Shown here: positions 1 through 64,000 of the stretch, in pieces
Numbering within the stretch: position 1 is the first letter of the stretch
Layout of the letters: the number at the start of each line of letters is the position of its first letter
Assembly: GCF_018860665.1 (NCBI RefSeq)
Contig: NZ_JAHKPK010000055.1
Span: 124,001-188,000, forward strand
Direction of reading: 5' to 3'
Length of the DNA: 64,000 bases
Source: Pacificibacter marinus
GTDB lineage: Bacteria; Pseudomonadota; Alphaproteobacteria; Rhodobacterales; Rhodobacteraceae
Program-made: the position numbers and the translations under genes
Notes under the pieces: generated by a model
Seen by the model: the letters and a program-made list of their open reading frames with translations, nothing else
The model's database searches: none
Told to the model about the DNA's origin: nothing

Positions 1-12
1 TTTGGAGTGATC

Positions 13-420
13 ATGAGCTTTGTCGCAAAACGCCGAGGTGGCGGGAGTGAGCCAACATTACCTTTGATCAACATCGTGTTTTTGATGTTGATCTTTTTCC
101 TTGTGGCCGCGCAGGTTGCCCGCCCTTTGGATGCGGACCTGTCGTTGGTTCAGATGGACGATCCGAATGTGATTCCGCCGAGTGATGCGTTGGTCTTGCA
201 CAAAGACGGCAGGCTGACGTGGCTCGGATCAACCGTGACGATTGATGAAGGCTTGGCCGCGATGCGTGACATGCAAAAAGATAGCGAAGATGCAGAACAG
301 CTGCGCATTATGCCTGATCGCGATGCCCCTGCGCTTGAATTATTAAAAATTGCCCGTGCGGCCCATACCACGTCACAGACACAGAAGGTTATGATTATGA
401 CCGAAAAGAGTTTGCCATGA
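13..420 (+). CDS. exbD: ExbD/TolR-family biopolymer transport protein
   Basis: This is an inner-membrane proton-channel subunit that, with ExbB, uses the proton motive force to energise TonB. About 135 aa. It has a short cytoplasmic N-terminus, one membrane segment at residues 18-38 and a periplasmic domain, which is the family layout. The ATG at 13 is preferred over the GTG at 7 because GGAG at 4-7 sits five bases before it. The stop overlaps the tonB-like start by four bases (ATGA), so the two are translationally coupled. An exbB gene probably lies just outside the window. The membrane segment reads PLINIVFL, so the aspartate usual in ExbD is an asparagine here. Family assignment is firm; full channel activity is uncertain. 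Confidence 0.85.
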   Translation: MSFVAKRRGGGSEPTLPLINIVFLMLIFFLVAAQVARPLDADLSLVQMDDPNVIPPSDALVLHKDGRLTWLGSTVTIDEGLAAMRDMQKDSEDAEQLRIMPDRDAPALELLKIARAAHTTSQTQKVMIMTEKSLP

Positions 421-1292
421 GACCCTACTGGTTCCCCGCTGCGCTTGGGCTGTCAATCACATTGCACGTTTTCGGCGCAGGCTTGGGGCAAAGCGCACCA
501 TCGCCCGTGCTTGAGGGCGCAGAGGTTTCAGGCGTGGTGGCGCTAGGGTTGGGATTTGAGGATCTGGTCAAAGCGCGTGCTGGAGCCAAAGCGACTTCTG
601 CGCCCGTCACAGAACCTGTAACACCTGATGCTGTCGTGGCTGCGGCCACTCCGACAGTCATGGCCGCAATTGCGCCGCCCGCATCACTTCAACCCAGTCC
701 CACCCCAATGATGGCCGCAAAAGCGACGCCAAATGACGCGTCTCACGTGGGCTACAAACCAGCGCCGGCAGCAGAACCGACAATAATCACTGGCCACTCT
801 ATGACTGCGCAAACCGAGGTATCAAAACCGTCTGCCACACCTCCCATGCCGAGACCTGCGAAACGGCAAGCCGCAGCGCCTGCGCAGAAAAAAACGGAAC
901 CACGGCAAGCCAAAGCAGGAAATGCGCCGGTCAGCGCACGCAAAGGACAAGCCGCAGGCACGTCGCAAGGTACAAAAGCAGAAACGTCGAAAAACGCGAC
1001 AAAATCAACGGCAAAAGCAGCCGGTGATGGGGCTGTGCGATCGTACAAAAGCACTGTGCTGCGCAAGATCGCGCGTGTTCCTAAGCGCTCTGCCGGTGCA
1101 CGCGGCAAGGCCATGGTTGGCATCACCATTTCCGCATCAGGTGCCATCTCGAAAGTGGTGATTGTTACGTCATCAGGGCATGCAGGCATTGATAAAGTGG
1201 CCGTGGCACAGGTCAAACGCGCAGGACCGTTCGCGCCCCCGCCCAATGGCAAATCTATGAATGTGGTGGTGCGATTTGATAGTGCTGCGTGA
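417..1292 (+). CDS. tonB: TonB-like energy transducer
   Basis: This 291-aa protein should link the ExbBD motor to outer-membrane TonB-dependent receptors. An N-terminal hydrophobic segment (residues 5-25) serves as the anchor. It is followed by a long Ala/Pro/Lys-rich low-complexity linker (about 50-205) that would span the periplasm, and a C-terminal TonB domain (about 207-290) containing the GKAMVGITIS strand and a GPFAPPP motif. It overlaps the preceding exbD-like gene by four bases. Linker composition shifts from Ala/Pro to Lys/Ala-rich, as in many TonB proteins. The receptor it serves is not in this window. Confidence 0.85.
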   Translation: MRPYWFPAALGLSITLHVFGAGLGQSAPSPVLEGAEVSGVVALGLGFEDLVKARAGAKATSAPVTEPVTPDAVVAAATPTVMAAIAPPASLQPSPTPMMAAKATPNDASHVGYKPAPAAEPTIITGHSMTAQTEVSKPSATPPMPRPAKRQAAAPAQKKTEPRQAKAGNAPVSARKGQAAGTSQGTKAETSKNATKSTAKAAGDGAVRSYKSTVLRKIARVPKRSAGARGKAMVGITISASGAISKVVIVTSSGHAGIDKVAVAQVKRAGPFAPPPNGKSMNVVVRFDSAA

Positions 1293-1524
1293 GGTGGATT
1301 GAGGCCCTTATGTTCGACCTTGTTTGTGTTTTCCCGTGTAGATCTCGTGACGCAGCACCTAAGGGAGCCGTCGTTACGATCAACCTATGCACAGGGTGGG
1401 TAATACGAACATTTGGGGCAAAACGAGACAGCTACAGATTGCGAAATCAAATGGCGGCATGAAAACAACCCGTTTACATCTTAACCAAGCGATAAAACCG
1501 TTCAAAAAGCACGACGATTTCACG

Positions 1525-2637
1525 CTAATGAAACGTCCATAATTCCATATCTATCGCCCGCTCGTACCCGTGCTCATAAAGAGCATTCATGTAGGCAGAG
1601 GCAAATCGTTCTGACGGATCATAGACAATGCCAGCCGCGGGATCGACTGAGGTGATGAATAAATCGATGTTGTTCTTGCTGGAGAAAAGCTGGGTCGTTT
1701 GAACTGACGCCAGCGCGCTGGCACGGATCATTGTTGATAAGGCTTGCTGCGACACGGCAAGGGCCGAGCTTGATGTCGTGACTGGCGCGGGGTTTAGGGT
1801 ATTATTGATCAGCACAAACAGACGCCCGCCTGAAAATTTCGGGTCGGAGCTTGTGAGTGCAAAACTGGGGATGGCTAAAAATTGCATATGAACCCCGCCA
1901 TCAATATGGGTTTCTTTATAGGTCACTCCATTTGAGCTGTATCGCAGTTTTACAGGCGAAAAGAGCCCCGGAAGCGCCGTTGAGGCACGTATGATGAGGC
2001 GAAACAGATCATACTGACGGGCCTGTGCAATCGCACCCATATTCCAGACAAAGGCACGCGCGCTGTCCAGTTCAGAGGTCATAACAAACAGCCGTCCTCC
2101 CGATGCGTGACGCGCAGCGACCTGATCTAGAAACCTATCGGGCATGAAATGCGCGATCAGTGCCGCAAGCGGTGCTGTGTCGTATAAGGACCCGTTAAAC
2201 ACCGCCTGCATCGGGCGCAGTTGCATGATGTCACTTCCATCATGCGTGGTGAAAATGCGCGTGATTTCATCATCATAATTGGAGCCAAGAAAGGCAAAAG
2301 GCGCAATCAAAGCGCCGCTGGATATACCTGTCACCAGATCAAATTCAGGCCGCTGACCTGTGGCCGACCACCCCGTCAACGCACCAGCGCCAAACGCGCC
2401 ATCTTCGCCACCTGCGGAAATGGCAAGCATGGTTCGGTTGGTGATATTTTGTGACGGGTTCAGGTGATAAGCCCATTCGTCAGCACCGGCATTGGCGTCC
2501 ATACGAAACTTTGCGAAGGGATCAGCCTCGCTTGGTGTTGGGGCAGGCTTCAAGAGTGTGCTGGTGTTGGCACAGGCAGACAGAGTGCTGGCTGCGAGGC
2601 CCAAAAGCACCTTCCTGCGTGGCATAAGGGATGTCAT
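1525..2637 (-). CDS. patatin-like phospholipase, predicted lipoprotein
   Basis: A 370-aa predicted lipid acyl hydrolase. The N-terminus is a lipoprotein signal ending in the lipobox LSAC (Cys near residue 21), so the mature protein should be lipid-anchored. The patatin domain follows: a glycine-rich oxyanion stretch (SAGGEDGAFGAG), the nucleophile elbow GISSG and the DGG motif (HIDGGVH) that supplies the aspartate of the Ser-Asp dyad. It is a single gene facing away from its neighbours. A second ATG four codons downstream is an equally possible start. The substrate is unknown; related proteins act on phospholipids. Confidence 0.85.
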   Translation of the reverse strand: MTSLMPRRKVLLGLAASTLSACANTSTLLKPAPTPSEADPFAKFRMDANAGADEWAYHLNPSQNITNRTMLAISAGGEDGAFGAGALTGWSATGQRPEFDLVTGISSGALIAPFAFLGSNYDDEITRIFTTHDGSDIMQLRPMQAVFNGSLYDTAPLAALIAHFMPDRFLDQVAARHASGGRLFVMTSELDSARAFVWNMGAIAQARQYDLFRLIIRASTALPGLFSPVKLRYSSNGVTYKETHIDGGVHMQFLAIPSFALTSSDPKFSGGRLFVLINNTLNPAPVTTSSSALAVSQQALSTMIRASALASVQTTQLFSSKNNIDLFITSVDPAAGIVYDPSERFASAYMNALYEHGYERAIDMELWTFH

Positions 2638-2853
2638 GATTATCGTCCGATCAATGGTCTTGGGCAGTGTCGATCACGAGGTTCTGTCAAAAAGGTTTAA
2701 ACTTTGTCTGATGCTGGGCAGGCAAGGCATCGCGGTTTCACTGTCACACGCCACTATCATTTTAATCGGGCAATACGGTCTCGATACAATTGGGGCATGA
2801 GCGCCGCCGCTTTTGGGGCGGCGGGCTTTTGTGCGAGAACGGAAAGAGGTGTT

Positions 2854-3219
2854 TTAGCTTCTCGGCTTGGGCGGGCGCGCATCATGCATGGCTTGCATCG
2901 CTGCATCAATTTGATCTGCGGTAAGAGAGGCATTCTGACCTTGCAGGCATGTGATCATGGCCGCACGATCACTGTCTGAGGGCTGCGTTCCGGGGGCTGG
3001 TGGCTCGCCAAGGCATCCGCGTAATTGCTCCGGCTCAAGGCTCAGCGCTTCGGCCACATCATCCATCGGATTTGGACCATGTTTTTCCTGTGCATAGGCT
3101 TGTGGTGCAAAGGACGCGGTAAACAGGGCGACCAAGGCCAGTGCAGTCAGCGCTAAACGCATGGGCGTGCTGCGTGGCTTGCTGAATGCGGCGGCCTTTT
3201 TCTTTGATATGGTAAACAC
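2854..3219 (-). CDS. small secreted protein of unknown function beside a two-component system
   Basis: A 121-aa protein with a Lys-rich n-region, a hydrophobic core (LALTALALVALF) and a likely signal-peptidase site after QAYA. The mature part is about 78 aa, acidic and proline-rich, with two cysteines (GCLGEPP and TCLQGQ) that could form a disulphide. The GTG at 3219 is chosen because AGGAGAG lies four bases upstream; longer versions lack support. It is last in the minus-strand order histidine kinase, response regulator, secreted protein, with a 147-bp gap that may hold its own promoter. It may be a periplasmic target or accessory of the kinase, like CpxP/Spy in other bacteria, but there is no visible homology to those. 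Confidence 0.65.
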   Translation of the reverse strand: MFTISKKKAAAFSKPRSTPMRLALTALALVALFTASFAPQAYAQEKHGPNPMDDVAEALSLEPEQLRGCLGEPPAPGTQPSDSDRAAMITCLQGQNASLTADQIDAAMQAMHDARPPKPRS

Positions 3220-3366
3220 TTTTCTCTCCTGTGATGAGATTGGTTCGTGGGTATAAAGCCAATTTGCCAGATCATTAAGGAGCAGTTTTGCAGTCAATAT
3301 GCAGCGAGTGTGCAAGGGGCTAAAATCTTATATTATTTTGATTTTGTTATGAGATTTTACTTTTTA

Positions 3367-4044
3367 TCAATCGTCATAGGCATATCCAACACCATAAACA
3401 GAACGAATAGGATTGGCATCCGTGAGCTTGGAAATTTTGCGGCGAATGTTGCGAATATGACTGTCGATGGTCCGGTCGAACACATCCGCATCGTCAGGGA
3501 AGGCCAGCCCAAGAAGTTCATTGCGTGAAAAGACCCGACCAGGGCGCGTAACAAGGGCGGTCACCAGCATAAATTCGCGGCGGGTGAGATCAAGATAGGT
3601 GCCGTCCAAGGTTGCGGTCCAATTTTCGCTATTGGTGAGCAGGCGCCCAATGCGCGTGGGGGGGGTATCTTTGCGGTGGCCCGTACGGCGCAAAATGGCC
3701 TGCACCCGCGCCACAAGTTCGCGCGGTGAATAAGGCTTGCACAGGTAGTCATCAGCCCCAAGCCCAAGCCCCAATAGACGGTCAATTTCTTCGACTTTGG
3801 CAGTTGTCATGATAATCGGCACATCAGATGTTTTGCGCAATTCGCGGCAAATCGTTAGCCCGTCAACACCGGGCAGCATGATGTCCAACACCACCAAATC
3901 ATGGCGATTCTGCAAGGCCGTGGCGACGGCGTCCGTCCCCTCAACAAGATGGTCGACCGCCATGCCTTCAGCGATCAAATAATCGCGGATAATTTCGGCC
4001 AGTGTACTTTCATCTTCGACAATCAGAATGCGTGGTCCGGTCAT
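3367..4044 (-). CDS. OmpR/BaeR-family response regulator
   Basis: A 225-aa cytoplasmic transcription regulator. The receiver domain (about 4-118) has the acidic pair VEDE, the phospho-acceptor aspartate in VVLDIMLPG and the conserved lysine in CKPYSP. The C-terminal winged-helix domain (about 130-222) contains the LTRREF and DRTIDSHIRNIRRK segments typical of OmpR-type regulators. The ATG at 4044 overlaps the stop of the sensor kinase gene (ATGA), so kinase and regulator are made together. A start 11 codons upstream would lie inside the kinase gene and add a tail not seen in the family. Targets are unknown; the adjacent small secreted protein gene is a candidate. Confidence 0.9.
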   Translation of the reverse strand: MTGPRILIVEDESTLAEIIRDYLIAEGMAVDHLVEGTDAVATALQNRHDLVVLDIMLPGVDGLTICRELRKTSDVPIIMTTAKVEEIDRLLGLGLGADDYLCKPYSPRELVARVQAILRRTGHRKDTPPTRIGRLLTNSENWTATLDGTYLDLTRREFMLVTALVTRPGRVFSRNELLGLAFPDDADVFDRTIDSHIRNIRRKISKLTDANPIRSVYGVGYAYDD

Positions 4045-5528
4045 GGTGTCGCTTTCGGTAGGGTGACGGTGATGCAAAGTCCACCTTTCATCGATAATCC
4101 CGCTGTGATCGTGCCACTATGTGAGTCCACGATGGCTTTGCACACCGACAACCCAAGACCCGATCCGCCATGAGCGCGAGAGCGAGAACTTTCAGCGCGA
4201 AAGAACCGGTCGAAAAGTTTTGGCAGATCCTCATTGCGTGGGGCTGGCGGGGTGTCTTCAACACTCAAGTGCACCACATCGCCCTCACTCTGGACACAGA
4301 GCCGGACCGATCCGGGGGCATTGGTATAGCGGACTGCATTTTGCAGGAGGTTGTCGATTACTTGACCGATACGCAGGCGATCGCAAACAATGGGCATTGT
4401 GTCAGGCATATCGACTGTAAGGGTTAGGCCTTTGTCATACATTTGCGGGCGCGCAACAGCTGCGCAGCTGCGTGCGATTTTACATAGGTCTTCGCGATGA
4501 AACGCTGTGGTTAAACCCTTTTCACGCGAATGGGACAATATTTTCACATCTTCCACCAAACGCGACAGTCGCATCGTGGCTGCGTGCATTTGTGATAAGG
4601 TTTCTGCATCTGGTTTGCGGATACCGTCTTGCACGGCTTCGATTTGTGCTTGTAGCGTGGCCAGTGGAGTTTGCAATTCGTGGCTGGTGTTGGATATCCA
4701 TTCCCGTTCGGCTTTGTCCGTTTTTTCCAAGGTCGCCGCCAAGACATTGTAATGGTCGATCAACTGGCCCAATTCATCGGTACGTTTGAGATCAATACGA
4801 GTTGAATAATCTCCCAAGGCCATGGTTTTAGCACCTGACTCAAGCTGGCGGATCGGGGTCAAAACGTAACGCGCAACGATGATTGCAGCCCCCGCTGAAA
4901 CCAAAATCGCAATCAAAGCCGACAGCGCCAGCGAGGCATATTGACCGCGCAGAAAAAAGGTATCGCTGGGAGTTTTAGCCAACAGTGGTGCGCTCAGGCC
5001 AAGATATCCCAGCACATTTTGATCCGCGCATAGCGTATCAGAACAAATCGCGCGGCGTTCAAACAGGCCAGAGCTGTTGGTTGATCCGGCAATCCATTCC
5101 CCATCTGGACCGAGCAAAGTCAAACGATCGCCGATCTTAAACGTACCATCCCCCTCTGGGCCGCCTTTAGGTCCGCCGGGAGGCGGTCCTCCAAACATCA
5201 GCCCCTCAAAGCCTAAACTTTCAAAAGGGTGGTCTGGTGGTGGGCCTGTGGGCAGATCCGGTGGAGAGATATATAACCTGACAAAATCGTTCCATGCTTT
5301 TGGCGTGGCTGTCAGTTCCGGCCACCCCTGATCATTTGAGGCATGCGATAAAACCAATGCCTGCTCAAGCGCATCAAAACGGGCAAGCTCGCTGCGCAAT
5401 ATGTATCGCGCAAAGCCATCTCGCATTGAAAGCGCAACCAATACGGCCATGATTGCAACAATCACGATGGAGGTTGCAGCGATGGCGAGAAAGATGCGGA
5501 TGGCGAGGGAATTGCGAACAAAAGTCAT
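4041..5528 (-). CDS. sensor histidine kinase (BaeS/CpxA-like)
   Basis: A 495-aa membrane sensor kinase. Layout: membrane segment 1 (about 10-34); periplasmic sensor region (35-195) with a striking Pro/Gly-rich stretch (GPPPDHP, GGPPPGGPKGGPEG); membrane segment 2 (about 198-222); HAMP; HisKA with the H-box NTSHELQTPL; and an HATPase domain with N-box NLLQNAVRY and G-box GGSGLGLSV. The ATG at 5528 is preferred because AAGGA lies at the right distance. Longer starts add an unlikely tail. It is the first gene of a kinase-regulator pair with four-base overlap. Envelope stress sensing is a reasonable inference from the family; the signal is not known. Confidence 0.9.
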   Translation of the reverse strand: MTFVRNSLAIRIFLAIAATSIVIVAIMAVLVALSMRDGFARYILRSELARFDALEQALVLSHASNDQGWPELTATPKAWNDFVRLYISPPDLPTGPPPDHPFESLGFEGLMFGGPPPGGPKGGPEGDGTFKIGDRLTLLGPDGEWIAGSTNSSGLFERRAICSDTLCADQNVLGYLGLSAPLLAKTPSDTFFLRGQYASLALSALIAILVSAGAAIIVARYVLTPIRQLESGAKTMALGDYSTRIDLKRTDELGQLIDHYNVLAATLEKTDKAEREWISNTSHELQTPLATLQAQIEAVQDGIRKPDAETLSQMHAATMRLSRLVEDVKILSHSREKGLTTAFHREDLCKIARSCAAVARPQMYDKGLTLTVDMPDTMPIVCDRLRIGQVIDNLLQNAVRYTNAPGSVRLCVQSEGDVVHLSVEDTPPAPRNEDLPKLFDRFFRAESSRSRAHGGSGLGLSVCKAIVDSHSGTITAGLSMKGGLCITVTLPKATP

Positions 5529-5793
5529 TATCGTCCTTTGACATAAAAATGTGCAAAGAGGATGCATTTTTTAGTGCTCCTGTCGTGACACGTCCAAAGT
5601 GCGGTCAGACTTGGGGTTCTATACAGAGGGTTTATGCTCTTGCAACCTCATAAGAACTTCGGTCAGCGGTGGAACATCTGTGAAGTGTTTTGAGCCCAAA
5701 GCGGGCGGCTCCAGTTCCGTTCAATTGTCACAGTTTTGCAGTGGCAGGCAGTGCCGCTGTTCAAGATCATATCAACCTTTTGTCCAAGAATGC

Positions 5794-7569
5794 TTATAAA
5801 GGCCAGACAATCAGAATGGTTGGCACAGCGACGCAGACGACGATGATTTCTAATGGCAGACCAATGCGCCAATAGTCCCCAAACCGGTATCCGCCTGGCC
5901 CCATGATGATGGTGTTGTTCTTATGTCCGATCGGCGTGAGAAAGGCGCAGGACGCGGCAACGGCAACGGTCATCAGATAGGTATCTGGGTTTGTGCCTGT
6001 AGCCTGTGCAATCGACATAGAAATCGGAGCCGCGATCAGTGTCGTGGCCACGTTGTTGAGAAAATCGGATAGGGTCATGGTGACGATCATCAGGGCAACC
6101 AGAGACACCCAAGCCGGATAGCCAGCCGTCAGCGTAACGATTTGGTTGGCGATCAGTTCCGCCCCGCCAAAGTGTTCAAAAGCTTCAGCAAGTGGAATTA
6201 AGCTGGCAAGTAGAACGATGACCTTCCATTCGACGGAAGCATAGACCTCACGTCCGCTGACCAAGCCCAAAGCGACGAAAGCGATGACAGCTCCCCCAAG
6301 AGCCACAGACAGCGGAACAAGCCCTGCAACAGTTAAGGCCACAGCAAGCAGGAAAACCCCGATGGACAGCCCTGCTTTTTTACGTTGAACCACTTCGGTT
6401 TTGCGTCCTTCAATCGGCAGCGCGCCCAGCCATTCTGTCGCGGCTTCAACATTCTCTGGTGTGCCCAAAAGCAGCAAAACATCACCTGCATGAATGGGCA
6501 GCAGCCGGACGCGGTCTTGAAAACTCTTGCCGCTGCGTGCCACACCCAAAAGCGTCACCGAATGGCGTTGCAGCAGTTTGAGGCTTCTTGAGGTCCGACC
6601 TTGTATGCGTGCGCCATCAGGGACAATGACCTCGGACAATGTCAGGCCCGGTGCAACGACACCGCCCTCGTGTTTTTCGGACCCTGCGAAATCAAGTTTA
6701 GCTTGCCCCATAAAGGCTTCGATGGATTTGGGTTCACCTTCGACAACAAGGAAATCACTTGCGCGCAATTCCGTGCGGCGCGCAAGGCCGGGAATGCGTT
6801 TTCCGCGCCGGATAAGACCCAATATATGAACGTCCACCTCATTGGCGCTTGGATACAGATCTTCGACCACCATACCGTCTTCAAAACTTTGATCGCCAAT
6901 GCGAATTTCGGCGACATACCGCCCGATATGAACCGCTTTTTCCGCGTCATGCAGCGAGGTGCGCGCAGGTAAAAAGCGCCACCCGATCAGGGCAACAAAG
7001 GCAATTCCTGTGATGGCGACGGCAAGTCCAACGGGGGCAAAGTCAAACATTCCAAAGGGGTCACCCAAGGCCCCACGCCGATATTCTGAGATCACGATAT
7101 TCGGCGGCGTGCCGATCAAAGTGACCATGCCGCCAAGAATTGTCGCAAAAGACAGCGGCATCAAAGTTTGACCAACGGCGCGTTTTGCTTTTTGGGCGGC
7201 TTCAATATCAAGCGGCATCAAAAGGGCTAAGGCCGCGACATTGTTGATGATTGCAGACAAGCCCGCCGCGAGTGCCGCAATCACGGCGATATGAAGTGGT
7301 AAAGGCCGCTCTGGGTCAATCAGTTTAGACGCTGCCAGTTCAACCGCGCCCGACGATGACAGCCCGCGACTGACGATCAAAACCAAGGCGATGATCGCCA
7401 CTGCAGAATGTCCGAAGCCCGAAAATATGTCTTCGGTCGGCACCAAACCAAGGACCGCAGCAAGGATTAAGGCGCCAAAGGCGACAAGGTCGTATCTGAT
7501 GCGCCCCCAGATCAGTAGAGCAAAGACGAGACCGAGGAGAGCGAAGATTTGGAGGAGTTCAATGTGCAT
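5794..7569 (-). CDS. SLC13/CitMHS-type permease with two TrkA-C (RCK-C) domains
   Basis: A 591-aa inner-membrane transporter of the DASS/ion-transporter superfamily. About five or six membrane segments occupy residues 1-200. A soluble middle part (about 205-385) carries two TrkA-C-like regulatory domains, each with a hydrophobic beta pattern such as ASDFLVVEGEP and AGDVLLLLGTP. A second membrane half (400-590) contains an NNVAT motif matching the NNVAAL motif of the first half, the family's inverted-repeat signature. Proteins of this build move sulfate, dicarboxylates or other anions with sodium or protons. Substrate cannot be told. It stands alone, on the same strand as the downstream Gfo/Idh gene's neighbour but with a gap of about 185 bp. 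Confidence 0.85.
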   Translation of the reverse strand: MHIELLQIFALLGLVFALLIWGRIRYDLVAFGALILAAVLGLVPTEDIFSGFGHSAVAIIALVLIVSRGLSSSGAVELAASKLIDPERPLPLHIAVIAALAAGLSAIINNVAALALLMPLDIEAAQKAKRAVGQTLMPLSFATILGGMVTLIGTPPNIVISEYRRGALGDPFGMFDFAPVGLAVAITGIAFVALIGWRFLPARTSLHDAEKAVHIGRYVAEIRIGDQSFEDGMVVEDLYPSANEVDVHILGLIRRGKRIPGLARRTELRASDFLVVEGEPKSIEAFMGQAKLDFAGSEKHEGGVVAPGLTLSEVIVPDGARIQGRTSRSLKLLQRHSVTLLGVARSGKSFQDRVRLLPIHAGDVLLLLGTPENVEAATEWLGALPIEGRKTEVVQRKKAGLSIGVFLLAVALTVAGLVPLSVALGGAVIAFVALGLVSGREVYASVEWKVIVLLASLIPLAEAFEHFGGAELIANQIVTLTAGYPAWVSLVALMIVTMTLSDFLNNVATTLIAAPISMSIAQATGTNPDTYLMTVAVAASCAFLTPIGHKNNTIIMGPGGYRFGDYWRIGLPLEIIVVCVAVPTILIVWPL

Positions 7570-7755
7570 GTGTCGAATCTAGCCCAATTGTGCTGGCACA
7601 TACATCCCCATTCGCGAAGCGTCGTTTTATTGCTCTAACCTATGCAGGCTACAGGGGGAAAACTGAAGGTGACCGACGCATTGAAATACGACCACGGAGC
7701 ATGAATGATCAGAGGGCTTCAACACCATTTTGTCGGTCACATGCAGATTAATGCC

Positions 7756-8865
7756 TCATTTGAAAACCCACGCCGTATCTTGCGCTGAACTTTTTTGACA
7801 AGCTGAAATAAACCACATCCCGTCCATCGCAGCATCGATTCCTGGCAGAAGGTCGTCATGATGCGAACCGATGATTGCCTTTGCAGCATCGCTGTACAAA
7901 TTGGCGAAGCCCTCAAGATAGCCTTCGGGATGCCCTGGTGGGAGACGAGTCCAGCGGTCAGCCCCCACGCCCAATCCAGCACCGCCGCGGGTTAAGATCT
8001 GTGTGGGGGTGCCAAACTTGGTAAAACGCATTTGGTTTGGGTTTACATGGTCCCATTCAATACTGCCTTTGTCGCCGTAAATGCGCAGCGTCAGATTATT
8101 TTCACATCCTACAGCGACTTGGCTTGCCCAAATCATGCCTCTTGCGCCGCCTTTGAAGCGTAAAAGGATATGGGCGTTGTCATCGACCTGACGTCCATCC
8201 ACAAAACTGTGCAGCTCTGCTGACAGCGCGTCGGTTTTAAGCCCAGACACGAAAGTCAGCAGGTTGTAAACATGGGTACCAATGTCACCAATCGCGCCTG
8301 CACCTGATCGTTTGGGATCCGTGCGCCAATCGGCTTGCTTGTTTTGGATGTCCTCGGTCAGCCAATCTTGCGCATATTCGGCTTGAACCACACGCAATCG
8401 ACCCAGATCACCTCGCGCGATCATTTCGCGGGCTTGCCGCATGAGCGGATATCCAGTGTAATTGTGAGTCAGGAAGAATTTTGCCTTAGACGTTTGGGTG
8501 GCGGCCTTTATGGCATCCGCATCTTTTTGTGTCGTTGTGAGTGGTTTGTCACAGATCACATGAATGCCTGCGTTTAAAAATGCGATCACGGGTCCTGCGT
8601 GCATGTGGTTTGGGGTCACGATTGCAACAGCGTCAATCCCGTCTGGGCGCGCGGCTTCTGCCTTGGCCATATCACTGTAACTGCTGTAGGCGCGATCCGC
8701 TGCGATGCCGAGATCGGCTGCTGATGCCGCGGCGCGCTTGGGATCGGACGATAGGGCTCCCGCCGTCAAAGTCCACTTTGCGTCAAGACGGGCGGCAATA
8801 CGGTGCACTGCTCCGATAAACGCACCCTGACCGCCACCAACCATACCAAGTTTTAAACGTTTCAT
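7756..8865 (-). CDS. Gfo/Idh/MocA-family oxidoreductase
   Basis: A 369-aa predicted NAD(P)-dependent sugar or inositol dehydrogenase. The N-terminal Rossmann fold has the GMVGGGQGAFIG dinucleotide motif (residues 7-18). The family catalytic EKP motif appears as CDKPLT (about residue 106), and the C-terminal half has the GDIGTHVYNL segment with the conserved Asp and His. Closest in style to proteins annotated as inositol 2-dehydrogenase-like or glucose-fructose oxidoreductase-like. No sugar transporter or epimerase sits beside it, so the substrate remains open. Confidence 0.85.
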   Translation of the reverse strand: MKRLKLGMVGGGQGAFIGAVHRIAARLDAKWTLTAGALSSDPKRAAASAADLGIAADRAYSSYSDMAKAEAARPDGIDAVAIVTPNHMHAGPVIAFLNAGIHVICDKPLTTTQKDADAIKAATQTSKAKFFLTHNYTGYPLMRQAREMIARGDLGRLRVVQAEYAQDWLTEDIQNKQADWRTDPKRSGAGAIGDIGTHVYNLLTFVSGLKTDALSAELHSFVDGRQVDDNAHILLRFKGGARGMIWASQVAVGCENNLTLRIYGDKGSIEWDHVNPNQMRFTKFGTPTQILTRGGAGLGVGADRWTRLPPGHPEGYLEGFANLYSDAAKAIIGSHHDDLLPGIDAAMDGMWFISACQKSSAQDTAWVFK

Positions 8866-8971
8866 AGACCTAACATCCTTTTAGTTTACGCCTGATCTCG
8901 CGCGTGATTTTCTTGTCTAGCGTTTGGCCTTGTCTTGGTTCATTCAGGCAGCATGGGTTTGAAAAAACACA

Positions 8972-8999
8972 AAACGGCTCGCAAAATTGCGAGCCGTTT
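8972..8999 (-). terminator. Rho-independent terminator of fabI
   Basis: Perfect 11-bp inverted repeat (AAACGGCTCGC) with a 6-base loop, followed on the minus strand by a T-rich run. It lies just beyond the fabI stop. Confidence 0.85.
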
Positions 9000-9020
9000 C
9001 ATTTTGGATATCACGTTGCC

Positions 9021-9809
9021 TTACAGGTTTTCGACTTGCGGCATACCGATGGTGTGGAACCCGCCGTCAACACGGATGATTTCACCAGTGGTATAGGCGC
9101 CGCCATCTGAGTTTAGATATACAGCAGTTGCGCCAACAGCGTCCAAAGTCGCATTCGAACGCAAAGGCGCGTTTTCTTCGGCAAAGCGATAGGTGCGACG
9201 CGCGCCACCGATGGCAGCGCCTGCAAGTGTTTTCATCGGACCAGGTGAAACTGCATTGACGCGAATACCTTGCGGGCCGAGATCATTGGCGAGGTAGCGC
9301 ACAGCAGATTCAAGTGCGGCTTTGGCCACACCCATAACGTTGTAGTTTGGCGTAACACGGTTTGAACCACCGTAAGTGAGCGTGATCAGCGACCCGCCAT
9401 CAGGCATCAGTTCAGCCGCGCGTTTGGCCACGTCGATGAACGAATAGCACGAGATGTGCATCGAGTTTTTGAAGTTCTCGACAGTGGTGTCGCGGATGCG
9501 ACCTGTGAGTTCGTTTTTGTCAGAATATGCGATGGCGTGGACAACGAAATCCAGCGTGCCCCATTTGTCTTTGAGAGCTGCAAACGCCGCATCCATTTGC
9601 TCAGGGTTGGTGACGTCAACGTCGACCATCGTGTCCGAGCCAACGGTTGCTGCCAAAGGGGCCAAACGTTTGCCAAAGGCTTCGCCTTGATAGGTAAATG
9701 CCAATTCAGCGCCTTCAGCTGCACAAGATCGCGCGATGCCCCAAGCAATTGAGCGCTCGTTCGCGACGCCCATGATGAGACCGCGCTTGCCTTTGAGTAG
9801 ATCCGCCAT
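9021..9809 (-). CDS. fabI: enoyl-[acyl-carrier-protein] reductase (NADH)
   Basis: This enzyme catalyses the last reduction of each fatty-acid elongation cycle, from trans-2-enoyl-ACP to acyl-ACP. The 262-aa protein shows the FabI form of the SDR fold: N-terminal GVANERSIAWGIA nucleotide site (residues 14-26) and the catalytic Tyr156 and Lys163 in YNVMGVAK. The ATG at 9809 is chosen because AAGGGG lies seven bases upstream and the domain starts there. It belongs to the irr-fabA-fabB-fabI neighbourhood but is separated from fabB by the lipoprotein and the merR/CMD unit. Triclosan and diazaborine act on this family. Confidence 0.95.
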   Translation of the reverse strand: MADLLKGKRGLIMGVANERSIAWGIARSCAAEGAELAFTYQGEAFGKRLAPLAATVGSDTMVDVDVTNPEQMDAAFAALKDKWGTLDFVVHAIAYSDKNELTGRIRDTTVENFKNSMHISCYSFIDVAKRAAELMPDGGSLITLTYGGSNRVTPNYNVMGVAKAALESAVRYLANDLGPQGIRVNAVSPGPMKTLAGAAIGGARRTYRFAEENAPLRSNATLDAVGATAVYLNSDGGAYTTGEIIRVDGGFHTIGMPQVENL

Positions 9810-10006
9810 CGTAAAACCCCTTATTTTGTTGGTCGTGTGTTTGGCGTGTTTCGCAGGCAACGTCAAGTTTTTGGAAGGGCCCAAAGGGTGGTGCACTTAT
9901 TTTAGCGCGCCTCCATTGCAGTTAAAAGTCGTCGAGATATTTCGGCGATCTTGCTGAGCGCCGTGCATCACAGACTGGACCATGGTTTTGTTTATCAGCG
10001 AAGTTC

Positions 10007-10037
10007 TTGACTTAGAGTACACTCTAACCTGTATCTG
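10007..10037 (+). promoter_or_regulatory. MerR-type promoter with dyad operator
   Basis: A TTGACT -35 box at 10007-10012 is followed by the dyad TTAGAGT-AC-ACTCTAA (10012-10027, perfect 7-bp arms). A possible -10 (TATCTG) lies after a 19-bp spacer. Overlong spacers with an operator inside them are typical of MerR-regulated promoters, and the merR gene starts 30 bp downstream, so autoregulation is likely. Confidence 0.75.
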
Positions 10038-10067
10038 TTGCCGCGTCTTAACGGGAATCATACTGAA

Positions 10068-10481
10068 ATGAAGATTGGTGAGCTTGCGAAACGTTCGGGA
10101 TTGTCGACACATACGATCCGCTATTATGAGCGGATCGGCTTGTTGCCTGTTGCGGATCGTGATGCTGGGGGGCGGCGTGACTATGATCCCTCGATCTTAA
10201 TTTGGACCGAGTTTTTGGGCCGCCTGAAAACCACTGGAATGTCGATCCAAGACATGTTGCGCTATGCGCGTTTGCGCGAACAAGGTACGCATACGGGACT
10301 TGAACGTCGCGCGATTCTTGAAACGCATCGTGAAATGGTTCGGCGCAAACTTAACGCCTTACAGGTCAGCCTTCTCGTTCTTGACACCAAAATCGACAGT
10401 TATGTCGACACAGAGAAAAGGACGCACCATGACGACAACACACCAGATAGACAGTTCCCTGACGCGGCTGGAACGCGGTAA
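10068..10481 (+). CDS. MerR-family transcriptional regulator
   Basis: A 137-aa regulator. The N-terminal helix-turn-helix (residues 1-22: KIGELAKRSGLSTHTIRYYE) is canonical MerR, followed by the wing (RDYDPS) and a dimerisation helix (about 80-118). There is no cysteine cluster for metal binding, so a metal sensor of the MerR/CueR kind is unlikely; the AdhR/NmlR-like branch is closer. The ATG at 10068 begins the family's usual sequence. The last 18 codons overlap the start of the CMD-family gene in another frame. It probably controls itself and that gene through the dyad at 10012-10027. Confidence 0.88.
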   Translation: MKIGELAKRSGLSTHTIRYYERIGLLPVADRDAGGRRDYDPSILIWTEFLGRLKTTGMSIQDMLRYARLREQGTHTGLERRAILETHREMVRRKLNALQVSLLVLDTKIDSYVDTEKRTHHDDNTPDRQFPDAAGTR

Positions 10482-10833
10482 GCGCGCTTTGGTTGAAATC
10501 GACGGAGAAGCTGGCCAGAATGTCATCGATGCATTGGCAGATATAGCGCCCGATTTCGCAACCTATCTGCTCGAGTTTGCATTCGGGGATATCTATGCAC
10601 GTCCCGCGCTTGCTCTTCGGGATCGGGAAATTGCAACGATTGCCGCACTGACCGCGATGGGAACCGCCACGCCACAATTGAAAGTCCACATCGAGGCGGG
10701 CTTGAATGTTGGTTTGACGCAAAACGAAATAGTAGAGGTTATCATGCAGATGGCTGTCTATGCTGGCTTTCCTGCTGCCTTAAATGGGCTGTTCGCCGCA
10801 AAAGAAATCTTTGCAGCGAGAGCCGCTGCCTAA
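10429..10833 (+). CDS. carboxymuconolactone decarboxylase (CMD) family protein
   Basis: A 134-aa protein of the CMD/AhpD superfamily. The all-helical core is visible around LALRDREIATIAAL and VHIEAGLNVGLTQNEIVEVIMQMAVYAG. The CxxC redox pair of AhpD is absent, so it resembles the gamma-CMD or unassigned branch rather than alkylhydroperoxidases. The ATG at 10429 has AAAAGGA six bases upstream. The start lies inside the end of merR (53-bp overlap), so the two are co-transcribed. The reaction is unknown. Confidence 0.85.
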   Translation: MTTTHQIDSSLTRLERGKRALVEIDGEAGQNVIDALADIAPDFATYLLEFAFGDIYARPALALRDREIATIAALTAMGTATPQLKVHIEAGLNVGLTQNEIVEVIMQMAVYAGFPAALNGLFAAKEIFAARAAA

Positions 10834-10861
10834 ACTGATTTGCAGTAGGATGCATATTACA

Positions 10862-10892
10862 AAACGCCCAAGCAGCTATTGCCTGGGCGTTT
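10862..10892 (+). terminator. terminator of the merR-CMD unit
   Basis: Inverted repeat AAACGCCCA/TGGGCGTTT with additional GCA/TGC pairing inside, followed by T-rich sequence. Lies 28 bp after the CMD gene stop. Confidence 0.8.
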
Positions 10893-10952
10893 CCGTTTTG
10901 ATTTTTTCGTTTCTTTCATGTGGGAAACTGGCGTGCATAATCTCAGCTATGT

Positions 10953-11354
10953 CTATCCACAAAAGACGCGGATAACTTTGGACATGGGATCAATCACAGA
11001 TTCGACAGCCGTGCCGCTGTGAACAAAATTCAACCGTGAGGGCGTGTTTGTGGCGACGATTTCATCGCTGCCGTAATGTCTTGAGCTGCTGGGGATATTT
11101 AGCCCAGATGTCGCACGGGACGGACCGCCAACAAGGCTTTGATACCGAGACGCGCCGCATGTGTCGGCTTGCTCTACAGGTGCCACCGTAACAGCGCTTG
11201 CAGCTGTATAACTAGGGGTCGCATGACTTTGTGCGCGCGCCCACTGGCTTGGGTGCTGGGCTTGTGGTGTCGTGCGCACAGGCAGATTGCCTGATCCTTG
11301 CGTGCAACCCGCCAAAGCGGCTCCCAAAATACAAATTTTCAATATTGTTTTCAT
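10953..11354 (-). CDS. lipoprotein with peptidase inhibitor I78-like domain
   Basis: A 133-aa predicted lipoprotein. The signal peptide ends in the lipobox LAGC (Cys near residue 17). A Ser/Thr/Ala-rich linker follows, then a C-terminal domain of about 70 aa with the I78 family pattern: DTCGASRYQSLVGG near its start, NTPSRLNFVHS in the middle and VIRVFCG at the very end. Members inhibit serine peptidases. The two end cysteines could pair. The ATG at 11354 is preferred over 11363 because AGGA would lie directly against the upstream codon. A role in protecting the envelope from external proteases is inference. Confidence 0.78.
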   Translation of the reverse strand: MKTILKICILGAALAGCTQGSGNLPVRTTPQAQHPSQWARAQSHATPSYTAASAVTVAPVEQADTCGASRYQSLVGGPSRATSGLNIPSSSRHYGSDEIVATNTPSRLNFVHSGTAVESVIDPMSKVIRVFCG

Positions 11355-11430
11355 TTTACTCATTCCTAACCCAAAGCGTTTTTGTGGGGGGCTCGTCGGT
11401 GTGTTGCTTGTGACGTATGGGTAAACGCAA

Positions 11431-11458
11431 AACGGCCACGCGATGAGGCGCGGCCGTT
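11431..11458 (-). terminator. terminator of fabB
   Basis: Inverted repeat AACGGCC/GGCCGTT with inner CGC/GCG pairing, followed on the minus strand by TTTTGCGTTT. It lies about 25 bp beyond the fabB stop. Confidence 0.7.
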
Positions 11459-11481
11459 GACATGTTGTATAGGTCTCAAAA

Positions 11482-12711
11482 TTAATCGCGGTATTTTGAC
11501 ATGATCATAGACCCGTTGGTGCCGCCAAAGCCGAAGCTGTTGGTCATGACACTATCAAGGCCCGCATTGTCGATGCGTGTGGTTGCGATTTCATTTGCGT
11601 TGATCGCTGGATCAAGCGTTTCCACGTTGATCGACGGTGCGATGAAATCGTTTTGCAGCATCAGCAGACAATAGACGGCTTCTTGCGCGCCCGTCGCCCC
11701 TTGAGAGTGGCCGGTCATGGATTTCGTGGATGAAATTAGTGGCGTTGAGCCTTCACCGAATGTGCGGCGGACCGCCTCCACTTCGCCCACATCGCCGACA
11801 GGCGTGGATGTGCCGTGTGCATTAATGTAGCCGATTTTGCGATCAGCGCCGAGTGTGGACAGGGCCACTTTCATGGCGCGTTCACCGCCCTCACCGGATG
11901 GAGCCACCATGTCAGCGCCGTCAGATGTCGCGCCGTAGCCTGTGACTTCTGCATAGATTTTCGCGCCGCGCGCTTTTGCGTGCTCGAGTTCTTCAAGCAC
12001 CAAGATAGCACCGCCACCACTGATGACAAAACCATCACGGTTCGCGTCAAAGGCACGTGAGGCGCGTGTCGGCGTGTCGTTGTACTTGCTGGACATCGCG
12101 CCCATTGCATCGAAGAGGCAAGAGAGTGACCAATCCAACTCTTCGCCGCCGCCTGCAAACATCACGTCTTGCTTGCCCATCATGATCTGTTCTGAGGCAG
12201 ACCCGATGCAGTGCAAAGATGTGGAACAGGCCGAGGTGATGGAATAGTTGATGCCCTTGATCTGAAACGCTGTCGCGAGATTCGCAGAGATGGTCGAGCC
12301 CATGCATTTTGGCACAGCAAACGGACCAACGCGCTTAGTGGCACCTGATTTCAGCACAGTTTGATGCGCCGCAAACATCGCCGATGTGGACGGGCCGCCA
12401 GAGCCAGCGATCAGACCTGTGCGCACATTGATGACATCACTTTCTTCCAGACCTGAATCTGCAATCGCCTGAGACATCGCGATAGAGGCATAGGCCGCAC
12501 CAGGCCCCATGAAGCGCAAAGCACGCTTTTCAACATGGTCTTTGATGTCGAGTTTCACATTGCCCGCGATCTGACTGCGAAAGCCATATTCTTTCATATC
12601 TTCATTGGCAGTGATGCCAGAGGTGCCTGATTTCAGGGATGCCAAAACTTCTTCGGCGTTGTTGCCGATAGAGGAGACGACTCCCAGACCTGTAATAACG
12701 ACACGGCGCAT
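11482..12711 (-). CDS. fabB: 3-oxoacyl-[acyl-carrier-protein] synthase I
   Basis: This condensing enzyme elongates acyl-ACP with malonyl-ACP and, together with FabA, is needed for unsaturated fatty acids. 409 aa, the usual length. The catalytic triad is visible: Cys162 in TSACSTSLH, His299 in NAHGTSTPVGD and His335 in TGHSQGATG, plus Lys330 in STKSM. AAGGAG lies six bases before the ATG. A plus-strand gene (SpoIIAA-like) lies between it and fabA, so fabB must have its own promoter in 12712-12885. Confidence 0.95.
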   Translation of the reverse strand: MRRVVITGLGVVSSIGNNAEEVLASLKSGTSGITANEDMKEYGFRSQIAGNVKLDIKDHVEKRALRFMGPGAAYASIAMSQAIADSGLEESDVINVRTGLIAGSGGPSTSAMFAAHQTVLKSGATKRVGPFAVPKCMGSTISANLATAFQIKGINYSITSACSTSLHCIGSASEQIMMGKQDVMFAGGGEELDWSLSCLFDAMGAMSSKYNDTPTRASRAFDANRDGFVISGGGAILVLEELEHAKARGAKIYAEVTGYGATSDGADMVAPSGEGGERAMKVALSTLGADRKIGYINAHGTSTPVGDVGEVEAVRRTFGEGSTPLISSTKSMTGHSQGATGAQEAVYCLLMLQNDFIAPSINVETLDPAINANEIATTRIDNAGLDSVMTNSFGFGGTNGSMIMSKYRD

Positions 12712-12885
12712 GGCGTGCTCCTTTTATAAGTTTGGCCTTTTGTACGGCAGCTTGGGCAAGAGGTGCAAGGGGGGAGGGGCAGTGAGGGACGGTTTAGGCG
12801 CGGTAAGCCCTGCGTGTTGATTGAGATCAACGACCCTACGTTCTTATCTGTTAGGATAGAGGGGATAAGTCAGGAGGACATTGTT

Positions 12886-13257
12886 ATGTTTGATGTTACG
12901 AAACACACAGCCGATCGTTTGGATATCAAGCTGTCTGGTACGCTTGATGCGGATGGGATGCGCGCAGGATTGGATCAATTGATCGCGTTGTCTGAGGATG
13001 TGACGCAAGGTCGTATGCTGTACAGAATTTCGGATTTCTCGATGCCAACATTGGGAGCGTTCGGGGTTGAAATGAGTCGCCTTCCAAAGCTGTTCGGCCT
13101 TTTGGCCAAATTCGACAAGTGCGCTGTGGTCACTGAATCAGCGTGGCTACGAAAAGCTGCTATGGTTGAGGGCGCGCTATTCCCGGGGCTTGAGATCAAG
13201 AGCTTTGAGCCAAGTGAGGCTGCTCTGGCTGAGGGGTGGCTGAGCCCAAAAAGTTGA
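12886..13257 (+). CDS. SpoIIAA-like (DUF3478) protein
   Basis: A 123-aa cytoplasmic protein resembling the STAS-fold SpoIIAA-like family. The beginning HTADRLDIKLSGTLDADGMR and the middle DFSMPTLGAFGVEMSRLPKLF fit the family, where the role is unclear (lipid or small-ligand binding has been suggested). The ATG at 12886 has CAGGAGG at a slightly long spacing. A start upstream at 12763 would include an unsupported tail. It sits on the plus strand between fabA and fabB, both on the minus strand, and so breaks that gene pair. Confidence 0.75.
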   Translation: MFDVTKHTADRLDIKLSGTLDADGMRAGLDQLIALSEDVTQGRMLYRISDFSMPTLGAFGVEMSRLPKLFGLLAKFDKCAVVTESAWLRKAAMVEGALFPGLEIKSFEPSEAALAEGWLSPKS

Positions 13258-13286
13258 TGATCCGCAGGTCAGTCGGATGTGAAAAA

Positions 13287-13307
13287 GCGGCAGCACTTTC
13301 ATGCCGC
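13287..13307 (-). terminator. probable terminator of fabA
   Basis: Inverted repeat GCGGCA/TGCCGC followed on the minus strand by TTTTTC. It may also stop plus-strand transcripts from the SpoIIAA-like gene, as the downstream plus strand is T-rich. Confidence 0.6.
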
Positions 13308-13347
13308 CGCCCTTATTTTCAACGTCAAAGCGCCGTGCCGCAGGCAC

Positions 13348-13857
13348 CTAGCTTTCAGACAAAGCCACTTTCATGTCTTTCACTTCATAGGCCACTTCGC
13401 CGTCGATTTTGACGATGCCATCGGCCACACCCATGGTCAGGCGGCGGGTTTGGATGGCTTTGGTAAAATCGATTTCGTATGTGAGAAGCTTGGCTTCAGG
13501 GCGCACCATGGCTTTGAGTTTAATTTCGCCAACGCCGAGTGCGTAACCGCGACCTGTCCAGCCGCGCCAACCGAGGTTGAACCCTGTAAGCTGCCACAGC
13601 CCATCAAGGCCAAGACAGCCGGGCATAATCGGGTTGCCTGGGAAGTGGCATTCAAAGAACCATAGGTCTGGTGTGATGTCGAATTCCGCCATCACGTGGC
13701 CTTTGCCATGTGCGCCGCCATCACTTGAGATATCGGTGATGCGGTCCATCATCAACATGGGGGGGGCTGGAAGTTGGGCATTGCCTGCACCAAACAGTTC
13801 GCCACGGGCGCATTTAAGTAGGTCTTCTTTGTCGAAGCTCGTCGGAAAATCGGCCAT
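13348..13857 (-). CDS. fabA: 3-hydroxydecanoyl-[acyl-carrier-protein] dehydratase/isomerase
   Basis: This enzyme dehydrates 3-hydroxydecanoyl-ACP and isomerises the product to the cis-3 form, the branch point to unsaturated fatty acids. 169 aa with the hot-dog fold active site in [12 protein letters not shown]: His71 and, downstream, Asp85 in GLDGLWQ. The gene runs divergently from irr with 207 bp between them, which may hold a shared control region. Followed by a terminator rather than directly by fabB. Confidence 0.95.
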
Positions 13858-14064
13858 AGATGCGATTGCCTTATGTTAGGGTCTTTTTTCAGTTTGAAGG
13901 CTCTGTATCACTGTGCGAGCAAAACGTGCAAGTGTACAGGGGGCAGCCTTGGTTAAAGCGAATATGGGGATTTCGTTTGAATAACACCCGCGCAAGGCCT
14001 TATACTGTCAAAACTAGCCAATTGGAGGGCCTCATTAAGGGGCTTTTTTCGAAGCGAGACGCGA

Positions 14065-14511
14065 ATGAGTGACATGAGCCAACAGACCAGCCCATCATTG
14101 ACCGTGCAAACGCGGCGTGGCGAAGCGTGGCTGGCCAGTGCCGATTTGCGCCCCACACGTCAACGTGTTGCTTTGGCCGCGTTATTGGTGGGGGATGGTC
14201 AAGATCGGCATGTCACAGCGGAAAGTCTGTTTTCAAATGTGTGCAGGTCTGGCGAAAAAGTATCATTGGCCACAGTGTATAACACGCTGCGCGCCTTTTG
14301 TGATGCGGGGCTGATGCAAGAGGTTACCGTCGATGGCACGCGGTCCTATTTCGACACCAATATGGACGAGCATCCGCATTTCTTTTGGGAAGACAGCGGT
14401 GAATTGACCGACGCCCCCGCTGAAGATCTCAAAATTGTTGGTCTGCCCGCAGCGCCAGATGGTATGGAAATTGCCTCAGTTGATGTGGTGATCCGATTGC
14501 GCAAAACCTAA
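14065..14511 (+). CDS. irr: iron response regulator Irr (Fur superfamily)
   Basis: A 148-aa Fur-fold regulator. The winged helix includes LRPTRQRVALAALL (about 28-41) and SLATVYNTLRAF (about 67-78). The metal or haem region reads HPHFFWED (103-110) in place of the HHHHL motif of true Fur, and the C-terminal CxxC zinc cysteines of Fur are absent; both point to Irr. In alphaproteobacteria Irr represses or activates iron and haem genes when haem is low. The position divergent from fabA is recurrent in Rhodobacteraceae. No N-terminal haem regulatory motif is present. Confidence 0.88.
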   Translation: MSDMSQQTSPSLTVQTRRGEAWLASADLRPTRQRVALAALLVGDGQDRHVTAESLFSNVCRSGEKVSLATVYNTLRAFCDAGLMQEVTVDGTRSYFDTNMDEHPHFFWEDSGELTDAPAEDLKIVGLPAAPDGMEIASVDVVIRLRKT

Positions 14512-14531
14512 GCGACGCGTTTTTTGATTGA

Positions 14532-15038
14532 TCACGCGGCTGGGACGAACTTTGCCAATCCACGCAGCCAAGTTTTAATCGCGGCCTCTACGCCCTCATT
14601 CTCAAAGGTTTCCAACGCACGCGGTGTCCAGTGGTCTGGCGTGAGCTGGTTCAGCCAAAGGCGGCGTTCTTGTTCTTGCAAGGTGGGCAAGGGCAGGGCA
14701 CTTGCGGCATCAAGCAGTTGCAGCACGGATTGCACCGCACGCATTTGCCGAAACGCGTCCATCATTGGGGCCGTCATTTTTGGGTCATCGCGCCATGTGA
14801 TGTCAAACAGTGCTGTAACCCGCTGCCCTGCGCCCAAGCATTGATAGGCGACGCAGCCAGAATACCCCTGTGATGTCAGGTCTTTATGGATGGCGCAGCC
14901 AAAACCAGACAGATTATGACAGGGTGTTCCTGCCGCCTTGTTGTGGGCAAAGCTGTCGCCTTGGTCAAAGGCCAAAGACAGGCAGCACAGGGCGGCGCAA
15001 TTGGCGCAATCAGACGTGAAATCTATAGGTTTTATCAT
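14532..15038 (-). CDS. cysteine-cluster protein of unknown function
   Basis: A 168-aa protein. The N-terminal third is rich in cysteine: CANCAALCC (residues 11-19), TPCHNL, GFGCAIH, SGCVAYQC, ending in GAGQ. The same ordered cluster is familiar from the N-terminus of some pentapeptide-repeat proteins of Actinobacteria, but here the remaining part (80-168) is helical and has no pentapeptide repeats. The cysteine pattern also recalls the YkgJ/UPF0153 metal-binding family. Metal or Fe-S binding is likely from the cysteines but not shown. It is convergent with irr. Confidence 0.7.
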   Translation of the reverse strand: MIKPIDFTSDCANCAALCCLSLAFDQGDSFAHNKAAGTPCHNLSGFGCAIHKDLTSQGYSGCVAYQCLGAGQRVTALFDITWRDDPKMTAPMMDAFRQMRAVQSVLQLLDAASALPLPTLQEQERRLWLNQLTPDHWTPRALETFENEGVEAAIKTWLRGLAKFVPAA

Positions 15039-15078
15039 CTGAAAAATCTGTCATTCCACGGCATCTGTGGCAAGAAGA

Positions 15079-15106
15079 AAGACGGCCCGCCACGACGAGC
15101 CGTCTT
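15079..15106 (-). terminator. terminator of the FKBP gene
   Basis: Inverted repeat AAGACGGC/GCCGTCTT, followed on the minus strand by TTTCTTCTTG. It lies about 75 bp beyond the stop of the FKBP-type isomerase gene. Confidence 0.65.
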
Positions 15107-15179
15107 CTACGTAAGATCGGTACATGTGGTGAGCCCTTAAGACAGTAAAGGTCTAAGGTCACCATCGCACCGTTATCCC

Positions 15180-15608
15180 TTATGCGATTTCGACAAGCTC
15201 GATGTCGAATGTCAGGTCTTTCCCAGCCAACGTATGGTTCGCGTCCAATGTCACGACGTCTTCGCCGATAGACACAACACTCACAGGGATCACTTGGCCT
15301 TCTGGCGATTGCATTTGCAATTGCATTCCAACTTCGAGTGGGATCTCAGCGGGGATCATTTCGCGTGGCACGTCTTGCTGCGCTTCGTCTTGACGTGGGC
15401 CATAGGCCTCTTCGGCGACAGCGACGATGGTTTTCTTTTCACCAACAGTCATACCAACCATTTCTTTGTCCATGCCCACAATCACTTGGCCCGCGCCAAC
15501 AGTGAATTCCAATGGGTCACGGCCTTCGGAACTGTCAAAAACAGTGCCGTCAGTAAGGGTGCCTTTATAATGAATGCGAACTTTGTCGCCGGATTTGACT
15601 TCGGACAT
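15180..15608 (-). CDS. FKBP-type peptidyl-prolyl cis-trans isomerase (SlyD-like)
   Basis: A 142-aa cytoplasmic prolyl isomerase and chaperone. The FKBP part begins with KVRIHYKGTLTDGTVFDSS and the FTVGAGQVIVGMDKEMVGM segment. The insert-in-flap domain follows (about 70-125), and the chain closes with NHTLAGKDLTFDIELVEI, the SlyD ending. The histidine- and cysteine-rich metal-binding tail of E. coli SlyD is missing. The ATG at 15608 is the domain start; a longer reading adds an unrelated tail. Confidence 0.9.
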   Translation of the reverse strand: MSEVKSGDKVRIHYKGTLTDGTVFDSSEGRDPLEFTVGAGQVIVGMDKEMVGMTVGEKKTIVAVAEEAYGPRQDEAQQDVPREMIPAEIPLEVGMQLQMQSPEGQVIPVSVVSIGEDVVTLDANHTLAGKDLTFDIELVEIA

Positions 15609-15823
15609 CAGAAAACTCTTTCGATTTTGGGGTGAATTGTGAGGCCGCTTCAAACCTATGTGGCGCGGGTGCTCAAGATTGGTCGCCAAGATAACAAAAC
15701 CTGTCGGGGTGTAAACCCATGCAAACCTTGTATTCGGTCAGTTGCCCATAACAGGGCCTTCGCGGCTGATAATAACAGGGTGTTTCGTTTGACTGTTCCA
15801 GTTGGGTGCATGGGGCCCTGGAT

Positions 15824-17014
15824 TTAAGATGTTTTGTGTACCGAATAAGTGCGGGGGGCTGATGGCAGGCTCCATAATCCTGCCCGCGCGCCCTCGCTCA
15901 TTGCTATGACAATATGATACATCAACCGTGTCAGACCTTCATCCCATAAGACGTTTCCTGCCGCATCGACTTGATTGATAAAGACAGGATGCTGCTCAAA
16001 CCAGTGCTCGAACATCTGGCATAATAACTGCTGAGCGCGTGCGCCGACCTTTGCTTCTCCGGCTCTGTGACGGGTCGCTAAAATCTTGATTGCCTCGGTT
16101 TGTGGCCACATCAGAAAGCTGTTCTCAACCACATCTCCTGTGGTTGAGACCGCATCAAAAGCTGCACCTTTCAACATACCGTCCTGCGCGAAACCATATG
16201 TATCGGCAAAGTTGATGAGCCTATTTGCTGGGATACGAAGACTGTCGTCATTGGCAAGCTCGGCTTCTTCTATCAAAAGCCAAGCCCATTCGCACTGATG
16301 CCCAATCTCGCGGCGCAGGCCTGCGGCATCGGGCAGGGGGTTCAGGTCGGGTGTCAAGAACTCAGCAATGCTGCCGCTTTGATCGTCCATAAAATACCGC
16401 AATCCGGTCGCACGCAACTTTGCAGCACGTGCGAGCCAGATGGCATCATCTGTCATGCGGAAGGCCTGAAGACAGGCTTCGAACAGATGCATATGCGGGT
16501 TTTGTGCGGGCCCTGTATTTGCGCCGCTGTCATCGTTGCGAAGCAGTCCTGTGACGGGGTCTGTCAGGTGCAATTCAAGTGCGGTCCAACAGTCATCGAT
16601 CCGCGCGCAGACCTCGTCTGATGGTGACAACTTATTCCACGTCACCAGCCCAAGAATGACAAAAGTCTGGTCATAGCTGCGCGCGTATTCGTCCTCTATC
16701 TGTCCAGTAAGACTGCCATCACGCGCAGTCATGCAGCGATACAATCCAGATGTTTTTTGGAAGTGTTCCAAGAAAGTGACCTGCCTTTTGGCTGCAACAA
16801 TCAAGGATGGGTCACCCGTCACCAATGCGGCATGTGACAGCGTAAATAAGGTGCGGGCTTGGGCCAGAAGCGATTTTTTAGCGGTTGGATCAGGGGTGCC
16901 GTCGGCATTCAATGCGTCAAATACGCCGCCTTGATCGTCTTGAACACGAGCCAGCCAATCGGCAAAAAAGCTGTTCCAGAACCATTGAGACCAATGTTGT
17001 GCGTCTTTTGTCAT
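15824..17014 (-). CDS. AGE-family sugar epimerase/isomerase
   Basis: A 396-aa protein of the N-acylglucosamine 2-epimerase family, an (alpha/alpha)6 barrel that interconverts sugars such as mannose and fructose or N-acyl hexosamines. Conserved parts are visible: PHMHLFEACL (about 200), GHQCEWAWLLIEE (about 273), WPQTEAI (about 340) and WDEGLTR near the C-terminus; the His and Arg residues in these line the active site in characterised members. The ATG at 17014 marks the domain start. It lies 242 bp beyond the TSUP gene on the same strand, so it may or may not share that transcript. Substrate unknown. Confidence 0.82.
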   Translation of the reverse strand: MTKDAQHWSQWFWNSFFADWLARVQDDQGGVFDALNADGTPDPTAKKSLLAQARTLFTLSHAALVTGDPSLIVAAKRQVTFLEHFQKTSGLYRCMTARDGSLTGQIEDEYARSYDQTFVILGLVTWNKLSPSDEVCARIDDCWTALELHLTDPVTGLLRNDDSGANTGPAQNPHMHLFEACLQAFRMTDDAIWLARAAKLRATGLRYFMDDQSGSIAEFLTPDLNPLPDAAGLRREIGHQCEWAWLLIEEAELANDDSLRIPANRLINFADTYGFAQDGMLKGAAFDAVSTTGDVVENSFLMWPQTEAIKILATRHRAGEAKVGARAQQLLCQMFEHWFEQHPVFINQVDAAGNVLWDEGLTRLMYHIVIAMSEGARAGLWSLPSAPRTYSVHKTS

Positions 17015-17256
17015 CGATGAATATCCATTTGAACGTAATTGCATCCAGCACCCGCAAAAGCCAGATTTGTAATTGTAAGCCTGTTTTCGCACAGTGGTCT
17101 GATCTTGCAAGTCACTATGATCGTGATGTGGGAAAAGTTTCCGCAAACACTCCAATGCATGTGTTTGGGGGGCTTGCGGGGGATTATTCCCCGCTTTTAT
17201 ACGCCTTCAACTCGAATTGACCCTTCAACGCTAAACTCATTGAGCCTTGGTGTGGG

Positions 17257-18015
17257 TTAAAATAAATCAAACAGGAGTTTTACAGCAAGGCTTGCTAAGA
17301 AGAAGAGGATGACTCGGTCAAAAACGCGCGCGCTGAATTTACTGCCGATCCATTCTCCTATCGGCATCGCAAAAGTGAGAGGTATCAATGCAAGTAAGCC
17401 GATGAGTGCGGTGTGGAACGTCATAATGCCGAAGCTGATTTGCATTGGCAGTTGCACCACGCACATGGCTGCGAAAAACGTCGATACGGTCAAGATGAAG
17501 GCGGGTCTGTCTAGTCGGATCGCGTTGAGGAATGTGACAGCGACTGGTGCTGAGATACCCACTGCGCCTTGAAGCACGCCGCCGATTATGCCAACGGAGG
17601 CAACCCAGCGACGCGCTTTGGTTTTCGTGATCCTTAGGTCGAGCTTTGAAAGCCTCAGGCCGATATAGACGACTATGATTACGATCATCACAAACTGCAC
17701 ATAGACGGGTTCTATCTTGGCCAAAACAAATGTGCCAAGACCAACGCCCAGTGCCCCAACAACAGCCAAAATTTTAACAAATACAGGGTCCACGGGCGCT
17801 TTCCTGAATTTCCAAACCTGTCGCAAGTTTGAAATCAGGTTTGGCACCACCATCACGGCAACAGCTACCCGTACGTCATAGATCGACGCAAGAACTGGCA
17901 CCGCAATAACGGGCAGTCCAGCGCCGGTTGCACCCTTTAAGATGCCACCGAGCGTCATAGCAATTGCGACGGCTATGAGCGCCCATGGGTCGGTGACAGA
18001 TATGTCCATATTCAT
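17257..18015 (-). CDS. TSUP/TauE-SafE family membrane permease
   Basis: A 252-aa inner-membrane protein with about seven to eight hydrophobic segments and the TSUP repeat motif GGILKGATGAGLPVIAVPVL (residues 23-42) and its weaker second copy GGVLQGAVGISAPV. Members export or import sulfite, sulfoacetate, sulfolactate or other organic anions. The ATG at 18015 lies one base beyond the stop of the TRAP permease gene, so translation is coupled to it. This tight link suggests a role in the same transport task, for example export of a by-product. Confidence 0.85.
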   Translation of the reverse strand: MNMDISVTDPWALIAVAIAMTLGGILKGATGAGLPVIAVPVLASIYDVRVAVAVMVVPNLISNLRQVWKFRKAPVDPVFVKILAVVGALGVGLGTFVLAKIEPVYVQFVMIVIIVVYIGLRLSKLDLRITKTKARRWVASVGIIGGVLQGAVGISAPVAVTFLNAIRLDRPAFILTVSTFFAAMCVVQLPMQISFGIMTFHTALIGLLALIPLTFAMPIGEWIGSKFSARVFDRVILFFLASLAVKLLFDLF

Positions 18016-18016
18016 T

Positions 18017-19906
18017 TTATGCCTGCAATTTTGGGTTTGACGTTGAACCTGCACGCAAGAACAAGACCAGTCCGACAAAGACCGCGATGCCAACCGCATC
18101 ACTTAGCCAAGATTGATACATCATGACGATTCCTGTCACGGCAAACACAATGCGTAGATTCAGTCCCAAAGTGCGTTGGAAGTAACCAACAACAGCGATT
18201 GAAAAACAGAACACGCTGAGCAGGCCTGTTGTCACAGATGCCACAATTTCTATAGGGGTGCCTTGCATCAAAAGCGCGGGTCCGAAGAAGAACATGAACG
18301 GCAAGATGTAGCTGGTGATGCCAAAGGCAAAGGCGGTCCAGCTTGTCTTGTTTATATCCGAACCAGCTATCCCTGCTGCGACATAGGACGCAAGGGCAAC
18401 GGGTGGGGTGATGGTTGAAATACATCCGTAGAAGAACACGAACAAATGCGCAGTTAAAACCGGCACACCCATTTCAACAAGGGCGGGGGCCACGACGGTC
18501 GCAAGGATAAGGTAGGCAGCCGTTGTGGGCAGCCCCATTCCGAGAATGATCGAGACGAACATCGTCAAGATCAACGCAATCAATGGCACGCCAGCAGAGA
18601 CGCCGATAATCAGGCCGGAAATCTTGGATCCAAGTCCGGTCATTGCCAAAATGCCAGCGATCAACCCCGCGCCCGCACAGGCTACGGCAATCGACATGAC
18701 GGAGTGCGTGCCAGATTCCAATGCGTCAAAGCATTTTGCGAAGAAACCGCGCAAGTCTCTGAATTCGAAAATAATGCATCCAAGAAGCAAAACACCGAGT
18801 GCTGTGAATGACGACTTGAACGGCGAATATCCAGAGACCATCATGCCAACGAGTAAAAAGAACGGGATCATAAACCGCAGACCCGGAATAAGGATGGCGC
18901 TTAACGGCAGTTCGTCTTCGTTTTGTGGCGCGGGCGCAATGCCCATTCTTTCGCCTTGTAGGTGTACCATGAAAAAGATCGATGTGAAAAACAAGATGGC
19001 AGGTATCAAGGCTGCGACCATAATTTCCGAATAGGGCACGCCGATAATTTCAGCCATGATAAAGGCCGCAGCCCCCATGACCGGTGGCATAAGTTGCCCG
19101 CCTGTTGAAACCACGGCTTCAATAGCGGCAGCTTGGTGCGGCTTATATCCTTCGCGTTTCATCATCGGGATTGTCATGGTGCCTGTGACGGCGACATTGC
19201 CTGCCGCAGATCCTGAAATCATACCGAGCAATGTGGAAAACACGACAGCTGTTTTTGCAGATGCAGCCTTAGACCCTTTGGTTAAGCGGCTGGAGATTTG
19301 GAAAAAGAAATCGCCCGCGCCAAAGACATTGAGGAATGATCCGAAGATCGAAAACATGATGATGAACGTGGCCGAGACGCCCAATGGAATGCCATAGATG
19401 CCCTCCGACGAGGTTGTCATAAACTCAGAGATCCGCGTCAAAGAATAGCCGCGAGAAGTGAACACTCCGGGCAAGATAGGAGAGATCAGCGGGTAGGCGA
19501 GAAAGATCAGAATAATACCAGCGAGAAACCAGCCGATCCGTCTGACAACGGCGATCATTACCAGTGCGATCACGACCATCCCGACTTGCGCATCGGTTGC
19601 TGTGGTGATCCCGCCAGACATGGCAATGTCTAGCCAACGTGAAAAGAGGTAATATCCGGTCCCCGCCGCCGCAACGGCCAAGCCGAGGTCCATCGCCAGC
19701 ATAAGCGGGCCTGTTTCTGGGCGGGTTTCCAACCGTCGCAATGCAAGCACCAGAAAAATAAGAACCAACATCACTGTTAAGTGTGTAATGCGCACTTCGA
19801 GTGTCGAAAAGGATGCAAAGCCTGATACAACGTAGAGGTGCCAAAGGCTGAGTCCAATAGCCATCCATCGGGTTGTAAAGGTGAGTGCTGACAGGGCTTT
19901 TTTCAT
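18017..19906 (-). CDS. TRAP transporter permease, fused DctQM type (TAXI system)
   Basis: A 629-aa inner-membrane protein. The N-terminal part (about 1-170) corresponds to the small four-helix DctQ subunit, and the rest is the large 12-helix DctM subunit, with typical segments such as SGSAAGNVAVTGTMTIPMM and GMGLPTTAAYLILAT. Such fusions work with TAXI-type binding proteins, and one lies immediately upstream. Uptake would be driven by a sodium or proton gradient. The gene follows the binding-protein gene after a terminator-like hairpin and is coupled to the TSUP gene downstream. Confidence 0.92.
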   Translation of the reverse strand: MKKALSALTFTTRWMAIGLSLWHLYVVSGFASFSTLEVRITHLTVMLVLIFLVLALRRLETRPETGPLMLAMDLGLAVAAAGTGYYLFSRWLDIAMSGGITTATDAQVGMVVIALVMIAVVRRIGWFLAGIILIFLAYPLISPILPGVFTSRGYSLTRISEFMTTSSEGIYGIPLGVSATFIIMFSIFGSFLNVFGAGDFFFQISSRLTKGSKAASAKTAVVFSTLLGMISGSAAGNVAVTGTMTIPMMKREGYKPHQAAAIEAVVSTGGQLMPPVMGAAAFIMAEIIGVPYSEIMVAALIPAILFFTSIFFMVHLQGERMGIAPAPQNEDELPLSAILIPGLRFMIPFFLLVGMMVSGYSPFKSSFTALGVLLLGCIIFEFRDLRGFFAKCFDALESGTHSVMSIAVACAGAGLIAGILAMTGLGSKISGLIIGVSAGVPLIALILTMFVSIILGMGLPTTAAYLILATVVAPALVEMGVPVLTAHLFVFFYGCISTITPPVALASYVAAGIAGSDINKTSWTAFAFGITSYILPFMFFFGPALLMQGTPIEIVASVTTGLLSVFCFSIAVVGYFQRTLGLNLRIVFAVTGIVMMYQSWLSDAVGIAVFVGLVLFLRAGSTSNPKLQA

Positions 19907-19938
19907 GGTGATCGGTCCAGTAAATTGCGACAGAAAAA

Positions 19939-19966
19939 CCCCGTCACATCTGGTGATGCGACGGGG
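19939..19966 (-). terminator. intra-operon hairpin between TRAP binding protein and permease
   Basis: Inverted repeat CCCCGTC-A-CATC / GATG-C-GACGGGG (11 pairs, one mismatch, 4-base loop) followed on the minus strand by TTTTTC. It probably stops part of the transcripts so that binding protein is made in excess of permease, as is common in TRAP and ABC operons. Confidence 0.75.
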
Positions 19967-19978
19967 CGATTTTACGAC

Positions 19979-20908
19979 TTAGCGTTCGTCAAAGTAACGC
20001 TTGGCGCCTGGGTGAAGGGGAACAGCAATATCATATGCGTCCTCTGCAACGATCTGTGCCGCATTGGCGTTCTCGGCTGCAAATTCATCCAAATGCGCGT
20101 AGATCGCTTTGGTCACTTGGTAGACTTTTTCCTCATCCGCATCAGCTTGCGTGATTAGAATGTTTTTCGTGCCGAGCAAGGTCAGCGGTGCATCAGTGCC
20201 GTAAGCTTCTGCAGGCACTTCAACGATAGAGTAGTAGGGATGCTTGGCGATGATTTCATTCAAACCTTCGGTTCCGATATCAACGAATGCGATATCAGCT
20301 GTTGTGCTCGTTTGGATCACCGCACCAGCGGGATAGCCTGACAAGGCAACTGCCGCATCTACTGAACCATCAGAAAGCTGGCTGAAACCATCTGCATAAG
20401 ACACGAAGCTTGGTGTTATGTCGCGAAAGCTCAGATCGTTGATTTCCATGACATCGCCAAGCAGGTTCAATGTGCCACCACCGGCGGGGCCTACAGCGAC
20501 ACGTTTGCCTTTGAGGTCCGCGATAGAGGTGACATCAGATCCTGCGAGCGTAACAATGTGTAAAACTGAGTTGTGCAATGTACCAATCGACGCGATTGCG
20601 ATGGGGTCTGCGTAAGGGGCCTGGCCTTCATGTGCAAAGAAGGATGTATTTGCGTTGCCGATGGCAAAGTCGAGTTCGCCGTTGCCAATCAGGCGCGGAT
20701 TTTCTGTGCCGCCAGAGGTCACAACGGGGACCATGGAGTAGCCTTCGGCGTATTTGTTCACAAGGTTAGAGGCCGCTTGGCCCACCGGATAGAACGCGCC
20801 GCCAAGACTTGCCGTTCCCATACGTAGCTCTTCTTGAGCCATAAGCGGTGATGCCATCAGCATCATGCCAAGTGAAACGCCGCGCGCGAATGTTTTGAAG
20901 TTAAGCAT
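19979..20908 (-). CDS. TAXI-family TRAP transporter solute-binding protein
   Basis: A 309-aa periplasmic binding protein. Signal peptide cleaved after PLMA (residue 24). The mature chain starts ELRMGTASLGGAFYPVGQAASNLVN, the TAXI family opening, and has the DLKGKRVAVGPAGGGT hinge and GYPAGAVIQTSTT segments. TAXI proteins bind small carboxylates such as glutamate, and related systems import dicarboxylates; the ligand here is unknown. GGGAGG lies before the ATG. The promoter region shares a 14-bp palindrome with the divergent cupin gene and with two other promoters of the malonyl-CoA cluster. Confidence 0.9.
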   Translation of the reverse strand: MLNFKTFARGVSLGMMLMASPLMAQEELRMGTASLGGAFYPVGQAASNLVNKYAEGYSMVPVVTSGGTENPRLIGNGELDFAIGNANTSFFAHEGQAPYADPIAIASIGTLHNSVLHIVTLAGSDVTSIADLKGKRVAVGPAGGGTLNLLGDVMEINDLSFRDITPSFVSYADGFSQLSDGSVDAAVALSGYPAGAVIQTSTTADIAFVDIGTEGLNEIIAKHPYYSIVEVPAEAYGTDAPLTLLGTKNILITQADADEEKVYQVTKAIYAHLDEFAAENANAAQIVAEDAYDIAVPLHPGAKRYFDER

Positions 20909-20975
20909 AGAATCCTCCCAGATCTTATTTTCCTCCCTTGGATGCTACTCTTTTGATCATTCTCGGGTCAATCAA

Positions 20976-20989
20976 AAATATCGATATTT
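20976..20989. promoter_or_regulatory. palindromic operator, copy 1 (TRAP/cupin divergent promoter)
   Basis: Perfect palindrome AAATATCGATATTT. The 12-bp core AATATCGATATT recurs upstream of matA and of the FAH gene. It lies 68 bp from the TRAP binding-protein start and 84 bp from the cupin start. A degenerate relative (ATCATCGACATT, 9 of 12 matches) lies at 21005-21016. Predicted site of the GntR-family regulator encoded at 25541-26206. Confidence 0.7.
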
Positions 20990-21072
20990 AAGCATTAGAA
21001 AATAATCATCGACATTTATTGCGTGCATTGCTACCGTTTGGCCTAGATTCTAGGTGAAAGGGGGACATCTCA

Positions 21073-21621
21073 ATGTCAAAAGGTATCAGGCGTGTCGTTA
21101 CAGGGCATGATGAAACAGGAAAAGCAATTGTCGTTTCCGATGACATCGCGACAAATGTCTTAAGCAGGCCAAATCGCCCAGGCGTGACGCTGACGAACTT
21201 CTGGAAAACAGAAGGCCATCCACAATTCGACGGACCAGATGAGACGCTCGACGGTCCTTTGGTGCTTAAACCACCAAAAAATGGCACAGTTTTCCGCTTT
21301 GTTGAATTTGAACCCGAAGACCCTGAAGTGATGAAAACGCTTGATGGTCGCGCTGCCTTTGCTGAAATGGGCGCTGCGGATCGGATCAAAGACAATCAAC
21401 GCCATCCTTTCATGCACCGCACGGACAGTGTTGATTATGCTGTCGTCGTCAAAGGTAAGATCGTGATGATGATGGATGAAGAAGAAGATGACCTTGTCTT
21501 GGAAGCTGGCGATGTGCTTGTTCAGCGCGGCAACAATCACGCTTGGTCAAACAAGTTCGACGAAACCTGTATTATCGCCTTTGTCCTGATGGATGCAGAT
21601 GGCGATGTAGATCGCTGGTAG
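21073..21621 (+). CDS. cupin-domain protein
   Basis: A 182-aa single-cupin protein. The cupin core is at about 115-175: the first motif contains HPFMHRTDSVDYAVVVKGKI and the second GDVLVQRGNNHAWSN. The usual metal ligands HxH...E are only partly kept (His in MHRTDS, His in NNHAWS), so metal binding is uncertain. Too short for a bicupin gentisate dioxygenase. AAAGGGGG precedes the ATG. Eleven bases separate it from the GST gene, so the two form an operon divergent from the TRAP genes and share the palindromic operator. Reaction unknown. Confidence 0.82.
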   Translation: MSKGIRRVVTGHDETGKAIVVSDDIATNVLSRPNRPGVTLTNFWKTEGHPQFDGPDETLDGPLVLKPPKNGTVFRFVEFEPEDPEVMKTLDGRAAFAEMGAADRIKDNQRHPFMHRTDSVDYAVVVKGKIVMMMDEEEDDLVLEAGDVLVQRGNNHAWSNKFDETCIIAFVLMDADGDVDRW

Positions 21622-21631
21622 GAGCAAAAAG

Positions 21632-22393
21632 ATGTTGAAATTATACCACGCACATCATTCAACGTGCAGTCAAAAAGTCCGCCTTGCTTTGGCTGAAAAG
21701 GGCTTGGAATACGAGAGCATCATCGTCGATTTGGCGAACAAAGGGCACCTGACGCCCGAATATCTTGCGATCAATCCAAACGGTGTTGTGCCAACGCTCG
21801 TGCATGACGACGATTCCATTATGGATAGCAGTGTCATCGTGGAATACATCGATGAGGTCTTCCCTGATCATCCACTTGTTCCCAAAGATGCTGTCGCTCG
21901 CGCAAAGGTACGCACTTGGATGCGGTTCCTTGAAGAAGTGCCCACTTACGCAGTGCGGGTTCCGTCTTTTAACAAAGCGTTCTTGTCGCGCTTTGATGGC
22001 CTTTCAAACGAAGAATTCGCCGACCAACAAGCGGGCCCGCGCCCTTTGCGCAAGCACTTCTATCTCAAAATGTCCAAAGATGGTTTTGGGTCAGATGCGG
22101 TTCAAGAAAGCATCGATCAAATGAAGCTCACCTGTGGACGAATGCAGCGTGCATTGGAAAACGGGCCTTGGCTTGCTGGCGATGAGTTCAGTCTTGCCGA
22201 TGTCGTCGCAGCGCCTCTGATCGACCGGATCGATGATTTAGGAATGGGTGATATTTGGACGGAAGAGTTCCCATTGGTACAAGATTGGTTTGATCGCCTC
22301 AAAGCGCGCTCTAGCTATGATGTCGCGATGTACAAAGGCGCACGCCTGTCTGAGACCCACGCCATTGCGGCCCTTCTTAAAGAAGAAAACTAA
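21632..22393 (+). CDS. glutathione S-transferase family protein
   Basis: A 253-aa protein with an N-terminal thioredoxin-fold GST domain (1-78) and a helical C-terminal domain (about 90-240). The likely catalytic region is HSTCSQKVRLAL (9-20), with Ser10 and Cys12 candidates; the glutathione-binding NGVVPTLVHDD and DSSVIVEYIDE motifs are present. AGGAG lies close before the ATG. In an operon with the cupin gene. Zeta-class GSTs isomerise maleyl-pyruvate or maleyl-acetoacetate before an FAH hydrolase acts, and an FAH gene under the same predicted operator lies nearby, but which activity this one has is not evident. Confidence 0.85.
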   Translation: MLKLYHAHHSTCSQKVRLALAEKGLEYESIIVDLANKGHLTPEYLAINPNGVVPTLVHDDDSIMDSSVIVEYIDEVFPDHPLVPKDAVARAKVRTWMRFLEEVPTYAVRVPSFNKAFLSRFDGLSNEEFADQQAGPRPLRKHFYLKMSKDGFGSDAVQESIDQMKLTCGRMQRALENGPWLAGDEFSLADVVAAPLIDRIDDLGMGDIWTEEFPLVQDWFDRLKARSSYDVAMYKGARLSETHAIAALLKEEN

Positions 22394-22570
22394 GGCTGAC
22401 GCGAAAGCCGCCCCCTGACATATATGTGCTAAGACAATCAGCCATGTCGCAAGTTTCACCCCACATCAATGGTGTTGGTGGACTTTGCGATGTGGCTGAA
22501 CTCATTTTAGATGTGAGGGACGTCGGACTTGATCGTGTTTTGAACCAAAACGCACTCAAATTTGTCAGGT

Positions 22571-22600
22571 AAAAAAAAGACGAAGCCAATCGGCTTCGTC
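22571..22600 (-). terminator. terminator of the matA-matB operon
   Basis: Perfect 9-bp inverted repeat GACGAAGCC/GGCTTCGTC with a 4-base loop, followed on the minus strand by eight T. Strong intrinsic terminator about 70 bp beyond the matB stop. Confidence 0.9.
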
Positions 22601-22669
22601 AAAGATGCCAAAAGGCATAAGTGCTTAAGTCTATATGCGGGGCGCTCGTCGTAAGTCCCCCGCCTTAGA

Positions 22670-24160
22670 TTAACTGCTGAATTCGTCTCTCAAAACATTC
22701 TTTTGGACCTTGCCCATCGTGTTGCGCGGCAGGGCATCGCGTAAGATGTATTTGCGCGGGTGTTTGAAACGGGCCAGCAGAGGTTCGACATGTGCCGCAA
22801 TGGTCTCAGGCGCAATGTCCGCGCCTTTTTCCAAGATCACGGCGGCCAAAACGCTTTCGCCGAAATCCGGATGTGGCACGCCAAAAACAGCGCTTTCAAC
22901 CACGCCATCGATGTCGTTGATCACGTCTTCGATTTCTTTGGGATAGATGTTGTAACCACCAGAAATAATCAGGTCTTTTTGGCGGCCAACGATGCTCACG
23001 CGCCCATCAGCAGATTTAATGCCAAGATCGCCGGTCATGAAAAAACCTGTCGTCCGCAGCTCTTCGGCCGTTTTTTCAGGCATGTTCCAGTAGCCTTGAA
23101 ACACGTTGTCCCCACGCACTTCGATCATGCCGATCTCGCCAGATGGAAGGGGCTCGCCTGTCTGTGCGTTGGTGATTTCCACCTCGGTTCCGGGCAATGG
23201 GTAGCCCACTGTGCCTGCGATGCGCGCGCCATCAAAAGGGTTTGATGTGATCATATTGGTTTCGGTCATGCCGTAGCGCTCAAGGATATGATGGCCTGTG
23301 CGGTCATGGAATGCGGTATGTGTTTCGGCCAAAAGCGGCGCAGATCCAGACACGAACAACCGCATCTTGGCGCAGAGGGCTTTGTCCATACGCGGATCGT
23401 CCAAAAGACGCGTGTAGAACGTGGGCACACCCATCAACATTGTGGATTTTGGCAATTCTTCGATAACGCTATCTTGGTTGAACGCGGCCATGAAACGCAC
23501 CTGAGCCCCCGCCAAAAGACTTGTATTCATTGCCACAAAAAGCCCGTGCGTATGGAAAATAGGCAAGGCGTGGATCAGGCGGTCTTGATCCGTGATTTGC
23601 CAAAGATCCGTCAATGAGGCCGCGTTTGACAACAAGTTTTTATGCGACAACATCGCGCCTTTAGAGCGTCCAGTGGTGCCGGATGTATACAAGAGTGCGG
23701 CCAGATCGTCTGGTCCGCGCGGACAGGTTGCGCATTGATCGCTTGCCGCATTGGCCGCCAGTGACAGCGTGCCGGTGCCCGTCATATCCAGCGTCAAAAC
23801 TTTGGCGTCAAACGCTTGCATCATCGCAGTGTCTTTGGCATCGCAGACAATCACGCGTGGACCAGAATCGCCGATAAAATAAGACAATTCTGACTGCGTG
23901 TAAGCTGTGTTCAGCGGCAGATAAACTGCACCGGTTTGGACCGCTGCCCCATAAAGCGCGATCGTATCAGCGGTCTTTGGCGCCTGCACCACGATACGGT
24001 CGCCTGCTTGGACTCCGGCATCTTTGAGGACATTGGCAAGTTGTGCCACGCGGCGCACAAATCCCGCATAAGTGATCGTCGACCCATCGTCGCAAATCAA
24101 AAAATTATTTGTATTGGTGGCGTGCGGCGCGATCAGGGCGTCATAAAGTGTATTGGTCAA
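22670..24160 (-). CDS. matB: malonyl-CoA synthetase
   Basis: This ANL-superfamily ligase makes malonyl-CoA from malonate, CoA and ATP. 496 aa, the MatB length. Visible motifs are the P-loop YTSGTTGRSKG (158-168), the GYNIYPKEIEDVI segment at the domain hinge, and the C-terminal catalytic lysine in NTMGKVQKN (about 482). Paired with malonyl-CoA decarboxylase: the two genes overlap by four bases (ATGA), which is the classical matAB arrangement and makes malonate or a methylmalonate-like acid the likely substrate. Ends before a strong terminator. Confidence 0.92.
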   Translation of the reverse strand: MTNTLYDALIAPHATNTNNFLICDDGSTITYAGFVRRVAQLANVLKDAGVQAGDRIVVQAPKTADTIALYGAAVQTGAVYLPLNTAYTQSELSYFIGDSGPRVIVCDAKDTAMMQAFDAKVLTLDMTGTGTLSLAANAASDQCATCPRGPDDLAALLYTSGTTGRSKGAMLSHKNLLSNAASLTDLWQITDQDRLIHALPIFHTHGLFVAMNTSLLAGAQVRFMAAFNQDSVIEELPKSTMLMGVPTFYTRLLDDPRMDKALCAKMRLFVSGSAPLLAETHTAFHDRTGHHILERYGMTETNMITSNPFDGARIAGTVGYPLPGTEVEITNAQTGEPLPSGEIGMIEVRGDNVFQGYWNMPEKTAEELRTTGFFMTGDLGIKSADGRVSIVGRQKDLIISGGYNIYPKEIEDVINDIDGVVESAVFGVPHPDFGESVLAAVILEKGADIAPETIAAHVEPLLARFKHPRKYILRDALPRNTMGKVQKNVLRDEFSS

Positions 24161-25455
24161 GACGCTGGTTCCTTTGTCTTTGCTTCTAGCTTTGCGGTCG
24201 ACAGGGTTTGCACAGTGCGCGACGCTTTAACGGTCGATCTCAGTGCAAAATTTTCATGATTTTTTTCGGTGTGATCAACATTATAGAGATAATTGACCAT
24301 CGCACCACGCGACTGTTTATATCCATTTTCAGAGCTATCCGCCCCCGCATGAACATCGTGAATTTCGGCACCATTTCCCAAATGGAACCGCGCGACAGGG
24401 TCATAGGGCAGGCCATCTCCGCGCTTGGCCGTCAAAAGATACCTTGCTGCCATCGCGCGCACGGTTTCGGCGCTGGCGCTGTCATCCAATACCGATTTGG
24501 CAGAGGATGTCAGGTCATCGTCGCTTTCAGGTGCTGCAAGCCAACGTGTCATAAGGGGGATTGGTGAGAGCGTAACAAAGGTATCGATGTTGGGGCAGGA
24601 CAAGGACAGTTCGGCCACGACTTGTTTGATCAACAGATTGCCAAAGCTGATACCAGTCAGTCCCTTTTGGCAGTTTGAGATGGAATAGAAAACGGCAACC
24701 TTCGCTTGATCTTCATCAAGGGGTGTACGGTTGTCGGATAGCAGCGCATCGATGGACCCTGGAATGTCAGCCGTCAGGGCGACCTCGACAAAAATAAGCG
24801 GTTCTTCGGGCATGGAAGGGTGGAAAAATGCAAAACAGCGGCGATCAGGTGGATAAAGTCTGCGGCGTAAATCATCCCAATCATCGATCTGGTGCACGGC
24901 TTCATAGGCGACGATTTTGTCCAAGATGCGCGCTGGCGTGTCCCAATTGATTTGCTTGAGCACCAAAAATCCGCGATTAAACCAACTGCGCAACAAATGT
25001 ACAAAATCAATGTTCGTCCGCGCGAGTTCGGGGTGCGTTTTTAGAAGTTTGAGAAGATCGACGCGCATTTCAACCAGCAAATGCGTGGCGCCAAACGGCT
25101 GGTTCAAGCGGCGCAATAATTCTTGGCGTTTTGGTTCGGCGGCTTTGCACAGTTCAGTAAACCCGGCTGGGCTTTTGGTTTCGGCGTAATCAGTTGCGAC
25201 TTTTGCAACATGTGCCGCGTCGACGTCCAGTTCCGAGTTGAGATACAGGAAAAACGCCAGTTTTTCGTCTTCGTTTAGATCGGCGTAGCGCGCAAGGATG
25301 GACGAGGCCAGCCTCAGTCCAGAGACTTCGCCCTCTGCAGACATAAGCGCGTCACAAAGCATGTAAATATCACGTTGATCATCTTTGCCGCGCACGGTGC
25401 TACTGCGGTCAAAGAGTTGGGACAATAGATCCCCGAGAAACCGATTTCGTTGCAT
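24157..25455 (-). CDS. matA: malonyl-CoA decarboxylase
   Basis: Converts malonyl-CoA to acetyl-CoA and CO2. 432 aa. The N-terminal helical domain (1-160) is followed by the GNAT-like catalytic domain with HPSMPEEPLIFVEVALT (about 211-227), FYSISNCQKGLTGISFGN (about 257-274) and TLSPIPLM, which hold the conserved Ser and His of the family. GGAG lies six bases before the ATG. First gene of matAB, preceded by the palindromic operator and the gntR gene. Confidence 0.93.
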   Translation of the reverse strand: MQRNRFLGDLLSQLFDRSSTVRGKDDQRDIYMLCDALMSAEGEVSGLRLASSILARYADLNEDEKLAFFLYLNSELDVDAAHVAKVATDYAETKSPAGFTELCKAAEPKRQELLRRLNQPFGATHLLVEMRVDLLKLLKTHPELARTNIDFVHLLRSWFNRGFLVLKQINWDTPARILDKIVAYEAVHQIDDWDDLRRRLYPPDRRCFAFFHPSMPEEPLIFVEVALTADIPGSIDALLSDNRTPLDEDQAKVAVFYSISNCQKGLTGISFGNLLIKQVVAELSLSCPNIDTFVTLSPIPLMTRWLAAPESDDDLTSSAKSVLDDSASAETVRAMAARYLLTAKRGDGLPYDPVARFHLGNGAEIHDVHAGADSSENGYKQSRGAMVNYLYNVDHTEKNHENFALRSTVKASRTVQTLSTAKLEAKTKEPAS

Positions 25456-25492
25456 TATAATCTCCAGCTATCCAAGACTCGCTGGAATAATT

Positions 25493-25504
25493 AATATCGA
25501 TATT
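25493..25504. promoter_or_regulatory. palindromic operator, copy 2 (matAB promoter)
   Basis: Perfect 12-bp palindrome AATATCGATATT, 38 bp upstream of the matA start and between gntR and matA. Identical core to the sites at 20976 and 26445. Predicted binding site of the adjacent GntR-family regulator. Confidence 0.72.
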
Positions 25505-25540
25505 TTTTAAACGCGTCCAATTAAATCGTCAAAAAAAGAG

Positions 25541-26206
25541 TTACGCATCCATTTCGCGTGCTAAATACTCGCCCGTCAGGCGGTAATGCTTCAGCAGACA
25601 AGTGCAGGCCAAATCCGCATTGTATTGAACTGCCGCTTCTAAAATTTCTTCGTGCTCAGCTGCAATGTCACGGCTTTGATATTTGCTGCCGCCCGCTGCA
25701 AGATTACGGTAGCGGATGTTTAAATCATAAAGCTGCGCGCAATAGCGTTCCAGCATTGGCGAGCCACTATTGGCCAATAACGCCATGTGAAATGTCTTAT
25801 GAGCCTCTTCAAAAACTTTGATGTCCTGTCCAACGGATTTACGCATACGATGGTGCGTCAGGATGAGTTGTTCTTCCCATTGAGGGGTGGCAGCGGCAAT
25901 GGATTTGCGCAGTGCAAGATCTTCCAACGTGCAACGCAGCTCTAAAATTTCCTCAAAATTTGCTTTATTGGCGGGGGCCGCGCGAAACCCGCGTTGGTCT
26001 ATCCGTTCAACAAGCATATCAGACGTCAGCAGGCTGAGTGCTTCACGCACAGGCGAGGCGCCCGTCTTCAGTAATCCGCGCAGTTGCTCGATCTTGAGCT
26101 TTTGACCTGCGGGTAATTCGCCCGTTAAAATCATATCGCGCAGAGTCATATAGGCGCCGTGTGTCGCGGAGCTTTCTTTGCCGCTCATGTCATCGTTCAT
26201 ATTCAT
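25541..26206 (-). CDS. matR: GntR-family regulator, FCD subfamily (MatR-like)
   Basis: A 221-aa repressor or activator. The N-terminal winged helix (about 15-80) includes GQKLKIEQLRGLLKTGASPVREAL, the GntR recognition region. The C-terminal FCD domain (about 90-215) has the conserved histidines in KTFHMALL, AEHEEILEA and LKHYRLT that bind a metal and acid ligand in FadR/FCD proteins. AAGGG precedes the ATG. It lies directly upstream of matAB on the same strand. The ligand is probably a carboxylic acid of the pathway. Its likely operator is AATATCGATATT. Confidence 0.9.
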   Translation of the reverse strand: MNMNDDMSGKESSATHGAYMTLRDMILTGELPAGQKLKIEQLRGLLKTGASPVREALSLLTSDMLVERIDQRGFRAAPANKANFEEILELRCTLEDLALRKSIAAATPQWEEQLILTHHRMRKSVGQDIKVFEEAHKTFHMALLANSGSPMLERYCAQLYDLNIRYRNLAAGGSKYQSRDIAAEHEEILEAAVQYNADLACTCLLKHYRLTGEYLAREMDA

Positions 26207-26511
26207 TGCACGCCCTTATGCTGGTATTTAAGTCAGGTTAACTGCCTTGGTTGTAGCGTAGATAGGAAGGGCAGTGACCCTTCGTTTATCATCCACCGCC
26301 GCAACGTGAAAGCACACGCTCCGCTTTTATGCATCGAGCCAGCCTTTGCCCTTCGACGGGCAGTGTCTAGGCTCTCTTTATGAAACAATCCATTTAAGCT
26401 TTGCAAATTGGCTTGGCAAAGACGAATTGCTCTAGAATCTCAAAAATATCGATATTAATTGACATATGACAATATAGTAGGCAGAAATGGTGTGAACTTA
26501 CAAGGATTGAG
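26207..26511. other. intergenic region between matR and the FAH gene
   Basis: Divergent control region of 305 bp. The only clear element is the palindrome at 26445-26456; no further gene is supported. Confidence 0.5.
26445..26456. promoter_or_regulatory. palindromic operator, copy 3 (FAH gene promoter)
   Basis: Perfect 12-bp palindrome AATATCGATATT, 56 bp before the FAH gene start and 239 bp from the divergent matR start. Same core as the other two copies. Confidence 0.72.
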
Positions 26512-27378
26512 ATGATGAAATATTTGGTTGGGCAAACACCTTCGGGCGCTGCAGTTTTTGCTGTACAGGGCGAAAACGCTGTTGATCTTACGGCTTTGAA
26601 CCCTGCGATCGGGGCGGATTTGATGGCGTTGATCCAGTCTCCTGAATTGATCGAATCGGTGGCTGATCAAATCGCGGGCGCACCGCAAGTGGCGGTCTCC
26701 TCCATCACGCCGGCACTGCCTGTTGCCAAGCCCGGCACGATCATTTGTCTTGGTTTGAACTACACAGACCACATCAAAGAGGGCGGCTACGAGATCCCCG
26801 ACTACCCCGCGCTTTTCATGCGCTCCAAGAATTCCATCATGGCTGCCGGCGCGCCGCTCGTGCGTCCGACCTGTTCAGACAAGCTTGATTACGAAGCCGA
26901 ATTGATGATCATCGTCGGCAAAGGCGGGCGTCATATTTCTGAAGCCGACGCGCTGGATCACGTCTTTGGCTACACTGTGTTTAACGACGGGTCTGTGCGT
27001 GATTATCAGCGCAAAACACATCAATGGACGCCGGGGAAAAACTTTGACAACACCGGCGCGATTGGTCCTATTGTCGTGACCCCTGACGAAGTGCCAGCAG
27101 GGGCCAGCGGTCTGAAAATCGAAAGCCGTGTTGGCAGTGAGATTTTACAATCGTCCAACACAGGCAACATGATTTGGTCGGTCGCACAAACGATTGCGAC
27201 GATTTCCGAATACACGACGCTTGAGGCCGGCGATCTGATTGCCATGGGCACGCCCCCCGGCGTGGGCCACGCCAAAAAGCCAAACCCGCGTTGGCTGAAG
27301 CCCGGTGAAATTGTGGACATCGAAATCGAAGGCATCGGCATTTGTTCAAACCCAATCGTAGACGAGGTGAACGCGTGA
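26512..27378 (+). CDS. fumarylacetoacetate hydrolase (FAH) family protein
   Basis: A 288-aa protein with a small N-terminal domain (1-68) and the FAH catalytic fold (70-286). The metal ligands are visible: Glu128 and Glu130 in YEAELMIIVG and Asp159 in FNDGSVRDYQ; the C-terminal GTPPGVG loop is present. Family members hydrolyse acylpyruvates (for example fumarylpyruvate) or tautomerise or decarboxylate oxo-acids. Two ATGs in tandem follow AAGGA. A predicted matR-type operator lies just upstream, tying the gene to the matAB cluster. Substrate not determinable. Confidence 0.9.
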   Translation: MMKYLVGQTPSGAAVFAVQGENAVDLTALNPAIGADLMALIQSPELIESVADQIAGAPQVAVSSITPALPVAKPGTIICLGLNYTDHIKEGGYEIPDYPALFMRSKNSIMAAGAPLVRPTCSDKLDYEAELMIIVGKGGRHISEADALDHVFGYTVFNDGSVRDYQRKTHQWTPGKNFDNTGAIGPIVVTPDEVPAGASGLKIESRVGSEILQSSNTGNMIWSVAQTIATISEYTTLEAGDLIAMGTPPGVGHAKKPNPRWLKPGEIVDIEIEGIGICSNPIVDEVNA

Positions 27379-28004
27379 TGAGTGTATTGAGCAGGGTGCA
27401 AAGGCAGCATTTTGTCGCGTGCATCTTCTAAGCCGGATGTGCCGTCAGTTGAAGGCCGGATGATCCTGTCAGGACAATGTTAGATCAAGCCTACTTGCAA
27501 CAGGTTAAATCGTTCTCATGCCTGATGCGCCATCATGTTAAAATCGATCAACTTTTGTCGTTATTCATGCCGCGGGGCCCTGCGTGTAGCGCGGTGAGGC
27601 ATTATGTCGAAGTCGAAACGATTTTGCATTGCTGCGCTGAGGCAAAAAAATGCTGCGTTGAACTTGGTTTTGCTCTGGACAGGACCGGTACTCTAAAATC
27701 GAGTCACCTCGTCATTTAAAGATCGGATTCGCCAATTTCTGCGGCAAAACGGCAGCGTTATTTAACTTTTTTTCATCCCTTTGGTGTGCCATTTCATCTA
27801 AGTGATTGAAATTGTGTAAATGCACCCGCGACATCTTGGCACGAAAGGTCAGTAACAAGGTTGCGAGGTGGCAAATGCTCAGCTATACCCAGCGCGATTT
27901 TTGCTGCCTGTGCATCCGCACGGGCTTCTCAAGATGCCCGACCTTTGATGTGCGCAAATCCGTGTATTGAGAGGGAAAGGCCCAACGACATCGGAAGGGT
28001 GGAC
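27379..28004. other. long gene-poor region before the ATP synthase operon
   Basis: 626 bp with no supported gene. A 17-codon reading frame starts by a TGATG junction on the FAH stop and may be a decayed gene start. An 80-codon frame at 27477-27719 has no family resemblance. The atp promoter must lie here, but no clear -35/-10 pair stands out. Confidence 0.5.
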
Positions 28005-28564
28005 GTGTCCGAACCAGCTTCGATTTCCCGCGGTATTGCCGCACGCTACGCCACGGCCTTGTTTGATCTGGCCAAGGAAAGCAAAGAGCTAAAAGCGCTT
28101 GAGGGCGATGTTGCGTCTCTCGCATCGGCTTTGGCCGATAGTGCTGACTTGAATGCGGTTATCGCATCACCTGTTGTCTCGCGTGAGGAACATGGTGCTG
28201 TTGTTGCAGCAATCTCGAAAAAAGCGAAATTTTCGCCCATCATGGCCAATACTTTGGCCTTGCTGGCGCAAAACCGTCGTCTTTTTGTGCTTCCACAACT
28301 CGTGGACGCACTGAACGCCATGCTTGCAGAAGAGCGCGGCGAACTGACTGCGGACGTTACATCTGCTAAGGCTTTGACCAAAACGCAGAGTGACAAATTG
28401 GCCAAGACTTTATCGGCTCAATTTGGCAAAGACGTCACCATCAATGCGACCGTGGATGATAGCATCATCGGCGGTCTTATCGTTAAAGTGGGCTCGAAGA
28501 TGATTGATACGTCAATCGCCTCCAAACTCGCGTCCCTCCAGAATGTTATGAAAGAGGTCGGATA

Positions 28565-28565
<1 letters not shown>
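28005..28565 (+). CDS. atpH: F1 ATP synthase delta subunit
   Basis: The peripheral stalk protein that ties F1 to the stator. 186 aa from the GTG at 28005, which has GGAAGGG just upstream; earlier starts in the frame add a non-homologous tail. Typical features are the N-terminal [15 protein letters not shown] and the C-terminal [21 protein letters not shown]. First gene of atpHAGDC; its stop overlaps the atpA start by one base (TAATG). The delta-first order without F0 genes is usual in alphaproteobacteria. Confidence 0.95.
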
Positions 28566-30100
<1,535 letters not shown>

Positions 30101-30121
30101 TCCCGGGAAAAGGACAGTTAA

Positions 30122-30994
30122 ATGCCTAATCTCAAGGACCTAAAAAATCGGATCGCGAGTGTGAAATCCACACGCAAGATCACGAAAGCCATGCAAATGG
30201 TCGCGGCCGCAAAATTGCGCCGCGCCCAAGATGCGGCTGAAGCGTCACGGCCCTACACAGAACGGTTCAACGCCGTTCTGGGTGCCTTGTCCGCCTCAGT
30301 TGGTGGCTCTGATAGCGCGCCCCGGCTTCTTGCCGGGACGGGCAAAGACGATGTGCAATTGCTCGTCGTGATGACTGCAGAGCGCGGCCTGTGTGGCGGC
30401 TTCAACTCTTCGATCGTGAAACTCGCAAAAACACGCGTCGAAGAATTGCAAGCGGCTGGCAAGACAGTGAAAATTCTCACTGTTGGCAAAAAAGGTCGCG
30501 AACAGATGAACCGTGAATTTGGCGACCTCATGATCGATCACGTCGATCTGAGCGGCGTGAAACGTCTGGGCTATGCTGACGCTCAAGGCATTGCCAAGGA
30601 TATCCTTGGTCGCTTTGACGCAGAAGAATTCGACGTTGCGACGATTTTCTACTCGAAATTCGTCAACGTAGTGTCCCAGATACCAACGGCTTTGCAGGTT
30701 GTCCCGGCAGCGTATGAAGCAAGCGAAGATGACGGAGGTGCTCTCTACGATTACGAGCCGTCCGAAGAAGCCATCCTCGCAGACCTTCTGCCGCGCGGCG
30801 TCGCCACGCAGATCTTTGCAGCTCTTTTGGAAAATGCTGCCTCCGAGCAGGGTGCACGTATGTCCGCTATGGACAACGCCACACGCAACGCAGGCGACAT
30901 GATCGACAAACTGACCATCGAATTCAACCGTTCGCGTCAGGCTGTCATCACCAACGAGCTTATCGAAATCATCTCGGGCGCTGAAGCGCTCTAA
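30122..30994 (+). CDS. atpG: F1 ATP synthase gamma subunit
   Basis: The rotating central shaft of F1. 290 aa. The N-terminal [29 protein letters not shown] and the C-terminal [31 protein letters not shown] coiled-coil helices, split by a Rossmann-like middle domain, are canonical. AAAGGA precedes the ATG. Twenty-one bases after atpA. Confidence 0.97.
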
Positions 30995-31006
30995 GAACCG
31001 GAGTAA

Positions 31007-32437
<1,431 letters not shown>

Positions 32438-32573
32438 GTCTGACACTCCAAGCGGTTCGGGGTCTATGCCCATCAGGGCGTGATCTCGGATCGTTTGTCA
32501 CCAACCGTCTCGTAGATGCCTTCTATTGTGACGGATCGGTGGCGGGGGCAAAACGCTTTAAAGGAGGCCATTC

Positions 32574-32984
32574 ATGGCTGATACTGTCCAATTCGACCTC
32601 GTCTCTCCTGAGCGCAAACTTGCGTCTATGGTTGCGTCAGAGGTGCAGATCCCAGGCGCCGACGGTGACTTGACTGCGATGGCTGGCCACGAGCCAACTA
32701 TCTTGTCATTGCGCCCTGGTTTCCTGACCGTAAAGGGAACTGCAGGCGAAGAGCAGTTTGTTGTCACAGGCGGTTTTGCTGAACTGTCAGCAGACACCAT
32801 TTCTGTTTTGGCTGAAATTGCTTTGCCACGTGCTGAAGTGACACCTGAGATTCTTGCCGATCTGGTGGCCACAGCCACTCAGGCGCATGAAGAGGCAGAG
32901 GTAGATGCGCATCACGAGACGCAAAAGCTTCTCGCGGATCTCGTCCACATTGCTGAACACTTGGGCTTCGACGCTCACCTGTAA
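32574..32984 (+). CDS. atpC: F1 ATP synthase epsilon subunit
   Basis: The small subunit of the rotor that can inhibit ATP hydrolysis. 136 aa. N-terminal beta sandwich ([14 protein letters not shown] ... [14 protein letters not shown] ... LRPGFLTV) followed by a C-terminal helical part. AAAGGAGG precedes the ATG. A 136-bp gap separates it from atpD, wider than within the rest of the operon. A terminator follows. Confidence 0.95.
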
Positions 32985-33008
32985 CGTCTGGCACTGTTTT
33001 GATTTTTT

Positions 33009-33040
33009 AAAAGCCCCTTGGTTCGCGCCATGGGGCTTTT
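33009..33040 (+). terminator. terminator of the atpHAGDC operon
   Basis: Inverted repeat AAAAGCCCC/GGGGCTTTT with a T run, 24 bp after the atpC stop. Confidence 0.85.
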
Positions 33041-33214
33041 TGCATATTATATCCCGATTATCGTCATTGTGGCAGCATCAAAATGCCGTAATGCGCACTT
33101 AGATCGTCTGAACGTGGACAAGCCTAAACGTGCAGCTTAGAGTGGCACAACTGACATTTGGCTGCCCCTTAGATTTAGTCTGACCGATTGAGAACGCTAG
33201 AGATATACTGACTT

Positions 33215-33562
33215 ATGCAAAGAATTGACACGCACCAACTGGGCATTGAGCAAGATTCCCTTTTGTTGTTTTCCGATTTCCAAGACGGTGGGGTGATGTG
33301 GACAGGCACAGGTCCGCGTGAATTACGCCGCCTGATTGATTTTGATGAATCTTTCTCAGCGCCGCCTATGATCACCGTAGGTCTGTCGATGCTTGATATT
33401 GATCAAGCCACCAACCACCGTGTTGATATTTGCGCAGAGATGGTAACCGAAGAAGGGTTTGTGATTGTGTTTCGGACTTGGGGGGACACCCGTGTGGCGC
33501 GTGTGCGCGCCGACTGGATGGCCATTGGCCCAGTGCGCCATGCGGATGACTGGGACGTTTAA
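33215..33562 (+). CDS. H-type lectin domain protein
   Basis: A 115-aa protein with no signal peptide. Residues about 38-107 match the H-type lectin fold first seen in snail and slime-mould lectins: the FSAPPMITVGLSMLDIDQATNHR start and the FRTWGDTRVARVRADWMAIG end, whose Trp and Gly residues define the family. Members bind sugars such as GalNAc. The N-terminal 37 residues are of unknown function. A bidirectional terminator separates it from prs. Role unknown. Confidence 0.8.
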   Translation: MQRIDTHQLGIEQDSLLLFSDFQDGGVMWTGTGPRELRRLIDFDESFSAPPMITVGLSMLDIDQATNHRVDICAEMVTEEGFVIVFRTWGDTRVARVRADWMAIGPVRHADDWDV

Positions 33563-33606
33563 CACCCTGACAGACAGGTAATGGTCCAAAGCCTGAGCCT
33601 AAATTG

Positions 33607-33644
33607 AAAAGTGGCGCGCAAGGTTTCCCTTCCGCGCCACTTTT
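33607..33644. terminator. bidirectional terminator between the lectin gene and prs
   Basis: Perfect 8-bp inverted repeat GTGGCGCG/CGCGCCAC flanked by AAAA and TTTT, usable in both directions by the convergent genes. Confidence 0.85.
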
Positions 33645-33664
33645 GTATCCGACGTGCTGACCGC

Positions 33665-34681
33665 TTAGAAGTGGTAGTGGCCTTCGTACAAAGGCACCAA
33701 GGTCTCGTTGTCAAACAAAGACGACACCGATGTGCCATTCCATGTGTTGATGATGCCTTGGGCAAACAGCGGCGCTGTGGGCACAATGCGAATGTTCGGG
33801 CAATTTTTAACTGCATCAGAGGCTTGTATAGAATCGGTGATCACCAAAGATTTCATCACAGAGTTGGTCACACGCTCAACCGCAGGGCCTGACAGCACGC
33901 CGTGGGTGATATAGGCGTGTACCTCTGCGGCACCGTGATCCATCAGGTTCTCAGCCGCCTTACACAGCGTGCCAGCCGTATCGCAAAGGTCATCGACGAT
34001 GATACATTTCTTGCCTGCCACGTCGCCGATCACAGTCATTTCTGCAATCTCGCCGGGCTTTTCGCGGCGTTTGTCGACAATGGACAAAGGGGCATCGATA
34101 CGTTTGGCCAGTTCGCGGGCGCGGGCCACTCCGCCAACGTCAGGAGAGACCACCATGATGTCCTCCATGTTGTCCTTGAAGTGGTGTTTGATGTCCAAGG
34201 CAAACACAGGCGATGCGTAGAGATTGTCCACCGGAATGTCGAAGAACCCTTGGATCTGTGTCGCGTGCAGGTCCATGGTCAAAATGCGCTCGATTCCTGC
34301 TTCGACCATTAGATTGGCCACCAGCTTGGCGGAAATAGGTGTGCGGGCCTTTGTACGGCGGTCTTGGCGCGCGTAGCCAAAGTAGGGGATCACAGCCGTG
34401 ATACGCCCTGCGCTTGAGCGGCGCAGCGTATCCGTGATGATCAGCAATTCCATCAAATTGTCATTGGCCGGGTTAGACGTGGGCTGGATGATAAACATAT
34501 CCTCACCGCGCACGTTTTCGTAGACCTCGACGAATATTTCGCCATCATTGAAGCGTTCAACACGCGCGTCACACAGCTGCACATTCATACCGCGGTGCAT
34601 CGACAAGCGACGGGCGACAGACTGTGCGAGCGGTCTGTTCGCGTTACCAGAAATAAGTTTAGGTTCAGAAGCGTTCGCCAT
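33665..34681 (-). CDS. prs: ribose-phosphate pyrophosphokinase
   Basis: Makes PRPP from ribose 5-phosphate and ATP for nucleotide, histidine and tryptophan synthesis. 338 aa, slightly longer than the usual 310-320. Conserved parts: [22 protein letters not shown], the [15 protein letters not shown] flexible region, the [15 protein letters not shown] loop and the PRPP-binding [13 protein letters not shown]. Monocistronic and convergent with the lectin gene. Confidence 0.96.
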
Positions 34682-34790
34682 TGCAGCATTCCCGATGAGT
34701 TATTGAGCAAATGTCATGGAATCGTGATGTTGACACCGCTTACCATCCCTCTACGGTCTTGAAAACAGCGCTGATCAGGAGAGACGCATA

Positions 34791-35393
34791 ATGAAACAAA
34801 TTGACTACTATTTTTCACTGCTTTCAGGCTTTGCCTACATGGCGGGGGATCGTTTGGAAAAGATTGCAGCCAAACATGACGTGACCATCAACTATAAACC
34901 CTATGACATCATGGCGCTGTTTGCGGCTTTGGGCGTGCCAAAACCGGCGGATCGTCCTGAAGGACGCAAAGTTTATCGCACCCAAGAGCTCACGCGTTTG
35001 TCCAAGAAAACCGGCCTGCCATTGAAACTGAACGCTCAGTTCTGGCCAACCAACGCAGCGCCTGCATCCTACGCGATTATTGCGGCGGTTGACGCGGGCG
35101 GCGGTGATGTTGCTGCTGTGATCGCGTCGTTGAACCATGCCATGTGGGCTGAGGATAAAGACATCGCCGATGACGCTGTGATCGCCGAGGCGCTCAAAGC
35201 GGGCGGGTTCGATCCTATGCTGTCGATGACAGGCATGCTGCAAGGGGCGGACACTTATGTGCGTAACACGGAAGAGGGCTTGGCTGCGGGCGTGTTCGGA
35301 TCACCATTCTACATCGTCAAAGATACAGGTGAGCGCTTTTGGGGCCAAAACAGCCTTGAGGACCTAGAGCTTCACCTTGAGGGCAAAATCTAG
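34791..35393 (+). CDS. 2-hydroxychromene-2-carboxylate isomerase family protein (DsbA-like)
   Basis: A 200-aa protein of the kappa-GST/DsbA-like isomerase family. The N-terminal YYFSLLSGFAYMAGDRLEKIA corresponds to the glutathione-binding start (consensus DFxSPYSYLA), and the C-terminal GVFGSPFYIVKDTGERFWGQN is the usual ending. The family includes the naphthalene-pathway isomerase, but most members have unknown roles. AGGAGAG precedes the ATG. Confidence 0.85.
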   Translation: MKQIDYYFSLLSGFAYMAGDRLEKIAAKHDVTINYKPYDIMALFAALGVPKPADRPEGRKVYRTQELTRLSKKTGLPLKLNAQFWPTNAAPASYAIIAAVDAGGGDVAAVIASLNHAMWAEDKDIADDAVIAEALKAGGFDPMLSMTGMLQGADTYVRNTEEGLAAGVFGSPFYIVKDTGERFWGQNSLEDLELHLEGKI

Positions 35394-35403
35394 ACGCTTC
35401 AGT

Positions 35404-36441
35404 CTAATCTGCGAAAGCGGCCAGCAAAGCGTCCACATGCGCAGGCGTTGTGGACCAGCTGGCCACAAATCGCGCCATCTGCGGGGTGTCCGGATCACCG
35501 ATCAGCGCGGTGTCTGCGCCCCAAATATGATAGACAGCACCTTTCGCCTTGGCCTGCGCATGTTTTGCGCGGGGCAGGGTGGCAAAGATTATATTGCCGT
35601 CGACGCTATAATTCAGCTGCCCGCCCAGATCAGTGATCCCTTTGGACAAGCGCGTGGCCATAGCATTGGCGTGTGAGGCCAATTCAAGCCAAAGATCATC
35701 CTCAAGCCAAGCCAAAATTTGCGCGGACACAAAGCGCGCTTTTGATATATTGTGCCCGCCGCGCATCCTTTGGCTTTCAAAGGACTGAACCAGTTGCGGG
35801 TCAAACACCACGGCGGCCTCTGCGGCCATCGCGCCGGTTTTCGTGGCGCCGAGCGAGAGCGTGCTCAATTCGCGGGTCATTTCCCAAGGTGTCGCGCCAC
35901 TTGTGGCCATGGCATTGGCGAAACGCGCACCGTCGAAATGGACGGGCAGGGCAGATGCCGTGGCGATCTCTGCGATTTGGGCTGGTGTATAAAGTTCACC
36001 AAATTCGGTCAGATTGGCGAGCGACACAGCGGCGGGCGGCATGCTGTGTACATCTGTGTTGCCACGATCCTCAATCACTTTTGTGCGCAAAAGGTCAGCG
36101 TCAATACGGCTGTCATGTGACGGTAGCGCCTTGAGCTTAGCACCGCCTGCATAAAACGTCGCAGCGCCGCGTTCATCGACTTCGATATGCGCTGTTTCGT
36201 GGCAATAGATCACCCCCCAAGGCGGGGTCATAGCCGCCAAAAGTGCCGCATTGGCGCCCGTGCCAGAGGTCATCGGATAAACCCGCGCATCAGGGGCATC
36301 AAACATATCCCGTAAGCGTTCTTGCAGCGCGCCTGTGTAGTGATCATTGCCATAAGCAGGGGCAAAGCCGCTGTTGGCCTCGACCAAGGCTTCCATGATT
36401 TTGGGGTGAACCCCAGAAGTATTGTCAGAGGCGAAAAACAT
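35404..36441 (-). CDS. ltaE: low-specificity L-threonine aldolase
   Basis: A PLP enzyme that splits threonine and related 3-hydroxy amino acids into glycine and an aldehyde. 345 aa. The N-terminal FFASDNTSGVHPKIMEAL, the YPMTSGTGANAALL cofactor region and the PLP lysine in SLGATKTGAMAAEAAV (about residue 200) are as in the family. Last gene of a minus-strand run with ribF and ycgN; it overlaps the ycgN-like stop by one base. Confidence 0.92.
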   Translation of the reverse strand: MFFASDNTSGVHPKIMEALVEANSGFAPAYGNDHYTGALQERLRDMFDAPDARVYPMTSGTGANAALLAAMTPPWGVIYCHETAHIEVDERGAATFYAGGAKLKALPSHDSRIDADLLRTKVIEDRGNTDVHSMPPAAVSLANLTEFGELYTPAQIAEIATASALPVHFDGARFANAMATSGATPWEMTRELSTLSLGATKTGAMAAEAAVVFDPQLVQSFESQRMRGGHNISKARFVSAQILAWLEDDLWLELASHANAMATRLSKGITDLGGQLNYSVDGNIIFATLPRAKHAQAKAKGAVYHIWGADTALIGDPDTPQMARFVASWSTTPAHVDALLAAFAD

Positions 36442-36890
36442 CAGACTGGCTCCTCGATGATGTGGTGTTCCCAGTCGTCATCTTCTACGTTTAATTCAGA
36501 GACTGTCATGCCTTGTACCGACACGCCTGCGTCATGGACGCTTTGCGGATCGCCGGTCAAAAGCGGGTGCCATTCGGGCAGGGCATGGCCTTTGTGCAGC
36601 AAGCGATAGGCGCAGGTCTCGGGCATCCAATAGATGTGCTTTTCCAGGGTGCTGGGCGTCAACATGATGCATTCCGGTACAAGGCTTTTGCGCGTCTCAT
36701 ATTGGCCGCACTGACAGCTTTGATCATCAAGCAAACGACAGGCCACGCGAGTCAAAAACACGTCGCCTGTATCCTCGTCTTCGATCTTGTTCAGGCAACA
36801 TTTACCGCAGCCATCACAAAGCGCTTCCCATTCATCACTGTTCATTTTGGTCAGAGGCACTTCTTCCCAAAATCGAGGGCGCAGGGTCAT
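36441..36890 (-). CDS. YcgN-family (UPF0260) cysteine-cluster protein
   Basis: A 149-aa protein with a cysteine pattern CDGCGKCC (25-32), TRVACRLLD, SCQCGQY and PETCAYRLL, which is the UPF0260/YcgN layout. The N-terminal FWEEVPLTKMNSDEWEALC is also characteristic. Fe-S or zinc binding is suggested by the cysteines. The start overlaps the ribF stop by four bases, so it is part of the ribF-ltaE operon. Function unknown. Confidence 0.88.
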   Translation of the reverse strand: MTLRPRFWEEVPLTKMNSDEWEALCDGCGKCCLNKIEDEDTGDVFLTRVACRLLDDQSCQCGQYETRKSLVPECIMLTPSTLEKHIYWMPETCAYRLLHKGHALPEWHPLLTGDPQSVHDAGVSVQGMTVSELNVEDDDWEHHIIEEPV

Positions 36891-37813
36891 GCGAGGGCCG
36901 CCAAAATGCGCCGCGCTTTATCGCAATCGGCATGCATTTGGGTGATCAGATCATCCAAATTGGAAAACTTTTCTTCACCGCGCAGGAATTCGACAAACCC
37001 GATTGACAGATGCTCGCCATAAAGATCGCCATCAAAATCAAAAATAAAGCTTTCCAGACAAGGCACATTCGCGCCAAAGGTCGGTTTGACGCCCAAGGAC
37101 GCAGCGCCGTGATAGCTGCCTTGGTGCTTGCCTGTCAGCACATCGACAAGCACGGCATAGACGCCAAATTTTGGTGCGTGCAGCCCGTCGATGGACATAT
37201 TTGCAGTGGGAAATCCAAGGTCGCGTCCACGTTTGTCACCGTGGTTCACTGCGCCCTCGATACGGTGCCAATGGCCCAGCATATCTTTGGCGTGGGTCAT
37301 GCGCCCGTCTGCCAAGGCTTCGCGAATGGCGGATGAAGACGAAATGCCACTTTCGGTTTTCAACAAAGGCGCGACGGTGACGCCAAAGCCCATCTCTTTG
37401 CCAAACCGTACCAAATCGTCTGCGGTGCCAGCGCGGCCTTGGCCAAAGCAAAAATCCGCACCGACCACAACATGACTGAGGCCAAGCCCGTCTTTGAGAA
37501 CTTTTCGCGCAAACTCTTCAGGGGGCATCGCCGCCAGTTCAGCCCCAAAAGGCAACTGAAACAGATGCTCGACGCCGTTTTTTTCCAAACGGTTTTGTTT
37601 CGATTCCGCATTCATCAGGCGAAACGATTTGCTGTGGGGGGCAAAATATTCTCGGGGATGTGGTTCGAACGTCAAAATGCCAAGCGGGCCATGCGCGCGC
37701 GCGATATCGATCACCGCACAATGGCCAAGGTGAACGCCATCAAAGTTTCCGATAGCGGCACTTGCCCCACGGGCGGTGTCAGGGATGTTTGTCCAATGTG
37801 TGTGCGTCTTCAT
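36887..37813 (-). CDS. ribF: bifunctional riboflavin kinase/FAD synthetase
   Basis: Makes FMN and then FAD from riboflavin. 308 aa. The N-terminal adenylyltransferase has GNFDGVHLGH and SSSAIREAL; the C-terminal kinase has the RGRDLGFPTANMSI riboflavin-binding motif. The ATG at 37813 follows GAGGAG at a four-base spacing, which decides the start over one 11 codons upstream. It sits 29 bp after the maoC-like gene and overlaps the ycgN-like gene. Confidence 0.95.
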   Translation of the reverse strand: MKTHTHWTNIPDTARGASAAIGNFDGVHLGHCAVIDIARAHGPLGILTFEPHPREYFAPHSKSFRLMNAESKQNRLEKNGVEHLFQLPFGAELAAMPPEEFARKVLKDGLGLSHVVVGADFCFGQGRAGTADDLVRFGKEMGFGVTVAPLLKTESGISSSSAIREALADGRMTHAKDMLGHWHRIEGAVNHGDKRGRDLGFPTANMSIDGLHAPKFGVYAVLVDVLTGKHQGSYHGAASLGVKPTFGANVPCLESFIFDFDGDLYGEHLSIGFVEFLRGEEKFSNLDDLITQMHADCDKARRILAALA

Positions 37814-37842
37814 GGGGCTCCTCGCGGGGCAACCCCCGCGCG

Positions 37843-38286
37843 TCAATCAAATTTGCGGCTGGGCGCAAGCACCATGGCGTCGCCCTTTAGAACCACGGTA
37901 TCGCCCACCGAGCACTTACATTCAAGGGCGACACGTCGTTTCGCATGGATGATATCGCTGACTGTGACCTCTGCCAGCACCATATCACCGGGCCGCACAG
38001 GGGCGAGAAACTTAAGCGTTTGCCCCAAATAGACCGTCCCATGCCCCGGCAACTGTTCCCCGATCACCGCAGAAATGAGACCTGCGGTCAGCATGCCATG
38101 GGCGATACGGCCTTCAAAAATGGTGTCTTGGGCATAGTCTTCGTCCAGATGAACGGGATTGCGGTCGGTCGAAACCTCGGCAAACAGTTCGATATCACGG
38201 TCTGTGACGATTTTGCGCAAGGATCGGGTCATACCGATTTCGATATCTTCGATACAGATCGTCCCGCGGGGAAAATTGTCGAGCAT
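37843..38286 (-). CDS. MaoC-family dehydratase
   Basis: A 147-aa hot-dog-fold protein. The catalytic Asp-His pair is in STDRNPVHLDEDYA, the family signature for (R)-specific enoyl-CoA hydratases, followed by GRIAHGMLTAGLISAVIGEQLPG. Probably hydrates short-chain enoyl-CoA. The ATG at 38286 is the domain start. Upstream of ribF on the same strand, so likely co-transcribed, though functionally unrelated. Confidence 0.9.
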   Translation of the reverse strand: MLDNFPRGTICIEDIEIGMTRSLRKIVTDRDIELFAEVSTDRNPVHLDEDYAQDTIFEGRIAHGMLTAGLISAVIGEQLPGHGTVYLGQTLKFLAPVRPGDMVLAEVTVSDIIHAKRRVALECKCSVGDTVVLKGDAMVLAPSRKFD

Positions 38287-38419
38287 ATGAGGCGAGTCCT
38301 TGGTTATGTTGCGCTGCAGCATAACACAAGGCAGATCAGATATCAATTGATAGCGCAATTTAATTTCTTAAATTGACCTCTTGAGGGCATCAAGTTGCGC
38401 GATGAATTTTTAATCGAAC

Positions 38420-39295
38420 TTAGCGCAGAAAGGAAATTGCCGCTGTTGGTGACAGGTTCTGGTCCGCCAACCACATTTTCAAACGCTCAAGGTCGGGATG
38501 TGCTGGATCGTTGCCAAACTCATGCGCCGCCAAGCCGCCGGTGATGAACAAAACGTCCAAGCCTTCACCAATGCCACCCATAACATCAGTGCCAATGCCA
38601 TCACCGATACACAAGATTTTCGCGTCATCCACCTGCGCGATTTTCGACAAGTGTCGACGCGCAAGATCATAAATAGGTGGATGAGGTTTGCCAAAATACA
38701 GGCTTTCCCCGCCCATTTCCGTGTAAAGAGCGGCCAAAGCGCCAGCACACCATTCCCGTGTTTCGCCACGATCCACAACGATATCAGGATTGGCGCAGAG
38801 CAATTTGAGCCCCTTTTGCTTGGCGTATAAAAACTCAGGCCGGTTTACATCAACATCGGCCAGAGAATCGCGCGGGCCAGTGCAAACGATGCCTTCGGCC
38901 TCTTCTAAGGGCACAGTTTCAATCTCAAGCGCGTTGTCCAAAATGTCGCTGGGGGCAAAGAACACTGCGATCTCGTCAGGCGTGCCGATGTGGTACACTT
39001 TTTGCCCGACAGCGCCCATGTGCATCGCTGTTCGCGCAGAATCGCCTGAGGTGGCGATGGAGTCATAGGCATCTTCGGGCACGCCAAAGCTGAGCATCTG
39101 TGCCGCGACAGATCGCCAAGGGCGTGGAGAGTTGGTCACCAAAATCACGATACCGCCGCCCTTGCGGTAGTCTTGCAAGGCTTTCACAGCCTCGGGAAAG
39201 GCTTTGATCCCGTTGTGTACGCAGCCCCAAAGATCGACAAAAAGTGCGTCGTAATTGGTGGAAATCTCGGACAGGTTTTGGATCAAGCGGGTCAT
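38420..39295 (-). CDS. HAD-IIA family hydrolase (TIGR01459 type)
   Basis: A 291-aa HAD-superfamily hydrolase. Motif I is DALFVDLWGCVHNG, with the nucleophile Asp but Trp-Gly where many HADs have a second Asp; this is the form found in this subfamily. Motif II is ILVTNSPRPW, and the C-terminal CIGDGIGTDVMGG is motif IV. The substrate is probably a small phosphorylated compound. The ATG at 39295 is chosen over one five codons upstream. Separate from the maoC gene by 133 bp. Confidence 0.85.
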   Translation of the reverse strand: MTRLIQNLSEISTNYDALFVDLWGCVHNGIKAFPEAVKALQDYRKGGGIVILVTNSPRPWRSVAAQMLSFGVPEDAYDSIATSGDSARTAMHMGAVGQKVYHIGTPDEIAVFFAPSDILDNALEIETVPLEEAEGIVCTGPRDSLADVDVNRPEFLYAKQKGLKLLCANPDIVVDRGETREWCAGALAALYTEMGGESLYFGKPHPPIYDLARRHLSKIAQVDDAKILCIGDGIGTDVMGGIGEGLDVLFITGGLAAHEFGNDPAHPDLERLKMWLADQNLSPTAAISFLR

Positions 39296-39379
39296 AGCGG
39301 CCTCATGCATTGCGGTTCATGGCTGTGGTATAGATTGGACATGTAAAAGGAAAGAGACGGGCGGCCGTACGCGCAGTCT

Positions 39380-39790
39380 TCAAAGGTATTTTACGAAAAA
39401 CAGACGGTCTTGGCCAAAATGCGCCTCCGTCAGGCGTCCAAATTCCGTATAGCCGAGTGCTTTGTAAAATTCAGGCGCTTGGAACGCGAATGTGTCGAGC
39501 CAAATGCCGTGCTTGCCAGCTTTACGTGCACGCTCTTCGACCGCTCTTAGCAACTGTTGTCCGATACCGCGCCCTTGGGCTGCGACATCGACAGCAAGAA
39601 ATTGCACAAAAATCATGTCTTTGCTGGCCTTGGCTGTTAGTCCGCCAAGGAAAACATCATCTTCAGTTGCATCAATTTGCCAATGCTCTGTTTCAAAGGG
39701 GACACCTTTGTGCAGGGCATCGGCGATCAAAAGGTCCAAAATGCGTGCTTCGCCTTCGGGAGTTTTTTCGACGTGTGACAGCTCTATCAT
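39380..39790 (-). CDS. GNAT-family N-acetyltransferase
   Basis: A 136-aa acetyltransferase. The acetyl-CoA binding motif is visible as VQFLAVDVAAQGRGIGQQLLRAVEERA (about 72-98), followed by FYKALGYTEFG. GAGGT lies five bases before the ATG at 39790. Target amine unknown. Confidence 0.85.
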   Translation of the reverse strand: MIELSHVEKTPEGEARILDLLIADALHKGVPFETEHWQIDATEDDVFLGGLTAKASKDMIFVQFLAVDVAAQGRGIGQQLLRAVEERARKAGKHGIWLDTFAFQAPEFYKALGYTEFGRLTEAHFGQDRLFFVKYL

Positions 39791-39814
39791 GTAAAACCTC
39801 ATGCATAATAACGA

Positions 39815-39841
39815 AAAGGGCACCCCGATGGAGCGCCCTTT
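39815..39841 (-). terminator. terminator of ppaC
   Basis: Inverted repeat AAAGGG/CCCTTT (the + strand reads AAAGGGC...GCGCCCTTT), followed on the minus strand by TTTTCGTTATT, 25 bp beyond the ppaC stop. Confidence 0.65.
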
Positions 39842-39866
39842 AGATCATTTAGATATTCCGTAACGC

Positions 39867-40787
39867 TTAGACTTTGAGGTTCGGGATGATTTGTTTCTTG
39901 CGAGACATGATACCTGGCAGAACAACTGCATCGCCGGTCACTGTCGCGCCGAATGATTTTTCTGCGACGGTTTTGACAGTGTCGTTTTGAATGAACAAAG
40001 TCGCTTCTTCGTTCAAGATGTCGACAACAAACAAGAGTACGTGATCCACGCCGTCTTCGGCGGCGACATCAACCATGGAACCCAAAAGGCTGGCTTTGCG
40101 GTCGAGCACGATTTTCGGTGCAGTCGTTTCCAAAACAGAGACGCGGAACTTTGTGCTTTCAACCGTGAACTCTTTTGAATCCATGCGGATCAGTTCAGCG
40201 TCAGAAAAGGCGGAGACGTCAGATTTGGCTTCGAACAATTCAGCCGCATAGGCCGCCATATCGATGTTCAATTCAGTGGCCAGTTTCTGGGCCACAGCTT
40301 TGTCGTGATCCGTTGTGGTGGGGGAGCGGAATTCAAGCGTGTCAGACAAGATGCAAGACAGCATCAGGCCTTTGACCCAATCCGGCATTTTGGCCGTATC
40401 ATCCCCCATCAGGTCGAACATGATCGTCGCGGTACAGGCCAGAGGGCGGATGGTGATGTCAATCGGGCCTTTGGTTTCCAAGCCACCTACCAGTTTGTGG
40501 TGGTCGATGATCGCCGTGATATCAAGGTCGTTGATATTATCTGGCAATTCAGCTGGGTTGTTGGTGTCAACGATGACAACTTTGGTGTCTGCGTCAAATG
40601 CGGTCTTGATTTGTGGTTTTGGGCAATCCCACTTTTTGATCACAAAAGCTGCTTCTGTATTTGGCTCGCCCAGCAAAACAGCTTCGGATGTCTCGCCTTT
40701 GATTTCATTTAGGTACCACGCCCAGATGATAGGGGAACCTGTGGAATCGGTGTCAGGGGATTTGTGGCCAAAAACGAAAGTTGTCAT
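39867..40787 (-). CDS. ppaC: manganese-dependent inorganic pyrophosphatase (family II)
   Basis: Hydrolyses pyrophosphate to phosphate and so pulls biosynthetic reactions forward. 306 aa, DHH phosphoesterase fold. The metal-binding motifs are GHKSPDTDS (7-15), the VDTNN stretch and IIDHHKL (about 92-98); the C-terminal MSRKKQIIP is the usual DHHA2 ending. No regulatory CBS domains. A terminator follows. Confidence 0.95.
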   Translation of the reverse strand: MTTFVFGHKSPDTDSTGSPIIWAWYLNEIKGETSEAVLLGEPNTEAAFVIKKWDCPKPQIKTAFDADTKVVIVDTNNPAELPDNINDLDITAIIDHHKLVGGLETKGPIDITIRPLACTATIMFDLMGDDTAKMPDWVKGLMLSCILSDTLEFRSPTTTDHDKAVAQKLATELNIDMAAYAAELFEAKSDVSAFSDAELIRMDSKEFTVESTKFRVSVLETTAPKIVLDRKASLLGSMVDVAAEDGVDHVLLFVVDILNEEATLFIQNDTVKTVAEKSFGATVTGDAVVLPGIMSRKKQIIPNLKV

Positions 40788-40923
40788 GTGATATATCCGT
40801 AAAAAGAGCGATTTCTCGTTCTTATAGGCAGTGCAGCATTGCTTGTCACCTGTTCAGATCAGGGCGCGGCGATCAGCATGTCGCGGGGCTTTCCCATCTT
40901 CGTCTGCCTCGTTACAACACGGC

Positions 40924-41565
40924 ATGAGCAAACTACGCGAAACCGATCTGTATCTGCCTGTGAAAACCCATTTCGAGGCGCTTGGCTATGAGGTGAAAGC
41001 CGAGGTCAAGGATGCGGATGTCATGGCCATACGCCCCGATGATCCAGAGGCGCCGCCTGTGATTGTCGAGTTGAAGACAGTTTTTTCACTCAAACTTTTG
41101 CACCAAGCCATCGCGCGCCAAAGCATCACAGATCAAGTCTATGTTGCCGTGCCCCGCTGGAAAGGCCGTGCCGCTTGGAAAGTGTTCAAGGGCAATATCT
41201 CTATCTGCAAACGCCTTGAGATGGGTGTGATTTCGGTGAACGTGGCAGAGGGTACGGTGCAAGTGCATAACGAGCCAAAGCCATTCAAGCCCCGCAAAAA
41301 CCTAAAACGCAAAGAGACCACGCTGAAGGAATTCAAGGGCAGAACCGGCGACCGCAATATAGGCGGCACGCCCGGCGGTGCGCGTAACACAGCCTACCGA
41401 CAAGACGCGGAAAAATGCCGTGACTACTTAGCAAAACACGGACCAACCAAAGGTGCAGTGGTCGCGAAAGAAACCGGCGTTGAGCGCGCGACGGCTATCA
41501 TGCGATCTAATCATTATGGATGGTTTGAGAAAGTTGAGACGGGCGTTTACGGCGCACGAGATTAA
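40924..41565 (+). CDS. DUF2161 protein, putative PD-(D/E)XK nuclease fold
   Basis: A 213-aa protein. The N-terminal half carries a nuclease-like core: YEVKAEVKDADVMAIRP (Asp), PPVIVELKTVFSLKLLHQAIAR (E-x-K), matching the DUF2161 family. The C-terminal half is basic with a winged-helix-like end (ATAIMRSNHYGWFEKVETGVYG). The ATG at 40924 is chosen because the family sequence starts there; no strong Shine-Dalgarno is seen. DNA binding or repair is inferred from the fold only. Confidence 0.82.
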   Translation: MSKLRETDLYLPVKTHFEALGYEVKAEVKDADVMAIRPDDPEAPPVIVELKTVFSLKLLHQAIARQSITDQVYVAVPRWKGRAAWKVFKGNISICKRLEMGVISVNVAEGTVQVHNEPKPFKPRKNLKRKETTLKEFKGRTGDRNIGGTPGGARNTAYRQDAEKCRDYLAKHGPTKGAVVAKETGVERATAIMRSNHYGWFEKVETGVYGARD

Positions 41566-41728
41566 CACGAGATTATTGTGTCTCTCTTGGCGACCATCAC
41601 TACCAGAGGGGGCGCTCATATTTCTTTAGCCTGATTTTCAATAGGGCAGGGGAATGGGGGATGCTCAGTGCCCAGAGATTACCCGCACAGATCGACACGC
41701 GTATTTGAAGAATTCTTGACCTCGCGTG

Positions 41729-41757
41729 TTGACACATCTTCAATCCGTTCCTAACTA
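41729..41757 (+). promoter_or_regulatory. probable groESL promoter
   Basis: A perfect TTGACA -35 box at 41729-41734. The -10 is not clear (TAACTA after 17 bp is a weak match). The predicted transcript start falls in the CIRCE element just downstream. Confidence 0.4.
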
Positions 41758-41764
41758 TGCATCG

Positions 41765-41791
41765 TTATCACTCGCACACCTTGAGTGCTAA
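41765..41791. promoter_or_regulatory. CIRCE element (HrcA operator)
   Basis: TTATCACTC-N9-GAGTGCTAA, one base off the consensus arms TTAGCACTC/GAGTGCTAA. Binding site of the heat-shock repressor HrcA, 90 bp before groES. The arms extend outward as ATCGTTA/TAACGAT. Confidence 0.92.
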
Positions 41792-41880
41792 CGATGAATT
41801 TACCTTTGCCGTTTAGGCGGGGATCAAAGTTTGCTTACGGGCAAAATAGAATTGAAACTTTGTGCAAGGAGCCGTTCCAC

Positions 41881-42168
41881 ATGGCCTTTAAACCACTTCA
41901 CGACCGCGTCGTTGTTCGCCGCGTTGAAAGCGACGAGAAAACAGCTGGCGGGTTGATCATCCCTGATTCCGCAAAAGAAAAACCAGCAGAAGCTATCGTT
42001 GTTTCCGTTGGTGAAGGTGCACGCAAAGACAACGGCGAATTGATCGCTATGTCTGTTGCCACTGGCGATAAAGTTCTCTTCGGCAAATGGTCCGGTACAG
42101 AGATCACTGTTGACGGCGAAGAGCTGCTCATCATGAAAGAATCCGACATTTTGGGTATCATCGCTTAA
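41881..42168 (+). CDS. groS: co-chaperonin GroES
   Basis: The 10-kDa lid of the GroEL folding chamber. 95 aa with the [11 protein letters not shown] start, the mobile loop [20 protein letters not shown] and the ending [15 protein letters not shown] precedes the ATG. The longer upstream reading frame runs into the CIRCE region and is rejected. Followed by groL after 85 bp. Confidence 0.97.
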
Positions 42169-42232
42169 GCGATTTCCCTTTGGCGCAGCCGCAAATCCGC
42201 GCGCCGCGCTGATGTCCCTTCATTCAATTTAA

Positions 42233-43903
<1,671 letters not shown>

Positions 43904-43933
43904 TCAGCCGGTCATCTGACTGACACTATAAGG

Positions 43934-43970
43934 CGGAGGGTGCGTAAAGCGCCCTCCGTTTTCGCGTTTT
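43934..43970 (+). terminator. terminator of groSL
   Basis: Inverted repeat CGGAGGG/CCCTCCG with T-rich sequence after, 30 bp beyond the groL stop. Confidence 0.85.
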
Positions 43971-44101
43971 TTGGGGAATCGCACAGGATTTCACCGCGCA
44001 ATGCCCTCCCCGAATTGCAAATAAAAAATTACCAAGTTTTGACTTGATATTCCCACCTGAACGCGAGATCAGTAGGCAACAAATGTTCGAAAGAATAGAT
44101 T

Positions 44102-44611
44102 ATGAACCTTCGCCCTTTCACTGAATCAGACAACCTTGCTCTTTCCATCTTTTTGGACAGCGAGTTTGGAAAACATAATACCTATCAAACTGTTCTTAAG
44201 TTGCGCGATACCAATATGGTTGCGATGGAGCGTTTGGCGTTTGAGGGCACCAAAATCGTTGGTTATCTGTGCTGTGCCAAGATGGTTAACCCATCTGACT
44301 GGTGGGTTTTATCTGTTTTGGTCGTCTCATCAAGCCACCGCAAAAAGGGTATTGGTCGCGAGTTGGTGTACCGTGGTATGAACCATGCGCGTCGCGAAAA
44401 CGCGCCTGCTGTTGTTGTGGTCGGTGATCCTGCATATTTTGCGCAAGTGGGGTTCTCACAGGCGGCTGCACAAAATTTGGATTTGCCATACGCAAAAGAC
44501 TTCACATCGCTTTACCCTATTGCCCCAGGCACAGGGTTGTCGCGGCATGAATTGGTCTACCCAGACGCTTTCAAACCTGTTGGTGATGTACCTAGAGCGG
44601 CTTCTGCTTAA
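44102..44611 (+). CDS. GNAT-family N-acetyltransferase (YhbS-like)
   Basis: A 169-aa acetyltransferase. The acetyl-CoA motif is LSVLVVSSSHRKKGIGRELVYRGMNHAR (about 70-98), followed by VVVVGDPAYFAQVGFSQA, the YhbS-type continuation. Alone on the plus strand, convergent with the Nudix gene. Substrate unknown. Confidence 0.85.
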   Translation: MNLRPFTESDNLALSIFLDSEFGKHNTYQTVLKLRDTNMVAMERLAFEGTKIVGYLCCAKMVNPSDWWVLSVLVVSSSHRKKGIGRELVYRGMNHARRENAPAVVVVGDPAYFAQVGFSQAAAQNLDLPYAKDFTSLYPIAPGTGLSRHELVYPDAFKPVGDVPRAASA

Positions 44612-44618
44612 ACGCGCT

Positions 44619-45077
44619 CTATTTTAATATGGCCTCTAGAGGGTCGTAAATCGCAGGACCGGGTGAGGCAAAAGCGATGTCTGCCAAGCTGCTGGGCTTG
44701 ATGGTCAGCGTCTCCATTTGCGCTTTCGTGACCCATTTTCGTTTGCTCACGACACCGGCGACGTCTTTCCAATTGGGGTCAATCTGTCCCTTCACAAGCG
44801 TGCAGTGAAAGATCAAATCCACTTGGTGAAACCCACTTTGAGGGTCATGAAATTCGTTGATCAACGCCAAGTCTCCGACCGTGACGATGAGCCCCGTTTC
44901 TTCAAACACTTCGCGGATCAGGTTGTCGGGGATTGAACTGCCACGTTCCACTCCGCCGCCTGGGGCGCACCACAATCCCAGATGATGTTTCGGATAAGCG
45001 TTCACCAGCAGCAAGCGGCCCTCTTGAATGATGAGAGCACGGGCGGCCAAGCGGGGGGATTGAATTGCGGGTGACAT
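44619..45077 (-). CDS. Nudix hydrolase
   Basis: A 152-aa hydrolase of nucleoside diphosphate derivatives. The Nudix box is intact: GGGVERGSS followed by LIREVFEETGLIV (about 41-66), holding the metal-binding glutamates. Possibly cleans up damaged or excess nucleotides or sugars. Seven bases from the stop of the convergent GNAT gene. Confidence 0.9.
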   Translation of the reverse strand: MSPAIQSPRLAARALIIQEGRLLLVNAYPKHHLGLWCAPGGGVERGSSIPDNLIREVFEETGLIVTVGDLALINEFHDPQSGFHQVDLIFHCTLVKGQIDPNWKDVAGVVSKRKWVTKAQMETLTIKPSSLADIAFASPGPAIYDPLEAILK

Positions 45078-45151
45078 ATCTCAGCATGGGCAGAGGCGGG
45101 CCTTGATGCAAGCCTATTGAAACCCTTTAGGTTGATCTCCATATTCAAAAC

Positions 45152-45922
45152 ATGAAAAAACCTATTGTTTTTGCTTTATTTTTGGCGTTGGCCGTTGGCA
45201 CGCCAAGTCGGCCTGTACTGGCTGAGATCGCGCCATCTATCAGCTCGCGCCCGTGCGTGATTTTGTTACACGGGTTGGCTCGTACCAAGACCTCTATGAT
45301 GACACTTGAGCAATCATTGATCCATGCGGGTTTTGACGTGGTGAACCAAGGCTACCCATCACGTTCGGCCCCGATTGAGGCACTGGCCGAAAAGGCTTTG
45401 ACAACGGCACGTCAGACTTGCGCCGATGACAGTGCCCCTGACGTGGTTACCCATTCGATGGGGGGCATTTTACTGCGTTCCTATGCGCAAGCGCACCCCA
45501 AACTTGACTGGGGGCGCGTGGTCATGTTGGCCCCACCCAATCATGGGTCTGGCATTATTGACGAGCATGGTGACCGTAAATGGTTTCAGTTGCTCAACGG
45601 CCCTGCGGCCGAACAGCTGAAAACAGGGGGACTGCCTGACCGCTTGCCGTCTGTGCCATTTGAGGCGGGCGTCATCGCGGGCAGTCAATCTTTGAACCCA
45701 GCGACTTCGGCTTTGGTTGACGGGATCGACGATGGAAAAGTGTCCATCGAGTCCACCAAAGTCGCTGGGATGCGCGCCCATATCACCTTGCCTGTGACGC
45801 ATACTTTTATGATGCATAACCCAAAAGTGATGGCGCAAACCCTCATGTTTTTAAAGACAGGACGGTTCGAGGTCAGTATGACCACAGTTCAGGCCGTGAA
45901 ATATCTCAAGGCTGGCAATTGA
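45152..45922 (+). CDS. secreted alpha/beta hydrolase (lipase-like)
   Basis: A 256-aa predicted esterase or lipase. Signal peptide (residues 1-24). Alpha/beta fold features: oxyanion HG in ILLHGLART, the nucleophile elbow THSMGGILL (about 101-109), an Asp region near HGDRKW and a late His in VTHTFMMHN. Resembles EstA/PGAP1-like lipases. The SDs are weak. Periplasmic or secreted; substrate unknown. Confidence 0.82.
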   Translation: MKKPIVFALFLALAVGTPSRPVLAEIAPSISSRPCVILLHGLARTKTSMMTLEQSLIHAGFDVVNQGYPSRSAPIEALAEKALTTARQTCADDSAPDVVTHSMGGILLRSYAQAHPKLDWGRVVMLAPPNHGSGIIDEHGDRKWFQLLNGPAAEQLKTGGLPDRLPSVPFEAGVIAGSQSLNPATSALVDGIDDGKVSIESTKVAGMRAHITLPVTHTFMMHNPKVMAQTLMFLKTGRFEVSMTTVQAVKYLKAGN

Positions 45923-45971
45923 TGATCTTCAGCAAAGGATGACGCTGAGGCCCCGATAAGGATCCGCGCGT

Positions 45972-46796
45972 ATGAAACTTCTTTGGCTCACAATAGCTGC
46001 TTTGACGGCCTTTGCCGCGAACTCTGTTTTGACGCGCCTTGCCATCGTCGGGGGATCTGATCCCTTTGCCTTTACACTTGTGCGACTGGCGGCCGGTGCT
46101 GTTATGTTGCTGGTTTTAACGCGTATGCGTGGCGTTATGCCCGCTTTGCGTTTGAAGACGCGGCTTATGCCCGCCACCATGCTCGCGCTCTATATGCTCG
46201 GGTTTTCTATCGCCTATCTCGCATTGCCCTCTGGCGCGGGGGCTTTGGTGTTGTTTGGCACCGTGCAGATCACCATGTTTGGTGGCGCGTGCCTTGGCAA
46301 AGATGTGATCCCCCCTCTGCGTTGGCTTGGGGCGCTGGTGGCCCTTGGCGGCTTGAGCTATCTTTTGTGGCCAAGTGATGATGTTGCTTTGCCCTTTGCT
46401 GCCTGTTTGGCGATGATGGCCGCTGGTTTTGGCTGGGGCGTCTATTCATTGCTGGGGCGTGGCGCTAAAAATCCATTGGCGGACACGGCCTATAACTTTG
46501 CCTTGGCTCTTGTGCCTGCGATTTTTGCTTGGTTCATCGTGCAAGATGATATCACGGCTGGCGGCGTGCTTTTGGGGATCATCGCAGGAGCGATCACTTC
46601 GGGCGTTGGCTATGCAATTTGGTACGCTGTTCTGCCCGGTTTTGGGGCCAGCCGTGCCAGTGTGGCGCAGCTGTCCGTGCCAATTTTGGCCACGGTTGGC
46701 GGGGTGATCTGGCTTGCCGAGCCCGTGACGCTGAAACTGATGATTTCAAGCGCCTTGGTGTTGGGCGGTGTAGGAATTTCATTGGTGAAGCGCTAA
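45972..46796 (+). CDS. EamA-family (DMT) transporter
   Basis: A 274-aa inner-membrane protein with ten predicted helices in two EamA repeats (about 5-125 and 140-272), each with a Pro/Gly helix break such as GSDPFAFTLVRLAAGA and SVAQLSVPILATVGGVIWLAEPV. DMT proteins export metabolites such as amino acids. Ends at a bidirectional terminator. Confidence 0.88.
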   Translation: MKLLWLTIAALTAFAANSVLTRLAIVGGSDPFAFTLVRLAAGAVMLLVLTRMRGVMPALRLKTRLMPATMLALYMLGFSIAYLALPSGAGALVLFGTVQITMFGGACLGKDVIPPLRWLGALVALGGLSYLLWPSDDVALPFAACLAMMAAGFGWGVYSLLGRGAKNPLADTAYNFALALVPAIFAWFIVQDDITAGGVLLGIIAGAITSGVGYAIWYAVLPGFGASRASVAQLSVPILATVGGVIWLAEPVTLKLMISSALVLGGVGISLVKR

Positions 46797-46819
46797 GATT
46801 ATTTGAAACGTCGAAACGC

Positions 46820-46851
46820 AAAACGCCGCACAAACTCTTGCACGGCGTTTT
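46820..46851. terminator. bidirectional terminator between the EamA gene and purK
   Basis: Perfect 9-bp inverted repeat AAAACGCCG/CGGCGTTTT with inner GCA/TGC pairs, serving the convergent genes. Confidence 0.85.
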
Positions 46852-46871
46852 ATTCATACTCGAGACGCGTA

Positions 46872-47945
46872 TCACGCGGCGCCTGTCACCTTGTTCACAT
46901 GACCCATTTTACGACCTGCTTTGACTTCGGCCTTGCCGTAAAGATGCAAGGCCACGCTGCCGTCTTTAGCGTAGTCCGCCACGCTGTCCATGTCGTCGCC
47001 AATCAGATTTAGCATTTCCACGTTTGAATGGCGTTTGCCGTCGCCCAAAGGCCAGCCGACGACAGCGCGGATGTGTTGCTCGAATTGATCGATCACACAG
47101 CCGTTTTGCGTCCAGTGACCAGAATTGTGCACGCGGGGCGCGATCTCGTTGACCACCAAACCCTCAGGCGTGACAAACAGCTCAACCCCCATAACACCAA
47201 CATAATCAAGCGCATTGAGGATGTTCGCGGCCAAAAGCACAGCGTCCATACGCTGGGTGCTGGTCAGGTTGGCGGGCACAGTGGTGGTGTGCAAAATGCC
47301 GTTCACATGCACGTTTTCACCGGGGTCAAAGCAAGACACATCGCCCGCTTGGCCGCGCGCGGCAATCACCGATACCTCGTGGGAAAAGCTCACGAAGCCT
47401 TCCAAAACCGACGGTGCACTGGCCATATCAGCCAATGCAGACGCAGCATCAGCCCGATCCATGATGCGGGCTTGGCCCTTGCCATCATAGCCAAAGCGGC
47501 GGGTTTTCAAAATCGCAGGCGCGCCAATCTCGGCCAGCGCTTTGTCCAAATCCTCAGCCGTATCTACAGCCGCATAGGGCGCAACCTTCAGGCCAAGACC
47601 GGATAGAAAATCCTTTTCCGTGATGCGATCTTGCGACACGGCCAAAGCCCGGCGGTTTGGGCGAATAGGGCTCACCGATTCCAGTAAATCCAGCGCAGAT
47701 GTCGGAACATTTTCAAATTCATAGGTGATCACGTCCACAGAAGACGCGAAAGCTTTCAGGGCGGCTTCATCGTCGTAAGATGCTGTCGTCACCACGTCTG
47801 CCACATGACCCGCAGGGGGATTGGCTCCTGGTTCAAAAATATGGGTTTTAAACCCCAAACGCGAGGCCGCAACAGACAGCATCCGGCCCAGTTGTCCACC
47901 GCCCAAAATGCCAATGGTCGATCCGGTGTTAAGCACTTCAGTCAT
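46872..47945 (-). CDS. purK: N5-carboxyaminoimidazole ribonucleotide synthase
   Basis: Makes N5-CAIR from AIR, bicarbonate and ATP in purine synthesis. 357 aa. ATP-grasp fold with [12 protein letters not shown] at the start, [11 protein letters not shown] (nucleotide loop) and [14 protein letters not shown] (metal and substrate site). The ATG at 47945 overlaps the purE stop by eight bases; the longer reading frame lies in purE and is rejected. Confidence 0.95.
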
Positions 47946-48423
47946 TGCTTGGCTCTTCTGGAATTGAGGCGGCAAGAGCGTCGCGCCATGCATCAAGGCG
48001 TGCGGCCAAGGCATCATCAGAGGTGGCCAAAATACCAGCGGCCATTAGGCCGGCGTTGGCAGCCCCCGCTTCGCCGATGGCCATGGTGGCCACAGGAAAA
48101 CCTTTGGGCATTTGCACGATAGAATACAGGCTATCCACGCCAGACAGGGCACGGGTTTGCACCGGCACGCCCACAACAGGCACGCGGGTCTTTGAGGCCA
48201 TCATGCCCGGCAAATGTGCAGCGCCGCCAGCGCCCGCGATGATCACTTTTAGACCACGCTCAGCAGCGGTTTTACCATAAGCCCACAGGCGATCTGGTGT
48301 GCGGTGGGCAGAGACGATTTTGGTTTCATAGGCCACGCCCAATTCATCCAAAATATTCGCTGCAAGTTTCATAGTGGGCCAGTCCGATTGGCTGCCCATA
48401 ATAATGCCGACTTTGACGCTCAC
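47938..48423 (-). CDS. purE: N5-carboxyaminoimidazole ribonucleotide mutase
   Basis: Converts N5-CAIR to CAIR, the step after PurK. 161 aa with the family signature [13 protein letters not shown] (6-18), the SAHRTPDR motif and the [13 protein letters not shown] segment. First gene of purEK, translationally coupled by overlap. Confidence 0.96.
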
Positions 48424-48510
48424 GATGCTGTCCTCATTGGTGCCTTGAGAGAAGGGCGCACTATAGCGGGGATCGGACGGGGTGCAATAAAATGCGCGCT
48501 ATTTCGCCGC

Positions 48511-48729
48511 CTAAGCGATGATGTCAGGGGTTATTAGGTCTTCGATCTGGGCGATACGGTCTTTGAGCGACAGTTTTTGCCGCTTCATCCGTTGCAACCG
48601 CAATGCGTCGGGCATCGGTTTGGCCTGAATCGCATCAATCGCCTCATCCAAATCGCCGTGTTCGCGTTTGAGCACTGACAGCTTTATGCGCAGCACTTCT
48701 TTATAGTCCATACGGGATGTGGTGTTCAT
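48511..48729 (-). CDS. YdcH-family (DUF465) small protein
   Basis: A 72-aa helical protein. The pattern LKREHGDLDEAID and MKRQKLSLKDRIAQIEDL matches DUF465: an alpha hairpin of unknown role. A second ATG six codons down is possible. Confidence 0.8.
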   Translation of the reverse strand: MNTTSRMDYKEVLRIKLSVLKREHGDLDEAIDAIQAKPMPDALRLQRMKRQKLSLKDRIAQIEDLITPDIIA

Positions 48730-48906
48730 TTTGGGTTCATTCGACTCGTTTTAGGTGTTGGGTTTACTCTACGCGCAAACAGGCAAATCTCAAAGCGCAG
48801 TCGTCTAAACCTTGAAGCGGGCGCGGGCCTTCCCCATATTGTTAATAACGGTTGCTGGGAACAGGGCCAATATTTGCACTGTCGCTTGATTTGAAAGGGC
48901 ATGTTC

Positions 48907-49320
48907 ATGACAAAAATGACGTTTGGATCGCATCCGTTCTTACTGGGGTTCGATCAATTGGAACGATTGGTGGAACGTACGGCCAAGGCGGATTCTGGTG
49001 GATATCCACCATATAACATCGAACAAATTTCCGAAAATGCGTATCGGATCACTCTGGCCACGGCGGGATTTTCCGAAAACGACCTGTCTATCACGTTAGA
49101 GCATCGTCAGTTGGTTATCCGTGGCAGACAGGAAGACGTCTCAGAAGAACGGCTGTTCTTGCACCGCGGGATTGCCGCGCGTCAATTTCAACGCTCGTTT
49201 GTTTTGGCTGACGGTGTTGATGTGGCAGGGGCCGCGATGGAAAATGGGTTGCTGCACATAGATCTGTCACGCTCGACACCGGACTCGGTTGTCGAAGTTA
49301 TTGAAATTAAAAAAGGATAA
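48907..49320 (+). CDS. Hsp20-family small heat-shock protein
   Basis: A 137-aa chaperone that holds unfolded proteins. The alpha-crystallin domain spans about 35-128, with YNIEQISENAYRITLATAGF at the start and ENGLLHIDLSRS as the C-terminal AxxxGL-type motif. The ATG at 48907 has AAAGGG at seven bases; the one at 48901 is too close. Followed four bases later by the DUF1150 gene, a common alphaproteobacterial pair. Confidence 0.92.
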   Translation: MTKMTFGSHPFLLGFDQLERLVERTAKADSGGYPPYNIEQISENAYRITLATAGFSENDLSITLEHRQLVIRGRQEDVSEERLFLHRGIAARQFQRSFVLADGVDVAGAAMENGLLHIDLSRSTPDSVVEVIEIKKG

Positions 49321-49324
49321 GATC

Positions 49325-49552
49325 ATGAACGCGAATTTTGATAGTCTTCCAAACGCAGATGAAAAAATCGTTTACGTGCGTTCTGTTCTGGTGGCAGACT
49401 TGCCAGACGAGGTGCGTGAAAAGGCAGGCGACATGGAGCGAATCTATGCTGTGCACAATTCCGATGGCGACCGGATGGCGCTTGTTGCCGATTTGAAACT
49501 GGCCTTTGATTTGGCGCGCGAGCATGATTTTTCGCCAGTAAGTGTGCATTGA
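49325..49552 (+). CDS. DUF1150 family protein
   Basis: A 75-aa protein with the family core KIVYVRSVLVADLP and VHNSDGDRMALVADLKLAFDLAREHD. Unknown function, but it recurs next to hsp20 in alphaproteobacteria and so may act with it. The ATG at 49325 is preceded by AAGGATAAG, overlapping the hsp20 stop region. Confidence 0.85.
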   Translation: MNANFDSLPNADEKIVYVRSVLVADLPDEVREKAGDMERIYAVHNSDGDRMALVADLKLAFDLAREHDFSPVSVH

Positions 49553-49591
49553 ATGTGCATGCTGCGCCTTAACTTTAACTGAGCTTAAATG

Positions 49592-49626
49592 CAAAACGCC
49601 GCGATCAAAGGATCGGGGCGTTTTTT
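49592..49626 (+). terminator. terminator of hsp20-DUF1150
   Basis: Inverted repeat AAAACGCC...GGCGTTTT with inner GATC pairing and a T run, 40 bp after the DUF1150 stop. Confidence 0.85.
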
Positions 49627-49669
49627 GTTTTTATAAAATTTCTACGGCTGAGTGATCTGCGATTAGGGC

Positions 49670-50617
49670 CTAGTCGTCTTGTTCGGCCAAGAAGCGTTCA
49701 GCATCCAAGGCCGCCATACAGCCCATGCCCGCAGAGGTGACAGCTTGGCGGTATTTATGATCTGTCAGATCACCTGCTGCAAAAATGCCTGGGATAGATG
49801 TCTCTGTTGAGCCGGGCGTGACTTTGACATAGCCGCCGTTGTGCGTTTCCAAAACATCAGACACCAATTCGCTGGCCGGCGCGTGGCCGATGGCAACGAA
49901 AACACCTTTGGCTGGAATTTCGGTGATCTCGCCGGTTTTCACATGTTTCGCTCGCACACCGTTGACGCCCTTCATCGGAGCTTCATCGCCGAAGACTTCT
50001 TCAAGCTGGTGATCCCAAAGAACCTCGATCTTTTCATTCTTGAACAAGCGGTGCTCAAGAATTTTCTCGCAACGCAGGCTGTCGCGACGGTGGATCAATG
50101 TCACTTTAGAGGCAAAGTTGGTCAAAAACAGCGCTTCTTCAACCGCAGTATTACCGCCACCGATGACAACGATTTCCATGCCGCGGTAAAAGAACCCGTC
50201 ACAGGTCGCACAGGCCGAAACACCGAAGCCTTTAAAAGCCTCTTCCGAGGGCAGACCGAGCCATTTCGCCCGCGCACCTGTCGCCAAAATCACCGCATCA
50301 GCGGTGTAGGTGGTGCCACTGTCGCCCATGGCCACAAAAGGACGTTGGCTGGTGTCTAGGCTGGTGATGATGTCTTGTTTGATCTCACAGCCCATGGCTT
50401 CGGCATGAGCCTGCATATTGACCATCAGTTCAGGGCCTTGGATTTCTGTGTGACCAGGCCAGTTTTCAACTTCTGTGGTGGTTGTCAATTGACCGCCGGG
50501 TTCGATGCCTTGCACCAGCAAAGGGGCCAGCATGGCGCGTGAGGCATAGACGCCAGCAGTGTATCCCGCTGGGCCAGATCCAATGATCAGAACTTTTGTG
50601 TGTTTTGTCTCAGACAT
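49670..50617 (-). CDS. trxB: thioredoxin-disulfide reductase
   Basis: An FAD and NADPH enzyme that reduces thioredoxin. 315 aa. FAD site [18 protein letters not shown] (11-28), redox pair Cys136 and Cys139 in [13 protein letters not shown] site [13 protein letters not shown], and the C-terminal [21 protein letters not shown]. Divergent from an Lrp-family regulator gene. Confidence 0.97.
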
Positions 50618-50876
50618 ATCGGCCTCTTGTCATTGTCTTTGGGTTGCACCCGATATAGACACGCCATCCCGAGGACGCAAACCTAAGTCGCATATCAATA
50701 CGTCACAGTTGCGTATTCGGGATGTTTTTATTGAGCAAGAGCAGAATCCTTTTGTGCAACGAATGGAATCTTCTTGAATTTATATGCCCTAAATGAGACA
50801 CATCATTGCGCCCGACAGGGTGTTTACAGTTGTTTTGAAAATTGTTCCCCTTTTTGCCCAACCGTCGGAGACCCGA

Positions 50877-51377
50877 ATGCCCGTCCATAAACTTGATGAA
50901 ATCGACCGAAAAATTCTGGCGGAATTGCAGGCTGATGGGCGTATGACCAATGTTGAATTGGCCAAACGGGTCGGTATTTCCGCGCCGCCGTGCTTGCGCC
51001 GTGTGCGCACTCTGGAAGAAGCGGGCTATATCACCGGCTATCACGCGGTTGTCGATGCGCGCGCATTGCAGTTCGAAGTGCAGGTTTTTGCGATGGTCGG
51101 TTTGCAAAGCCAAGCCGAAGTGGATCTGTCAGCATTTGAGGCAAAATGCTGTGAATGGCCGCTTGTGCGTGAATGTCATATGCTTAATGGTGAGGTGGAT
51201 TTCATTTTGAAATGCGTTGCTCCCGACCTGTCGACTTTTCAGACATTTTTAACATCTCAACTGCTGTCGACGCCCAATGTGGCCAGCGTGAAAACCTCTT
51301 TGGTGATCCGCGGCGCCAAAGACGAACCGGGTGTGCCATTTGAAGTATTAGAGGCACGGTTGGCCCAAAACGCATAA
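50877..51377 (+). CDS. Lrp/AsnC-family transcriptional regulator
   Basis: A 166-aa regulator. Helix-turn-helix at about 20-45 (LQADGRMTNVELAKRVGISAPP) and the C-terminal RAM/ligand domain (about 70-150) with ALQFEVQVFAMVGLQSQ. The ATG at 50877 has GGAG six bases upstream. Divergent from trxB, a recurrent arrangement in Rhodobacteraceae; target genes unknown. Confidence 0.9.
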   Translation: MPVHKLDEIDRKILAELQADGRMTNVELAKRVGISAPPCLRRVRTLEEAGYITGYHAVVDARALQFEVQVFAMVGLQSQAEVDLSAFEAKCCEWPLVRECHMLNGEVDFILKCVAPDLSTFQTFLTSQLLSTPNVASVKTSLVIRGAKDEPGVPFEVLEARLAQNA

Positions 51378-51465
51378 GCCATCTAACGACACAAATTGTT
51401 ATGAAGTCTTCAAGCGGCCCCTAATCCGAGGCCGCTTTGATGTTTGTTTGGCAAGGTCAGTCTAT

Positions 51466-52293
51466 TCAAGCCGTATCCAAGGACAACAAGTCGCCCGCAG
51501 ACAATCGCGGATGCACCATCGCCCCAAAGTCGCCCAGCTCGGTCAGATGTGGAAACAGGTCCATAAACCGTGCACGCATTGACCCAATCAATTGACCAGA
51601 GGCCGCCGTTCCGGGGTGATAGGTCTCTAAATCGACACCGTTGACGCGGATCAAACGGTGTTGCGGTAGACAGATATGATAGGTCTTCACCGACGACATC
51701 GGCGTCACTTCAATCACGGACTGGCCGTCCACCAAGCTCGACACAGGCGCCATGGCTTCGGATGTGCCCAAGTACGATTTGAGCGCGTTTGAGCGGTGCA
51801 AATAGCGCGCGCCGCTGCCCAGCAATAAATCGGGGGCAGGGCGACCATAGCCAAAACTATCCGCCATCAAGCGATACAGGCACTCAGGGGCAGCCCCTTG
51901 TTTGCGCGTGCCTTGAGCATCCAATTGCATCGAGCCGATCCACTGGATTGGCAAAAAATCACCACTGACTGTTTCCACAAGATCACCGGGCAACAGGTCT
52001 TCGATGGCAGCGGGGCCGCGGTCTGTCGGGATCAAAGCGCCACGGGCAAAGGCGCTAAAGGCGTGTTCAAACACTGGTAAAGCGGGGGCTGACACGCGAC
52101 GATCCATGATGTCGCCATTGGGGGCCAACCACATCATATCAAAGCTGCGTGTGACAATTTCAGCGCGCGGCGCTGGGCGTGCACGGCGTACAGTCCAAGC
52201 GGCTTGCGCTTTGGTCGTTTGAGATGTGCCAAGCGGCGTGGCAGCGCGCTGGGCGCTCGACGCAGAATTTGCGCCGAAATGGGGGTGCGACAT
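51466..52293 (-). CDS. Hint (Hedgehog/intein) domain protein
   Basis: A 275-aa protein. The Hint fold covers about 82-240: GALIPTDRGPAAIEDLLPGDLVETVSGDFLPIQWIGS at the start and a KTYHICLPQHRLIRVNGVDLETYHPG end, with histidines typical of Hint_2. The first position of the domain is Arg-Gly-Ala-Leu, without the Cys or Ser used for splicing in inteins, so self-splicing is unlikely. AGGAG is spaced six bases before the ATG. Common in Rhodobacteraceae; role unknown. Confidence 0.82.
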   Translation of the reverse strand: MSHPHFGANSASSAQRAATPLGTSQTTKAQAAWTVRRARPAPRAEIVTRSFDMMWLAPNGDIMDRRVSAPALPVFEHAFSAFARGALIPTDRGPAAIEDLLPGDLVETVSGDFLPIQWIGSMQLDAQGTRKQGAAPECLYRLMADSFGYGRPAPDLLLGSGARYLHRSNALKSYLGTSEAMAPVSSLVDGQSVIEVTPMSSVKTYHICLPQHRLIRVNGVDLETYHPGTAASGQLIGSMRARFMDLFPHLTELGDFGAMVHPRLSAGDLLSLDTA

Positions 52294-52597
52294 TGAACAC
52301 TCCTGTGGTCACTGTTCGGCCCCCACCGATCCAGTGGATCAACATTCACAGGAAATTAAGTACATTGTCAAAAGCTTAATGGCATTGGCGCTGCCGGTGG
52401 CACCAGTAGCAGGTAATGCCGCTTCTTTGTTTCCAAAACTGTAAGGAATGTGGCGCTGCTTTGCCAAAATTCGCTGAGCAAGCTGTCGCGGTGTTCACCA
52501 CGATTGTTGTGGAACAACCAAGTGATTCTCTGTTCGTTCGTGATTTTGGGCCACGGATCGAAGTCGGGAGGATGCCTCGATCCGCAGCAGGGCGGCC
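52294..52597. other. 304-bp gap between the Hint gene and a small gene
   Basis: No gene is supported; open frames in it have no family resemblance. Confidence 0.4.
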
Positions 52598-52765
52598 TTA
52601 TGCGGAGGCAGCCAATTTGGTGCCTGAGGCGCGCGCAGCAACTTTGGCTTTCCACTCGGACCGGCGATTGCCACGAGCCCAAGGCAGGTGAACGTCAGAC
52701 GTTTTTGCCTGCTCGATTGCAGATGTCAGCCAGCGGCGGTTTTTGATTTTGATTTGCTGTGTCAT
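52598..52765 (-). CDS. small basic protein
   Basis: A 55-aa protein rich in Lys/Arg and Ala (IKIKNRRWLTSAIEQAK ... LPWARGNRRSEW). I recall similar short proteins in this family of bacteria with the NRRWL and LPWARG motifs, so it is probably real. No signal peptide or membrane segment. The basic content suggests nucleic-acid or membrane contact. Start at 52765 is the ATG giving the conserved length; the Shine-Dalgarno is weak. Confidence 0.6.
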   Translation of the reverse strand: MTQQIKIKNRRWLTSAIEQAKTSDVHLPWARGNRRSEWKAKVAARASGTKLAASA

Positions 52766-53050
52766 GCTCTGTTCTCTCAAATGCCCCGTCTGGTGCGGGT
52801 GTGTGTTTGTTAGAGCTAATATGACGGTGGGCTACGGCGATATTTGGGCGGTGAGGCATGTTTTCAGAAAAATGTAGAAAGAATATCATGTTCAATCGGT
52901 ATGTTGCGCCTCAGATATTATCCAATTGAAAGTAAACAATTTTAATAAATGCGGAAACAGTCTTGTTCAAAGCTATGTGATTGTTTCTGGCTAAAATAGG
53001 GCAGGCTTTGGTCCCTTTTTCGCCCCATTGTGTCATTCGCGGGCGCGTGG

Positions 53051-53809
53051 TTACAGGCGAATGGTGGACAGCAACCTGCCATAGTCGGCTTCTTTCTTAT
53101 GTACGGACCGACGATAGGAATAGAACCGCGCTGGATCTGCATAGGTGCAATGGCGCGTCCATTCTGCATGGCCAACACCAGCCTTGCGCAAACAGTTCAG
53201 CCCAAAGGCAGGCAGATTAAACATATAGCGATCGCCCTGACCGCTGGCAAAAAACTGCACGTTATCGGGATCATGGGCAATGAAGTCGTCTAGGAACTCT
53301 GGCCCCACTTCGTAAGCCGCTTGCGATATGCTTGGACCAATGACGGCAGTGATGTTGTCACGCGTGGCGCCCAAGGCGACCATTTCCTCAACCGTGCGTT
53401 CCAAAATACCGTCCATGGCGCCGCGCCAACCAGCATGAGCCGCGCCTATGACGCCCGCGTCTTTGTCGGCAAACAACACGGGCTGACAGTCGGCGGTGAG
53501 AATGACCAAAGCCAAATCCGGTTGATCAGTAACCAAAGCATCAGCGCGTGGCATATCACCTGACGGTCTTTCCGTGACGCGCACGACCGCGTTGGAATGC
53601 ACTTGATGCACCCCGCAAAGCTGCGATTCGGCGACGTTCATGGCCTGTGCGACGCGACGGCGATTGATGGCGACGATGTCTGATTGATCTGTCGATCCCA
53701 AACCACAGTTGAGCCCCGCGTAGACCCCAGAAGACGCGCCGCCTTTGCGGGTGAAAAAGCCGTGATCTATCCCGTCCAAGGCCTCAGCGGTGATGACTTC
53801 AAGGTTCAT
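53051..53809 (-). CDS. pgeF: peptidoglycan editing factor PgeF / YfiH laccase-fold protein
   Basis: A 252-aa cytoplasmic protein of the YfiH/DUF152 family, known as the purine nucleoside phosphorylase LACC1-like or peptidoglycan editing factor group. Zinc ligands in LCGVHQVHSNAV, ILTADCQPVLF and AHAGWRGAMDGI (Cys and His) are visible, with FYSYRRSVHKKEADYGR at the end. The ATG at 53809 has AAAGAG upstream. Last gene of lgt-midA-pgeF. Confidence 0.92.
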   Translation of the reverse strand: MNLEVITAEALDGIDHGFFTRKGGASSGVYAGLNCGLGSTDQSDIVAINRRRVAQAMNVAESQLCGVHQVHSNAVVRVTERPSGDMPRADALVTDQPDLALVILTADCQPVLFADKDAGVIGAAHAGWRGAMDGILERTVEEMVALGATRDNITAVIGPSISQAAYEVGPEFLDDFIAHDPDNVQFFASGQGDRYMFNLPAFGLNCLRKAGVGHAEWTRHCTYADPARFYSYRRSVHKKEADYGRLLSTIRL

Positions 53810-53849
53810 ATCAGCGACTCTTTCAAACAAGGTGGGCGACCTGAGGCTT

Positions 53850-54947
53850 TCAAGCGGACTTGGTAAATCCAGCCGGCAACATATCTGCCTTGGGCACTAT
53901 GGCAATTGCTTTGAAAAGCAAGCCCATTTTATCGGCGTTGGTCAACCTGTCAAATGCGGCAATATGATTTTCCAGCGCCTCACCATGCATATGAGTGCTT
54001 AGTTTTTCAGCACGTTCACTTATACCAAGCTGTGCCAAAAGATGCCCTTGCGGTATCATCGCCGAAACATAAGCCCCAGCGGTTTGCGCCTCAAGGCTGA
54101 GCGCTTCGAAATCCACATGGGCCGTCAGGTCTGCACATCCGGGGCGGGCCAGAGGATCGACCATCTTGTGGTTTTCCAGCGCTTGGAACGTATCGCCCCG
54201 TGCGTGCCAATCGCCGTAGTCGATGATGATGGCAGCGCCACCATGGCTTTTGATGCGCCGCGCGATTTCATCGATGATCGGCGCTGACGAGGGGCATATT
54301 TCAACCACATCGCCGTCTTGCGTATCATCCAAACGATGATCTAGCAGCGCAATCGGCGCGGGCTGTGACAAGCCAAGCACAAGTGAGTCGTCGATCAATC
54401 CCACTTGCGTTTCGCGCCATCCCTTTGGATCACGCACAAATTGGCGGATCGGCAAAGCGTCGAAAAACTCGTTGGCGATCAAGAATAACGCCTGATCGGG
54501 CAGGTCGGCTGCGGTGTTTGCATAGGTGATATCAAAGCCGCTGAGAAGCTCTCGTTGTTTGGCGCGTAATGCGGGCGAGGCCTCAACCAGTGTCAGCTGC
54601 ATTGAGGCGTGAAACTGCGGCACCGCCTTGGTCGCGCGCAATATATCCGCCATCAATGTGCCACGCCCGGGGCCAAGTTCGGCCAATGTAAACGGGACAG
54701 GGCGGCCTTGGTCGATCCATGCCTGCGCCAAACACAGGCCCAACAATTCGCCAAACATTTGGCTGATCTCTGGCGCTGTGGTGAAATCACCTGCGGCCCC
54801 CAAAGGATCGCGGGTGGTGTAATAGCCATGGGTCGGGTGCAGAAGGCAATCGGCCATATATTCGGCCAGCGATATCGGGCCCGTGTTGGAAATGCGTCGC
54901 AGCAACAGTTCTGCGATAGGGGTGGCCTTGGGCTTGGACGCGCTCAT
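53850..54947 (-). CDS. midA: MidA/NDUFAF7-type methyltransferase (DUF185)
   Basis: A 365-aa SAM-dependent methyltransferase. Motif I is FTLAELGPGRGTLMADIL (about 86-103), with the family start PISLAEYMADCLLHPTHGYY. Mitochondrial homologues methylate an arginine of complex I subunit NDUFS2, and alphaproteobacterial members may do the same. The start overlaps the lgt stop by four bases. Confidence 0.9.
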   Translation of the reverse strand: MSASKPKATPIAELLLRRISNTGPISLAEYMADCLLHPTHGYYTTRDPLGAAGDFTTAPEISQMFGELLGLCLAQAWIDQGRPVPFTLAELGPGRGTLMADILRATKAVPQFHASMQLTLVEASPALRAKQRELLSGFDITYANTAADLPDQALFLIANEFFDALPIRQFVRDPKGWRETQVGLIDDSLVLGLSQPAPIALLDHRLDDTQDGDVVEICPSSAPIIDEIARRIKSHGGAAIIIDYGDWHARGDTFQALENHKMVDPLARPGCADLTAHVDFEALSLEAQTAGAYVSAMIPQGHLLAQLGISERAEKLSTHMHGEALENHIAAFDRLTNADKMGLLFKAIAIVPKADMLPAGFTKSA

Positions 54948-55822
54948 GAGCGGCTCGCCCGTATGGCCAACCCCAATCCGATCAAGATCATAGGTACAGA
55001 CAGAAGTTGCCCCATTGAAAGCCCGATAAGCACATGGCCCATAGGATTGTCAGGGGTGATGAATTGCGCGTCGGCTTGGCGAAAAAACTCAACGATAAAG
55101 CGCGATACGCCGTAGCCAGCAAAGAAAATTCCTGCGATCAGGCCTGGTTTTTTCAACGCGTTAAAGCGCCAAACCAAGACCAACAACACTGTACCTAATA
55201 GCAGCCCTTCCAGCAGGCCTTCGTACAATTGTGACGGGTGGCGGGCACATAAGGTGGTCGCAGTGGCACAGGCCTGTGCCGCATCGCCCGGAAACACCAC
55301 CGCCCAAGGCGCATCAGAGGGGCGCCCCCAAAGCTCTGCATTGACGAAATTCGCCATCCGCCCCAGTAACAATCCAGCAGGGGCCGCCATCGCCAATAGG
55401 TCCGCCAGTGACAACAAGCGTAGCTTTTGCGCGCGCCCATAAAGAAAGGCCGCAACCACAACGCCCAAGAACCCACCATGAAAGGCCATGCCACCTTGCC
55501 ATATCATCGGAATCTCAACCGGATGGGCCAGAAAATAGCTGGGTTTGTAAAACAATACATAGCCCAACCGCCCGCCTGCAATCACGCCCAGCACCAGCCA
55601 CGATAGCATGTCGTCCAGTTGTTCGCGCGTCATCAGCGTGGTGTCATCAGGCCAAAGCCGCGCGGATTTCAACGCCGCCACCGCCAGCCCCCAAGCGATC
55701 AGCACCCCAAAGATATAGGCCAAGGCATACCAGTGCAGGGCAAAGTTGATGGGCCCAAGCTCGATCGAAAAGAGCACAGGCGAGATATCGGGGAATTGGA
55801 TCACGGCAGGTAAATTAAACAT
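54944..55822 (-). CDS. lgt: phosphatidylglycerol--prolipoprotein diacylglyceryl transferase
   Basis: Attaches diacylglycerol to the lipobox cysteine of lipoproteins at the inner membrane. 292 aa with seven hydrophobic segments, the GGMAFHGGFLG motif (His) and the Lgt signature GRMANFVNAELWGR with its essential arginine. The ATG at 55822 starts the family sequence; longer frames cross into the divergent ubiK region. First gene of the lgt-midA-pgeF operon. Confidence 0.96.
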   Translation of the reverse strand: MFNLPAVIQFPDISPVLFSIELGPINFALHWYALAYIFGVLIAWGLAVAALKSARLWPDDTTLMTREQLDDMLSWLVLGVIAGGRLGYVLFYKPSYFLAHPVEIPMIWQGGMAFHGGFLGVVVAAFLYGRAQKLRLLSLADLLAMAAPAGLLLGRMANFVNAELWGRPSDAPWAVVFPGDAAQACATATTLCARHPSQLYEGLLEGLLLGTVLLVLVWRFNALKKPGLIAGIFFAGYGVSRFIVEFFRQADAQFITPDNPMGHVLIGLSMGQLLSVPMILIGLGLAIRASRS

Positions 55823-55966
55823 GCGCGCATCTGTCTTGGGGAAAGGGCAAGAGTCAACCTTGCGATTTGCACCACTTCCCCCCATATATCGCTCAACAAC
55901 GACACTTTCGCGTGACTTGTGCCTTTTGTGGTACGGCGCGCCACCAAGCACGCAACGGAGAGCCCC

Positions 55967-56224
55967 ATGCAAACGCGCAATAAAATTCTTGATGACTTTT
56001 CCCAGTTGATGACCAATGCGATGGGCGTGGCCCAAGGCGCAAAAGGCGAAGCGGATACCGCGCTTAAAGGCCTTATCGATCGCTGGCTTGCGGATCGTGA
56101 TTTCGTCACCCGTGACGAATTTGAAGCGGTGCGGTTGATGGCGCAAAAAGCGCGCGAAGAAAATATAGCATTGAGTGCCCGTTTGGATGCCTTGGAAGCG
56201 GCTGCGAAATCTTCTAAAACATAA
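55967..56224 (+). CDS. ubiK: UbiK-family ubiquinone biosynthesis accessory factor
   Basis: An 85-aa coiled-coil protein (BMFP/DUF526), with TRNKILDDFSQLMTNAMGV near the start and a C-terminal coiled coil DFVTRDEFEAVRLMAQKAREEN. Helps the ubiquinone-synthesis complex in proteobacteria. CGGAG precedes the ATG at 55967. Divergent from lgt; a strong terminator follows. Confidence 0.9.
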   Translation: MQTRNKILDDFSQLMTNAMGVAQGAKGEADTALKGLIDRWLADRDFVTRDEFEAVRLMAQKAREENIALSARLDALEAAAKSSKT

Positions 56225-56652
56225 GCCAACCCCTCGGGGGCGGCATGGACTTATCGGTATCGAGGGGGCGCAATGCGCCCCTTTTTTGCGTTCTGTGATC
56301 GCGATTGTTTAAACTGCGCTTGCGTTTCGGTCGCTTTTTGACGCGTTTGAGCGGATGAGAAAAGGTGATTTGAACGGCAGGATCAGCCTGATGCACTGTC
56401 AAGTTTTTCCAATCCTCTCAATGTTTTGTGGATAAGTCACGCGGTATGCGCTTTGGGGCTGTTTTGCCCTGTGGGTAAGCACGATTGCTGGGGATAAGCG
56501 TAAAGTTTCTCTTTACAGTCGCAGCCATTCGTCACACCATATCTGGTATGGGGTGCTAGGTTTCCCGCCGCCCCTAGAGCAGGCACCAAGTCTTGGTGGC
56601 GGTGTTGGGGAACATCGCAAAGCCAAAGACGATAACAAAAGCGAGGCTGCAC
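56225..56652. other. 428-bp region with ubiK terminator and DnaA-box-like repeats
   Basis: No gene is supported. It holds the ubiK terminator and three TGTGGATAA-like 9-mers (see findings). Confidence 0.45.
56264..56288 (+). terminator. terminator of ubiK
   Basis: Perfect inverted repeat GGGGCGC-AAT-GCGCCCC followed by six T, 40 bp beyond the ubiK stop. Confidence 0.92.
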
Positions 56653-57153
56653 ATGTCGCTGAACGAACAGTCCTTTACCGACGATCTTCATCCCATTGAT
56701 CTTGTCGAAACTCTTGCGGTCACCCGCGATTGGGAATTTGACCGCGTGACTGACGACCAAATCGCTATGGCTGTCGTTGGCCAATGGCGGACGTATTCCA
56801 TCACTTTGGCGTGGTCCGATTACGACGAGACCCTGCGTTTGATTTGTACGTTCGAGATGGAGCCCCCAGAAGAGCGCCTGCCGCAAATTTATGAGCTGTT
56901 GAACCATGCCAATGACGAATGCTGGGCGGGCAACTTTACGTTTTGGCAGGATCAAAATTTGATGGTCTACCGCTATGGGTTGCTGCTGGATGGTGGTCAG
57001 GTCGCGGGGCCAAAACAGGTTGACCGCATGATCAATGCCGCCGTTGCCGCCGCCGAGCGGTTCTATCCCGCCTTTCAACTTGTTGCATGGGCTGAGCGCA
57101 CACCTAAGAGTGCGATGGATGTGGCCATTCGCGAGGCCTACGGGCGCGCCTAA
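56653..57153 (+). CDS. YbjN-domain protein
   Basis: A 166-aa cytoplasmic protein of the YbjN (type III secretion chaperone-like) family: IDLVETLAVTRDWEFDR at the start, IQIYELLNHANDECWAGNF-like middle (LPQIYELLNHANDECW) and a C-terminal helix FYPAFQLVAWAE. Function of the family is unclear. ATG at 56653 starts the domain. A terminator follows. Confidence 0.87.
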   Translation: MSLNEQSFTDDLHPIDLVETLAVTRDWEFDRVTDDQIAMAVVGQWRTYSITLAWSDYDETLRLICTFEMEPPEERLPQIYELLNHANDECWAGNFTFWQDQNLMVYRYGLLLDGGQVAGPKQVDRMINAAVAAAERFYPAFQLVAWAERTPKSAMDVAIREAYGRA

Positions 57154-57210
57154 AACAATTTGACGGATGCTGGCGGCTTCGCTTGCACAGCCGCGCAGAC
57201 AAGATAGACT

Positions 57211-57239
57211 GCCCCCTGATCCCCTTCAGGGGGCTTTTT
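57211..57239 (+). terminator. terminator of the ybjN-like gene
   Basis: Perfect 9-bp inverted repeat GCCCCCTGA/TCAGGGGGC with T run, 58 bp beyond the ybjN-like stop and just upstream of proC. Confidence 0.88.
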
Positions 57240-57262
57240 ATTGACTTGAATTGGAGTGCTTC

Positions 57263-58069
57263 ATGGACGATCTGAAAACACGCGGCTTGGTTCTTTTGGG
57301 ATGCGGAAAGATGGGGTCTGCGATGCTCAAGGGTTGGCTCAAAGGCGGCTTGCCTGCCACCTCTGTCACTGTGCTAGACCCGTATCCATCCGATTGGCTG
57401 AAAGAAACAGGCGTGCATTTGAACGTCGACCTTCCTGCAAACCCCGCTATCGTTTTGGTGGCTGTAAAACCACAAATGATGGGGGACGCCTTGCCAAGCC
57501 TGCAAGCGCTGGGCAATAGCGATACAGTATTTTTGTCTGTCGCTGCGGGGATTACCATTAAAACCTACGAAGACATGCTGGGGGCGAAAACGCCTGTTAT
57601 TCGCGCCATGCCCAACACGCCTGCCGCGGTTGGTCGCGGGATCACGGGAATCGTTGGCAATGCAGTGACGACCCCTGCGCAAATCGATTTGGCCGATCAA
57701 TTGCTTCAAGCTGTGGGCCAAGTGGTACGCTTGGACGACGAGGCGCAAATCCGCGCTTTGACAGCTGTGTCTGGTTGCGGTCCTGCTTATGTTTTCCACT
57801 TGATCGAGGCCATGGCCGCCGCGGGTGAGGCGGCAGGTTTGCCTGCTGAAATGGCGTTGCAATTGGCGAAAGCCACCGTGGGCGGTGCCGGCGTCTTGGC
57901 TGAAGACGCAGACGAGAGCCCCACAGAATTGCGCATCAACGTGACCTCGCCCAATGGTGTCACAGCAGAAGCTCTGCGCGTGTTGATGAATGAAGACGAC
58001 GGTTTCCCACCGCTATTGGATCGCGCGATCAAAGCAGCAGTCAAACGCGACGCGGAGCTGGCGGAATGA
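57263..58069 (+). CDS. proC: pyrroline-5-carboxylate reductase
   Basis: Last enzyme of proline synthesis, reducing P5C with NAD(P)H. 268 aa. Rossmann site LLGCGKMGSAM (12-22) and the ProC signature ALTAVSGCGPAYVFHLIEAM (about 169-188). GGAG lies six bases before the ATG. First gene of a plus-strand unit with csaA and a 2-hydroxyacid dehydrogenase gene. Confidence 0.95.
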   Translation: MDDLKTRGLVLLGCGKMGSAMLKGWLKGGLPATSVTVLDPYPSDWLKETGVHLNVDLPANPAIVLVAVKPQMMGDALPSLQALGNSDTVFLSVAAGITIKTYEDMLGAKTPVIRAMPNTPAAVGRGITGIVGNAVTTPAQIDLADQLLQAVGQVVRLDDEAQIRALTAVSGCGPAYVFHLIEAMAAAGEAAGLPAEMALQLAKATVGGAGVLAEDADESPTELRINVTSPNGVTAEALRVLMNEDDGFPPLLDRAIKAAVKRDAELAE

Positions 58070-58407
58070 GCGATGAAATCACCTTTGATGATTTTATGAA
58101 AGTCGATGTGCGTGCAGGGGTGATCATCCGTGCGGAGCCCTATCCTGAGGCGCGCAAACCGGCGATCAAGCTGTGGATCGATTTCGGCGGTGACATTGGC
58201 GAAAAGAAAACTTCAGCGCAAATCACAGCGCATTATACGCCTGAGGCGCTGATCGGCACGCAAGTCATGGCCGTGGTCAATTTTCCACCCCGCCAAATCG
58301 GTAAGTTCATGTCCGAGGTGTTGGTGTTGGGCTTGCCCGATGCCGACGGCGAGGTCGTGTTGGCACGCCCCGAGTTCGATGTGCCGATCGGGGGGCGATT
58401 GCATTGA
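58066..58407 (+). CDS. csaA: CsaA-type tRNA-binding chaperone
   Basis: A 113-aa EMAP-II/OB-fold protein: FMKVDVRAGVIIRAEPYPEARKPAIKLWIDFG is the family opening and GRQIG-like VVNFPPRQIGKFMSEVLVLG the core. Binds tRNA and possibly unfolded proteins. Overlaps proC by four bases (ATGA) and the next gene through a TTGA junction. Confidence 0.92.
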   Translation: MSDEITFDDFMKVDVRAGVIIRAEPYPEARKPAIKLWIDFGGDIGEKKTSAQITAHYTPEALIGTQVMAVVNFPPRQIGKFMSEVLVLGLPDADGEVVLARPEFDVPIGGRLH

Positions 58408-59348
58408 AACTGCTGGTCACACAAACTCTGCCCGAAGCTGTAGAAACTGCGCTTAAGGATGCCTTTGACACAACCTTTCGCGCGGGCCTGCCGATGACAT
58501 CTGCTGAAGCAGCTAAGGCCATGCAAAGCTATGATGCGATCCTGCCCACCTTGGGCGATCAATTCACGGCTGAGGCGTTCAAAGGCGATCTGCGCTGCAA
58601 GGTGCTGACCAATTTTGGCGTTGGCTATAATCATATCGACGTGGATGCCGCTAAGGCCGCTGGCGTGGCGGTCAGCAATACGCCCGGTGCCGTGACAGAT
58701 GCCACCGCCGATATCGCCATGACGTTGATGTTGATGACAGCGCGGCGGGCAAGCGAGGGCGAAGCCATGCTGCGCGCGGGCAAATGGACCGGATGGGCGC
58801 CGACGCAATTGTTGGGCATGCATATCACCGGCAAGACCTTGGGCGTGATCGGCATGGGGCGTATCGGCAAGGCCATCGCCAAACGTTGTCACTTTGGTTT
58901 TGACATGAATGTGGTCTGTTTTAACCGTTCAGAAGTGCAAAACTTCGAAGTGCCCTGTCATCAGCTAGAGAGCATCGACGAGGTGATGGAAGCTGCTGAT
59001 GTGGTGATTTTGGCGCTGCCAGCCACGCCGCAAACGCGACATATCATCGGAGCAAAACAACTGGCGGGGATGCAATCCCATGCCATTCTCGTCAACATTG
59101 CGCGCGGTGATATCGTGGATGAGGCGGCTTTGATCGCGGCCTTGCAAATGGGGCAAATTGCCGGTGCGGGTCTTGATGTTTACGAGCGCGAACCACAGGT
59201 GCCGCAGGCTTTGATGGATCTGCCCAATTGCAGCCTGTTGCCGCATTTGGGGACTGCGGCATTGGAAGTGCGCGCCTCGATGGGATTTATGGCGTTTGAG
59301 AATCTATCCGCATTTGCGCAGGGCAAACCGCTGCCAAATGCGATTTAA
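58404..59348 (+). CDS. D-isomer-specific 2-hydroxyacid dehydrogenase
   Basis: A 314-aa NAD(P)-dependent enzyme of the glyoxylate/hydroxypyruvate reductase group. Dinucleotide site LGVIGMGRIGKAIAKR (about 150-165), catalytic Arg in ILVNIARGDIVDE (about 232) and the C-terminal His in LLPHLGTA. The start is TTG overlapping the csaA stop (TTGA), so translation is coupled. The family reduces glyoxylate or hydroxypyruvate. Confidence 0.92.
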   Translation: MKLLVTQTLPEAVETALKDAFDTTFRAGLPMTSAEAAKAMQSYDAILPTLGDQFTAEAFKGDLRCKVLTNFGVGYNHIDVDAAKAAGVAVSNTPGAVTDATADIAMTLMLMTARRASEGEAMLRAGKWTGWAPTQLLGMHITGKTLGVIGMGRIGKAIAKRCHFGFDMNVVCFNRSEVQNFEVPCHQLESIDEVMEAADVVILALPATPQTRHIIGAKQLAGMQSHAILVNIARGDIVDEAALIAALQMGQIAGAGLDVYEREPQVPQALMDLPNCSLLPHLGTAALEVRASMGFMAFENLSAFAQGKPLPNAI

Positions 59349-59433
59349 TCGAGCGATATAATCGATTATCGGCTATGACGTTCAAATTATAAGCATTTCT
59401 TTTGTCATCGCATAAATGTGGCGGTCAGGCGCG

Positions 59434-60024
59434 TTAATCGGGCGTCTGGTCGCCCGTCTTTTCGCGCCAATGACGTCGACACAAAGACACGTAACGCTCG
59501 TTGCCCCCAATCTCGACCTGCGCACCGGATGTCAGCACAGTGCCATCGTCGGTGGTGCGTATAACCATGGTGGCTTTCTTGCCGCAATGGCAGATCGTGC
59601 GCACTTCGCGCATCTCGTCGGCCAGCGCCAACAGCGCCGCTGATCCGGGAAACAAATTACCCTGAAAATCGACCCGCAAGCCGTAAGCCATCACAGGTAC
59701 GCCAAGATCATCAACGGCGCGGGCCAGTTGCCAAACTTGGTCTTTGGTCAAGAACTGCGCCTCATCGATAAAAATGCACGCAATGGCCGATTTTTCCAAG
59801 CGGGCTTGGATTTTCGAATAGAGATCTTCGCCAATTCCAAAGGTGTCAGCAGGTTCACCAATGCCGATCCGAGAGGCAATACGCCCTTTGCCCGCGCGGT
59901 TGTCGAACTGCGCGGTGATCAAATAGGTGTCCATGCCGCGTTCGCGGTAATTGTGCGACGCCTGCAGCAGCAAAGTAGATTTGCCGGCATTCATCGTCGA
60001 ATATTGAAAGTAGAGTTTTGCCAT
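59434..60024 (-). CDS. tdk: thymidine kinase
   Basis: Salvages thymidine to dTMP. 196 aa. Walker A-type site NAGKSTLLL (12-20), catalytic DEAQFL (about 91-96) and the zinc ribbon near the C-terminus with cysteines in ICHCGKK and SLCRRHW. Stand-alone minus-strand gene. Confidence 0.95.
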   Translation of the reverse strand: MAKLYFQYSTMNAGKSTLLLQASHNYRERGMDTYLITAQFDNRAGKGRIASRIGIGEPADTFGIGEDLYSKIQARLEKSAIACIFIDEAQFLTKDQVWQLARAVDDLGVPVMAYGLRVDFQGNLFPGSAALLALADEMREVRTICHCGKKATMVIRTTDDGTVLTSGAQVEIGGNERYVSLCRRHWREKTGDQTPD

Positions 60025-60390
60025 AGATCACCCTTTGCCGAATGGTCGTGTCTTGATCAAGGGTTCAGTGGCTGTTTTTGTTAAAAAAAAGGCGACACGA
60101 TGGGTGGAAATTCTGCAACTGGTACAACGAACAAGATCTCGCGCCGTCCTTGCGGACAATTGGGATGAGGGGCGCAAAATCGACGCACTTGTTAAACACC
60201 TGTGGCGGGAACCACACAAAACTTCCACCCGAACGTATCTGCTTGGCCAAACAACGGCCAAAACTCGTCAACACTTGCAACAGCAGGTAGACTATCTTTT
60301 GCCATGTGCTAGTTAATTTAATAATGGGAAACGACGATGAGAATTCCCCCTAAGTCGGGGGAAATCGATGGTTTGAATTGGGGTTTGGTG
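60025..60390. other. 366-bp region between tdk and a putative DNA-binding gene
   Basis: No gene is supported. A 93-codon frame at 60035-60316 has no family resemblance. A GC-rich hairpin lies at 60344-60363. Confidence 0.4.
60344..60363. promoter_or_regulatory. hairpin in the leader of the putative regulator
   Basis: Perfect 7-bp inverted repeat TTCCCCC/GGGGGAA with a 6-base loop, 28 bp before the preferred start. It would be coding only if the upstream ATG at 60337 were used. Confidence 0.5.
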
Positions 60391-60852
60391 ATGAATGCTG
60401 CTGGCAATTATCTAAAGAAGCACGCAGAAGCGTTGGTTAAGGACGTGGGTCTTGAGGCAGCTTGTGCCTTGACTGGAAAATCGAAAGCAACACTTGGGCG
60501 ATATTATTCGACGGCTGAAGAGCACGCGGACCGATTTATGCCCGTGGACGCAGTGGCCCAGTTAGAGGCCGCGTCAAGCTATCCACATGTGACATCTGCT
60601 TTGGCCGAATTGCGCGGCATTACGATTTCGTATGACAAGTCCAAAAAGAACACGCCTGAAAGAGAGGGCGGAGTGAACCACGATGTGATCGCCTTGTCGC
60701 AACGCTTTGCGATGTTGATGGGTGAGTACACGATTTCTATGGAAGACGGCGTCATCACGATCAACGAGGCCAAACGCTTGTTGCGCGAAACGTTGGAACT
60801 GCAACAGGTTTTGATGTCGATGAAAATGCATTTGGAAGACGAAGCGAGCTGA
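60391..60852 (+). CDS. putative helix-turn-helix protein of unknown family
   Basis: A 153-aa protein I do not recognise fully. The N-terminal part LVKDVGLEAACALTGKSKATLGRYYS (about 13-38) looks like a helix-turn-helix of the phage CII-like type. The rest is helical, with LSQRFAMLMGEYTISMEDG and a Lys/Leu-rich end. The ATG at 60391 has GGGG seven bases upstream; an earlier ATG at 60337 would run through the hairpin. DNA binding is inferred, the role unknown. Confidence 0.6.
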   Translation: MNAAGNYLKKHAEALVKDVGLEAACALTGKSKATLGRYYSTAEEHADRFMPVDAVAQLEAASSYPHVTSALAELRGITISYDKSKKNTPEREGGVNHDVIALSQRFAMLMGEYTISMEDGVITINEAKRLLRETLELQQVLMSMKMHLEDEAS

Positions 60853-60879
60853 TCGCATCTCTCCTCAGCTTTTGAGTCA

Positions 60880-60912
60880 AAAACGGCGTCTCGCGTGAGG
60901 CGCCGTTTTTTT
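60880..60912 (+). terminator. terminator of the putative regulator gene
   Basis: Inverted repeat AAAACGGCG/CGCCGTTTT with inner CTC/GAG pairs, then a seven-T run, 28 bp beyond the stop. Confidence 0.9.
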
Positions 60913-60924
60913 GTCTGAAAGGAA

Positions 60925-60957
60925 AACGCCCCACCCCTGAGACAGGGACGGGGCGTT
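60925..60957 (-). terminator. terminator of the DEAD-box helicase gene
   Basis: Inverted repeat AACGCCCC/GGGGCGTT followed on the minus strand by TTTTCCTTTC, close to the helicase stop at 60963. Confidence 0.75.
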
Positions 60958-60962
60958 GTTCT

Positions 60963-62294
60963 TTACGCTGTTGTCTTGCGACGACGATTGCCACCGCCTG
61001 CTGGTTTACCCGCCGAAGCCCCACCAGAACGTCCGCCGCCGGATTTGAATCCGCCGCCATTTGAACCGCCACGACGTTGACCGCCGCCGCCACCGCCACC
61101 GCCGCCGCGACGATTACCGCCACCGCCGCCGCCACGTTTCGGGCCAGGCATGGCTTTGTCGTCAGACCAAGAGGCCGGTGTCGCCACAGGAATAGAGATT
61201 TTCATCACTTTCTCAATGGCGCGGAATTCGCCAAGCTCGGCTGGTGAACAGAACGCCACAGCCTTGCCGTCACGCCCCGCACGCGCTGTGCGACCAATAC
61301 GGTGCACATAGTTTTCAGGCACATTTGGCAGCTCGTAGTTATAGACGTAACGCACCAGTGGAATATCGATCCCGCGAGCGGCCACATCTGTCGCCACAAG
61401 CACATCCAACTGACCATCGCGGGCCATTTTAAGCGTGCGCTCGCGTTGACCTTGGGATTTGTTGCCGTGAATTGAACCAGATTTAAATCCTGCGGCTTCC
61501 AACTGTTTCGACATCCGTTCTGCACCATGTTTGGTGCGTGCAAAGACAAGCGCCAATTCGCCTTTATGTGCGCTCAGGTGCTTTTTGAGCAGCTCAGGTT
61601 TGTCGGATTGACCGACATAGTGCACTTCTTGGGTGATCTTATCCGCTGCTTTGCCTGCAGGGGACACTTCGATGCGCACAGGCGAGGTCAAATAGCTTTG
61701 CGCCATTTCATTCATGTGCTTGTTCATTGTTGCAGAAAACAGCATCGTTTGACGCTCTTTCGCCAACATAGGCACCAATTTGCGCAGCGCATGGATAAAG
61801 CCCATGTCAAGCATCTGATCGGCTTCATCAAGCACCAAGAACGATGTTTCGTCCAAACGAATGGCGCGGCGATCGATCAGATCCATCAAGCGACCCGGTG
61901 TTGCGACCAGCACATCTGTGCCGCGCTCAAGGCGTTTCACCTGTGCGTTGATCGATACACCACCAACCACGCGGTTGATTTTCAGATGGGTGTCTTTCAT
62001 GAACGGGAACAGGCTGTCTGCGATCTGGTTCACCAACTCGCGAGTCGGGGCCAAGATCAAAGCGCGTGTTGTTTTCGCGTTCGGCTTTGTGCCGGCGCCG
62101 AGCAACTGGTCCATCAAGGGCAGACCAAAAGCCAGTGTTTTGCCCGTACCGGTTTGGGCCAGACCCATCACGTCGCGGCCGTTCATCACTTCTGGAATGG
62201 CACGCGCTTGGATTGGAGTAGGCTCTTTAAGGCCCATGTCGTTGAGAATAGTCAAAAGGCGCGGCTTAAGGCCGAGCATTGTAAAATCAGTCAT
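60963..62294 (-). CDS. rhlE: DEAD-box RNA helicase (RhlE-like)
   Basis: A 443-aa ATP-dependent RNA helicase. Motifs in order: Q region PTPIQARAIP, I AQTGTGKT, Ia PTRELVNQI, II VLDEADQMLDMGF, III SAT, and VI HRIGRTARAG. The C-terminal 65 residues are an Arg/Gly/Gly-rich tail, which in RhlE-type proteins binds RNA and may promote condensates. The ATG at 62294 is the domain start. A terminator-like hairpin lies in the leader about 35 bp upstream. Confidence 0.93.
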   Translation of the reverse strand: MTDFTMLGLKPRLLTILNDMGLKEPTPIQARAIPEVMNGRDVMGLAQTGTGKTLAFGLPLMDQLLGAGTKPNAKTTRALILAPTRELVNQIADSLFPFMKDTHLKINRVVGGVSINAQVKRLERGTDVLVATPGRLMDLIDRRAIRLDETSFLVLDEADQMLDMGFIHALRKLVPMLAKERQTMLFSATMNKHMNEMAQSYLTSPVRIEVSPAGKAADKITQEVHYVGQSDKPELLKKHLSAHKGELALVFARTKHGAERMSKQLEAAGFKSGSIHGNKSQGQRERTLKMARDGQLDVLVATDVAARGIDIPLVRYVYNYELPNVPENYVHRIGRTARAGRDGKAVAFCSPAELGEFRAIEKVMKISIPVATPASWSDDKAMPGPKRGGGGGGNRRGGGGGGGGGQRRGGSNGGGFKSGGGRSGGASAGKPAGGGNRRRKTTA

Positions 62295-62721
62295 GTATCT
62301 CTTTCTGTGAGAAGAACCCACACGCAAAAAGAACGCCCCAATGGGAGCGTTTTATCGGTCGCAGGAAAGGTCTCCGTCAATGCGCATCGCGCGCACCGCG
62401 TTATCCTGCCGGACCCCTTGCGTGACTGTGGGAACCATGGGCAGCGTACTGCCCGATATCGACACCTGCAGCGCGGAGCATTGCTCTCACGCGGCTGCTC
62501 ACGCGGCAGCATAGGATGTCGATGACTGGGCTATGCGCCTCATACGGTGATAAGTCAAGGATTATCGCTGCAGCAGCATTGCCGTGCAGACGAAAGCCCC
62601 CCGTGCTATCGCGCTACAGCACAATCAAGGCCTGCTGTGACAACAAAATATACTTTCGCCGTGGCTGCGCTCATCACTGCTTTGAGTGGCACCAGGCACA
62701 AACGGCAATGTTGCAAGAGGC
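62295..62721. other. 427-bp region upstream of the helicase gene
   Basis: No gene is supported. Holds a terminator-like hairpin at 62332-62351 and a 10-bp tandem repeat CTCACGCGGC at 62486 and 62498. Possible leader or small RNA. Confidence 0.4.
62325..62351 (-). terminator. terminator-like hairpin in the helicase leader
   Basis: Stem AACGC...CC/GG...GCGTT, with one internal mismatch, followed on the minus strand by TTCTTTTTG. It could end the DUF1275 transcript 370 bp upstream, or attenuate helicase transcription. Confidence 0.55.
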
Positions 62722-63420
62722 TCAACTCCGATGTGCGCGAAAGGCTTCTGGTAGGGCAATGATCAGTAATAGGATTGCGGCCAATATAAACAGCCAGCTT
62801 CCGATAAACTGAAACAAGAGCGCGCCGCATAAGCCGCCGCCAGCAAAACAGGCAAGGGTCAGACTGTGCAGCCAGAGCTTTGGTGTAGCTTCGCGCCGCG
62901 ATGCTTCCCCACCGATCAAGGCTGCCAATTCTATTCCGATATCCGTTGCCATTCCCGACACATGGGTCGTGCGGACCCGTGCCCGTGAAATCATCGTCGT
63001 CACAGCATTTTGAAGCCCCATGACAAAGCTGAGGGCAATGACCAAAAAGATCTCGGGGCCTGTGGTCGATGACAAGATAAGTGTCGCGCCAACCAGCATA
63101 AGTATGATGGCCTCTGCGGCAATTGCTAAGGCGTAGACCGAGCGGATGTGCCGTCTTTCTCCAGCTTGAATGGCAAGGGCAGCCATGCCTGCGCCGCAGA
63201 TAAAAGCCACGACCAGCCCCAAAAAAGAAAACGCAATGGAGATCGCGCCATTCGCAATGTGGTCCGCAAATGCCGAGATGTTTCCTGTCATATTTGCCGT
63301 GAACGACCCAGCAATAAGAAACCCGACGGCGTTCAGCGCGCCAGCGACCGAAGACAGTAGGCCTGCGAGAACCAGATCGATCGTTGAGGTGCGGGCATCA
63401 CCAACTTTAATGAGCATCAT
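62722..63420 (-). CDS. DUF1275/YoaK-family membrane protein
   Basis: A 232-aa inner-membrane protein with about six hydrophobic segments. The start [38 protein letters not shown] is typical of DUF1275, as is the [28 protein letters not shown] middle. Function unknown. Confidence 0.88.
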
Positions 63421-63950
63421 AATTCCTCATGGCTATGTCTATAAGAATGGCAGTGCTCGCATGTCTGTACAACTGTCATTTAAGACCTTTGTGCAAACCT
63501 GTTGATCTGCCCCCCGAGGCAGAGGTCGTACTCTGCCATATGGCGACACCTACGGTGTGTATGGGCCACGGCGGGGTGTGAGGGGAGGAAATTGACGGCA
63601 GGTTTGACTTTCCAATCAAGGAGACGCACTCTCCTTGCAAGTAGAATAGATATTGATGATGTAAGTGGCTGAGCCTTTTATGATATTTGTGGCCATCTTG
63701 TTTGGCTGACTTTGTTTATATTTCCTGATATGGCTCGTCGTTCTTTTGCCTATTGATATGGCAAAGAGTAGAAGGCGATCCCCCGCCCTATGGGTATGCA
63801 TTTCCTTGTTCGTCAACTGTTTTGCGACAATCATTTTACTCTTGTTGCTCGGAGATGCTGCGGGTCAAGATAGCGAGGCTGCCTAATTGTGCAAAAAAAC
63901 ACCTCGCACAAAATGCGAGGTGTTCCGTTTCTCAATTTCTCAGTTTTGAC
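63421..63950. other. 530-bp region near the window end
   Basis: No gene is supported; a 72-codon minus-strand frame (63616-63834) has no family resemblance. Confidence 0.4.
63891..63924 (-). terminator. terminator of the gene at the window end
   Basis: Perfect 11-bp inverted repeat AACACCTCGCA/TGCGAGGTGTT with a 5-base loop, followed on the minus strand by a seven-T run. Confidence 0.92.
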
Positions 63951-64000
63951 TTAAGACAAAGCCTGCTCTTGCAAGCTTTCCACATCGATCTCGCCTTCAC
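63951..64000 (-). CDS. 3' end of an unidentified gene (partial)
   Basis: Reading frame continuing beyond the window, ending ...EGEIDVESLQEQALS before a TAA stop at 63953-63951. The terminator just beyond supports a real gene end. Too short to assign. Confidence 0.6.
   Translation of the reverse strand, partial: EGEIDVESLQEQALS

Follow-up and report, generated by a model that had tools for sequence, protein, structure and literature searches.

Three promoter regions of one stretch of DNA, in front of unrelated genes, carry an identical short palindrome, and this raises the question of which protein might bind it and for what purpose. The window, as we call the whole 64-kb stretch that was analysed, contains exactly three copies of AATATCGATATT, at 20977-20988, 25493-25504 and 26445-26456. 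The first-pass annotation had reported these copies and no others, and a motif count bears this out; it had also interpreted them as the mark of a single regulon of three units controlled by MatR. Here, we examine the copies, their conservation in the relatives of the neighboring GntR/FCD regulator and the genes that accompany them. The explanation that best accounts for the whole of these data, and one that we regard as highly likely, is that AATATCGATATT is the non-canonical operator of a GntR/FCD regulator governing an aromatic ring-cleavage regulon that yields malonate.

The palindrome and the genes that it precedes

The first exact copy (20977..20988) is situated in a divergent intergenic region, 68 bp from the start of the gene of a TAXI-type TRAP solute-binding protein (19979..20908, minus strand; TIGR02122) and 84 bp from that of a small cupin protein (21073..21621, plus strand; Cupin_2 below the Pfam cut-off). 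P. marinus has it at the corresponding place, in an intergenic region that is 160/164 identical over its entire length. The TAXI gene, whose homologues also have upstream sites, is a predicted regulon member; it is followed by a fused TRAP permease (18017..19906, minus strand; TIGR02123) and then by a TauE/SafE-family permease (17257..18102, minus strand; PF01925) that is assigned by its position only. The same is true of the glutathione S-transferase family protein (21632..22393, plus strand; GST_N/GST_C) downstream of the cupin gene, which has a counterpart of at least 40% identity in one of 80 relatives' loci. The cupin matches two PDB cupins, both named only by domain, and in three relatives (L206, L207 and L209) it is encoded after the TAXI-TRAP genes.

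The second exact copy (25493..25504) lies between the stop of the regulator gene and the start of matA, 37 bp from the latter. This malonyl-CoA decarboxylase gene (24157..25455, minus strand; PF05292/PF17408) is a predicted regulon member, and its end is overlapped by the malonyl-CoA synthase gene matB (22670..24160, minus strand; NF005702 above cut-off), which presumably belongs to the same operon; there is a terminator-like stem at 22600-22579 in the matB region. The third exact copy (26445..26456) precedes the gene of an FAH-family hydrolase (26512..27378, plus strand; PF01557) and is about 240 bp from the divergent gene of the GntR/FCD regulator (25541..26206, minus strand; PF00392 and PF07729), the protein proposed to bind the palindrome. 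Between them is the remnant of a YCII gene (26219..26334, minus strand), its frame broken; in locus L016 the YCII gene is intact, and the remnant matches its 3' part with 84.7% DNA identity. In relatives, an intact YCII gene stands between the site and the regulator, and the third copy is equivalent to their conserved FAH/YCII site; the segment from 26443 to 27380, which holds the window's FAH gene, has 98.2% DNA identity to L016. The YCII protein has no PDB relative at E<=0.001. The gene contents thus agree with the first-pass annotation: TAXI binding protein, TRAP permease, cupin, GST, malonyl-CoA synthase and decarboxylase, GntR/FCD protein and FAH hydrolase. A -35-like TCGATA overlaps the third copy and is followed 18 bp on by TATAGT; this overlap was dropped as an argument for repression, since 6 promoter-like matches compared with 5.0 in shuffled sequences mean that it proves nothing.

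An exact AATATCGATATT is expected 0.0017-0.0052 times per 64 kb and 0.10-0.31 times per genome (Markov models of orders 1-3 fitted to the window), and the 3.89 Mb genome contains 6 copies against the 0.1-0.3 expected. The motif is therefore not common elsewhere in the genome. With genes identified by homology, 5 of the 6 copies are intergenic, namely those of the window, one at C33:217698 and one at C9:34126. When up to 2 mismatches are tolerated, the window has 4 sites, the additional one at 40257, a count that by itself is not striking (shuffle mean 1.47; 4 reached in 5/100 shuffles). The C33 copy is the site of a second FAH gene, this one at the head of an operon on another contig, and the FAH gene of the window is a duplicate of this operon-borne gene. 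A mechanical, GTG-started extension of the C33 FAH frame would cover the copy there. The C9 copy sits between an aldehyde dehydrogenase gene and tctC; it is conserved in P. marinus only, whose intergenic region is in any case 86.5% identical, and its weak support led us to drop it as an established regulon member. The remaining copy, C15:69588, was discarded because it lies inside a glgC-like gene. The regulon reaches beyond the window, to C33 and possibly to C9.

Conservation of the site beside relatives of the regulator

The best 80 of the 556 loci of regulator relatives served as the conservation sample. AATATCGATATT is by far their commonest perfect 12-bp palindrome, being present in 63 of the 80 loci, while the runner-up is found in 8. 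We then scored sites with at most 1 mismatch in the 300 bp upstream of individual genes, together with 59 composition-matched control palindromes, after the exclusion of gene matches that had less than 40% identity, did not cover the gene start or had an upstream region running off the contig. Sites precede FAH in 69/72 cases, YCII in 72/74, TAXI in 5/7, matA in 18/51, the regulator in 8/80 and NTR in 2/73. Upstream of six operon-internal genes there are none (DctP 0/74, DctM 0/72, IntraDiox 0/71, DctQ 0/71, OsmC 0/62 and MatB 0/52), and the controls upstream of the same genes gave a mean of at most 0.03 and a maximum of 1. The matA result implies that control of matAB through AATATCGATATT is lineage-dependent. 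The FAH and YCII counts mostly reflect one common site, and the loci come from related species and so are not independent samples. At L190 the ORF caller places the site inside a reverse-strand ORF; an FAH match begins 57 bp further on, and the site was counted as upstream of FAH.

An alignment of 71 FAH/YCII regions, taken regardless of whether they held a site (9/80 loci lacking the divergent FAH-YCII pair being excluded), has AATATCGATATT as its most conserved 12-column stretch, with 1.91 bits per column in the site versus 1.08 elsewhere. This replaces an earlier estimate of 1.95 bits in the site versus 0.71 in the flanks, which was biased because its 64 loci had been preselected for holding the site. 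Among orthologues of 51-67% identity in sampled genomes of the family, 13/15 have a site with at most 2 mismatches in the upstream 500 bp, for which the 59 controls average 0.2 and reach at most 3; the same holds for 2/14 weaker homologues (controls: mean 0.17, maximum 4). For TAXI homologues in 22 genomes, 7/9 have such a site 69-138 bp before the aligned start, and the remaining two have a site with 3 mismatches.

Could the palindrome simply be an A/T-rich promoter word without regulatory function, repeated by chance and duplication? The FAH site on C33 and that in the window are indeed duplicates of each other, so that the copies are not all independent, and exact copies also occur inside genes. 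For example, relatives that have the regulator also have exact copies at a distance from it; of 15 such copies, 7 precede plausible targets, 3 are intergenic with no visible link (L179, L183 and L185) and 5 are inside ORFs (L174, L178, L180, L184 and L186); in sampled family genomes that lack an orthologue, 15 of 18 exact copies were examined, a simple ORF caller having decided in both sets whether a copy was inside or between genes. Nonetheless, the near absence of composition-matched controls upstream of the same genes, the rank of the site as the most conserved stretch of the FAH/YCII region and the sharing of the word by the promoters of genes as unrelated as TAXI, matA and FAH leave this explanation close to refuted.

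The GntR/FCD regulator as the probable binding protein

The regulator combines an N-terminal GntR winged helix-turn-helix (wHTH) domain (PF00392) with a C-terminal FCD domain (PF07729), both above their cut-offs. In its AlphaFold model (pLDDT 87.5) the N-terminal part is wHTH-like and the C-terminal domain is all-helical, with only helices between 81 and 220. The best NCBIfam match, at 85 bits, is CsiR/GlaR, the GntR/FCD repressor of glutarate catabolism, although the score of 85.2 bits is below the 218 cut-off of that equivalog (NF008576). As described in PMC6265302 and PMC6667623, CsiR/GlaR is a GntR-family repressor relieved by a dicarboxylate, and its primary sites in E. coli are TTGTN5TTTT/ATGTN5TTTT. 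The two proteins share the GntR family; the CsiR sites are unlike AATATCGATATT and the neighboring genes differ too.

Some other, unlinked regulator might bind the palindrome, the GntR gene being a mere neighbor in the cluster, and the motif itself lends this idea some support, since it is unlike a GntR/FCD operator: AATATCGATATT has no GT..AC pair and lacks the TKGT/ACMA boxes of the FadR-subfamily consensus. However, that subfamily has unusual operators, BioR and CsiR among them. PMC4494728 gives the TKGT/ACMA consensus, names BioR and NanR among its exceptions and reports TTATMKATAA as the BioR site; like AATATCGATATT, this is an A/T-rich palindrome devoid of GT/AC boxes, but its sequence is different and, according to PMC4554459, it serves a biotin regulon. 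In view of such exceptions, a site without boxes is compatible with membership of our protein in the FadR subfamily.

The distribution of the site also argues against an unlinked regulator. Where gene order has shifted (L024-L026, L136, L138 and L144-L146), a site with at most 1 mismatch stays within 260 bp of the regulator gene, and in the other relatives it is at the FAH/YCII border; P. marinus has kept it near the regulator even though FAH and YCII are reduced to remnants. Neither of the two degenerate forms of the palindrome searched for matched L142 or L143, and L028 and L032 have no site within 2 mismatches. In the genus, the regulator is present in 3/20 genomes (E<=1e-40), and these same three are the only ones with intergenic AATATCGATATT sites. 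Among 72,556 plasmid records, a single one contains a relative of the regulator at E<=1e-40, and it carries the same cluster along with two exact sites. Binding by an unlinked protein thus appears quite improbable, and AATATCGATATT is very probably the operator of the neighboring GntR/FCD regulator, as predicted from these sequence comparisons. Since an exact copy lies upstream of a 39%-identical paralogue in G092, the site may also be used outside this orthologue group.

Malonate and a predicted ring-cleavage pathway

If the GntR/FCD protein is the binding partner, is it MatR, and does the regulon exist for the use of malonate as a substrate? The regulator gene adjoins matAB here, just as in the malonate operons whose MatR is also of the GntR family; of the 80 loci, 51 encode MatA and 53 encode MatB no more than 10 kb from the regulator, and there is a site before matA in 18/51. 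But the GntR protein of the one TRAP-matAB operon compared (L212, from Ruegeria) is 26% identical to ours over 197 aa, the starts of the recognition helices differ (SRTPLREA versus GASPVREA) and its intergenic palindrome is TCTTGTATACAAAA rather than AATATCGATATT. The textbook operator of MatR is TCTTGTATACAAGA; all three window copies are AATATCGATATT, so an operator of that type is absent at these positions. None of the matches listed in a literature search was a paper giving TCTTGTATACAAGA, and MatR is not mentioned in the available part of PMC12303837. Moreover, 238 plasmid records carry a relative of matA at E<=1e-40, compared with the single record that carries one of the regulator, and the regulator is accompanied more constantly by ring-cleavage and TRAP genes than by matAB (62-74 versus 51-53 of 80 loci, counted with 25 reference proteins). 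We consequently consider it highly improbable that the protein is MatR. The first-pass reading is retained in so far as one palindrome-marked regulon is tied to the GntR/FCD gene, and its proposed check, conservation beside orthologues, came out in its favor; the MatR name and the malonate-centered interpretation are abandoned.

What the relatives' clusters encode is a hydroxyquinol-type dioxygenase, a TRAP transporter, OsmC, an enzyme resembling malonic semialdehyde reductase (above the NF003768 cut-off), FAH, YCII and the regulator, often with matAB. In the genome under study, the corresponding operon is the one on C33. The assignment of the dioxygenase as a hydroxyquinol-type intradiol enzyme is based on its closest match, hydroxyquinol 1,2-dioxygenase 1tmx (E 6e-72), behind which the catechol dioxygenases rank. 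TftG of 2,4,5-T degradation is a YCII-family dehalogenase. Unlike the hydroxyquinol pathway, with which it has this dioxygenase in common, the cluster includes an FAH hydrolase, the reductase-like protein and often matAB. Our literature searches found no publication describing AATATCGATATT, and none of the matches listed described the cluster or its operator.

We propose that several transcription units are headed by a palindrome to which a dimer of the GntR/FCD regulator would bind: FAH-nitroreductase-OsmC-DctPQM-intradiol dioxygenase; YCII-regulator; matAB; and TAXI-TRAP, here with the divergent cupin-GST genes. Most likely these would be repressed until the FCD domain is occupied by a carboxylate from the pathway, either its substrate or an intermediate, in the manner of glutarate and CsiR. 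Such a regulon would enable the cell to take up a hydroxyquinol-type aromatic and open it by intradiol cleavage; the FAH enzyme would hydrolyse the ring-cleavage product, matAB would clear the malonate and the RutE-like reductase would perhaps clear malonic semialdehyde. A more detailed version, speculative and rather doubtful, would be an undescribed roseobacter route in which the dioxygenase cleaves a polyhydroxylated aromatic, possibly of an algal, phloroglucinol type, to a product like 2,4-dioxoadipate that FAH splits into pyruvate and malonate; MatB and MatA would convert the latter to acetyl-CoA, and a single FCD regulator with a GT/AC-free operator would control uptake, cleavage and malonate disposal together.

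The predicted operator gives a testable site for an entire group of orthologous marine regulators, and it connects a single ring-cleavage pathway, of which malonate is a predicted product, with two TRAP transporters and several enzymes that had no assigned role. It also corrects a natural misannotation, in that a position next to matAB does not necessarily make a GntR gene matR. Finally, because its operator departs from the subfamily consensus, this regulator is a candidate for the study of how FCD proteins change their specificity.

Palindrome copies and their genomic setting

The window contains exactly three copies of the 12-bp palindrome AATATCGATATT (20977-20988, 25493-25504 and 26445-26456), as reported in the first-pass annotation, and a recount returned no further one. 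The accompanying gene list was also borne out by Pfam and NCBIfam, which recovered a TAXI solute-binding protein, a fused TRAP permease, a GST, malonyl-CoA synthase and decarboxylase, the GntR+FCD regulator (25541..26206, - strand) and an FAH hydrolase; the small cupin scored below the Pfam cut-off, and a TauE-family permease gene follows that of the TRAP permease. A strong terminator-like stem with a T run lies after matB (22579-22600, - strand). The TAXI, TRAP, cupin and GST proteins (18017-22393) are about 99-100% identical to their P. marinus counterparts, the regulator, MatA and MatB about 95-96% and TauE 90%; judging by its higher identity, the TAXI-TRAP-cupin-GST block may have been recently transferred or exchanged.

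The palindrome is not common elsewhere in the genome: there are only six exact copies in 3.89 Mb (65 contigs), against 0.10-0.31 expected from Markov models of window composition. The copies outside the window lie between YCII and a second FAH gene (C33:217698), between an aldehyde dehydrogenase gene and the tctCBA transporter (C9:34126, or L017:8127) and within a glgC-like gene (C15:69588). An exact palindrome also occupies the aldehyde dehydrogenase/tctCBA intergenic region of P. marinus (L181:7153). The tricarboxylate-type transporter tctCBA may be a further member of the regulon.

The genome's ring-cleavage operon, with its own site, is located on contig C33 (L016). The window FAH matches the C33 copy at 98.2% over a stretch that starts two bases ahead of the palindrome and runs to the gene end, and the 116-bp piece preceding the regulator is a YCII remnant; the palindrome between remnant and FAH is intact (26219-27380, counterpart L016:9287-10634). 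Since identity between C33 and P. marinus over the corresponding regions is only 87%, the window FAH probably results from recent duplication or homogenisation. Of FAH and YCII, the P. marinus regulator locus retains a 5' stub and a remnant, respectively, yet the palindrome there is whole.

Conservation of the site among relatives

An alignment of 16 regulators was used as the query, and the best 80 of 556 relatives' loci (1.51 Mb) were analyzed; by title most belong to Rhodobacteraceae, alongside Roseibium/Labrenzia, Pelagibius and a single MAG labelled Sphingomonadales, and the nearest is Pacificibacter marinus (95%). When all perfect 12-bp palindromes were tallied without prior choice, AATATCGATATT occurred in 63 of these 80 loci, against 8 for the next most frequent. 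In the same loci, a site with at most one mismatch was sought within 300 bp upstream of each gene, with 59 same-composition palindromes as controls (mean at most 0.03, maximum 1). The first-pass annotation had tied the palindrome to FAH, TAXI, matAB and cupin promoters; this held for FAH (69/72), TAXI (5/7) and MatA (18/51), but YCII had a site too (72/74) and the cupin seldom did (1/7), the FAH and YCII counts being non-independent because this divergent pair mostly has one common site, as are those of related species. The regulator itself had a site in 8 of 80 loci and NTR, the malonic-semialdehyde-reductase-like gene, in 2 of 73, probably L115 and L135, where NTR adjoins a site without FAH; there was none upstream of DctP, DctQ, DctM, the intradiol dioxygenase, OsmC, MatB or the fused TRAP permease.

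When 71 FAH|YCII regions were aligned regardless of the site, the 12 columns of the palindrome came out as the best conserved stretch, at 1.91 bits per column versus 1.08 for the remainder, gene ends included. Beside it (26443-26480 and in relatives) stands a TGTCAA word, TTGACA towards FAH, almost invariant in 64 aligned loci, which may be an accessory half-site or a promoter element.

In a genome sample, orthologues at >=51% identity occur in 16 of 149 family genomes (own included), the next homologues reaching only 45%, and 13 of the 15 other orthologues have a site (<=2 mismatches) in the 500 bp preceding the aligned start (59 controls: mean 0.2, maximum 3), against 2 of 14 weaker homologues (controls: mean 0.17, maximum 4). 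Exact copies total 15 in the 16 orthologue-bearing genomes, six of them our own, and 18 in the other 133; 12 of 15 examined among the latter fall within ORFs (simple ORF caller), and one of the three remaining adjoins a 39%-identical GntR/FCD paralogue in G092. That copy lies upstream of the paralogue (L049:1501), whose divergent neighbour resembles, by eye, a TRAP small-permease gene. Related regulators may, given this paralogue, share the operator. Within the genus, the regulator (E<=1e-40) is present in 3 of 20 genomes and the palindrome in five; the three regulator-bearing ones have six, two and six copies, and the two others one each, within a long ORF.

We examined 17 exact copies distant from the regulator (L174-L190); for 15 of these, the genome also carries the regulator. 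Seven of these 15 precede plausible targets, which are FAH operons (L182, L189, L190), tctC (L181) and, in L175-L177, a second DctPQM set; a further three are intergenic with neighbours of no visible link (L179, L183, L185) and five lie within ORFs (L174, L178, L180, L184, L186). The exact word alone is thus no proof of regulon membership. In Loktanella sp. D2R18, Yoonia sp. I 8.24 and a Rhodobacteraceae MAG (L175:7349, L176:7517, L177:7479), the site follows MttB-family and OYE-family genes and precedes the second DctPQM and a 164-aa gene, GlcG-like by eye.

The palindrome is real and conserved, and in all likelihood functional.

Identity and proposed action of the regulator

The regulator was very probably misnamed MatR in the first-pass annotation, judging by the one TRAP-matAB operon compared. 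In a Ruegeria plasmid locus (L212), a GntR gene divergent from DctPQM-matAB encodes a protein only 26% identical to the window regulator, and the intergenic palindrome is instead TCTTGTATACAAAA, which resembles the MatR operator. Among plasmid records, 238 carry MatA relatives and just one, from Pacificitalea manganoxidans, has a relative of the regulator at E<=1e-40; its genes include the same cluster, with dioxygenase, malonic semialdehyde reductase, FAH, YciI and matAB as their annotations, and it has two exact sites. No GntR gene is among the genes listed for the Rhizobium matAB region.

PMC4494728 gives TKGT/ACMA as the FadR-subfamily operator consensus, with BioR (TTATMKATAA) as an exception; AATATCGATATT differs in having no GT/AC pair. 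The Arg of SRxPxREA (7xp0, 6z74, L212 regulator) aligns with Ala50 of the window regulator, invariant in 16 orthologues, and this replacement may accompany the change of operator. CsiR, which gave the best NCBIfam match, is described in PMC6265302 and PMC6667623; it represses until glutarate lifts the repression, and its sites are of the TTGTN5TTTT type. By analogy, we expect that the window regulator would repress and that a pathway carboxylate would relieve the repression. A promoter scan, weighed as an argument for repression, gave matches no better than shuffles.

Gene content and proposed pathway

Among the best 80 of 556 loci (some cut by contig ends), neighbours within 10 kb at >=40% identity were DctP (74), YCII (74), NTR (73), DctM (72), FAH (72), DctQ (71), the intradiol dioxygenase (71), OsmC (62), MatB (53) and MatA (51), with TAXI, cupin and fused TRAP at 7 each. 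Typically the genes run dioxygenase-DctM-DctQ-DctP-OsmC-NTR-FAH, then the site, YCII-regulator and matA-matB, with a further site in front of matA in some loci; TAXI-TRAP-cupin share this neighbourhood in G162, G155 and G168. Of 22 regulator-bearing genomes searched, 9 hold a TAXI homologue (E<=1e-60). A site with at most 2 mismatches stands 69-138 bp ahead of the aligned start in seven of them, and the other two have only a 3-mismatch site; for comparison, a match at 2 mismatches is reached in 6.6% of the 150-bp stretches upstream of 1613 ORFs in the loci retrieved, a set that includes the regulon genes.

Hydroxyquinol 1,2-dioxygenase 1tmx is the nearest match of the dioxygenase (E 6e-72), NTR exceeds the malonic semialdehyde reductase cut-off (262 vs 152 bits), and FAH groups with family members of the isomerase/decarboxylase, hydrolase and acylpyruvase types. 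Judging from gene contents and known reaction types, intradiol cleavage, the FAH hydrolase and the malonate enzymes would fit together if ring cleavage gave a diketo-diacid that is then split into malonate and a C3 acid. Literature searches for the palindrome and for a combination of most pathway terms gave no match, which says little on subscription journals or RegPrecise.

The proposal of a single palindrome-marked regulon under the adjoining GntR/FCD gene stands insofar as the site is conserved with FAH, TAXI, matA and the regulator; it needs amending in that the regulator is very probably not MatR. This is a new regulon, presumably governed by a regulator of known kind, and it extends beyond the window.
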